DNA from: Bacteroidota bacterium
GTDB lineage: Bacteria; Bacteroidota; Bacteroidia; Sphingobacteriales; Sphingobacteriaceae
Length of the DNA stretch: 32,415 nucleotides
Assembly: GCA_013288235.1 (NCBI GenBank)
Contig: JABDCF010000008.1
Coordinates: 1-32,415 of the forward strand
Direction of reading: 5' to 3'
This document shows positions 1 to 32,415 of the stretch, one piece after another. Within the stretch, counting starts at the first letter, position 1, and each line of letters begins with the position of its first letter. The translations under genes and the position numbers were made by a program. Below the pieces are notes generated by a model, which saw only the letters and a list, made by a program, of their open reading frames with translations, ran no database searches and was not told the DNA's origin.

Positions 1-27
1 TCGCTTTAGTTGTCCCACAGCCACCTT

Positions 28-172
28 GCCGAAGAGAGGGCCGACCAGCGAAGCGCCTGTCGGGGTGAGTAAACTCTGCGCCATGCATTACGCAAGTGCC
101 GCTCGTAGAGTTTACTCACCCGGTCATCGCTTCGCTTGACCACCTCTCTTTTGCAATCAAAAAAGAGGGGTA
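28..172. repeat. Long palindromic dispersed repeat, copy 1
   Basis: Two arms of about 45 bp (from AAGAGAGGG near 32 to AAACTCT near 76, and from GTAGAGTTTACTCACC near 105 to CCTCTCTT near 150) are near-perfect reverse complements around a loop of roughly 30 bp. The inner arm word GGGTGAGTAAACT and the loop words TGCGCCAT and GCCGCTCGTA recur in a second copy near 22503-22692. It contains no gene and may form a very long hairpin in DNA or RNA. Confidence 0.75.
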
Positions 173-215
173 AAATATTTTCTTTTAACCAAACACATCA
201 ATACTTATTACAAAT

Positions 216-1430
216 TTAAGCAGAAAGCCTTGCAACCTCATTTATATTTTCAGTCTCAGTAACTACAACCGGCTTTACTTTAACCTTTGGCTTCATCCCA
301 AATAAAAACCTGGTTAATGCGTAAGGCCGCACCAGCAGGTGATAAATGCCAACGGTGATAAAAAAAGTCATCCCAACGGTATAAATGTATTTTGATAAAA
401 TGCTTTCGTTTTGGGTTTGCACAATATAGTAAACCAGTACTACTATTACGGTTTGGTGCAATATGTAAAAAGGGTAAACCGCCTGGTTTAAATAATCCAG
501 CACTTTAGCTTTATAGTTCAGGTATTTTTTGCCGTAGCCAACCAAAGCCAGTACCCAGCCCCAGGCTACTATGGGCTGCAATGTATTAAATAGATGAGCA
601 AAAAAAGCATCGTGAAATGGCCATAGCTCATGGCCGGGCTCAATTTTATTCCATCTTAAATAGTTTAAAAACAGCAGGCTCAAAAAAGCTATCCTTAAAG
701 CAAAGCGGCGGTTACGCTCAAGGCTGTCCATTAATTTAGGTTGGGTTATGCAGATAAAACCTGCCAGCAGGAAAAACAGCCAGTAAAAAAAGTAACAGAG
801 ATCGTGCGCAAGATCGTTTGTTTCCGGATATTTTTCGCTTAACAATGCATACCAAACAATGCCTGGCAGGGTAATTAAATATATCCATTTGCCATTTGCC
901 AATGCCGCCAGCTTGTTTTTAAAGCTAATGCTTTTGGCTGATGCCATCCAGGCAAATAACGGTGCAAATAAAATATCGTAAATAAACAAATAGGCAATAA
1001 ACCATAAATGGTGCCAGCTAAAGCTGCCTTTTGGGTATGGCACAAAATTGAACACTGTTTTATAAAATTGCCAGTAGCTACCTGCGAAACCGCTATTTAA
1101 CCGCTCCATATAAATTTGCGGCGGCACAATGATAAACATACCAACCAATAGTGGAATGAATAGTCGACGGAACCGTAAACCAATAAAGCTAAGACTGCTG
1201 CGACGCTGCATCATAAAATAACTTACCGTGCCCGAAATAAAGAAAAGTAGGGGCATGCGGAACAAATGCAAAAAATAGTTTGATTCCATCATCAAATTGC
1301 TGGTTTCGTGGTTTTTTATATGCCAACCCCATTCGGCCACATATGGCATAGCCGAATGAAAGAATAATACACCCAGGATGGATAAAATCCTTAGCCAGTC
1401 CAGGTAAGTTTGACGTTGAGTGGTTTCCAT
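216..1430 (-). CDS. Acyltransferase 3 family membrane protein
   Basis: This 404-residue protein is an integral-membrane acyltransferase of the acyltransferase-3 (OafA/NodX/WecH) family. Such enzymes move acyl groups onto sugars of surface polysaccharides or other envelope molecules. The N-terminus shows the family start, a Tyr-Leu-Asp-Trp-Leu-Arg stretch followed by a membrane helix with a histidine (LFFHSAMPY, about residues 22-30), and a second helix around residues 55-72. About ten hydrophobic segments follow, and the C-terminal tail is basic and soluble. The length is usual for the family. It is a lone gene on the minus strand, divergent from the serine hydrolase. The acyl acceptor cannot be read from the sequence. 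The family call is firm and the substrate unknown. Confidence 0.9.
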   Translation of the reverse strand: METTQRQTYLDWLRILSILGVLFFHSAMPYVAEWGWHIKNHETSNLMMESNYFLHLFRMPLLFFISGTVSYFMMQRRSSLSFIGLRFRRLFIPLLVGMFIIVPPQIYMERLNSGFAGSYWQFYKTVFNFVPYPKGSFSWHHLWFIAYLFIYDILFAPLFAWMASAKSISFKNKLAALANGKWIYLITLPGIVWYALLSEKYPETNDLAHDLCYFFYWLFFLLAGFICITQPKLMDSLERNRRFALRIAFLSLLFLNYLRWNKIEPGHELWPFHDAFFAHLFNTLQPIVAWGWVLALVGYGKKYLNYKAKVLDYLNQAVYPFYILHQTVIVVLVYYIVQTQNESILSKYIYTVGMTFFITVGIYHLLVRPYALTRFLFGMKPKVKVKPVVVTETENINEVARLSA

Positions 1431-1540
1431 TTTTTTGTTTTTTATTTAAAGGAACCACCAATGCGCTGCTTTTTAAAAATATTTTGACCAGCGGGCAGTT
1501 TTTGGTGACGACAGGACAACATCGGAAAAGAATTGGTTTT

Positions 1541-1575
1541 TATATTTGCCCCCGGCTGATCGGATATATCTGATC
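1541..1575 (+). promoter_or_regulatory. Possible Bacteroidota promoter of the serine hydrolase gene
   Basis: TATATTTG at 1541-1548 fits the Bacteroidota -7 box TAnnTTTG and lies 45 bp before the start codon. No clear -33 TTTG box is seen at the proper distance. Just downstream, GATCGGATATATCTGATC (1558-1575) is an 18-bp palindrome with one mismatched pair, near the expected transcription start, and could be an operator. Confidence 0.35.
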
Positions 1576-1593
1576 GTAATAACCTTATGATTT

Positions 1594-2589
1594 ATGAAAA
1601 CATTATTGTTAACACTTTTCATCAGCTCATCGCTATTAACAACGGCATACTCGCAGATCAATATTGATACCTCAAGCATCGTTAAAAACGACCGCCAGTT
1701 ATACTCAGTAGTTGTATCCCAGGATGATAAGCTAATTTATGATCAGTATTTTAACGGAAAAAACAGCGGGGTACTTTTCAATAACCAGTCGCTCACCAAA
1801 AGCGTGTGCTCGTTATTGATAGGCATAGCCATTGATAAAGGTTATATCAGTTCGGTTGATGAGAAGTTAGTAAAATTTTTCCCGGAATTGAAGCAGGAGA
1901 CCGATAAACGAAAACAGGATATTACTATACGACAGGTGATGAACCAGGCCTCAGGACTCTGGCATGAGGACTTAACGCGCCTCGGCATTTACCTGAAACT
2001 GCCCGACCCTTCAGGATATATCCTTAACGCTCCATTAGTAAGCGAACCTGGCAAAGAGTTCCATTATAATAATGCGGCAAGCCACTTGCTATCAGTTATT
2101 ATCACCAAAAGCACCGGGATGAGTACCCTGGATTTTGCTAATAAATATCTGTTTGCTCCACTTGGGATAACCGATGTAAAGTGGAACAAAATGAACGATG
2201 GTTATTATGACGGCAGCGGGCTTTTAAGCGTACAAACCCACACGCAGGATATGAACAGGATAGGGGCATTGCTATTGCATAAAGGATATTTTAACGGCAA
2301 AAGCGTTGTGCCCGAAAAGTGGATAGATCAAATACTGCATCCCACAGTTTTTTACCATACCGATTGGGGCTTCCAGGGATCGACCTATGCGTTGTGCTGG
2401 TATCATTTTAATTATAACAATACACCTATAACGTACGGATTAGGCTGGGGCGGCCAGTTTGCGTTTGTTATACCTGCTAAGAAAGCGGTGGTAACAGTGA
2501 ATGAAGGTATTAGTGATTTTACGGCCGTAAAAGCATCGGTGCTGTTTTTAAGTAAGATATTTCCAATGGTTTATAATGGGCTGAATTGA
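1594..2589 (+). CDS. Secreted serine hydrolase, beta-lactamase class C / PBP4* fold
   Basis: The 331-residue protein starts with a Sec signal peptide (about residues 1-20, ending AYS-Q) and so should act in the periplasm or outside the cell. The body is of the beta-lactamase/transpeptidase-like family. The nucleophile motif SxxK is Ser66-Leu-Thr-Lys69 and the second motif YxN is Tyr158-Asn-Asn160. A glycine-rich stretch near the end (GLGWGGQF) lies where the third, KTG-like motif would be. Members are esterases, D-aminopeptidases or beta-lactamase-like enzymes, and motifs alone do not separate them. It is transcribed alone, towards the kai operon, with a strong hairpin between the two. Confidence 0.87.
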   Translation: MKTLLLTLFISSSLLTTAYSQINIDTSSIVKNDRQLYSVVVSQDDKLIYDQYFNGKNSGVLFNNQSLTKSVCSLLIGIAIDKGYISSVDEKLVKFFPELKQETDKRKQDITIRQVMNQASGLWHEDLTRLGIYLKLPDPSGYILNAPLVSEPGKEFHYNNAASHLLSVIITKSTGMSTLDFANKYLFAPLGITDVKWNKMNDGYYDGSGLLSVQTHTQDMNRIGALLLHKGYFNGKSVVPEKWIDQILHPTVFYHTDWGFQGSTYALCWYHFNYNNTPITYGLGWGGQFAFVIPAKKAVVTVNEGISDFTAVKASVLFLSKIFPMVYNGLN

Positions 2590-2604
2590 AGCCAGGAATG
2601 CATC

Positions 2605-2637
2605 AGACTTCCGAAGTTTTTAAAACTTCGGAAGTCT
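2605..2637. terminator. Bidirectional hairpin terminator
   Basis: A perfect 16-bp inverted repeat (AGACTTCCGAAGTTTT and its complement) with a one-base centre lies between the convergent serine hydrolase and the last gene of the kai operon. The T-run at the centre and the T-rich 3' side suit termination in both directions. Similar stems recur at 12745-12788 and 26515-26545. Confidence 0.7.
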
Positions 2638-2665
2638 TTCACCTTTCACCTTTCACCTTTTTCAC

Positions 2666-4330
2666 TTATAGCAGCGGCAGATCGAAATAAAATGTAGCGC
2701 CTTTCCCTAATTCACTTTCAACGCTTATTTCGCCTTTATGGTTCCTGATGATCTCAGCCGATATATAAAGCCCCATGCCCAGGCCGCTGCTCATATGCGC
2801 TTTATCCTCAACCCTGTAAAAACGTTCAAATACCCGTTCTTTTTCCTCATCGGATAGGCCGATGCCATAGTCAGTAACCGAAACCCTGGCATAATTAAAA
2901 TGCTTTCCTGTTTTTATAGCAACATTTTTATTCTGCTGGGAATATTTTACCGCATTACTCACCAGGTTCATTACTACCTGCTCCAGGCGTTCAGCATTGC
3001 CAAACACCAAAAAATCGTTTTCATCTTCAAAGGTAAATTTGTTATCCGGATAAATGTGGCTTGCATTTTCTATACATGTTTTTATCACATCCGATAAATT
3101 TACGGCAGAAAATGCATATTCAAGCCTGCCTGCCTGTATCTTGCTTACGTCAAGCAGGTCGTTTATAAGGTGCTGCAATTTATTTATTGCAATATTGGCC
3201 TTTGATGCATATTGTTTAACCATGGCTGGGCTCTCTTCTTTTTTATAGGAGAGTATAAGCTGCAAATATCCTTTCACACTTGTTAATGGCGTCCTTAATT
3301 CGTGGCTGGCTATACTGATAAACTCATCCTTTCGTTCCATCTCTTTTTTCTGGTCTTCAATATCAGTCGCGGTTCCTGCCCAAAAAACGATTTCGCCGTC
3401 TTCATTGCGCAATGGTACCGCCCGGCTTAAATGCCAGCGATAGGCGCTATCTTCGCTACGCCTGTACCTGTTCTCTGCTTCAAATACCTCACCTGATTTT
3501 AAAGCGGCCAAATACTTGTCCAAGGTGTTCCGCAGGTCATCCGGGTGTATAACTTTTTCCCAGCCATTTTGGACAGTTTCTTCGTTGCTAAGCCCTGTAT
3601 AGCTATACCACTGCTGGTTATAATAGTTTACCTGGCCATCAGGCAAGTTGGTCCACGTTATCTGCGGGATATTATTTGCCAGGTGTTTAAAATGTTCGCG
3701 GCTCAAAAACAGTTCATTGGTCCTGTATTTTACAATATCCTCCAGCTCGTTATTTAGTTTTTCGGTGGCCGAATGGGCATCCGCTAATTGCTCATTTTTT
3801 ATTTTAAGTTGTTTTTCAGCGTCTTTAAGTATGGTTAGGTCTGTAAGTATAAGGCTCAGGGCAAGCCCCTCGTCAAGTTCAAGCGTATTGCACGATAAAA
3901 GGGAGGGTACTAATTCCCTGTGGCAATTTAAAAGTTCAATCTCTTCCTTACAATCTTCTTGCCAGCCATGATTAATCAGCTCCCTGAATTTGTTTTGGTG
4001 GGATGGGGGAATAAAAGTATTAAACGATAAACCGATGACCTTTTCAAGCGACATGCCGATCATATCAGCAAAGCGCGAATTACAGTAAAGGATAAGCCCT
4101 TCGCGGTTTATGGTGACGGCGCCTTCATTCATCTTTTCAATAAATACCCTGTAGGTTTGGTCGGCAGTTTTAAGAGTAAACAACTGATGTTTGCCATCAC
4201 TGTTTACTATAAGCGCATCAACCTGCCCCGTTCGGATGGCTTCAATGGCATCGTTGGCTTCGTCCAGCCGCATCCGCAGTTCGTCGTTTTCGTTTAATAA
4301 CTCTTCATATGTTATTCTTACCTGTTCCAT
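2666..4330 (-). CDS. PAS-domain sensor histidine kinase of the kai operon
   Basis: This cytoplasmic hybrid-less histidine kinase is the last gene of the kai operon. I set the start at 4330, giving 554 residues and a 4-bp gap to the preceding kaiB. An in-frame ATG at 4375 would run back into that kaiB. Domains in order: an N-terminal coiled segment with AIRTGQVDALIV (about 30-42), PAS 1 (about 60-170), a coiled coil (170-210), PAS 2 with a PAC motif (about 212-328), HisKA with the phospho-acceptor His343 in SHELRTPL, and HATPase with Asn459, Asp487 (DYGIGL) and the GLGMGL box near 516. There are no membrane segments, so it senses an internal signal. By analogy with cyanobacterial SasA or CikA it may read KaiB/KaiC state, but it lacks the KaiB-like SasA domain, so this is inference. 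Confidence 0.9.
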   Translation of the reverse strand: MEQVRITYEELLNENDELRMRLDEANDAIEAIRTGQVDALIVNSDGKHQLFTLKTADQTYRVFIEKMNEGAVTINREGLILYCNSRFADMIGMSLEKVIGLSFNTFIPPSHQNKFRELINHGWQEDCKEEIELLNCHRELVPSLLSCNTLELDEGLALSLILTDLTILKDAEKQLKIKNEQLADAHSATEKLNNELEDIVKYRTNELFLSREHFKHLANNIPQITWTNLPDGQVNYYNQQWYSYTGLSNEETVQNGWEKVIHPDDLRNTLDKYLAALKSGEVFEAENRYRRSEDSAYRWHLSRAVPLRNEDGEIVFWAGTATDIEDQKKEMERKDEFISIASHELRTPLTSVKGYLQLILSYKKEESPAMVKQYASKANIAINKLQHLINDLLDVSKIQAGRLEYAFSAVNLSDVIKTCIENASHIYPDNKFTFEDENDFLVFGNAERLEQVVMNLVSNAVKYSQQNKNVAIKTGKHFNYARVSVTDYGIGLSDEEKERVFERFYRVEDKAHMSSGLGMGLYISAEIIRNHKGEISVESELGKGATFYFDLPLL

Positions 4331-4334
4331 AACA

Positions 4335-4655
4335 TTATTTAGCCGGCAAACTGAGGCTCCTGAGTACTTTTTCAATATCAGACATATCCCCGATCATCCG
4401 CTTTTGTGGCAAGGGGGATTTTTTTATCAATAAAGGTAAGGCGATGATCTGCTCGCTTTCCGCTATAAATGGCTGCTGGTAAACATCCACTATTTCCAGC
4501 TCATATTTCCCTTTCAAATGGGTTTCGCAAATTTCCTTTAAATTCGAAATTGCCCGCGTCGAGTTTGGCGATGCGCCAGTTACGAGCAAACGCAACACAT
4601 AGCTCCCACCGTCCTTATCTTCATCAAATTCATGTGCCTGTCGTAACTCACTCAT
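4335..4655 (-). CDS. kaiB: KaiB-family protein, second copy
   Basis: This 106-residue protein matches the thioredoxin-like KaiB fold along nearly its whole length: an opening beta strand YVLRLLVTG (about 19-27), the SNLKEICETHL helix, ELEIVDVYQQP, then IALPLLIKKSPLP and a closing MIGDMSDIEKVL segment. In cyanobacteria KaiB switches fold and binds the KaiC CI ring to run the clock backwards. It follows the first kaiB by 2 bp and precedes the kinase by 4 bp. It differs from copy 1 in carrying an acidic N-terminal extension of about 15 residues and in LLVTG in place of LYVAG, so the two copies are diverged rather than fresh duplicates. Its partner, KaiC or the kinase, is unknown. Confidence 0.92.
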   Translation of the reverse strand: MSELRQAHEFDEDKDGGSYVLRLLVTGASPNSTRAISNLKEICETHLKGKYELEIVDVYQQPFIAESEQIIALPLLIKKSPLPQKRMIGDMSDIEKVLRSLSLPAK

Positions 4656-4657
4656 AA

Positions 4658-4954
4658 TTAGTCAATATTAAAAGGGCGTATATTTAAACCTACCAAAACC
4701 TTTTCCTCGTTGGATAAGTCGCCGATTATTTTGCGTATTGGCTCGGGTACTTTGCGTACCAGCGTGGGTATAGCAAAAATCTGGTCGCCTTCGGCCAGTT
4801 GGGGTTGCACCAACAGGTCTATTACCTCAATTACATACTGTCCCTTTAAGTGTTCTTCACAATATTTTTTCAAATTAGCCAAAGCGGTAACCGACTTAGT
4901 CGTTTTACCGGCTACGTACAGTCTCAGCTCATAAGGCGTTGCTATAGTTTCCAT
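4658..4954 (-). CDS. kaiB: KaiB clock protein, first copy
   Basis: This 98-residue protein is the closer match to canonical Kai[41 protein letters not shown] and [20 protein letters not shown] follow the cyanobacterial protein almost position for position as I recall it. KaiB binds the N-terminal (CI) ring of KaiC and helps drive dephosphorylation. Its ATG lies directly against the stop codon of kaiC, so the two are very probably translationally coupled. No kaiA is present in the window, as is usual outside cyanobacteria, where KaiBC pairs are linked to stress tolerance or hourglass-like timing. Confidence 0.95.
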
Positions 4955-6700
4955 TTATCTTTTCTCCTTTTTCTTGACCGTATCTTCCTGCCCGCGCCGC
5001 AATCCCGTTATTTTCTGACGATTGCTCTCCTTTATTTTTTTAACCAGGTCTTCCTGGACGTATATCCTGTTAAGCTCCTCTTCGGCCGACTCGAATTCCG
5101 ATTGCAAACCTGCAATCTTTGCTTCCAAAACCTTTCGTTTACGGTCAATTTCCCGGTTTTTCAACTCGATTGCGCTGTCGCGGAGTGCAATTTCGGTTTG
5201 CTCCTGCAATTTTTGTGCCTCTCTTGCCGAGCCGGTTAAAATGCCTTCGGGGCCAAGATAAACATCCACCAGGTCAATCCCTTTGTCGGTAATTATGAAC
5301 TCCCTTACCTGGTTGGAGTGTTTCATCCCCCGTGATTTCATGATATACATGCCCCTGTTGCGCTCCCCGTTAAACTCAATATCTCTCACCGAAAGCCAGG
5401 TGTCCACTAATGAAGACACCCCCTCATCAGTTTGCTCATTAATTACAGTATTTAATGACAGGGCGGTAAACATTACTGTTAATTGTTCTTCTAACAGAAA
5501 ATCTATCAGCCTTATCAGCATGCTCTTTACTTCACTAACCGACCCTATTGTGACCAGGTTGGTAATCGGATCGAGAATAACGACATCGGGGTCAAACTTT
5601 TTAATAAGCTTATGCATGGCCACCAGATGCTCTTCCAGGCCATGGAGGGTAGGCCTTGATGCATGAAATTTTAACAAACCTTTATCCAGGTGTTTTTGCA
5701 AATGGATATCGATGGATTTCATATTACGGATGATCTGGTTTGGCGATTCTTCGAAAGCGAAATACAGGCAGCGCTTTTTTTGATTGCATGATTCGTTTGC
5801 CAGACAGGCTGCGATACTTGTTTTCCCTGTACCCGCAGTACCCGAAACCAGGATGCTGCTCCCTTTAAAAAAGCCCTTGCCCCCCAACATATTATCAAGG
5901 GCCGGGATGCCCGAAGGAATCCTTTCGGACGATACTTCTTTTTCCAGCTTTAACGAAGTTACCGGTAATACGGATATGCCGTCCTCATCAATTAAAAAAG
6001 GATACTCGTTGGTGCCATGTACGGTGCCCCTGTATTTTACAATCCTTAGGCGCCGGGTTGATATCTGGTTGATGACACGGTGGTCAAGCAGGATAACGCA
6101 GTCGGAAACGTATTCTTCCAGCCCCTGCCTCGTAAGTGAAACCCCATGGCCACGTTCGCCGGTTATTATAGCTGTAACGCCTTTTTCTTTTAACCAGTGG
6201 AATAGCCTGCGTAGTTCAGCACGTAATATGGCCTGGTTTGATAAGCCTGAGAAAAGGTTTTCGATGGTATCCAGTACCACCCGCTTAGCGCCGATACTGT
6301 CAATGGCATAGCCTAATCTTATGAACAGGCCGTCGAGGTCATATTCGCCGGTTTCTTCAATTTCACTGCGGTCAATGTGTACATAGTCTATTTTTATCTT
6401 TTTATCAGCCTGCAGTTTATGGAGGTCGAAACCGAGGGAAGCCACATTCATTGCCAGTTCTTCGCTTTTTTCTTCAAAAGCCATAAATACCCCCGGTTCA
6501 TTAAACTCTAAGGCGCCCCTTGTAATAAATTCGAGGGATAATAGCGTTTTGCCGCAGCCGGCCTCCCCGCATATAAGCGTAGGCCTGCCTTTGGGTATCC
6601 CTCCCTGGGTAATTTCATCCAGGCCGGTAATACCAGTCGGGGTTTTTGGTATTTGTGGATAAACAAAATTTCTTTTTTCTTTTTTTCGTTCTTTAGCCAT
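4955..6700 (-). CDS. kaiC: KaiC-family double RecA ATPase/kinase
   Basis: This 581-residue protein has two RecA/KaiC domains. CI (about 15-245) carries Walker A GEAGCGKT at 45-52 and the catalytic pair Glu76-Glu77. CII (about 255-480) carries GTAGTGKT at 287-294 and Glu317-Glu318. At the cyanobacterial phosphorylation region the sequence is TDEGVSSLVDT (424-434). The Ser431/Thr432 pair is therefore Ser429/Ser430, and Thr426 is kept as Thr424. The protein is longer than the 519-residue cyanobacterial form: residues about 490-581 are a highly charged, coiled-coil-like tail (Glu, Lys, Arg and Leu rich) where the KaiA-binding tail would be. It heads the operon with two kaiB genes and a kinase. 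I infer autophosphorylation and ATPase-driven ring switching. Circadian function is not shown. Confidence 0.95.
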   Translation of the reverse strand: MAKERKKEKRNFVYPQIPKTPTGITGLDEITQGGIPKGRPTLICGEAGCGKTLLSLEFITRGALEFNEPGVFMAFEEKSEELAMNVASLGFDLHKLQADKKIKIDYVHIDRSEIEETGEYDLDGLFIRLGYAIDSIGAKRVVLDTIENLFSGLSNQAILRAELRRLFHWLKEKGVTAIITGERGHGVSLTRQGLEEYVSDCVILLDHRVINQISTRRLRIVKYRGTVHGTNEYPFLIDEDGISVLPVTSLKLEKEVSSERIPSGIPALDNMLGGKGFFKGSSILVSGTAGTGKTSIAACLANESCNQKKRCLYFAFEESPNQIIRNMKSIDIHLQKHLDKGLLKFHASRPTLHGLEEHLVAMHKLIKKFDPDVVILDPITNLVTIGSVSEVKSMLIRLIDFLLEEQLTVMFTALSLNTVINEQTDEGVSSLVDTWLSVRDIEFNGERNRGMYIMKSRGMKHSNQVREFIITDKGIDLVDVYLGPEGILTGSAREAQKLQEQTEIALRDSAIELKNREIDRKRKVLEAKIAGLQSEFESAEEELNRIYVQEDLVKKIKESNRQKITGLRRGQEDTVKKKEKR

Positions 6701-6710
6701 GATAAAGGTT

Positions 6711-6768
6711 CAAAAGTTTAATACGCTTTTACAGCAAAAGTTTAAGCTGGTTTTTAATAAAAGTTTAA
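6711..6768 (-). promoter_or_regulatory. Three spaced direct repeats upstream of kaiC
   Basis: The 11-mer CAAAAGTTTAA occurs exactly at 6711-6721 and 6735-6745, and as TAAAAGTTTAA at 6758-6768. Spacing is 24 and 23 bp. All lie within 70 bp of the kaiC start codon and on the same strand. They could be operator sites for a regulator of the kai operon. No good TAnnTTTG box is found among them. Confidence 0.4.
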
Positions 6769-6920
6769 TAATAACGATCTGCCTGAAATTGTTTTAAACG
6801 AAGATGAAAATAAATAAATTGTTACAAATGAAAGCAGCATTAAGCTGTCCTGCTGAAAACCAAATAGGCCAATAAACTTAATAATTAAATATTTAATAAA
6901 AAAAGGGCATAACCTACAAA

Positions 6921-7028
6921 GGGAAATCGCGCTTGACTTTTTTATTTAGCATTCCCGGTTCATAGGATAAATGCTCCCTATCCGGGATTGCCCGCTGTTA
7001 AAGGGCGACCACAAGGGATCGCCCCTAC
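6921..7028. repeat. Dispersed REP-like repeat, copy 1
   Basis: A block of about 108 bp runs from GGGAAATCGCGC to GCCCCTAC. It matches a block at 8005-8108 in the same orientation, best at its right end where GCCCGCTGT and AAAGGGCGACCACAAGGGAT are shared. GGGCGA and TCGCCC pair as a short stem. With the kai upstream region it fills the space between kaiC and the DUF3078 gene. Confidence 0.7.
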
Positions 7029-7046
7029 TTCCCGGCCACTCTTGTA

Positions 7047-7922
7047 CTAAAACTTATATGTCACGCCCGCTCCAAATACCTGCCGCACCTGTAGTGCTTC
7101 ATGATAAGTAGTTGCAAGGGGGTCCGAAATGAGTTCAAGCCCCGCATTTACAGTTACCAGCTTGTTTACCTTCATAAAAAGGTTGGCCGAATAGTCCATA
7201 TAAATATTTCCTGGCTGCTTAATGTAGTTTGAATAGAGTTTTAAAATATTTTCGAACGAGATGTTTTTAGCAAGGTCGAACTTATAGTAAGCATCAAGCG
7301 AAGCGCCAAACTCAAAAAGGGTATGACTGCCCGGCGTTACGCCAAACGCACCGGCAGATGAAAGGGAATCATTTTGAACAAAAGTAATACGCGCAGCCAG
7401 CGGCGAAAAGTTTACCCTGAAATTATCCGATTGTTTATAAGCAAAACCAGGCCCGAATGTTAAATATGCAGGCGCAAAAGGCGCAGATATTAACGTACGG
7501 TTGTTAGATGCATCGTATGAGTACCCGTTGGTAAACTGCGACTGAAAGTTAGCATAAAAGGTGTACAGCCAAAATTTTGCAGCCTTGTAGCCAAGCAAGC
7601 TATTTAAAATTGCCCGGTCGTCATTCTTTCTCCATCCTAAACCCACCTGGTCGCTTAAGCCATAACCCAGGATAACTTTATTGTCCCAGCTCCAGTTGCC
7701 TTTTTTGTAATCAAAGTCATAATCGAGAACAAGGTTTATGGCAGCTGAATTAACACCACCTGCGGCCCAGTTTGAAAAGGAGCTTTGGCTGATAAGCAGC
7801 GTGTTTTGCCCGTGTATTTTCCAGGTGGTATCTTTTTTCGCGGTATCTTTAACAGTAGTAGTTTGTGAAAAGCCAGCCAGGCTGATGCATAATAAAAATA
7901 AAAGGGGTAGTGTTGTTTTCAT
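7047..7922 (-). CDS. DUF3078 secreted beta-rich protein, probably outer membrane
   Basis: The 291-residue protein has a signal peptide (about 1-19, ending GFSQ). The mature part begins with a Trp-rich opening (TTWKIHGQNTLLISQSSFSNW) and continues as alternating polar and aromatic beta strands with repeated Tyr, Phe and Trp. It ends in VTYKF, a terminal phenylalanine typical of outer-membrane barrels. The stretch SFSNWAAGGVNSAAINL is characteristic of the DUF3078 family of Bacteroidota. No biochemical role is known. It is a single gene flanked by two copies of the same REP-like repeat, with a possible -7 box TAGCTTTG 31 bp ahead of its start. Confidence 0.85.
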   Translation of the reverse strand: MKTTLPLLFLLCISLAGFSQTTTVKDTAKKDTTWKIHGQNTLLISQSSFSNWAAGGVNSAAINLVLDYDFDYKKGNWSWDNKVILGYGLSDQVGLGWRKNDDRAILNSLLGYKAAKFWLYTFYANFQSQFTNGYSYDASNNRTLISAPFAPAYLTFGPGFAYKQSDNFRVNFSPLAARITFVQNDSLSSAGAFGVTPGSHTLFEFGASLDAYYKFDLAKNISFENILKLYSNYIKQPGNIYMDYSANLFMKVNKLVTVNAGLELISDPLATTYHEALQVRQVFGAGVTYKF

Positions 7923-7953
7923 AAAATGGGTGTTTTAATTATTTATCAAATCA

Positions 7954-7961
7954 CAAAGCTA
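7954..7961 (-). promoter_or_regulatory. Possible -7 box of the DUF3078 gene
   Basis: On the minus strand this reads TAGCTTTG, an exact fit to the Bacteroidota TAnnTTTG box, 31 bp before the start codon. No convincing -33 TTTG box is present at the usual distance, so the call is weak. Confidence 0.3.
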
Positions 7962-8004
7962 CAAAATCATTTCAGATAGATGAAGTAAGCCCCCACCTAA
8001 ACCA

Positions 8005-8108
8005 GGGAAATTGCGTTTAACTTTTTTAGCGTGCTTGATTCATCGGATAAATAATTTCCAGCCGGGTTCGCCCGCTGTCAAAGGGCGACCACAAGGGATC
8101 GCCCCTAC
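8005..8108. repeat. Dispersed REP-like repeat, copy 2
   Basis: This is the second copy of the block at 6921-7028, in direct orientation on the other side of the DUF3078 gene. The last 40 bp, including AAAGGGCGACCACAAGGGAT, are almost identical. Confidence 0.7.
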
Positions 8109-8168
8109 ACATCCTCCCCATTTATCACAATATTATTAAAATTGGCCTGCCAATGTCAAAAATCATCA

Positions 8169-8199
8169 GTAGGGGCGAACCCTTGTGGTCGCCCCCGTG
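8169..8199. repeat. Core of the REP-like repeat, inverted copy
   Basis: GTAGGGGCGAACCCTTGTGG and the following TCGCCCCC are the reverse complement of the right end of the repeats at 6921-7028 and 8005-8108. Together with copy 2 it could form a large stem with a loop of about 60 bp. Confidence 0.65.
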
Positions 8200-8257
8200 A
8201 GCCTATGTGTTTCTTTAGCGACAGATCATTTTAGAAGCAATTTCCCTGCCACCTGAA

Positions 8258-8388
8258 CGGCGAAGCCTTCATGAACACCTTAAAAAAACAATAATGACGT
8301 GAATAATCCTCCCCCGGTTGGTGAGGACTTTATAAAAAGTCAGGTGCAGCTAAAGTCTCCCCAACCGGGGGAGATTTAGAGGGGGCTG
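8258..8388. repeat. Composite hairpin repeat (CTCCCC/GGGGAG family), copy 1
   Basis: This element of about 130 bp begins AACGGCGAAGCC and ends GATTTAGAGGGGGCT. Its right half holds a CTCCCCAACCGGGGGAG hairpin. The left half recurs inverted at 31573-31656 and the right half inverted at 11746-11847. The remaining gap up to the gene at 8591 is AT-rich and holds nothing else I can name. Confidence 0.65.
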
Positions 8389-8590
8389 CAAAAACCGCGT
8401 TTTAACGATGTATTTTTCAAAAATTATACACTAAATTTACCCTGCCAATTGAAAGCCCGCAATGGGTATAACTTTATACACAATTAAATTATTTTACCGC
8501 TACGCTCAGCTTTCGCCGAAAATATTTCGTTCTCATTAAATAAACCAATAGTTAACAAACCGGGATTGATTACCATAATAAACCAACTAT

Positions 8591-9970
8591 ATGTCACAAA
8601 ATTTATTTTTCAGTAAAGACAGCGAGGTAACGCCCGCTAACCTCGGTGAAGCCATCCAACAGGCCATTGAAATTGAGATCGCCACCATCCCCGTTTACCT
8701 TTACACCTATTATTCTATCAACCGCGTACCCGACCAGGATACTATCAGCGGTTCACTGGTACAGGAACTGGTAAAAAAAGGAGTGCCTGTTAAGGAAGCA
8801 AGCGAAAAGGCGCTTAAATTGTCGGCCGAGATCATGGTGTATGCCAATAAGGCCGGGGCGCTGATCATGAGTGTAGCTATTGAAGAAATGCTGCATATGG
8901 CGCTATCGTCAAACGTGAAACAGGCGCTTGCCGGGATGCCCGAACTGGTAGGCAAATCGCCAAGCGTATGGCCCGCCTGCCTGCCTGGCCACGAACCGGA
9001 GTTTCCCATCAACAGGGACAAATTTTCGCTTGACCAACTGATGACTTTCCTGAAAATTGAAAGCCCCGACCCATTGCCCGACCCTAAATTATTAGCGGCG
9101 CCGCTTCCATATAAAACAATAGGGCTTTTTTATCTGATGATAATAGAATGTATTCAAAATAACGAGCTTTCGTACAATACGCATTCGCCACAGCTGCTAC
9201 CAAATAATGGTTATTACGCTCAAAATAACATTGATACCGTTTATTACGATAAAGACCATAAGCCCCATTTCACAAATGCACCCGATAGCGGCGACCTTTT
9301 GTATGTACGCGACAGGGACTCGGCCATACATGCGCTCCATTGTATTATTGAGCAGGGCGAAGGTTTCCAGGGTCAGGGGTTTACACCGGATGGCGGAGTA
9401 GATTGTGGAATAGTGCTACCAGCTGATTATGATGATTTCGATAAAAAAGAACTGTCGCATTTTGAAAAGTTTGCGCAGATATATTGCCACTATAAAACCC
9501 TGGAAGATAAATTTAACGGGCTTGGCATAGGCAAAATCGATATCAGCAAATATTTTGTTGTTAACGTGCCTTTAAACCCTTCAACAGCTCACTATCCTGA
9601 CCACATAAGGCCGGTATCTGATTTTTTGAATGGGGTGTACACGTATTTATTCGTGATGGTGGAGAATTGCTACAGGCAGGCGGGCAACACACAGTACGAG
9701 ATATTCATGTTCGGCGTGCATAAATCAATGATCTTTATCCTTAATTCTGTTTGCGGTGATATCATGAAGCTTACCTATAAACACGGTGAGCAGGTGTACT
9801 ATGCAGCGCCAACTTTTGAGGATTATCCTTTTGGCTTACTATCAAGCCCAAAATCACAGCTGATAGACCTTTATACTGCTGCTGTGGCCGCTTACCCGGC
9901 CATCAGCTACCTTGGTCAAAGGGTTCAGGATTTGCCCGATGTACCATTGCAAAACCACGGCGAATTTTAA
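8591..9970 (+). CDS. Ferritin-like domain protein (VioB-type) at the head of the MNIO locus
   Basis: The N-terminal third of this 459-residue protein is a ferritin-like helical domain of the kind named after VioB (iminophenyl-pyruvate dimer synthase). EIEIATIPVYLYTYYSI (about 27-43) supplies a helix with a Glu ligand, and AIEEMLHMALSSN (96-108) supplies Glu98/Glu99 and His102. This pattern normally holds a di-iron or other metal centre. The remaining 300 residues are rich in Tyr, His and Asp and I cannot name a domain there. There is no signal peptide, so it is cytoplasmic. It lies 40 bp before the cysteine-rich gene and is probably its operon partner. I infer a redox or iron-dependent enzyme, possibly a further tailoring step. 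The substrate is unknown. Confidence 0.8.
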   Translation: MSQNLFFSKDSEVTPANLGEAIQQAIEIEIATIPVYLYTYYSINRVPDQDTISGSLVQELVKKGVPVKEASEKALKLSAEIMVYANKAGALIMSVAIEEMLHMALSSNVKQALAGMPELVGKSPSVWPACLPGHEPEFPINRDKFSLDQLMTFLKIESPDPLPDPKLLAAPLPYKTIGLFYLMIIECIQNNELSYNTHSPQLLPNNGYYAQNNIDTVYYDKDHKPHFTNAPDSGDLLYVRDRDSAIHALHCIIEQGEGFQGQGFTPDGGVDCGIVLPADYDDFDKKELSHFEKFAQIYCHYKTLEDKFNGLGIGKIDISKYFVVNVPLNPSTAHYPDHIRPVSDFLNGVYTYLFVMVENCYRQAGNTQYEIFMFGVHKSMIFILNSVCGDIMKLTYKHGEQVYYAAPTFEDYPFGLLSSPKSQLIDLYTAAVAAYPAISYLGQRVQDLPDVPLQNHGEF

Positions 9971-10010
9971 AGGAATAAACGAAACAGATAACAATTAAAA
10001 AACTGATATT

Positions 10011-10607
10011 ATGGCTATTATAAACTATAATCCAAATTTAACACTTTGCGGCGGTACGCCACCAGCTCCTGCGCCTGCTCCAGGCGCTGCTGCCCCGGTT
10101 GCAGCCACCCCTTCAGTGGAGCTTCACGTTTGCATGGGGTTAAATGCCTGTAAAGGACACGACCGTAACGGAACAAATAATTGCGCAGGCACGGGCTATT
10201 GCGCTACAGCCGAACAACATAATTGCCAGACATTAAATAATTGCCGAGGGCAGGGCGGTTGCGGCCTTTACGGCGATGCCGAGCAGCAAATGGTTCCCGG
10301 CGCCAACGAATGCGCATGGCAGGGTAGCTGTGCCGTACCTATCCAGGCCGAACGTTATAGCACCCTCGGCGACAACGTCAAAAAAAGCGTATGGCTGCTG
10401 GCCCGCAAACTATTTGAAGAAAGAATGAAGAAAGCAAAAAGGGTTGTTGGCCCGGCGCCGTTTAAATGCGGCCCCCCGCAAAACTGGCTTATATCCGTAC
10501 TTGGCTCCTATGATTCATGTGGTAACAGCGGCGATAAACGTTGCTCATTTGGGTTCAATAACCCCGAAGACCATGCTGAAGTGCTTTGTAAAGGGAAGAA
10601 GGAATGA
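10011..10607 (+). CDS. Cysteine-rich protein, candidate MNIO substrate (BufA2-like)
   Basis: The 198-residue protein has 14 cysteines. Nine lie between residues 41 and 107 and form five CX5C pairs: 41/47, 58/64, 72/78, 78/84 and 101/107. The wording CMGLNACKG, NNCAGTGYC and NNCRGQGGCG resembles the repeated CxGxNxCKG blocks of BufA2-type bufferin precursors. The N-terminus carries a Pro/Ala linker (about 17-33) and no Sec signal, unlike typical bufferins, so it appears cytoplasmic. The C-terminal part (about 115-198) is an amphipathic, basic region with four more cysteines at 153, 170, 178 and 193. It sits between the ferritin-like gene and the DUF692 oxidase gene. I infer that it is modified on Cys and may bind metal. 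It could instead be an unmodified metal-binding protein. Confidence 0.75.
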   Translation: MAIINYNPNLTLCGGTPPAPAPAPGAAAPVAATPSVELHVCMGLNACKGHDRNGTNNCAGTGYCATAEQHNCQTLNNCRGQGGCGLYGDAEQQMVPGANECAWQGSCAVPIQAERYSTLGDNVKKSVWLLARKLFEERMKKAKRVVGPAPFKCGPPQNWLISVLGSYDSCGNSGDKRCSFGFNNPEDHAEVLCKGKKE

Positions 10608-10803
10608 TTTCGGAATTTAGATTTTCGATTTCGGATTGTTTTATTTCGGAATTTGGATTTTCGAGATCTTTAACAAAGAGTGAAGTTCAAGTCCTCTCCT
10701 TTGGAGAGGATTTAGGTGAGGCCAGATGGTGATTTCGGATTTCGGATTTTCGTCCCGATAGCTATCGGGATCGAAATGTTTGTATGGTGTATAAGTAAAA
10801 GGA
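10608..10803. repeat. Spacer of simple and palindromic repeats within the MNIO locus
   Basis: This 196-bp gap holds several irregular repeats of TTTCGGATTT/TTTCGGAATTT (10608-10660 and 10732-10752), a partial CTCTCC...GGAGAGGATTTAGGTG hairpin repeat (10690-10722), and a perfect 18-bp palindrome TCCCGATAGCTATCGGGA at 10753-10770. The TTTCGGATTT words recur at 31470-31505. The palindrome could act as a hairpin in the mRNA between the cysteine-rich gene and the oxidase gene. Confidence 0.6.
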
Positions 10804-11745
10804 ATGGACGGAAACAAAGACAAATACAGCGATACAGTTAAAAACCTGCCCAACCCGGGTCTTGGCTTGGGGTTGCGAAGCAAACATTTTAACTATATCC
10901 TTGAGCATAACCCGGCTGTTGATTGGTTCGAGGTGATCTCGGAGAACTTTATGGATTCCGGTGGCAGGCCGCGCCATGTGTTGAGGCAGATCGCTGAAAA
11001 ATACCCTGTTGTAATGCATGGGGTATCGCTTTCTATCGGCAGTACCGATCCGCTGAACTGGGAATATCTTACAAAATTAAAAAACCTTGCCCATGAGGTA
11101 AAACCTATTTGGATAAGCGACCATTTATGCTGGACAGGCGTAAACAGTTTGAATACGCACGATTTGTTGCCGGTGATATTGAATGAAGAATCGTTAAAAC
11201 ATATCTGTAACCGTATTAACCAAATACAGGACTTTTTGGAACGCCCTGTTGTTTTCGAGAACCCAAGCACCTACCTAACTTTCAAACAATCCACAATTGC
11301 CGAATGGGATTTTTTACGCTACATGTCCGAAGAAACTGGCTGCGGCTTATTGCTTGATGTGAATAATGTATATGTATCCGCTTTCAATAATGATTTTGAC
11401 CCGGTACACTACATCCATCAATTACCGCACGATCGTATCGTGCAAATGCATATTGCCGGACACCAGCATTGCGGCACCCATATCATCGATACCCACGACA
11501 GGAACGTAGTAAATGATGTATGGAACTTGTTTAACTTAGCCTGGCAACTAACCGGCGGTGTAGCTACATTGCTTGAATGGGACAGCAATATCCCCGATTT
11601 TGAAGCCTATCATGCAGAGCTGTTGAAAGCAAAACAATATATGAGCGGTTTGGCGGGAATTAATGATATTGCTGAAAAACTGCCGGACGAAGAAGCCGCA
11701 GTTTCAAACCCGGTGGATTTTTTGGTGAGCGATATTTTGGGATAA
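10804..11745 (+). CDS. DUF692 multinuclear non-heme iron oxidase (MNIO)
   Basis: This 313-residue protein is a full DUF692 TIM-barrel enzyme of the MbnB/BufB/TglH/ChrH class, which uses two or three iron ions to oxidise cysteine residues of a peptide. Expected metal ligands and active-site motifs are all visible: Glu43 and Glu47 in FEVISENF, His72 in MHGVSLSIGS, Asp106-His107, Glu152-Asn153 in FENPSTY, Asp185 and Asn187 in LLDVNNVYVSA, His216 and His220 in HIAGH, Asp229 and His231 in IDTHD, and Glu258 in LLEWD. It follows the cysteine-rich gene and precedes a DUF2063 gene, the standard partner in methanobactin and bufferin loci. The reaction and product are inferred from these families, and the enzyme class is firm. 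Confidence 0.93.
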   Translation: MDGNKDKYSDTVKNLPNPGLGLGLRSKHFNYILEHNPAVDWFEVISENFMDSGGRPRHVLRQIAEKYPVVMHGVSLSIGSTDPLNWEYLTKLKNLAHEVKPIWISDHLCWTGVNSLNTHDLLPVILNEESLKHICNRINQIQDFLERPVVFENPSTYLTFKQSTIAEWDFLRYMSEETGCGLLLDVNNVYVSAFNNDFDPVHYIHQLPHDRIVQMHIAGHQHCGTHIIDTHDRNVVNDVWNLFNLAWQLTGGVATLLEWDSNIPDFEAYHAELLKAKQYMSGLAGINDIAEKLPDEEAAVSNPVDFLVSDILG

Positions 11746-11847
11746 AGCCCCCTCTAAATCTCCCCGCCTGCTGGCGGAGAGACTTTAGCTGCATCTGCGC
11801 TCTTTTTTAAGTCCTCTCCAACCGGTGGAGGATTTAGGTGGGGGCTT
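11746..11847. repeat. Composite hairpin repeat, copy 2 (inverted)
   Basis: The element runs from AGCCCCCTCTAAATCTCCCC to GATTTAGGTGGGGGCT. It is the reverse complement of the right half of the repeat at 8258-8388, sharing GCAGCTAAAGTCTC and AGATTTAGAGGGGGCT. Its two ends form an imperfect terminal inverted repeat and each half folds as a CTCC...GGAG hairpin. It occupies nearly the whole gap between the DUF692 and DUF2063 genes. Confidence 0.7.
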
Positions 11848-11873
11848 TACGCGTGTTTAATAAATTATAATCA

Positions 11874-12701
11874 ATGGATGAAACCAACTTTTCGTTAACA
11901 CAACTGCAAAACTGGATGCAGGGCATGCTGATACAGCATGTGCCTGTATCAACTGAATTGGTTGAGGTAAGCCAGGTTGTTAATGCATCGAAACGGTTAA
12001 GCGCTGTAAAGCATTTGGATATTTACCGGCAGAGTTATATTGCCCGGCTGCGGGCTTGTATGCAAAACCAGTTTGGTGCATTGGCCTATGCGCTGGGCAA
12101 CGAGCTTTTTGAATTATTTGCCGATCAGTACCTTGATGCCAATCCGTCCGGCAGTTATACCCTAAACACGCTCGGACAAAAATTCCCGGCATTTCTTGAA
12201 CAAACCCGGCCTGATGCGGGCGAGGAGGAGAAAGAGACATGGCCCGATTTTATGATAGAGCTTGCCGGATTTGAATATGCACTATCAGAAATATTTGATG
12301 AACAGGCAATTGAAAACAATACTACCCCAACTAATGACGCGCCTGATGAATTATTAAAACTTACCCCGGTTTTTCACTTGTTCCATCACCGTTTTCCAAT
12401 CTGTAATTATTACCTGGAGTTTAGCCAGGGCAAGGAGCCAGACTTGCCATTCCCCGAGGAAAGCTTTTGCGCAGTTACGCGCCGTGCCTGTAAACTGGGC
12501 TTGTTTAACATCCGGGGTGCGCAATACTATTTCCTGTTGAATATGCAGCAGGGTAGTACAGTTGAAGAGGCAAAAGGCGAACTTGTTAAAACCTTCAATT
12601 TTAGCAGGACGGAACTGGATAAAGTTTGGATTGACTGGCGGCGAAATTTCATTGCTTCTGGTTTTTTCTGTTTAAAAGAAGCTGATAAGTTTGGCAAATA
12701 A
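11874..12701 (+). CDS. DUF2063 partner protein of the MNIO enzyme (BufC/MbnC-like)
   Basis: The 275-residue protein shows the DUF2063 layout: an N-terminal helix LTQLQNWMQGML (8-19), the signature HLDIYRQSYIARLRACMQNQFGALAYALG (about 48-76), FADQYLDANPSGSYTLNTLG and FPAFLEQTRP, then an acidic middle (FMIELAGFEYALSEIFDEQ). A C-terminal winged-helix-like part (about 195-275, VEEAKGELVKTF) follows. In methanobactin and bufferin systems this family presents the precursor peptide to the DUF692 enzyme. The name DNA-binding domain protein in databases is historical. It is separated from the oxidase gene by 128 bp containing a hairpin repeat, and is closed by a terminator at 12745-12788. No signal peptide is seen. 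Confidence 0.88.
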   Translation: MDETNFSLTQLQNWMQGMLIQHVPVSTELVEVSQVVNASKRLSAVKHLDIYRQSYIARLRACMQNQFGALAYALGNELFELFADQYLDANPSGSYTLNTLGQKFPAFLEQTRPDAGEEEKETWPDFMIELAGFEYALSEIFDEQAIENNTTPTNDAPDELLKLTPVFHLFHHRFPICNYYLEFSQGKEPDLPFPEESFCAVTRRACKLGLFNIRGAQYYFLLNMQQGSTVEEAKGELVKTFNFSRTELDKVWIDWRRNFIASGFFCLKEADKFGK

Positions 12702-12744
12702 GCTAAAATAAATAGTCAACGCGGGCTATGAAGGTTAGGTTGTT

Positions 12745-12788
12745 ATTAAAGACTTCCGAAACTTTTTGAGGCTTCGGAAGTCTTTAAT
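12745..12788. terminator. Bidirectional hairpin terminator after the MNIO locus
   Basis: A perfect 16-bp stem (ATTAAAGACTTCCGAA with its complement) and a 12-base loop lie between the convergent DUF2063 and DUF4142 genes. The stem shares GACTTCCGAA with the terminator at 2605-2637. Confidence 0.7.
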
Positions 12789-12795
12789 GCAGTAT

Positions 12796-13419
12796 CTATT
12801 TTATCCTGTCCTGCACCTTTTTGGCCATGGCCAGGTGGTCTTCAATTTTTGGCAGCGTTTCGCCTGCGAAGTTTTTGGTATCGCTTTCAGCAAGGTTTTT
12901 GTAGGCGTCTTTATAATTGCTTACTGATGTTTGGTGTCCGGTTACGATGGCATCGATATATTTTTTGTCGAAATTGGCGCCGGTTAATTTACCCATATCC
13001 TGCAAATCTTTTTGATGATCGGCATTTATGGCGGCCGGTAATGTAAAGTTTGCGCTCGCAGCTATAGCATCAATTTTATTGTTTATAGCCGTATGGTCAT
13101 TAACCAGCATAGCAGCAAGGTTCTTTACGTCTGTGTCAAGTCCATTTGTGGCCGCCAACTGCGATAATTGTATTTCATACATGCCCGATTCATAGCTTTT
13201 TACAAGGAATTTGGATGCATCTTCCTGCAGCGTTTTTATAGCTTTTAAAGTTGAATCGGAGACAGCAGCTTTTCGCGCCGAATCACTTTTATCAATCTGT
13301 TTTTGATTTGCCGAATCTGCGACAGCTGTGCTGTCTTTTGGCCCCGAATGGCACGAGAAAAATAGCATAGCCATTATGATAGAAAGAAAAGGCCAATACG
13401 TTTTGATTATTGTTTTCAT
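12796..13419 (-). CDS. DUF4142 lipoprotein
   Basis: The 207-residue protein has a lipoprotein signal ending MLFFSCHSG, with the lipid-bearing Cys at about residue 23, followed by a low-complexity linker rich in Asp, Ser, Lys and Ala. The C-terminal 140 residues are the DUF4142 domain, a ferritin-like four-helix bundle. Its typical features are FLVKSYESGMYEIQLSQLA, LAAMLVNDHTAINNKI and KYIDAIVTGHQTSVSNYKD. Such proteins are common in Bacteroidota and soil bacteria. They sit in the envelope and have no proven activity. It stands alone and converges on the MNIO locus, so I see no reason to include it in that system, although both contain ferritin-like folds. Confidence 0.88.
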   Translation of the reverse strand: MKTIIKTYWPFLSIIMAMLFFSCHSGPKDSTAVADSANQKQIDKSDSARKAAVSDSTLKAIKTLQEDASKFLVKSYESGMYEIQLSQLAATNGLDTDVKNLAAMLVNDHTAINNKIDAIAASANFTLPAAINADHQKDLQDMGKLTGANFDKKYIDAIVTGHQTSVSNYKDAYKNLAESDTKNFAGETLPKIEDHLAMAKKVQDRIK

Positions 13420-13605
13420 GGTAGTTAAGAAATTGATTTATAATTGTTTAAAACAAATAAATCAACCTTAATGTTTCACCGGACGGTCATTTAGTTTTAT
13501 TTGCAATAATAGGCTTAATGTTTGGAAGTTTGTTTTAAGAAGAAATGGACGTTGAAGAAGAGCGTAGTTTTTAAGCAATAATTGAACTATTATATTAACC
13601 CGTGA

Positions 13606-13631
13606 AGACTTAGTTTTTAAAAAGTAAGTCT
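13606..13631 (-). terminator. Hairpin terminator of the ATPase/DUF4276 cassette
   Basis: AGACTTAGTTTTT pairs with AAAAAGTAAGTCT with a single mismatch. On the minus strand it lies 4 bases beyond the stop codon of the small reading frame at 13635-13751 and about 160 bases after the DUF4276 gene, so it could end that transcript. Confidence 0.45.
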
Positions 13632-13634
13632 TTA

Positions 13635-13751
13635 TCAAGTCTTGTTTTTTGCGCCAGCATTTACGTTAGGCTTGGAGATATTAGGGTTAACACGTTCCCT
13701 AATCATTTGATTAGGAGGGAGCGCTGGTTTTTTTACGATTTGATTTGCCAT
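13635..13751 (-). CDS. Possible 38-residue small basic protein
   Basis: An ATG-initiated frame of 38 codons starts 38 bp after the DUF4276 gene on the same strand and ends just before a hairpin. The product begins MANQIVKKPALPPNQ and ends NAGAKNKT. It has seven Lys/Arg, one Glu and five Pro, and no membrane segment. The first in-frame stop falls immediately ahead of the hairpin, as for a true last gene of an operon. I do not recognise a family. Its length is within what chance allows in AT-rich DNA, so it is a candidate only. The rest of the gap from 13420 to 13789 holds no other feature I can support. Confidence 0.35.
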   Translation of the reverse strand: MANQIVKKPALPPNQMIRERVNPNISKPNVNAGAKNKT

Positions 13752-13789
13752 CGTTTACTGGTTTTAAATTTAAGCGTTCTATGATGTCT

Positions 13790-14458
13790 TTATTGTAAAT
13801 ACCCTAATGTTTTATAAGCAGACCTCACTTCATTTTGAAATTTAATATAGGAAGGTAAAACTTCCAATTTCTTTAAGTCGATTTTTTGTCCAATAGGCTG
13901 ATAAAGCTCAGAAATAGTCAGTTCTCTTCTACGACGTTTAACTAAATCAGCACGTGCAATTCTTATTGCCTCCACAATGGCAGCTTTAGGATTGGCTATA
14001 GATTCGGGTTTTTGAATAATTCCTAATTCGTTATCTGATTTTGTGGTGCCAATTTCATCTTTTAATAGTTCTTTATCTGCCAGCATCCAAGCCTCTGTCA
14101 TACAAATCGGAATAATTGCTACAAGATTCTTGCAGATGTTTTCCAGGTTATTATTCTGAATTTCCTCAAATGCTGGTGAAATTTTATTTTTAACAACGTC
14201 AGCATCGCTTGAATTATCAGCATCAACATGAATACAAAATGCCATAATTCCTTTTTCAAACGCATTTACGCTACAATGAGATATTTGTGATATAAAATCC
14301 TCGCCATTTGGCTTCTCGATATACAAAATTGGAGTTATTACTTCAATTTGTGACTTGCATTCATATCCAATTGAAACAAAAGTTCTAATAATTATGTTTT
14401 CTAAAAACCTATTATCTGTACTGCCTTCGGTCGTAAACCCAATAATAATCTGGCTCAT
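13790..14458 (-). CDS. DUF4276 TOPRIM-like protein, partner of the AAA ATPase
   Basis: The 222-residue protein resembles the DUF4276 family, a TOPRIM-like fold related to OLD-type nucleases. Visible catalytic-type residues are Glu11 in GFTTEGSTD and the DxD at Asp79 and Asp81 in HVDADNSSD. A conserved TEAWMLAD block follows near 121-128. The C-terminal part is basic (DLVKRRRREL, about 171-180). Its start codon overlaps the stop of the ATPase gene by 4 bp (ATGA), showing tight coupling. Such ATPase and TOPRIM pairs are known in anti-phage defence, for example PARIS and OLD/Gabija-like systems, usually with the second gene as effector nuclease. Defence is an inference from this arrangement. The base composition is visibly more AT-rich than neighbouring genes. 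Confidence 0.75.
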   Translation of the reverse strand: MSQIIIGFTTEGSTDNRFLENIIIRTFVSIGYECKSQIEVITPILYIEKPNGEDFISQISHCSVNAFEKGIMAFCIHVDADNSSDADVVKNKISPAFEEIQNNNLENICKNLVAIIPICMTEAWMLADKELLKDEIGTTKSDNELGIIQKPESIANPKAAIVEAIRIARADLVKRRRRELTISELYQPIGQKIDLKKLEVLPSYIKFQNEVRSAYKTLGYLQ

Positions 14459-15864
14459 ACATTAATTGCTTCTTCCGCTTCAGCTGTTTTAAGATAATTT
14501 TCAACTTCGTTTAAATTCAGTTTAGCCTCGTTAGGATTTGTAAACGGCAAAAGAAACTGTTTTCCAAAAGTTTCTTTGATAATTGGGGAAACCCTGGTGA
14601 CTTTTAGCTGTACCTTTTTATAATCTATTTCTGTAATTAACGTATTCTGTCTGGATAACCATACTGAAACAGTATTATCGTTCTTCCATTGTGATAAAGA
14701 ATTAAGCAAAACCGGAGAATGCGTATTAACAATAATTTGTCTAAGGATATCCCCGCCATCGGAAAAATTTATGCTTAAATCTTTTAATAATTTAGCCATG
14801 GCTTTAATTCTAAATGGATGAATCCCATTTTCAGGTTCTTCAAAACATAATAATCCGGTAAATTTATCGTCAAATTCCAAAACACACAGTGATAATAATC
14901 GTAAAGTGCCTTCTGACAATACGCGGGACGAAAACCATTTTCCATCTTCACCCTTTAGTTTAATGATGTACTGCCTGTTTGCACTGTCGTCAAAAACTTC
15001 AACCTCGGTAAATCCTGGTAAAAAGGAGTTGAGTTTTCTTGAAATTTCTTTTAAGGAATAGGGGTCATCTTGTTTAATTCTATATAAAGCCGCAGCTAAA
15101 TTTTTACCGCTTGATGTAATTTCATCTTTTAATCCGGTATCCTGTCGTGTTGGTTCTCTCAAATCTTCCGGATTTAATTGTAAGAATTGCCAACTACGCA
15201 TTTCTTCTTTAGCAGCGAATGCATGCTGAAAGTCCACCGAATTTATTCCTCCAAGAACAGTTTGTGAAGCAGCATTGGCGGGTGTTGCTTTTCCTCCATG
15301 CCCACCATCCTGGCGGATCTTAATTGCAAATCTATCACCATCAAGTTCAGTCTTTATAAATGGTTCACGCGATCCGCCTGCCCTCAATGTTTTCCATAGT
15401 TTCTCTAAATTTTTAGCCTGCTTTGGTAATTGGTCTTTTAACCAAATATCCTCCTCGGTTTTTATTTTTTCTAAACTTTCATGTTTGATAATCAAGGCTT
15501 GAAAACCGTGGGTGTTTTTCGAGCGGGCAATATTAAGTCTATACCTCATCCGGGTATTATTTAATTCTGCTACTCCGCCCCAATTATCCGTTACTGTCCT
15601 GTTTACAAGCATGTCAACGGTAAACTCCATTTCTGTCGCATAATCGCCTTCTTCCAGTTGAGTAAATAACTCTTCCGGGTTACCTCTTTGTTCACTAAAT
15701 GCCGTTTTTAAATCTGTTTCAGCTAATCGGGATAGTAAATTTAAAGCATCAAACAAGTTACTTTTTCCTGATGCATTAACACCCGCGATAACAGTCAACG
15801 GTGTAAATGCCATCTCAAAATTATAGAATGACTTAAACCCGCTAATTTTTATATAGGTAATCAT
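14455..15864 (-). CDS. AAA family ATPase (OLD/SMC-like, AAA_15/21 type)
   Basis: The 469-residue protein is an ABC-type ATPase of the RecF/OLD group. It opens with ITYIKISGFKSF, has Walker A GVNASGKSN at 28-36, a signature-like LSEGTLRLL at 316-324, Walker B LLCFEEPENGIHP at 338-350 and an H-loop VNTHSPVLLNSL near 379-390. The middle region (about 60-300) is an insertion without a recognisable domain. No TOPRIM domain is fused at its C-terminus. That role seems taken by the overlapping DUF4276 gene. Such ATPases often act as phage sensors or assembly scaffolds for the partner effector. It is the first gene of the cassette, beginning about 60 bp after the transporter gene. Confidence 0.85.
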   Translation of the reverse strand: MITYIKISGFKSFYNFEMAFTPLTVIAGVNASGKSNLFDALNLLSRLAETDLKTAFSEQRGNPEELFTQLEEGDYATEMEFTVDMLVNRTVTDNWGGVAELNNTRMRYRLNIARSKNTHGFQALIIKHESLEKIKTEEDIWLKDQLPKQAKNLEKLWKTLRAGGSREPFIKTELDGDRFAIKIRQDGGHGGKATPANAASQTVLGGINSVDFQHAFAAKEEMRSWQFLQLNPEDLREPTRQDTGLKDEITSSGKNLAAALYRIKQDDPYSLKEISRKLNSFLPGFTEVEVFDDSANRQYIIKLKGEDGKWFSSRVLSEGTLRLLSLCVLEFDDKFTGLLCFEEPENGIHPFRIKAMAKLLKDLSINFSDGGDILRQIIVNTHSPVLLNSLSQWKNDNTVSVWLSRQNTLITEIDYKKVQLKVTRVSPIIKETFGKQFLLPFTNPNEAKLNLNEVENYLKTAEAEEAINV

Positions 15865-15926
15865 GGTTTAAAGTTACACTATTATCAAATATGGATTAAC
15901 AAAATTATTATTCATCACTCATTTCA

Positions 15927-17219
15927 TTAACGTAACACCGTATAAAACATCCCCAACGCTGCAGCACCCATAGCAATAAAAGTTACCCAAAGTATAGTTT
16001 TTGAAAGTGCCTTGCTCTTAAATTCGCCCATTATTTTTTCATCGGACGAGATTTTAAGGATTAAAAACAAAAGCGGAACTGCCGCTACGCCATTTAAAAC
16101 TGCGGCATAAACCAAAGCTTTCACCGGGTCCACGCCAATAAAATTAAGTAGCAGGCCTACAACGGTTGCTGCAATAATTATCACATAAAAGCCACGCGCT
16201 TTGTTAAACTTTAAATTTAGGCTTGCTTTCCAGTCAAAAGCTTCCGCAACCGAATATGCCGCCGAACCCGAAAGCACAGGGATGGCTAACAGTCCCAGGC
16301 AAATAATGCCAAACGAAAATATAAGTTTTGCTAAAAACCCTGCATGAGGAAAGCTATGCACCAACGGTTCAAGGGCTTTTGCTGCATCGGCTGCTGTATT
16401 AATATTTTTCACGCCGCTGCCATGCAAAACAGTTGCCCCAACTACAATAATGCTCCAGGTGGCAAACTCCGAAAATATCATCCCAAAAGTATTGTCCAAA
16501 CGCATCCTGTGTACGCTCATCCAGCTTATGCGCGGCTTTCCTTTTGTTAATAAATGTTTTTCCTCATCTTCTTCAACTTCCTGCGAAGCTTCCCAAAAAA
16601 ACATGTAAGGCGAAATAGTGGTGCCAAGTACCCCGGTTATTATAAAAAAGAAGGCGAAAGACAATTCGAAATGCGGCACTATGGAGGCCCTGAAAATTGT
16701 TGCCCAGGGCTGCTTTACTATAAACAGTGTTATAGGGTACGCCATCAGCGTTACTGCCAGCCATTTTAAAATTTTTGAATAAACCTTATAATTGGTAAAT
16801 ACCTCCAGCGCTAATATAATGCTTGTGAATATTAGTGTTAATACAATAAATGGCACGGGCACTAATAATTGTGCTGCTGCGGCCATTGCGCCCAGATCGG
16901 CGCCCACATTAATGGTATTTGCAACAACAACAAGCCCCACTACACTGTACAAAATGCTTTTGCTGTACTGTTGCTTAACAATAGTAGTAATGCCTTTACC
17001 GGTTACTAAACCAATTCTGGCGCATGCTTCCTGAACGGCGGTCATTAAAGGGAGCATCCACAAAGCTGTCCATAACTGCCCATAGCCAAACTGTGCGCCT
17101 GTTTGCGAGTAAGTAGCAATGCCTGATGGGTCATCATCTGCTGCACCGGTGACCAGGCCGGGGCCAAGTATGCGCCAAAAACCTTTGATCTTAGCTATCG
17201 TCTCAGTGCGTAATTTCAT
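15927..17219 (-). CDS. NRAMP-family divalent metal transporter, atypical motifs
   Basis: The 430-residue protein has about eleven membrane segments in the NRAMP/SLC11 pattern and should import divalent metal ions across the inner membrane, driven by protons. The usual helix-1 motif DPGN reads DPSG (30-33, within AADDDPSGIATYSQ), and the helix-6 motif MPH reads SPY (203-205, within GTTISPYMFFWEASQEVEED). Because Met in MPH normally favours Mn and Fe over Mg or Ca, its absence suggests a different selectivity, as in NRAMP-related magnesium transporters. A charged cytoplasmic loop follows at about 212-230. It is a single gene, divergent from a histidine kinase about 280 bp away. The family is sure and the substrate uncertain. 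Confidence 0.88.
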   Translation of the reverse strand: MKLRTETIAKIKGFWRILGPGLVTGAADDDPSGIATYSQTGAQFGYGQLWTALWMLPLMTAVQEACARIGLVTGKGITTIVKQQYSKSILYSVVGLVVVANTINVGADLGAMAAAAQLLVPVPFIVLTLIFTSIILALEVFTNYKVYSKILKWLAVTLMAYPITLFIVKQPWATIFRASIVPHFELSFAFFFIITGVLGTTISPYMFFWEASQEVEEDEEKHLLTKGKPRISWMSVHRMRLDNTFGMIFSEFATWSIIVVGATVLHGSGVKNINTAADAAKALEPLVHSFPHAGFLAKLIFSFGIICLGLLAIPVLSGSAAYSVAEAFDWKASLNLKFNKARGFYVIIIAATVVGLLLNFIGVDPVKALVYAAVLNGVAAVPLLFLILKISSDEKIMGEFKSKALSKTILWVTFIAMGAAALGMFYTVLR

Positions 17220-17500
17220 GGGGTAAATCTGTTTGGTTGAAGATAGGCAGTTATATCGTTATAAAAATAAAATATTATTGATTTACCACCTACAATAAAT
17301 TTTGCCCGGTAATGTTTGGGTAATTATTAATAAATATTTTTGCCGCTTGTGTAAATAGAGCTAATTTTTAAAGTGTTAGTTAGCCTGTCAATTTTTATCG
17401 CTGTCACTGTGATAGTTAGGTTGTAGTTAGTGCTTAATTAAATATTAAATATTGAATTTAATTTTATACTTTTAACTTAAGCGCAATTTTACTATTATAT

Positions 17501-18988
17501 ATGAGTGTCAATCTGCCGCCTGATTTACCTGAAAATATTTTTCAAACCGTATTTGAAAAATCGCCGGGGTCATTGTTGGTAAAGGCTGATTCGCCGCTAT
17601 TTACTATATTGGCAGCCAGTGATGCCTACCTGGTAATAACCGCCAGCAACCGCGATACCATTGTTGGCAAAGGTTTTTTTGAGGTATTTCCAGAGGATGA
17701 GAGTAAATTTGGTGAGGATGTAAATGCCCGCAATGTGTTTACAAAAGTTATTGAAAGCCGACAAAAAATTGATGTCCCTACCTACAGGTTTGATGTTTAT
17801 GACCCCATCGCAAAAAATTACGAAATAAAGTATTGGTCGTGCAGTAATACGCCGATTTTAGATGAAAGTAACAAAGTTGCTTATATATTAAATACGGTTG
17901 TTGATATAACCGGCGAGGTAAAAGCAAAAGAAGGGGCTATTGAAAGTGAACATCGCTTGCGCCTTGCCACAGAAGCCGCCGCATTGGCCATATGGGACCT
18001 TAACTTACTTGACCTATCCTTTATTTATTCGCCCCGGCTTTCCGAAATTTTGGGGCATTCACCTGAAAGCGGTATAACGCTTTCCGAAATACGTAACCAG
18101 GTTAATGCCGATGATATGCAAAATATTGTGTTGAAAGCTTTTCATGAATCATTAATTACAGGTAAATATTTATATGAAGTTAGAATATATTGGCCTGATG
18201 GGTCTCTGCACTGGGTAAAAACACAAGGCGTGGTTTTACAGGATGAAAAGAGACAACCTGTACGCCTGCTCGGTACCATATTAGACATCACCGAAACCAA
18301 AAGGGACGAGATCAGGAAAAATGATTTTATAGCTATGGCCAGTCATGAACTAAAAACCCCGCTTACTTCAATCAAAGCATATATTCAGCTACTTGCACAA
18401 AAAATGGCCTCGTCAAATGATAACGTTATTATAAATATGCTGTCGAAAGCTAACCAGCAGGTGAATAAAATGACCGACCTGATCCATGGCTTTCTTGACC
18501 TTTCAAAACTTGAACCTGGCAAACTACAGCTCAAAATGCAGGACTTTGATATCAATCAAGTTATAAATGATACCATAATTGAAACAAAGACCACCTCGAC
18601 GGGACATATTGTTAAATTTGAGGAGCAAGGCCCCATTATTATAAAAGCCGACAAAGAAAAAATTGAACAGGTGGTGAACAACTTTTTGAGTAATGCGATA
18701 AAATACTCAGATAAGGGTAGTAAAATATTAGTATCGGTTAAAAAAACAGATGGTGATTTACAGGTTGCCGTTGCCGATGAGGGAATAGGTATTAAGGCTA
18801 AAGAACAGGGAAAAATTTTTCAACGATTTTACAGGGTCGAAAATACCAGGATGAAAAATATTTCAGGGTTTGGTATCGGCCTGTACTTATCCAGCGAGAT
18901 CATACAACGGCATAAGGGCAAAATATGGGTTGAAAGTAAAGAAGGCGAAGGATCAACCTTTTATTTTAGTTTGCCTTTACAGGTTTAA
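17501..18988 (+). CDS. PAS-domain sensor histidine kinase
   Basis: The 495-residue protein is a soluble sensor kinase. Order: PAS 1 (about 12-145, including FTILAASDAYLVITASN and a PAC end ILNTVVDITGE), PAS 2 of the PAS_3 type (about 150-268, with WPDGSLHWVKTQG and LLGTILDITETK), HisKA with the phospho-acceptor His in MASHELKTPLTSIKAY (about 280-295), and a HATPase domain with NNFLSNAIKYS, DEGIGI and GFGIGLYLSSEI. There is no receiver domain, no membrane helix and no response regulator next to it. It is an orphan kinase that must reach its partner elsewhere. Divergent orientation to the NRAMP gene gives no clear functional link. A hairpin at 19032-19080 probably terminates it. Confidence 0.92.
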   Translation: MSVNLPPDLPENIFQTVFEKSPGSLLVKADSPLFTILAASDAYLVITASNRDTIVGKGFFEVFPEDESKFGEDVNARNVFTKVIESRQKIDVPTYRFDVYDPIAKNYEIKYWSCSNTPILDESNKVAYILNTVVDITGEVKAKEGAIESEHRLRLATEAAALAIWDLNLLDLSFIYSPRLSEILGHSPESGITLSEIRNQVNADDMQNIVLKAFHESLITGKYLYEVRIYWPDGSLHWVKTQGVVLQDEKRQPVRLLGTILDITETKRDEIRKNDFIAMASHELKTPLTSIKAYIQLLAQKMASSNDNVIINMLSKANQQVNKMTDLIHGFLDLSKLEPGKLQLKMQDFDINQVINDTIIETKTTSTGHIVKFEEQGPIIIKADKEKIEQVVNNFLSNAIKYSDKGSKILVSVKKTDGDLQVAVADEGIGIKAKEQGKIFQRFYRVENTRMKNISGFGIGLYLSSEIIQRHKGKIWVESKEGEGSTFYFSLPLQV

Positions 18989-19031
18989 AAAAATGGGTTT
19001 AGTTATTGATTATTACATGGGTTAAACAGAA

Positions 19032-19080
19032 CCTGCTGATTGATGAAAATATATTTTATTCATCAAGTATCAATCAGGTA
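19032..19080 (+). terminator. Imperfect hairpin terminator after the histidine kinase
   Basis: CTGATTGAT at 19036-19044 pairs with ATCAATCAG at 19069-19077, and an alternative inner pairing TTGATGAA with TTCATCAA exists. The sequence continues as GTATTTTCTT. It lies 44 bp after the kinase stop codon. Confidence 0.45.
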
Positions 19081-19199
19081 TTTTCTTACGTATGGAGTAA
19101 TGTGCTGTCAAATAATTAGTTTAACGATTTGACCTCGCAAGCAATTAAACTGTTTATTTTCCCGCATATTTTAAATATAAAAAAACTTAAATTTATTTC

Positions 19200-20405
19200 A
19201 TGTATAAAAACCGACATTATAAAGGTATTGCTCTTTTGTTTATCGTAATTTTTTCATTTGTCTCCTGTAAAAAAGATTTGCCTGAAACAGGGTCCGTTTT
19301 AACCGCTTCATTTAGCAATAACAATGGTACGCTTACTGCAAAAGGCGGGCAAACCGTAACAATAATGGGAAAGAACCTTTTATCAAGCGTGCAAACGCCA
19401 ACGGTAACTTTAAATGCCCAGCACCTGTATATTGCATATTTGAGTAATGATAGCTTGAAAGTGGTTATACCTAAGTTAATAGGCTCTGGGAAAATTGCTA
19501 TAACGGCCGGCGGCCAAACTTATCCCGGCCCCGAATTTATCTATCAATACGTTGCTACCGTTACTACCATAGCCGGCACCGGCGATGTGGGCAATAACGA
19601 CGGCGAGAATAAAATAGCGACGTTTAATTGCCCCTGGGGCATAACTGCCGACCTAAACGGCGACCTGTATATTGCCGATGTGTATAACAGGCTGATCAGG
19701 AAGATAACAGCCGCAACTAACCAGGTAAGCAGCATCTCGTTCGGCAGCCTTGATTTTGATTCTCCATATAATATAGCGCTGGATACAAAAAAACACGATC
19801 TGTATGTTACTGATTTTAATATTCACCTGGCAAAAATAGCTTCTGACGGAAGCCAATCGGTAATTTATACAGGCGCGGCCACAACTACCGGTATAGCTTT
19901 CGGCCCCGATGGTTTTCTGTATATGAGCAATAATAACCTCGGTACCATCCTAAAATTAACCCCCGATGGGCAAACTGTAACCAATTTTAGCTCGGGTATA
20001 GGAACACCGCGAAATATCATTTTTAACAGCAACAATACCATGTTTGTTGCCGGGTATAATGTTGCCACTGCATCTGCCGGGATTTTTCAGGTTGATAATA
20101 CAGGTAACGCAACGTTTGCTTTGCCTGATAAGAGTTTTGGCGGATGGGAGATAGCTGCCGACACCTATGGCGATTTTTATGAAGCCGACCATTTTAATAA
20201 CGTTATCAGGTTAATTGACCCAAATGGCAATGCCATAACTATTGCTGGCAGTGGCGAGGCCGCCGATGTTGATGGCATAGGCCTTAGTGCATCATTTAAT
20301 GGCCCCCAGGGCTTAACCATTGATTCAAATGGTAATTTGTATGTTACTACCTATAATTACAATACCAAAGGCGGCAATAAAGTAAGAAAGATAGTGGTTG
20401 AATAA
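19200..20405 (+). CDS. Lipoprotein with TIG/IPT domain and NHL repeats
   Basis: The 401-residue protein has a lipoprotein signal peptide ending FSFVSCKKD, with the lipid-bearing Cys23, so it is anchored in the envelope, probably on the cell surface. Residues about 33-110 form an immunoglobulin-like TIG/IPT domain (GGQTVTIMGKNLL). From about 112 to the end run NHL-type beta-propeller blades, each with the pattern PWGITADLNGDLYIAD...IRKI. They end with PQGLTIDSNGNLYVTT. The opening of the propeller, TIAGTGDVGNNDG, is echoed near the end by TIAGSGEAADVDG, as is usual in this family. Such proteins bind ligands or proteins or line carbohydrate-utilisation sites, and no enzyme motif is seen. It is a single gene. 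Confidence 0.88.
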   Translation: MYKNRHYKGIALLFIVIFSFVSCKKDLPETGSVLTASFSNNNGTLTAKGGQTVTIMGKNLLSSVQTPTVTLNAQHLYIAYLSNDSLKVVIPKLIGSGKIAITAGGQTYPGPEFIYQYVATVTTIAGTGDVGNNDGENKIATFNCPWGITADLNGDLYIADVYNRLIRKITAATNQVSSISFGSLDFDSPYNIALDTKKHDLYVTDFNIHLAKIASDGSQSVIYTGAATTTGIAFGPDGFLYMSNNNLGTILKLTPDGQTVTNFSSGIGTPRNIIFNSNNTMFVAGYNVATASAGIFQVDNTGNATFALPDKSFGGWEIAADTYGDFYEADHFNNVIRLIDPNGNAITIAGSGEAADVDGIGLSASFNGPQGLTIDSNGNLYVTTYNYNTKGGNKVRKIVVE

Positions 20406-20456
20406 CGAAGGTTCGCTGCTTAATGCCTTTAGTTAAGGATACCACCATATTTACTA

Positions 20457-20535
20457 TTAATATCGAATAATGAATTTTGAATATCGAACTCCGAAGTTCA
20501 TTATTCGATATTGGGAGTTCGATATTCGATATTAA
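20457..20535. repeat. AT-rich palindromic repeat (TATTCGATATT family), copy 1
   Basis: The ends TTAATATCGAATA (20457-20469) and TATTCGATATTAA (20523-20535) are perfect inverted repeats of 13 bp. Inside, GAATAATGAA and CATTATTC pair again around CGAACTCCGAAGTTC. A related block lies at 21713-21797. Confidence 0.65.
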
Positions 20536-20561
20536 ATAGTTTTCTCAGAAGCCCCTGCGGG

Positions 20562-21020
20562 CTAAGCCAATTCATGCCAGGCCATTTGGGGCCTTGTTGA
20601 AGGATAACCATATTTAGCCCTGTAAGCTTTTCTTTCGGCGGTAAAATCCCACCAATTTTTTTTGCTGATTGGGTCATTTGCATAGTATACGGCCAGCCAA
20701 AACTGATCTTCAACGCAGGGATCTGTCCAGAAACCTTGTTTTTGCTCAAGTTCATTAAACAGGGTAGGGCCGTCTTTTTCAAGCAGGCTATCTAATGAAT
20801 AATAACCTAATGAGATAAGGTCATCAGCAAATTTTGGCCCTATGGATGGGATACTTTGGAAAGTAACCGATGCGGCTATATATTCGGCCCTTTGCTGGCT
20901 GATTTTTAATAAAACCATTATCTCATCGGCTGCAAATTCGCAAAGCCTGCTTACAGGGAGCTTATTTTTCTTGAGCAGCTCTTTTTCTGCCGGAGACAGG
21001 CTTAGTCTAAAAGTTTTCAT
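20562..21020 (-). CDS. Cdd1-like helix-hairpin-helix protein
   Basis: The 152-residue protein looks like the Cdd1 (pathogenicity locus) family. A helix-hairpin-helix motif is seen in VTFQSIPSIGPKFADDLISLGY (about 52-73), the kind that contacts DNA backbone non-specifically. Further family words are LLEKDGPTLFNELEQKQG, DPCVEDQFWLAVYYAND and KNWWDFTAERKAYRAK in the C-terminal half. The N-terminus contains LSPAEKELLKKNKLPVSRLCEFA. The function of the family is not established, and a DNA-related role is inferred only from the hairpin motif. It is a single gene on the minus strand, with a hairpin terminator of the next gene upstream of it. Confidence 0.75.
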   Translation of the reverse strand: MKTFRLSLSPAEKELLKKNKLPVSRLCEFAADEIMVLLKISQQRAEYIAASVTFQSIPSIGPKFADDLISLGYYSLDSLLEKDGPTLFNELEQKQGFWTDPCVEDQFWLAVYYANDPISKKNWWDFTAERKAYRAKYGYPSTRPQMAWHELA

Positions 21021-21062
21021 AGTATAAACGTTTTTAGATAATTAAATTTACGATTCGAAAAT

Positions 21063-21095
21063 AGATTTGACAACTTTTTAAAAGTTGCCAAATCT
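21063..21095 (-). terminator. Hairpin terminator after the DinB-like gene
   Basis: AGATTTG, one mismatch, then CAACTTTT pair with AAAAGTTG and CAAATCT over 15 bp, with a one-base centre. It lies 11 bp past the DinB-like stop codon on the minus strand. Confidence 0.65.
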
Positions 21096-21105
21096 AAACG
21101 CTCAA

Positions 21106-21597
21106 TTACATTTCATCGGCGCTTGGCCCGTAACTGCCCGGTATAGGCACATCCAACAGGCGAAGAAAAACACCTAATTGCGCCCGGTGATGGGTGGTTT
21201 GACTAAAGGCCACACGTATCACTTCGGCCTTGGTATAAACCTGGATAATATGTTCTCCGCTGCGTAATGTCCATTTGGGCAATAGGTCATCTTCGGTAGC
21301 TGCCGCTAAGCGGTTATAGCCTTCGGCATAGCATTTTTCAAAATAGGCAAGCAGTTCTGCATTGTTATTGATAACCGCCGGTTTATAATCGCCTTTGGCA
21401 AAATCAAGCTCGTTGGTAATAAGCGCCATATCAACCCAGCCGGGCAATTCGGCAATATGGGTGGCAAGCCTCCTGACGGTCATGCTTTTTACGTGCGGCT
21501 GCCAGTCGTATTTATCTTCAGGGATAATTGACAGCATTTTGCGCGTGGTTTGAGCTTCCTGCTCCATTTCTTTTAATAACATAGGGATGATTTTCAT
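21106..21597 (-). CDS. DinB-like four-helix protein
   Basis: I use the ATG at 21597 (163 residues, MKIIPMLLKEMEQEAQTTRKML). An earlier in-frame start adds 13 residues with no family resemblance. The protein fits the DinB/YfiT-like metal-binding four-helix bundle. His in RRLATHIAELPGW (about 41-53) and His-His in AFSQTTHHRAQLGVFLRLL (about 129-147) would be the metal ligands, and WQPHVKSMTV precedes the second helix. The family includes bacillithiol and mycothiol S-transferases and many uncharacterised proteins induced by stress. The particular substrate is unknown. It is a single gene, ending in a good hairpin, with an AT-rich repeat ahead of it. Confidence 0.85.
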   Translation of the reverse strand: MKIIPMLLKEMEQEAQTTRKMLSIIPEDKYDWQPHVKSMTVRRLATHIAELPGWVDMALITNELDFAKGDYKPAVINNNAELLAYFEKCYAEGYNRLAAATEDDLLPKWTLRSGEHIIQVYTKAEVIRVAFSQTTHHRAQLGVFLRLLDVPIPGSYGPSADEM

Positions 21598-21712
21598 TTT
21601 TTTACTTGTTTTTTGATTGTTATACAAATAAAACAAGCGTCAGTGACAGCCCTATGTCAGCAGGTTTTTATTAATTGTTGAAATGTTGGAATGTTGTAAG
21701 GTTGAAATGTTT

Positions 21713-21797
21713 TTAATAATGAATATCGAACTTTGAATAATGAATTTCGAAGTAAACTTCAAAATTCGATATTCAATATTGGGTGTTCGATATTTCG
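21713..21797. repeat. AT-rich palindromic repeat (TATTCGATATT family), copy 2
   Basis: This relative of 20457-20535 shares ATGAATATCGAACT, GAATAATGAATTTCGAAG, ATTCGATATT and ATATTGGGTGTTCGATATT. It folds into a long AT-rich stem and fills the gap between the DinB-like and HAD genes. Confidence 0.6.
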
Positions 21798-21809
21798 TTC
21801 AAAATGGCG

Positions 21810-22442
21810 TTAAAGCCCCATAAAATAATCAGTCAGCGATTTAAAATCGTCAAACTTTAAATCATAATCATCTGTACTGCCAAAGCCATAGCTTACAAAT
21901 ACGAAGGGGATACCTGCCTGGCGGCTTTCGAAACCGTCGCCTGCTGTATCGCCAATATAAACAGGATTTTTAAGCTGGTGTTTATCCATCAATAGCTTAA
22001 TATTATGCTGTTTGGGCATAAAGTTTATGCCATGGGCAATTTCATCGGTTATATGTTCGTCTATCCCCGCCCAATCGATAAATAAACGGATAATCCCTTT
22101 GGCACAATTGCTTAAAATAAATAACTGGTATTTTTCTGCCAGTTGCTGTAAGCCTTCTTTAACGCCATCGTACAATACGCCGCCATGTACAGGCAATATA
22201 TCACGCCGCTTTTCATTAACCAGCGCATATATCTCGTGTCGTTTTTTGTCATCAAAATCCGGCATTATTGTGCCGATCACTTTTCTGCCCTCCATCCCCA
22301 CCATTTTTGCCAGTTCTTCGCGTTTTACTGTAATGTCAATCCCCAATTCATTAAAAACTAAGTTCCACGATGCGGCGTAAGTATCTACGGCATCCCAAAG
22401 GGTACCATCCATGTCGAATATAAGGCTGTCGGGTTTTTGCAT
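21810..22442 (-). CDS. HAD-superfamily phosphatase
   Basis: The 210-residue protein is a haloacid dehalogenase-type hydrolase, subfamily with a helical cap between motifs I and II. Motif I is FDMDGTLWDA (about 9-18) with the nucleophile Asp10 and acid/base Asp12. Motif II lies in FILSNCAKG (Ser), the Lys of motif III in MPKQHNIKLLMDKHQL, and motif IV in YIGDTAGDGFESRQAG with paired Asp residues. It resembles phosphoglycolate phosphatase and beta-phosphoglucomutase relatives. The substrate cannot be told. It is a single gene and its upstream region is the second large palindromic repeat. Confidence 0.92.
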   Translation of the reverse strand: MQKPDSLIFDMDGTLWDAVDTYAASWNLVFNELGIDITVKREELAKMVGMEGRKVIGTIMPDFDDKKRHEIYALVNEKRRDILPVHGGVLYDGVKEGLQQLAEKYQLFILSNCAKGIIRLFIDWAGIDEHITDEIAHGINFMPKQHNIKLLMDKHQLKNPVYIGDTAGDGFESRQAGIPFVFVSYGFGSTDDYDLKFDDFKSLTDYFMGL

Positions 22443-22502
22443 TGGTTATTTGTTTGTTGAAATGTTATTTATTACGGATTTGAATGAAACGTAATCTTTT
22501 TT

Positions 22503-22692
22503 GCCCTCTTTCCGGCGTAGCCGAAGAGAGGGTCGGAAAACGAAGTGAATCCGGGGTGAGTAAACTATGCGCCATCCATTAGCTTAAGTGCATTAACGCC
22601 AACGCATCGGCGTCAATGCCGCTCGTATATCTACTCACCCGATCTTCGCTTCGCCCGATCTGCCCTCTCTTCCGCAGGCGGAAAAGAGGGCG
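22503..22692. repeat. Long palindromic dispersed repeat, copy 2
   Basis: This relative of the repeat at 28-172 shares CCGAAGAGAGGG, GGGGTGAGTAAACT, TGCGCCAT and GCCGCTCGTA, and TACTCACCCG in the right arm. It is longer by an extra outer pair (GCCCTCTTTCCGGCG near 22503 with CGCAGGCGGAAAAGAGGGC near 22673) and an inner hairpin AACGCC...GGCGTC in the loop. It fills the gap between the HAD and DUF1801 genes. Confidence 0.75.
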
Positions 22693-22731
22693 AAAACAAT
22701 TTTTAAATATTTTTTAAGTCCTTTGTCATCA

Positions 22732-23088
22732 TTAAACTTTTGCCCGATACAGATCAATCGCCATTTTCAATATCTCCTCTATAGTTTTAACCGGGATATC
22801 CTTTTCAGCATCCAGCAGCATTATTTTCATCCGCGAACGTTTTTCAATAATAAGCAAGGGGTGCTCCAGCTTTCGCCCTTCAACAATACCAATATACGGC
22901 TGCCCCGTTTTCTTATTCGTCCATAAATAACAAAACATTTTACCATTGTAGCAATAAAAAGGCATTTTATATTTCCAGGCTTCGGTTATATTTTTATCGT
23001 AACCAATAATAAACTCACGCATAAAAAGCAGGCAGCTTTTTACAGGCTCATCTTTTTGTAAAAAGAAATTGTCGATTTCGCGGAGCAT
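22732..23088 (-). CDS. DUF1801 domain protein
   Basis: I place the start at 23088 (118 residues, MLREIDNFFLQKDEP). An earlier ATG at 23112 would add eight residues encoded inside the intergenic repeat. The protein fits DUF1801 (YdhG-like), an SCP2-unrelated small alpha/beta fold with unknown function, related to frataxin-like folds. Typical family segments are CLLFMREFIIGYDKNITEAWKYKMPFYCY and KMFCYLWTNKK, followed by YIGIVEGRKLEHPLL. There is no signal peptide or membrane segment. It is a single gene, with repeats on both sides. Confidence 0.8.
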   Translation of the reverse strand: MLREIDNFFLQKDEPVKSCLLFMREFIIGYDKNITEAWKYKMPFYCYNGKMFCYLWTNKKTGQPYIGIVEGRKLEHPLLIIEKRSRMKIMLLDAEKDIPVKTIEEILKMAIDLYRAKV

Positions 23089-23098
23089 GTAGGTAGTT

Positions 23099-23288
23099 AG
23101 TTCATGGCTCATGGTTCATAGACCATAGCCATTGTTCTTAAAATGTGGGTTTTTATTGTATAACCTAAAGCTACCATGAGCTATAAACCATAGACTATGA
23201 ACTTTCCCCGCAGCTACCATGAGCTATGAACCATGGACTATGAACTTTCTTGCAGCTACCATGAGCCATGAACCATGAGCTATGAACG
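23099..23288. repeat. Tandem 42-43 bp repeat with an inverted partial unit
   Basis: Units beginning AGCTACCATGAGC start at 23169, 23212 and 23254, so the period is 43 and 42 bp. Each contains ATGAACCATG-like words (TATGAAC, CATGAGC, CATAGAC). An inverted partial unit, CATGGCTCATGGTTCATAGA, lies at 23099-23118. The unit words are themselves partly palindromic. It fills the gap between DUF1801 and the ROK gene. Confidence 0.8.
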
Positions 23289-23290
23289 AA

Positions 23291-24505
23291 TCAGCTAACT
23301 ACCACCTGGCTTTTCACCTCTTTATCAAAGTTTTCCATCACCAGTACCGAGGCCCCGATCAGCTCGGCATCAAAACCAAGCTCAGATATTAACATTTCGG
23401 TGCCCCTTGAAAGGCGGGGGATGCAGTATTTATGCAGCGCTTGCTGTATTGGGGCCATTAAAATACGGCCAACCTTTGCGCCGCGGCCGCTCAGTACTAT
23501 GGCCTGCGGGTTCATGATGTGGATCAGTATCGCCAGCGCCTTGCCAATCTTATAGCCCGCATCCGAAAATAGTTCAATAGCATATTGGTCGCCGTTGTTG
23601 GCGGCTTCCATTATGGCATCGCCCATTTGTTTGGAGTGTGCTTCATCTATTTGTTTTAAGCTGGTTATGCGGCCCTGTTCAATACCCTCAATGGCCATTC
23701 GCGAAACCACCAGCATCGAGGCCTCGGCCTCAAGGCAGCCCCGTTTACCGCAGGTACAAAGCGCACCATCTTCCGAAAGCGGTATATGGCTAAACTCACC
23801 GGCAAACCCGTTGCGCCCCCTGAAAATTTCGCCGTTAACGATCATCCCCAGCCCGATGCCCCAGCCTAAGTTGATCACCATAACTTCTTTTTGTGATTTG
23901 GCTATCCCGAATTTCTGCTCGGCAAGGGCTATCAGGCTCGAATCATTATCGATGTACGTTGGCAGGCCTGTTTCATCCGAAATATATTGTGTAAGGGTTT
24001 TGTCGCCGGCATCAAGGTAAGTATAGTTCATGCCTTTAAGGGGGTTTACAAAGCCCGGCATACCTATGCCAATACCTGCAATTTTCTCTTTGGCCACGCC
24101 CGAATTTTGGAGGTACTCATTAATATGTTCTACCAGTTTACCAAGGGCCCCGTCGTTATTTAAAAGCTTAAGCTCAAACATCACAAAATCAGACACCGGG
24201 TGGTTAAGCAGGTCAACCAGTTGTATGCGGGTAGACAGCTGGTCCATGGCAATGGCCAGTATATACATGGCGCTGGCATTAATGGCATACATTAACGGCC
24301 TGCGGCCACCACTTGATGGTGCATAGCCCTGCTCAATTACAAAACCTTCCTCTATCAGTTCATTAACCGCCTTGGCAATGGAAGGGATACTTTTATCAAA
24401 TAGCTCACTCAGTTCAGCGCACGACATTGCCTTATCAAAATAAAGGCACTTAATGATCATGTTTTTTAAGTGGGTGCTTTTCACACTTTTAGTTTTAATT
24501 TCCAT
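23291..24505 (-). CDS. ROK-family transcriptional regulator (NagC/XylR type)
   Basis: The 404-residue protein combines an N-terminal winged helix-turn-helix (about 12-72, CAELSELFDKSIPSIAKAVNELIEEGFV) with a ROK sugar-kinase-like domain. The ROK part shows GIGIGMPGFVNP (about 145-155), DNDSSLIALAEQ (Asp188 at the catalytic site of true kinases), GWGIGLGMIVNG and the zinc site His240, Cys250, Cys252 and Cys257 in CTCGKRGCLE. Such proteins repress or activate sugar genes in response to sugar or phosphosugar. It is a single gene with no sugar transport or kinase gene beside it. The GH3 glucosidase lies about 5 kb away. Its ligand is not known, and possible residual glucokinase-type activity cannot be ruled out. 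Confidence 0.9.
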   Translation of the reverse strand: MEIKTKSVKSTHLKNMIIKCLYFDKAMSCAELSELFDKSIPSIAKAVNELIEEGFVIEQGYAPSSGGRRPLMYAINASAMYILAIAMDQLSTRIQLVDLLNHPVSDFVMFELKLLNNDGALGKLVEHINEYLQNSGVAKEKIAGIGIGMPGFVNPLKGMNYTYLDAGDKTLTQYISDETGLPTYIDNDSSLIALAEQKFGIAKSQKEVMVINLGWGIGLGMIVNGEIFRGRNGFAGEFSHIPLSEDGALCTCGKRGCLEAEASMLVVSRMAIEGIEQGRITSLKQIDEAHSKQMGDAIMEAANNGDQYAIELFSDAGYKIGKALAILIHIMNPQAIVLSGRGAKVGRILMAPIQQALHKYCIPRLSRGTEMLISELGFDAELIGASVLVMENFDKEVKSQVVVS

Positions 24506-24651
24506 CTAACAACTCAGGTTTTATAATGCGCTTGTCGGTTCGCAGCAATGCTATAATTTGGTGGGATAAATTTAGCAATAAACCTGTGGATTTTTATAAC
24601 TATTTACATTGTGATTGAAATTTGGCTGATTGGTTATCAGGCTTTTCTATG

Positions 24652-25344
24652 TTAGAATCTCTCATCCCACACAATCGGTTTGTCGATTTTCCGGGATTTC
24701 AATTTTGAATAAACTTCAACACCTTGCGGGTTATCTAAATCTTTTGGATTATTGATATCAGTTTCAAAACAATCATCGAAACTGTCAATTCGCCATCTGA
24801 CAAATCGCCCATCAGAATTTAAATATGGGGTAGCATAATCATTTTTTTGGTCTTCAAGTTTTTTATATGCATCCTCGGACGACTTAGCCTTTATTATCAC
24901 AAATCTTTTTTCGATTTTCTGTTTTTTAGATGAAATCCCCTCAAATTCTATCACTACAGTCATTTTTACACAAAAATATTTGTCCACGGCAACTTTTTCT
25001 TTTTTAATATGTATTGCTTTATCTACGGCCATGATACTAACGACACTTATAAAATCAAGCCTATTAAGTAGGCTTAATTTGTTATATTTAATTTTTGCCC
25101 TAACACCATTAGGCCTTTTTTTAGTTCCCGTAATTTCGTAGGTCTCGAATAGGTTTAAAGCAATAAGCTTGTTTAAGTTTGTTTTATAAGCCTGATCGAT
25201 CTTCTTTATCCGTTCTTTGGGCTTAAATTCAATGAATTGTTTTGGCTCAGGATATTTTAATCCGATACTAACATCAACATGGCGTTCAGCATTTGAAACA
25301 CTTTTATCCAGTTTCCAATCGCTCAAGTAATAAACATTTTTCAT
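24652..25344 (-). CDS. Hypothetical protein with DUF4288-like C-terminal part
   Basis: The 230-residue protein has no signal peptide or membrane helix and is rich in Lys. The C-terminal half (about 125-200) has VVIEFEGISSKK, RFVIIKAKSSEDAYKKLEDQ and GRFVRWRIDSFDDCFE. This pattern of a beta strand, an Ala-Lys-rich helix and a Trp-Arg strand resembles DUF4288. The N-terminal half (about 1-120) has no recognised domain. It is more AT-rich than the genes on either side, which may mark it as acquired. It stands alone, about 150 bp upstream of the ROK gene on the same strand, and may share no promoter with it. Function unknown. Confidence 0.6.
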   Translation of the reverse strand: MKNVYYLSDWKLDKSVSNAERHVDVSIGLKYPEPKQFIEFKPKERIKKIDQAYKTNLNKLIALNLFETYEITGTKKRPNGVRAKIKYNKLSLLNRLDFISVVSIMAVDKAIHIKKEKVAVDKYFCVKMTVVIEFEGISSKKQKIEKRFVIIKAKSSEDAYKKLEDQKNDYATPYLNSDGRFVRWRIDSFDDCFETDINNPKDLDNPQGVEVYSKLKSRKIDKPIVWDERF

Positions 25345-25422
25345 TTTAACAGAAATAGCTTTGTTTTAAAACCAATCAAATCAACCACTCACTCAATCAA
25401 CCTACTCAACCACCCACCAAAC

Positions 25423-25917
25423 TTAATAATTCCACTTCCCTTCAACTTTGGCATCTTTCTCCAGTATGCGGTATAGGTCGTCGTCCTCAGTCTTTGCTTT
25501 ATTATAATCGTCCCTGGAGTGGCCGGGCGGTAAATTGTCGGCTTTTCTTTTGATCATTATTACATTCAGGGTTTCCGCCTTGTCAGATTTAATACCCTTT
25601 AAAACGCTCGAATACTTTGCAACCGCAAACCCAACCGAATCGCCTTTGGCCACATTTATGTGATAGATGCCATGGTTATCGGTACTTACTTTTTCATCGG
25701 TACAAATATTGGTTACAATAACGCCCTGTACGTTTTCAAGGTTTACGCCCAATACACGGCCGGTTATCATCACATAAACCTTAGGCTTAACGGGCTTTGG
25801 TATTTTAGGCGGTAAAATAAGATTAGTAATAGGTGTATCGATGATCTCCTGTGCAAAGCCTTGTTTCGCCAGTATCAGCAGGAAAAAGAATGATAATAAT
25901 GATATCTTTTTTAACAT
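25423..25917 (-). CDS. Secreted CarboxypepD-reg-like protein, paralogue A
   Basis: The 164-residue protein has a signal peptide (about 1-22, ending GFAQ), then the shared segment IIDTPITNLILPP and a Pro/Lys linker (about 38-47). A domain of about 75 residues follows with ITGRVLGVNLENVQGVIVTN and DNHGIYHINVAKGDS. This is the pattern of the carboxypeptidase regulatory-like (peg) beta-sandwich in Bacteroidota TonB receptors. The end NLPPGHSRDDYNKAKTEDDDLYRILEKDAKVEGKWNY is shared in form with paralogue B. It is exported and probably periplasmic. There is no TonB barrel, so it is a free-standing module. It is the downstream member of a tandem pair 59 bp apart. Confidence 0.8.
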   Translation of the reverse strand: MLKKISLLSFFFLLILAKQGFAQEIIDTPITNLILPPKIPKPVKPKVYVMITGRVLGVNLENVQGVIVTNICTDEKVSTDNHGIYHINVAKGDSVGFAVAKYSSVLKGIKSDKAETLNVIMIKRKADNLPPGHSRDDYNKAKTEDDDLYRILEKDAKVEGKWNY

Positions 25918-25976
25918 AAATTAGTTTTAATTGACAACTATTCACTTAATCAACCCAATCAACCACCCACCACCCC

Positions 25977-26444
25977 TCAATACTTCCATTTCTCTTCCAG
26001 TTTAGCATCTTTTTCAAGTATACGATAAAATTTATCGTCTGCCGCAGTGGCTTCATCGATAGTTGCCTGCGATGCGTTTGGCGGTAATTCGTCAACTTTT
26101 CTTTTAATCATGATCACGTTCAACTTGTCTTTTGCGCTTTTTACAACCCTTATTTCTTTTGAGTGGCCGGCAACTTCAAAAATAAAATTATCGTCCCTGG
26201 CGCCCGTCAACCGGAAAAAACCGCGGCTATCTGTGATTGTTTTTTCTTTTGTCCTGCTGTTAGTTACAATAACACCCTGCAAAAACTCCAGGTTAAAACC
26301 TAAAACCCTTCCGTTTACTGTAAAGGTCATAGTCGGCGGTAAAATTAGGTTTGTTATAGGCGTATCGATGATCTGCTGGCATAAGGCTGTCTTTGATAAA
26401 AGCAGCAGTAAAACAAAAGATAATAACAGTAATAGCTTTTTCAT
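25977..26444 (-). CDS. Secreted CarboxypepD-reg-like protein, paralogue B
   Basis: The 155-residue protein has a very hydrophobic signal peptide (about 1-22, ending TALCQ), then the same IIDTPITNLILPP segment as its neighbour but no Pro/Lys linker. The beta domain has VNGRVLGFNLEFLQGVIVTN, DSRGFFRLTGARDDN and LNVIMIKRKVDELPP, and the protein ends AKLEEKWKY. Identity between the two copies is concentrated at the ends and in the signal region, and the central strands have diverged, so the duplication is not recent. Alternatives to a regulatory-like sandwich are possible since no enzyme motif is present. Both are probably co-transcribed from upstream of this gene. Confidence 0.8.
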   Translation of the reverse strand: MKKLLLLLSFVLLLLLSKTALCQQIIDTPITNLILPPTMTFTVNGRVLGFNLEFLQGVIVTNSRTKEKTITDSRGFFRLTGARDDNFIFEVAGHSKEIRVVKSAKDKLNVIMIKRKVDELPPNASQATIDEATAADDKFYRILEKDAKLEEKWKY

Positions 26445-26514
26445 TTGGTAAAGCTCGTTTTGTTTTTAAAGTAATTTTTACAACATAGAAATTTATTTCA
26501 GCCTGAACAACGCC

Positions 26515-26545
26515 AGACTTGAAGTTTTTAAAACTTCGAAAGTCT
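26515..26545 (-). terminator. Hairpin terminator after the membrane-protein gene
   Basis: AGACTT and GAAGTTTT pair with AAAACTTC and AAGTCT with a two-base bulge (GA). It is a decayed relative of the stem at 2605-2637. On the minus strand it lies just after the 26554-27057 gene. Confidence 0.5.
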
Positions 26546-26553
26546 TTCACCTC

Positions 26554-27057
26554 TCAATCAATATTAACTTCTTTAATAACCACGAAAATGTCAGGGTCTT
26601 TAACGGAGTATTTTATAAGATAAGACTGGCCAGCCCGGTACCTATGGTTACCATCACCGATCTCTTGTTGCACTATACCATTAGCCGTATAATATCTTAG
26701 GGTTGCAGACCTCGCGTTTCTCCAACCTTTCCAGGTTGTAAGTACAGTAGCAACTGTCGTTTTTGAAGGATAATATTGTAAGATATAAGCAACCCTTTTA
26801 TCAGCTAAAGCTGAGAACAACCAAATACTGATCAGGAAAAGTCCAATAAATATGGTTTTCAATATCGTCGCATTCTTAATCCTTAAAAAGTAATCCCCGA
26901 TAACTTTATAAGTTATAAAACCCCATCCTAATAAGAGAAATCCGTACGCTACAAAGGTTATAGTAGTATCATATTTAAATGAAAAAAAGCAAATATAAAT
27001 TGCCCCGGTCGCAAGTAACAGCAATCCGATTAGCGCATATTTAATTGTGAGGTTCAT
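26554..27057 (-). CDS. Small membrane protein with C-terminal soluble domain
   Basis: The 167-residue protein has three hydrophobic helices: about 5-27 (IKYALIGLLLLATGAIYICFF), 33-54 and 67-85. A C-terminal domain of about 80 residues follows, beginning QYYPSKTTVATVLTTWKGWRN and ending IKYSVKDPDIFVVIKEVNID. The soluble domain resembles the DUF3592-type small beta domain, in which a pattern of beta strands after a membrane anchor is typical, but I would not name it with confidence. No signal peptide beyond the first helix is seen. It is a single gene between a terminator hairpin and the GH3 glucosidase gene on the same strand. Confidence 0.65.
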   Translation of the reverse strand: MNLTIKYALIGLLLLATGAIYICFFSFKYDTTITFVAYGFLLLGWGFITYKVIGDYFLRIKNATILKTIFIGLFLISIWLFSALADKRVAYILQYYPSKTTVATVLTTWKGWRNARSATLRYYTANGIVQQEIGDGNHRYRAGQSYLIKYSVKDPDIFVVIKEVNID

Positions 27058-27165
27058 TTAATAAATATACAAATTGAAACTTAACTTCTGATTTTCTTTT
27101 ACTTCCGCCATGAACATCCCTCGTTCGAATTCTTCAACTAAACTCTAATCTCCAGCCTCCAATCT

Positions 27166-29565
27166 CTATTTAGTCACCTCAAATTCCTTCGTTAACTTAA
27201 TATCCTCGGATGAACTCCCTATCATCACCATAAATTTCCCTGGCTCAACTGTCCAGTTCATGTTTTTGTCGAGGATAGACAGGTCATCGGGGTGCAGGGT
27301 AAAGTGTACTGTTTTTGTTTCGCCGGGGGCAAGGGGCACGCGTTCAAAGCCGCGCAGGTCGTATTCATAAGTGGTTACATCGCTGAATTCCTGTTTCAGG
27401 TAAAGTTCAACCACGTCATCGCCGACCCGCTGGCCGGTATTGGTTACTTCAACAGTTACCTGTACATCCCCCTGCTGGTGTTCCTTTTCGGGCGAAACCT
27501 GTAGGTTAGCGTAGCTGAAGTTTGTATAGCTTAGGCCATAGCCAAAAGGGTATAGCGCACCGTTAACGCTGGTTTTTCCCCAGCTGTTTTTACCGCCCTG
27601 CGGCAGCTGCGATCCTTGTTTAAACGGGAAATTAAACTCTATTTGCCCAACAGTTTTCGGGAAGGTGATACTCAGCTTTCCGCCAGGGTTATTATCGCCA
27701 AACAACGTTTCGGCAATTACCTGCCCGCTTTCCGGCCCGGGGAACCAGGCCTCGAGTATGGCTGGTACATATTTGTTTTCCCAGTTTACTGTTAGCGGCT
27801 GACCGTTGATCATTACCATAACCACCGGTTTGCCGGTGGCCTGCAAAGCCTGGATGAGTTTTAACTGACGGCCCGGTAAATTAAGCCCGGTGCGCGAAAG
27901 GCTTTCACCAACCCTGTCCACATCTTCACCAACTGCGGCGATGATAACATCCGCATTTTTTGCGAGCGCCACGGCCGAATCGATGGATGCCTGTTCCTGC
28001 GTGGTAAGCGGTGTTTCAATAATTTCGCTTTCGGGCCAGGTGGCGTCAACAATATTGCAGCCTTTGGCATAGTTTACAGTTGCGCCGTTGCCTACATAGT
28101 TTTTTATCCCTTCAAGCACACTGGTTACCGGGTTGTGCGACGGGCCGTAACGGCTAATGGCATAATTGGTTTCCATAGCCAGCGGGCCGGTTACAAGGAT
28201 ATTTTTTATAGCGGCTTTGTTCAAGGGCAGCGTGTTGTTATCATTTTTCAGCAGCACCATCGATTCACGGTTCATTTTCAGCCCCATGGCAGTTGCTTCG
28301 GCATTGTGTACCAGTTTGTCGGCAGCTTTCGGGTCTTCCACATACGGATGGTCAAACAAACCCAACTTAAACTTTACCCGCAGCACATCACCGGTGCGCG
28401 AATCAAGGGTTTTCATCGATATTTTGCCTTCTTTGTACAACTGCCGCAGCGGCATAATATAGGTTTGCGGCATGGTAAAATTGGTGCGCACATTCAGCCC
28501 GGCCTCAAAAGCCTGCCTTACCGCTTCCTCCGGACTATCAGCTACATGGTGCTTGCTATACAAATACTCCACAGCCTCACTGTCCGACACTACATAGCCG
28601 TTAAAGCCAAATTTTTGCCGCAGCAGTTCTGTCAAAAAGAAATAGCTGCCGGTAACAGGTTCGCCGTTCCAGTCGTTATAACTGCTCATTACGCCCAAAG
28701 GGTGCGCCTCCTGTATCACACGGCGAAAAGGGTAGAGGAACATTTGGTATAATTCCCGTGGCGCCACATGCGGGTCGGTACGGTCGGCGCCATCACGGCC
28801 GCCTTTGGGTACGCTATAAACGGCAAAATGTTTTAAGGTTGATGCTACGCCTTCTTCCTGCACGCCCAGGCACATTTGTTTGCCAAGCTCAGCAATAAGG
28901 AACGGGTTTTCGCCATAGGTTTCAACCACGCGGCCCCAGCGCTGGTCGCGGGCAACATCTAATATAGGTGTGTAAATATTAGTATAGCCCAGCGCCTTGC
29001 CTTCGCGGCCGACTACCTGCCCTGCCATATGCACTAAATCCCTGTCCCAGGTGCTGCCGATGCCGATAGGAGCGGGGAGGGATGTAGCCCTGTCGTGGTT
29101 AAGGCCGTGGATACCTTCATTGGTAAAATCAACCGGGATGCCCATGCGTGTTTGCTCAACAAACCATTTTTGTATGGTGTTTATGGCTGCGGCATGTTTG
29201 CTGAAAGGGTAGGAGTACTGCGTTGGCGCAGCATCGGTATGCGACGTTAAATTATTTAGTTCTTCATCAATATTGGCGATGCCATCCTTCCAGACCTCGT
29301 TTTTCCATGATTCTGTGGGCATTTCCTCTTTCAAAACCCGTTTGTAGCCGTAAAGCGTAGCCAGCTGGCAGGTTTTTTCCTCGATGGTCATCTGGCTCAG
29401 CAAATCAGCCACACGCTTTTCAATGGGCTGCGAAGGGTCTTCAAAAACATCCATCTTGCCGTTTTTATTGAAATCTATCCAGCCCTTGTGGTAAATGCTT
29501 TTATCCTGGGCGTGTGTGTGTAAAGTTATGAGTAGCAGTGGCAGTAGCAGCGGCAGTTTTTTCAT
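27166..29565 (-). CDS. GH3 family beta-glucosidase
   Basis: The 799-residue protein has a signal peptide (about 1-20, ending HTHAQ) and is exported. The GH3 N-terminal barrel follows, with LKHFAVYSVPKGGRDGADR (about 244-262), AHPLGVMSSYNDWNGEPV and the nucleophile Asp328 in GYVVSDSEAVEYL. The alpha/beta domain (about 420-640) shows VLLKNDNNTLPL, NILVTGPLA, AVGEDVDRVGES and LEAWFPGPESGQVIAETLFGD. A C-terminal fibronectin III-like domain covers about 680-799 (DVQVTVEVTNTGQRVGDDVVELYL). No PA14 insert is present. The family cleaves beta-glucosides or beta-xylosides, and the substrate is not resolved. A D-rich motif near residue 30-45 (DFNKNGKMDVFEDP) resembles a calcium-binding loop. It is a single gene, divergent from the DUF2147 array. 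Confidence 0.93.
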   Translation of the reverse strand: MKKLPLLLPLLLITLHTHAQDKSIYHKGWIDFNKNGKMDVFEDPSQPIEKRVADLLSQMTIEEKTCQLATLYGYKRVLKEEMPTESWKNEVWKDGIANIDEELNNLTSHTDAAPTQYSYPFSKHAAAINTIQKWFVEQTRMGIPVDFTNEGIHGLNHDRATSLPAPIGIGSTWDRDLVHMAGQVVGREGKALGYTNIYTPILDVARDQRWGRVVETYGENPFLIAELGKQMCLGVQEEGVASTLKHFAVYSVPKGGRDGADRTDPHVAPRELYQMFLYPFRRVIQEAHPLGVMSSYNDWNGEPVTGSYFFLTELLRQKFGFNGYVVSDSEAVEYLYSKHHVADSPEEAVRQAFEAGLNVRTNFTMPQTYIMPLRQLYKEGKISMKTLDSRTGDVLRVKFKLGLFDHPYVEDPKAADKLVHNAEATAMGLKMNRESMVLLKNDNNTLPLNKAAIKNILVTGPLAMETNYAISRYGPSHNPVTSVLEGIKNYVGNGATVNYAKGCNIVDATWPESEIIETPLTTQEQASIDSAVALAKNADVIIAAVGEDVDRVGESLSRTGLNLPGRQLKLIQALQATGKPVVMVMINGQPLTVNWENKYVPAILEAWFPGPESGQVIAETLFGDNNPGGKLSITFPKTVGQIEFNFPFKQGSQLPQGGKNSWGKTSVNGALYPFGYGLSYTNFSYANLQVSPEKEHQQGDVQVTVEVTNTGQRVGDDVVELYLKQEFSDVTTYEYDLRGFERVPLAPGETKTVHFTLHPDDLSILDKNMNWTVEPGKFMVMIGSSSEDIKLTKEFEVTK

Positions 29566-29590
29566 GAAGGTTTTGAATATTGGGTTTGAT

Positions 29591-29598
29591 CAAATATA
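29591..29598 (-). promoter_or_regulatory. Possible -7 box of the GH3 gene
   Basis: On the minus strand this reads TATATTTG, matching TAnnTTTG, 26 bp before the GH3 start. It overlaps the perfect palindrome TTTGATCAAA at 29585-29594, which could be an operator. The -33 box is not clear. Confidence 0.35.
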
Positions 29599-29708
29599 GG
29601 CTTGATTTTGAAATATAGAGGTTTGATTTCACAATTGTTACTGTTTTCGCTTTCAAGGTATACTAAATTGGCATCACGATTGTTTTAATAAACTAAACAG
29701 GTGGCCTG

Positions 29709-30161
29709 GTGTATACTAAATATTTGTTTGGCTTTTTTGTATTGGCCTTTTGCGTAACTGCAACGGTGGGGGCTAATCCGGTGCCGGCGGCCGAACAGGT
29801 ATGCGGCAAATGGGAATCAAGCGGAAAGCAGCTTATTATACAGGTTTATACAGAAAATGGTGAGTTCAGGGCAAAACTGACCTGGTACAGTAATACAGAT
29901 GGCAAACCCCTGGATTACTGGAAAGATGTGAACAATCCCGACCCGAAATTACGAAGTCGTAAATTATTGGGCATGAGTATCCTTAGCAGTCTGAAATACA
30001 ATAAAAGCACTAATTCGTGGGAAGATGGCATGGTTTATGATTCCCGGCATGGCCACTACTGGAATGCGTCGGCGTATATTGACAAACACGGGCTGCTGCA
30101 TGTAAGGGGTTATTGGCATTTTAAATTTATAGGCCGCACGCTAACCTTCTATAGGGTATAA
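29709..30161 (+). CDS. DUF2147 exported protein, paralogue 1
   Basis: The 150-residue protein starts at a GTG codon (MYTKYLFGFF in translation) with a signal peptide (about 1-22, ending TVGANPV). The mature domain is DUF2147, a small beta-barrel related to lipocalin-like folds. It opens with CGKWESSGKQLIIQVYTENG and continues with FRAKLTWYSN, NNPDPKLRSRKLLGM, SWEDGMVYDSRHGHYWNASAYI and HVRGYWHFKFIGRTLTF. There is a cysteine at the start of the barrel and no enzyme residues are known. It is the first of three tandem copies. An upstream ATG in frame is absent, so GTG is the likely start. Confidence 0.85.
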   Translation: MYTKYLFGFFVLAFCVTATVGANPVPAAEQVCGKWESSGKQLIIQVYTENGEFRAKLTWYSNTDGKPLDYWKDVNNPDPKLRSRKLLGMSILSSLKYNKSTNSWEDGMVYDSRHGHYWNASAYIDKHGLLHVRGYWHFKFIGRTLTFYRV

Positions 30162-30427
30162 GTTGATTTCGACCAGGCATAATAATTAGCCCAGGACTTC
30201 ATCTGACAGTAAACCCAAACAATTATCTCCCCAATCTTCCGTTAAATTAATGGTTATCAGCAGTACGACTTCGGAATTTAAATCTATGATACAGGTGAAT
30301 TTCAGAATAAAGTATCGGTATTGAATAAATATTTACATTATTAGCTAACTTTAAGCTGCAAAAAGCGTATTAATTAATACCATCCGTATAATTATTGTTT
30401 TTAACTAAGTTAACCAGGAGATATATC

Positions 30428-30880
30428 GTGTACATTAAGTTTTTGTTTATTGTTTTTTCGTTGAGTTTCTTTAAAGGCACCAGCCAGCCGGTAAATATTG
30501 CGGCCCCTTCGGAACAGATTTGCGGAAAATGGGAATCATCGGAAAAGAACCTGATTGTGCAGGTTTACAATGAGGATAATAAATTTAAGGCGAAAATACT
30601 TTGGATTGTAAATACAGGCGGCCAATCTTTGGATACCTGGAAAGATGTAAATAATCCCGATGAGTCGCTCCGAAGCCGTAAAATATTAGGGATGAGTGTT
30701 TTGAACAATTTATGCTACAAATCATGCACCAATTCATGGGAAGATGGCATGATTTACGATGCCCAGCATGGCAGGAATTGGAATGCTTCTGCCTATATCG
30801 ATAAGAATGGCTTGTTAAAAGTAAAAGGCTACTGGCACTTTAAATTCATAGGCCAGACTTTGACGTTTAAAAGAATTTAA
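30428..30880 (+). CDS. DUF2147 exported protein, paralogue 2
   Basis: I choose the GTG at 30428, which follows AGGAG by 7 bases and lines up with the starts of its neighbours (YIKFLFIVF). A TTG 33 bp earlier is also in frame. The 150-residue product has a signal peptide (about 1-20) and the barrel core ICGKWESSEKNLIVQVYNED, FKAKILWIVNTGG, NNPDESLRSRKILGM and GYWHFKFIGQTLTF. It carries two extra cysteines (YKSCTNS and LCYK) not seen in the other copies, so a disulfide may exist. The 230-bp gap before it shows no repeat or other feature. Confidence 0.85.
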   Translation: MYIKFLFIVFSLSFFKGTSQPVNIAAPSEQICGKWESSEKNLIVQVYNEDNKFKAKILWIVNTGGQSLDTWKDVNNPDESLRSRKILGMSVLNNLCYKSCTNSWEDGMIYDAQHGRNWNASAYIDKNGLLKVKGYWHFKFIGQTLTFKRI

Positions 30881-31014
30881 ATTAATTTCGAAATTATTTG
30901 CCTGAACCGGAGTTTGAAATACATATTCGGAAACAGCCATTCAATGAAAAACCTGTATGTTTTCAAACAAATGACCAACTGATTGTTCTACATATAATTA
31001 ATGTGATGTTTACC

Positions 31015-31467
31015 ATGTACCCCAAATTTTTGTTTAATTTTTTTGCCCTGATCCTGCTAACAGTTAATTTTTCAGTAGCTAATAATGTCCCGCCTGCACA
31101 GCAGATTTGCGGCAAATGGGAATCATCCGATAAAAACCTTATTGTACAGGTTTATGAGGTGGATAATAAGTTTGTTGGGAAGATAATATGGTACAGCGAT
31201 ACCGGCGGCAAACCGATGGATTATGGCACAGACTGGCGTAACCCTGACCCAAAACTGCGGACCCGCAAAATACTTGGCATGCCTGTTTTAAGCGGCATGG
31301 TGTATGAGCCCGAAAGCAATTCCTGGGAAAACGGCACTATCTACGAATCTAAAAACGGTCGTGAGTGGAATGCTTCGATATATATCGATAAACAGGGCTT
31401 TTTAAAAGTAAAAGGCTACTGGCACATTAAAATCATTGGCCGCACGATGACGTTTTTTAGGGTGTGA
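31015..31467 (+). CDS. DUF2147 exported protein, paralogue 3
   Basis: I start at the ATG at 31015 (MYPKFLFNFFALILL), which aligns with the other two copies and begins a signal peptide. An upstream in-frame TTG would add 39 residues with no signal-like or conserved content. The 150-residue product has ICGKWESSDKNLIVQVYEVD, FVGKIIWYSDTGG, RNPDPKLRTRKILGM and GYWHIKIIGRTMTFFRV. The three copies are of equal length, run in the same direction and have gaps of 266 and 134 bp. The central part (SGMVYEPESNSWENGTIYE) has diverged most. Confidence 0.85.
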   Translation: MYPKFLFNFFALILLTVNFSVANNVPPAQQICGKWESSDKNLIVQVYEVDNKFVGKIIWYSDTGGKPMDYGTDWRNPDPKLRTRKILGMPVLSGMVYEPESNSWENGTIYESKNGREWNASIYIDKQGFLKVKGYWHIKIIGRTMTFFRV

Positions 31468-31469
31468 GG

Positions 31470-31560
31470 GGATTTCGGATTTCGGATGTTCGATTTCGGA
31501 TTTGAGAGTTAGAATTTTTTGATTTAAGGATTGGGAATTTTGACTTCCGATTTATTTTAG
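31470..31560. repeat. TTTCGGATT low-complexity repeat
   Basis: TTTCGGA words recur at about 31473, 31480 and 31495 (GATTTCGGATTTCGGATG and on), with related words to 31550. The same kind of block lies at 10608-10660 and 10732-10752. No gene is encoded. Confidence 0.55.
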
Positions 31561-31572
31561 ACCATACAAGGA

Positions 31573-31656
31573 AAAGTCTCCCCGACCGGCGGAGATTATT
31601 CACGTTGTTATTTGTTTTTAAAGGTGTTCATGAGGGCTTCGCCGTTTAAAGGGGGC
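31573..31656. repeat. Composite hairpin repeat, copy 3 (inverted, partial)
   Basis: This block is the reverse complement of the left half of 8258-8388: GTGTTCATGAGGGCTTCGCC and GATTATTCACG match, and it opens with a CTCCCCGACCGGCGGAG hairpin. It lies between the DUF2147 array and YceI. Confidence 0.65.
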
Positions 31657-31700
31657 TGAATGCCGGGGTCAACTACAATTGTGCAGATCAGTATTTAACA

Positions 31701-31727
31701 AAAATGCGCCCCGGTTTCCCGAAGCGC
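31701..31727 (-). terminator. Rho-independent terminator of the YceI gene
   Basis: On the minus strand GCGCTTCGG, loop GAAA and CCGGGGCGC form a 9-bp stem with two wobble pairs, followed by ATTTTTGTT. It lies about 75 bp beyond the stop codon of the YceI gene. Confidence 0.7.
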
Positions 31728-31801
31728 TTTTCAATGTTATTTGATATAAAGTGGTAGTTTTCATTCAATCAACCACTCACCAAATCAACTCAATCAACCA
31801 A

Positions 31802-32398
31802 TTACTGTGCTTTCCCAAACTCACCATTAGCATTGATGGTAACTTCATCGCTCAACATAGCCGAACCAGCTGCCGGTGCAAAGTTAAAATCAGTTCTTTT
31901 GATCACGCCTGTAAGTTTAAAACCCGCGTCATCCTTTTTGCTCATTGGGTTAGTGATAGTGCCGCGGTACCATAAATCCATTGTTACCGGTTTGGTAACG
32001 CCATGCAGTGTAAGGTTGCCACTTAATTTGTAGTGATTTGTAGAAACAGTTGTGATCCCTGTGCTTGTAAAAGTAATGGTAGGGAATTTGGCAGCATCAA
32101 AATAGCTGGCCGACTTTAAATCCTTATCGCGGTAGTCAACATCAGTACTCACAGATTCCACGTTTACAGTCAATTGGAATTTGGCATCGCTGAAATCAGG
32201 TTTTGACGCAACGATGGTACAGCTAAAGTCTTTAAATATACCGTCAACATCCGAAACCATAAGGTGGGTAATAGTAAACCCAAGTTTGGAGTGCATCTTG
32301 TCGTTGTTCCACGTCGTTTGTGCAAATGCAGCCGTATTTAAAAGGGCCACTGCTAATAAAATGATTACTTTTTTTGTGATTGTAAGTTTATTATCCAT
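31802..32398 (-). CDS. YceI-family periplasmic lipid-binding-like protein
   Basis: The 198-residue protein has a signal peptide (about 1-26, ending AAFAQ). The mature part is the YceI lipocalin-like beta-barrel that binds isoprenoid-type lipids in characterised members. Signature features are TTWNNDKMHSKLGFTITHLMVSDVDGIFKDFS at the start, DVDYRDKDLKSASYFDAAKFPTITF, YKLSGNLTLHGVTKPV and the final VTINANGEFGKAQ. The length and order fit the family. It appears to be a single gene, with only 17 bp of upstream sequence in the window and a strong terminator behind it. The exact ligand cannot be read from the sequence. Confidence 0.93.
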   Translation of the reverse strand: MDNKLTITKKVIILLAVALLNTAAFAQTTWNNDKMHSKLGFTITHLMVSDVDGIFKDFSCTIVASKPDFSDAKFQLTVNVESVSTDVDYRDKDLKSASYFDAAKFPTITFTSTGITTVSTNHYKLSGNLTLHGVTKPVTMDLWYRGTITNPMSKKDDAGFKLTGVIKRTDFNFAPAAGSAMLSDEVTINANGEFGKAQ

Positions 32399-32415
32399 TT
32401 CAACATTTCGTCCAT

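Follow-up and report, generated by a model that had tools for sequence, protein, structure and literature searches.

A ferritin-like protein gene accompanies an MNIO, its DUF2063 partner and a putative Buf2-related cysteine-rich protein in four bacterial phyla

Organization of the locus

The window, the whole stretch of 32,415 nucleotides of Bacteroidota DNA analysed here, contains four open reading frames on the plus strand, encoding a ferritin-like protein of 459 residues (FLP; 8591..9970), a 198-residue protein with 14 cysteines and without export signal (CYS; 10011..10607), an MNIO of the DUF692 family with 313 residues (10804..11745) and a DUF2063 partner of 275 residues (11874..12701). 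The end of FLP and the start of CYS are 40 bp apart. An earlier sequence-only reading had described a locus of ferritin-like, cysteine-rich, DUF692 and DUF2063 genes, and our check of the window found all four frames at the positions claimed and the three Pfam domains as stated.

The MNIO matches PF05114 with 356 bits (cut-off 25) and passes the BufB maturase model NF050167 with 357.9 bits (cut-off 310), which places it in the BufB family. The metal-site residues attributed to it were also recovered: H72, D106, H107, E152, N153, D185, H216, D229, H231 and E258 are invariant in 57 of 57 rows, and in the alignment most of these ten columns hold the same letters in at least one of the 3bww, TglH and MbnB chains. 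The iron-binding residues are presumably among this set. In a tree rooted on Buf1-type rows, from which further records of already represented genomes were omitted, the window branch joins the Buf2 maturases (SH-aLRT 95 and 95 for the two groups). The protein named as the DUF2063 partner of the MNIO matches PF09836 with 56 bits (cut-off 27.2) and, as the types are defined in print, belongs to PME-type 1. The same domain is present, at E up to 0.001, in all 29 partners scanned (29 of the 55 in hand), including 27/27 that are FLP-linked.

CYS has no Pfam match at E up to 1. Its match to the NCBIfam BufA2 model (NF050166) is weak, 17.5 bits against a cut-off of 60, and 54 of 57 CYS rows match this model at E up to 0.1 (best E 5.9e-7). 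The count of 14 cysteines given by the sequence-only reading is correct, and its CX5C label fits C41–C47 and C101–C107. Eight cysteines (C41, C47, C64, C72, C78, C84, C101 and C107) are invariant in 58/58 aligned rows and form, together with the class-specific Met42, a core encoded at 10131..10331 (plus strand). Conservation spans about 100 residues, including W128 and R132, and unfused family members have about 155–277 residues and 8–22 cysteines. A weak structure model (mean pLDDT 59.8), built from 57 aligned rows, predicts a helix at approximately residues 127–141. The statement that CYS lacks an export signal agrees with our home-made rule, which was used in place of SignalP and left two loci (L059 and L158) unscored: ahead of the first core cysteine, mean hydropathy over 13 residues peaks at 1.00, and an RRx[F/L] motif is absent. 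CYS is accordingly predicted to be cytosolic. Plasmid records searched for CYS gave no match.

FLP passes PF12902 with 119.8 bits (cut-off 22.3). Residues E98, E99, H102, E257 and H290 are kept in 55/55 rows and E29 and E287 in 54/55, so that E29, E98 or E99 with H102, E257, E287 and H290 are candidate diiron ligands. Members of PF12902 include VioB, an oxidative coupling enzyme. The label “VioB-type” holds only for the Pfam domain and not for the VioB model, which FLP matches with 16.8 bits (cut-off 1250); this score, and cassette flanks without any other widely conserved gene, led us to reject a VioB-like pathway. In profile comparisons FLP is related to CC_0557 (PDB 3hl1), whose entry title gives no function. 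Close FLPs in Bacteroidota genomes lie next to CYS and MNIO in five of five cases. The FLP tree was computed without four of the 12 extra rows (L164, L165, L184 and L140), which the motif filter did not pick up, and without eight cassette rows (near-identical ones and L059).

Conservation of the cassette

Searching with CYS alone recovered 58 loci from Bacteroidota, Pseudomonadota, Acidobacteriota and Actinomycetota. All 58 contain matches to MNIO and DUF2063, and 55 contain FLP, one of them fused and one partial (L059, in which MNIO and DUF2063 are in pieces), with an FLP remnant in one more (L056). FLP comes first in 48 loci and last in seven, the latter in Actinomycetota. When the flanking genes were clustered, without annotation, no other widely shared gene was found beside the cassette in the 58 loci. 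A lack of co-occurrence of the four families in relatives had been set beforehand as a refutation of the sequence-only reading; the linkage proved to be far above chance and to extend well beyond the genus.

As the 58 loci were collected with peptide patterns from the window CYS, one of them containing Met42, the set favours the FLP-linked class. CYS profile searches were run as a counterweight. FLP accompanies seven of seven matches from 395 Bacteroidota genomes and both matches from 396 genomes of Actinomycetota; 39 of 294 genomes match in Planctomycetota and three of 274 in Gammaproteobacteria. For Planctomycetota we read 19 regions from 17 of the 39 genomes, as well as L058 and, from a further one of the 39 (G254), L057; for Gammaproteobacteria we looked at G253 (Pleionea) and G740, the weakest match (G685) being left out. 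The two approaches overlap, as G099 and G957 are apparently the source genomes of L018 and L028, and G253 and G259 are centres.

A related group in Planctomycetota carries Tat-like export signals. MNIO is found in 19 and DUF2063 in 18 of its 20 members, and FLP in none, as judged by our own profile of FLP (E up to 0.001) and, for the planctomycete regions of G254, G364 and G449 only, by a PF12902 family search. Since this group keeps MNIO and DUF2063 without FLP, FLP seems to be dispensable there for core maturation. Met42 is present in 56/56 FLP-linked CYS and in 0/20 exported rows, and segments around G88 and R115 of the FLP-linked proteins are missing from all 20 exported rows. Judging from these alignments, Met42 and the two segments are candidates for contact with FLP. 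The contrast between FLP without signal and signal without FLP corresponds to a single supported phylogenetic split, that is one independent pair, and could thus be explained by ancestry rather than function; a single FLP clade was not rejected in a topology test (p-AU 0.913).

Fusions of FLP and CYS

FLP and CYS are joined in one protein in four divergent loci, each adjoining an MNIO gene: L048 of Pleionea, L140 of a planctomycete, L158 of a gammaproteobacterium and L185 of Saccharothrix carnea. The CYS half matches weakly in L158 (30 bits) and in L185 (37 bits), and in the alignment both halves are short of some of the eight core cysteines (two or three); E287 is apparently not conserved in L140 (alignment read by eye). 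Two alignments in which rows of CYS fell on the FLP half or within it (A1 and A6) were discarded in favour of A5.

In a structure model of the Pleionea fusion, the nearest fold to the FLP half is 3hl1 (Z 22.9), whereas bacterioferritin and Dps chains reach Z values of about 12 and below. Among the folds compared, a cage ferritin or Dps was therefore rejected as nearest kin of FLP, the match to 3hl1 being stronger by about 10 Z units. No FLP–CYS interface was read from this model because most of its CYS half is below pLDDT 50. In a separate locus (L168), a PF12902 domain is fused to Fer4_19 and two CDGSH iron–sulphur domains; by analogy, this shows the layout of the FLP–CYS fusions with a known redox-type domain.

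Interpretation

With a confidence just short of even, we favour a cytosolic branch of the Buf2 kind in which MNIO and its partner modify CYS and CYS stays with FLP as its metal-binding or redox partner. MNIO and the DUF2063 protein would first oxidize at least one of the conserved CYS cysteines, by analogy with their families most likely to 5-thiooxazoles. CYS, the predicted MNIO substrate, would then remain in the cytosol as a whole protein from which no peptide is clipped, and would pair one-to-one with a diiron FLP as its metal-binding or redox subunit. The fusions and the constant linkage suggest this pairing, and also that FLP may be the working enzyme of the two. In the exported group, in which FLP was not found, the same core would be sent out by a Tat-like signal.

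A more specific form of this proposal, which we hold more tentatively still, is that MNIO and partner modify cysteines to form a metal or redox centre within a stable subunit dedicated to the diiron FLP, so that MNIOs would not serve secreted metallophores only. If true, the genes would read as “enzyme, cofactor-bearing subunit, two maturases”, a logic comparable to that of enzymes with protein-derived cofactors.

It is unlikely, though not by far, that FLP acts instead as a second tailoring oxygenase that oxidizes CYS further after MNIO and its partner, yielding a doubly modified cytosolic product, with the fusions joining enzyme and substrate. Enzyme–substrate fusions do occur elsewhere, as in the borosins, and the FLP–CYS fusions are hence compatible with such a role; the oxidative coupling enzymes in PF12902, the weak match to the VioB model, the conserved candidate diiron ligands and the invariable company of CYS and MNIO around close Bacteroidota FLPs point in the same direction, and the conserved segments of FLP-linked CYS might be a docking site. 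However, a one-to-one fusion of enzyme and substrate would be wasteful, the long conserved region of CYS does not resemble a leader and core, and the papers found describe no such step for an MNIO cluster.

We consider it improbable that the cassette buffers or detoxifies metal in the cytosol, with modified CYS as a chelator of copper or another metal and FLP storing or oxidizing metal like a ferritin or Dps. The kinship of CYS to Buf2, the copper binding of thiooxazole peptides (PMC13097082) and the ferritin fold predicted for the fused Pleionea relative would suit this role, but that FLP half is far closer to 3hl1 than to bacterioferritin or Dps, and the cassette flanks hold no widely conserved gene. 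That FLP is a mere upstream neighbour, linked by chance or passively, is next to impossible given its presence in 55 of 58 loci from four phyla, the two gene orders, the four fusions and the lack of another common neighbour, and nothing was found in its favour.

Comparison with known systems

The closest known relatives appear to be the Buf2 bufferins. Because BufA2 matches below the threshold include Buf1-like proteins, we limited the Buf2 set to ten records above it; among 148 Bacteroidota genomes, a BufA2 search gave only two matches, both weak and frame-broken. An hhalign comparison of CYS and Buf2 profiles yielded a probability of 92.5 and a score of 39.3 over 35 columns, a score reached by none of 200 column shuffles and by none of 200 shuffles in which the cysteine columns were kept fixed. 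By its sequence, the core of CYS is related to the Buf2 proteins, though divergent from them. The window shares with the Buf2 system (BufA2, NF050166, with BufB and BufC) an MNIO that passes the BufB model, the core motif CxGxNxCKGH...C.TA....C.....C(K/R)GxG, a DUF2063 partner and the order precursor–MNIO–partner. Whereas Buf2 is defined by a Sec signal and a periplasmic product, CYS has no Sec signal and is predicted to stay in the cytosol; it is longer (most members have 150–280 residues), has extra cysteines, inserts and a modelled C-terminal helix, remains far below the BufA2 cut-off and is joined by FLP.

The suggestion of a new branch stands in so far as FLP is near-constant and CYS is both signal-less and bufferin kin, but the precursor family itself is probably already in print as adjamnio-I (PMC12452194, Table 2). 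Adjamnio-I proteins are signal-less, have 122–293 residues and 8–21 cysteines and are encoded directly 5′ of the MNIO, all of which fits CYS; as the comparison covers length, cysteine number and position only, the identity is our guess. The major adjamnio-I organization has a PME-type 2 partner without the DUF2063 signature, in contrast to the 27 FLP-linked partners scanned. In that survey, bufferins and oxazolins have Sec signals, and signal-less MNIO substrates correlate with PME-type 2 partners (PMC12452194). The FLP-linked branch runs counter to this correlation, being signal-less and yet DUF2063-associated. The survey joined unrelated genes to a cluster only within 10 bp and took all frames for smaller MNIO clusters; given the 40-bp gap in the window, FLP may have been missed on account of this limit. 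The word “ferritin” is absent from the main texts of PMC12452194 and PMC13097082, our literature searches found no ferritin-like gene reported with MNIO, DUF692, RiPP or thiooxazole systems, and the pairing of FLP with an MNIO-modified cysteine protein is not described for the MNIO family in the papers searched.

VioB and CC_0557 share PF12902 with FLP, which matches the latter by profile and fold and stays below the equivalog score of the former. In fungi, PF12902 genes adjoin the lodA/lodB quinoprotein genes (PMC4417212). There, too, a PF12902 protein lies close to one that depends on a post-translational modifier of its own, but both the modified protein and the modifier are different, which makes this an analogy, not kinship.

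In the captophorins (fontiphorin, gonophorin and bufferin 1), an MNIO and a DUF2063 partner likewise act on cysteines, and the pairs install 5-thiooxazole, for which an absorbance near 305 nm is reported, in all characterized cases (PMC13097082); the captophorins differ in being products of copper stress. While the characterized MNIO/DUF2063 products are copper ligands, the modified protein proposed here would be tied to an intracellular iron enzyme, which opens to testing the question of whether an MNIO can make an enzyme's cofactor.

The cassette in the window

Four same-strand genes occupy 8591–12701 (+) of the window, and their neighbours on both sides, a DUF3078 gene upstream and a DUF4142 gene downstream (Pfam), sit on the opposite strand. 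The cassette encodes a 459-residue PF12902 ferritin-like protein (FLP, 8591–9970; Pfam), a 198-residue protein that has 14 cysteines and matches no Pfam family (CYS, 10011–10607), a DUF692 oxidase scoring above the NCBI bufferin-maturase cut-off (MNIO, 10804–11745) and, last, its DUF2063 partner (11874–12701). Short related intergenic sequences with the pattern CTCTCC...GGAG, TTTAGGTGAGGC and the reverse complement of TTTAGGTGAGGC lie upstream of and inside the cassette (8310–8390, 10690–10725, 11747–11850), and its spacers are longer (196 and 128 bp) than those of locus L004 (9 and 14 bp). The window also encodes a 581-residue protein with two KaiC-type ATPase stretches (4955–6700 (−); Pfam).

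The source genome (4.37 Mb, 70.57% complete) shows no second CYS and one further, remote MNIO (L002:814–2277 (−), contig G000:C39). This 487-residue protein has a C-terminal extension and belongs to a distinct MNIO system; an 82-residue frame just upstream (2292–2540 (−)), which carries a CPTC motif, may be its substrate.

Linkage of the four genes across genomes

With CYS as the only query, a scan that took a single genome from each species yielded 58 loci, all with MNIO and DUF2063 matches inside the cassette, a count that includes pieces in L056 and L059 and some matches cut at a contig end. FLP is present in the cassette of 55 loci, as a fusion in L048 and incomplete in L059; the Kitasatospora remnant L056 adds a fragment, and among the 58 only L057 and L058, both planctomycete, lack FLP. 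In 48 loci FLP is the first gene of the cassette, and in the seven Actinomycetota loci it is the last. The remnant shares frames between CYS and MNIO pieces and between DUF2063 and FLP pieces, and in this decayed copy (L056:6022–7174) the CYS piece continues into the MNIO piece and the DUF2063 piece into the FLP piece.

In the forward test, the CYS profile matched 7 of 395 Bacteroidota and 2 of 396 Actinomycetota genomes, partly overlapping those already among the 58 loci, and all nine matches had FLP inside the cassette. In reverse, the FLP profile found close FLPs in five of 247 Bacteroidota genomes, each adjoining CYS and MNIO, as well as remote PF12902 paralogues without adjoining CYS or MNIO. 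When other frames around the loci (>80 residues) were clustered at >50 bits, only three flanking families were common to at least four loci, each in at most 10 and all, except for one Flavobacterium locus, in Mucilaginibacter and near relatives. With so few common neighbours, the cassette seems to move alone.

FLP and CYS are also fused, with MNIO adjoining, in Pleionea (L048, 675 residues), a planctomycete (L140, genome G364, 633 residues), a gammaproteobacterium (L158, genome G740, 655 residues) and a second Saccharothrix carnea locus (L185:466–2403 (−), 645 residues). Pfam places PF12902 in the N-terminal half of each. Their CYS halves score 184, 99, 30 and 37 bits, respectively, against the CYS profile, the last two being remote because of these low scores. 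L140 retains Met42 (window numbering), and L158 and L185 have Gln in this column and miss three and two of the eight core cysteines, respectively; L185 resembles L158 and suggests that another fused subfamily exists. L048, L140 and L158 require three changes on the MNIO tree, at least two of them on supported branches (L185 is outside the tree).

This tree, a quick one with several long branches, separates three sets: Buf1-type-labelled rows, Buf2 rows (support 95) and 79 further rows (support 95), among them all FLP-linked, fused and exported MNIOs. Constraining FLP-linked and fused rows together gave a likelihood above that of the free quick search (p-AU 0.913), so the tree is compatible with the FLP link having arisen once.

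Conserved features of CYS and FLP

Eight cysteines (C41, C47, C64, C72, C78, C84, C101 and C107) are invariant in all 58 CYS rows, as are H39, G43, L44, N45, K48, H70, W128, A131 and R132, among others. Such conservation across about 100 residues suggests that CYS is a folded protein functioning whole.

In FLP, columns E98, E99, H102, E257 and H290 are conserved in 55 of 55 rows and E29 and E287 in 54, a pattern that fits candidate ligands of the two E...ExxH half-sites known from diiron ferritin-like proteins. Among solved structures, the family sequence profile comes closest to 3hl1, Caulobacter CC_0557 (E 8.9e-20). A model of the fused Pleionea protein matches it with a Foldseek E of 1.3e-4 and a VIA-align Z of 22.9 over 264 residues at 2.9 Å, compared with a Z of about 12 for bacterioferritin/Dps chains. 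A tree with long branches sets cassette FLPs and the fusions L048, L158 and L185 apart (support 95) from six PF12902 paralogues. A PF12902 paralogue in the source genome (L070:1252–2400 (+), G000:C104) adjoins a gene that by eye looks like a GMC-type oxidoreductase, and L069 holds a similar pair; in Andreprevotia (L168:1186–3420 (+)) PF12902 is fused to Fer4_19 and two CDGSH iron-sulphur domains. PMC4417212 places PF12902 genes near lodA/lodB quinoprotein genes in fungi.

A putatively exported group without FLP

The CYS profile matched 39 of 294 Planctomycetota genomes, and we examined 19 planctomycete regions (17 genomes) and one gammaproteobacterial region. Eighteen of the 19 hold CYS relatives without an FLP match, as in L057 and L058. 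Across 20 FLP-less loci (L141–L157, L159, L057, L058), MNIO is present in 19 and DUF2063 in 18. A home-made rule, used in place of SignalP, finds RRx[F/L] close to the N-terminus and a hydrophobic stretch behind it in 19 of 20 exported CYS proteins; among 59 FLP-linked rows, including fusion L048 and remnant L056, RRx[F/L] occurs once (L051), within an upstream frame extension and with no hydrophobic stretch after it. Hydropathy alone overlaps slightly (FLP-linked maximum 1.45, fusion excluded, versus exported minimum 1.33). All exported rows keep the eight core cysteines and miss the segments around G88 and R115 (20/20 each), and Met42 is found in 56 of 56 FLP-linked rows (including L048) versus none of 20 exported rows. 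The planctomycete relatives have twin-arginine-like signals, and in most of them a lipobox-like Cys is visible by eye; they are possibly a Tat-exported bufferin branch.

Among 89 rows, with Buf2 rows labelled exported by eye, 60 combine FLP with no signal and 29 a signal with no FLP, a contrast that amounts to one supported independent pair, or two counting all branches.

Possible roles of FLP

According to PMC13097082, every characterised MNIO with a DUF2063 partner installs 5-thiooxazoles at cysteines, giving products that are generally copper-binding. The reading we prefer, with a confidence somewhat short of even, is that FLP is a functional partner of CYS: MNIO and the DUF2063 partner would modify CYS, which would remain cytosolic and act as a metal or redox subunit of FLP. 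Established here are the cassette, its kinship, the conserved metal-site residues, the fusions and the lack of a visible export signal. The exported group keeps MNIO without FLP, so FLP seems not to be needed for core modification there. That FLP is instead an additional tailoring enzyme is less likely. Least probable, and quite doubtful, is that FLP and CYS both handle metal.

Comparison with known MNIO systems

Against a Buf2 reference of ten records above the BufA2 cut-off, CYS aligned over 35 columns (probability 92.5, score 39.3); controls scored at most 24.3 (200 column-shuffled Buf2 profiles) and 26.3 (200 with Cys columns fixed). CYS differs from Buf2 by an insert with one extra Cys, other added segments and a C-terminal extension. 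Five marine Bacteroidota loci (L027, L029, L030, L031, L033) repeat an NGCG unit (NGCGSS/NGCGGS-like) three or four times N-terminal of the CYS core, each copy with Cys then Gly, like the modified KCG sites of fontiphorin.

A literature search for a ferritin-like gene linked to MNIO, DUF692, RiPP or thiooxazole, in a coverage that leaves out most subscription journals, found none. The CYS family is probably adjamnio-I, which PMC12452194 describes as Cys-rich, signal-less precursors upstream of MNIO. The word "ferritin" does not occur in that paper's main text, and its clusters admit unrelated genes only within 10 bp, smaller MNIO clusters excepted. In the same text, precursors that have no signal go with partners that lack the DUF2063 signature. 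That signature is present in all 29 partners scanned, 27 of them FLP-linked, and the FLP-linked branch thus differs from the pattern in that text: its CYS proteins are signal-less, yet their partners (27 of 27) carry the DUF2063 signature.
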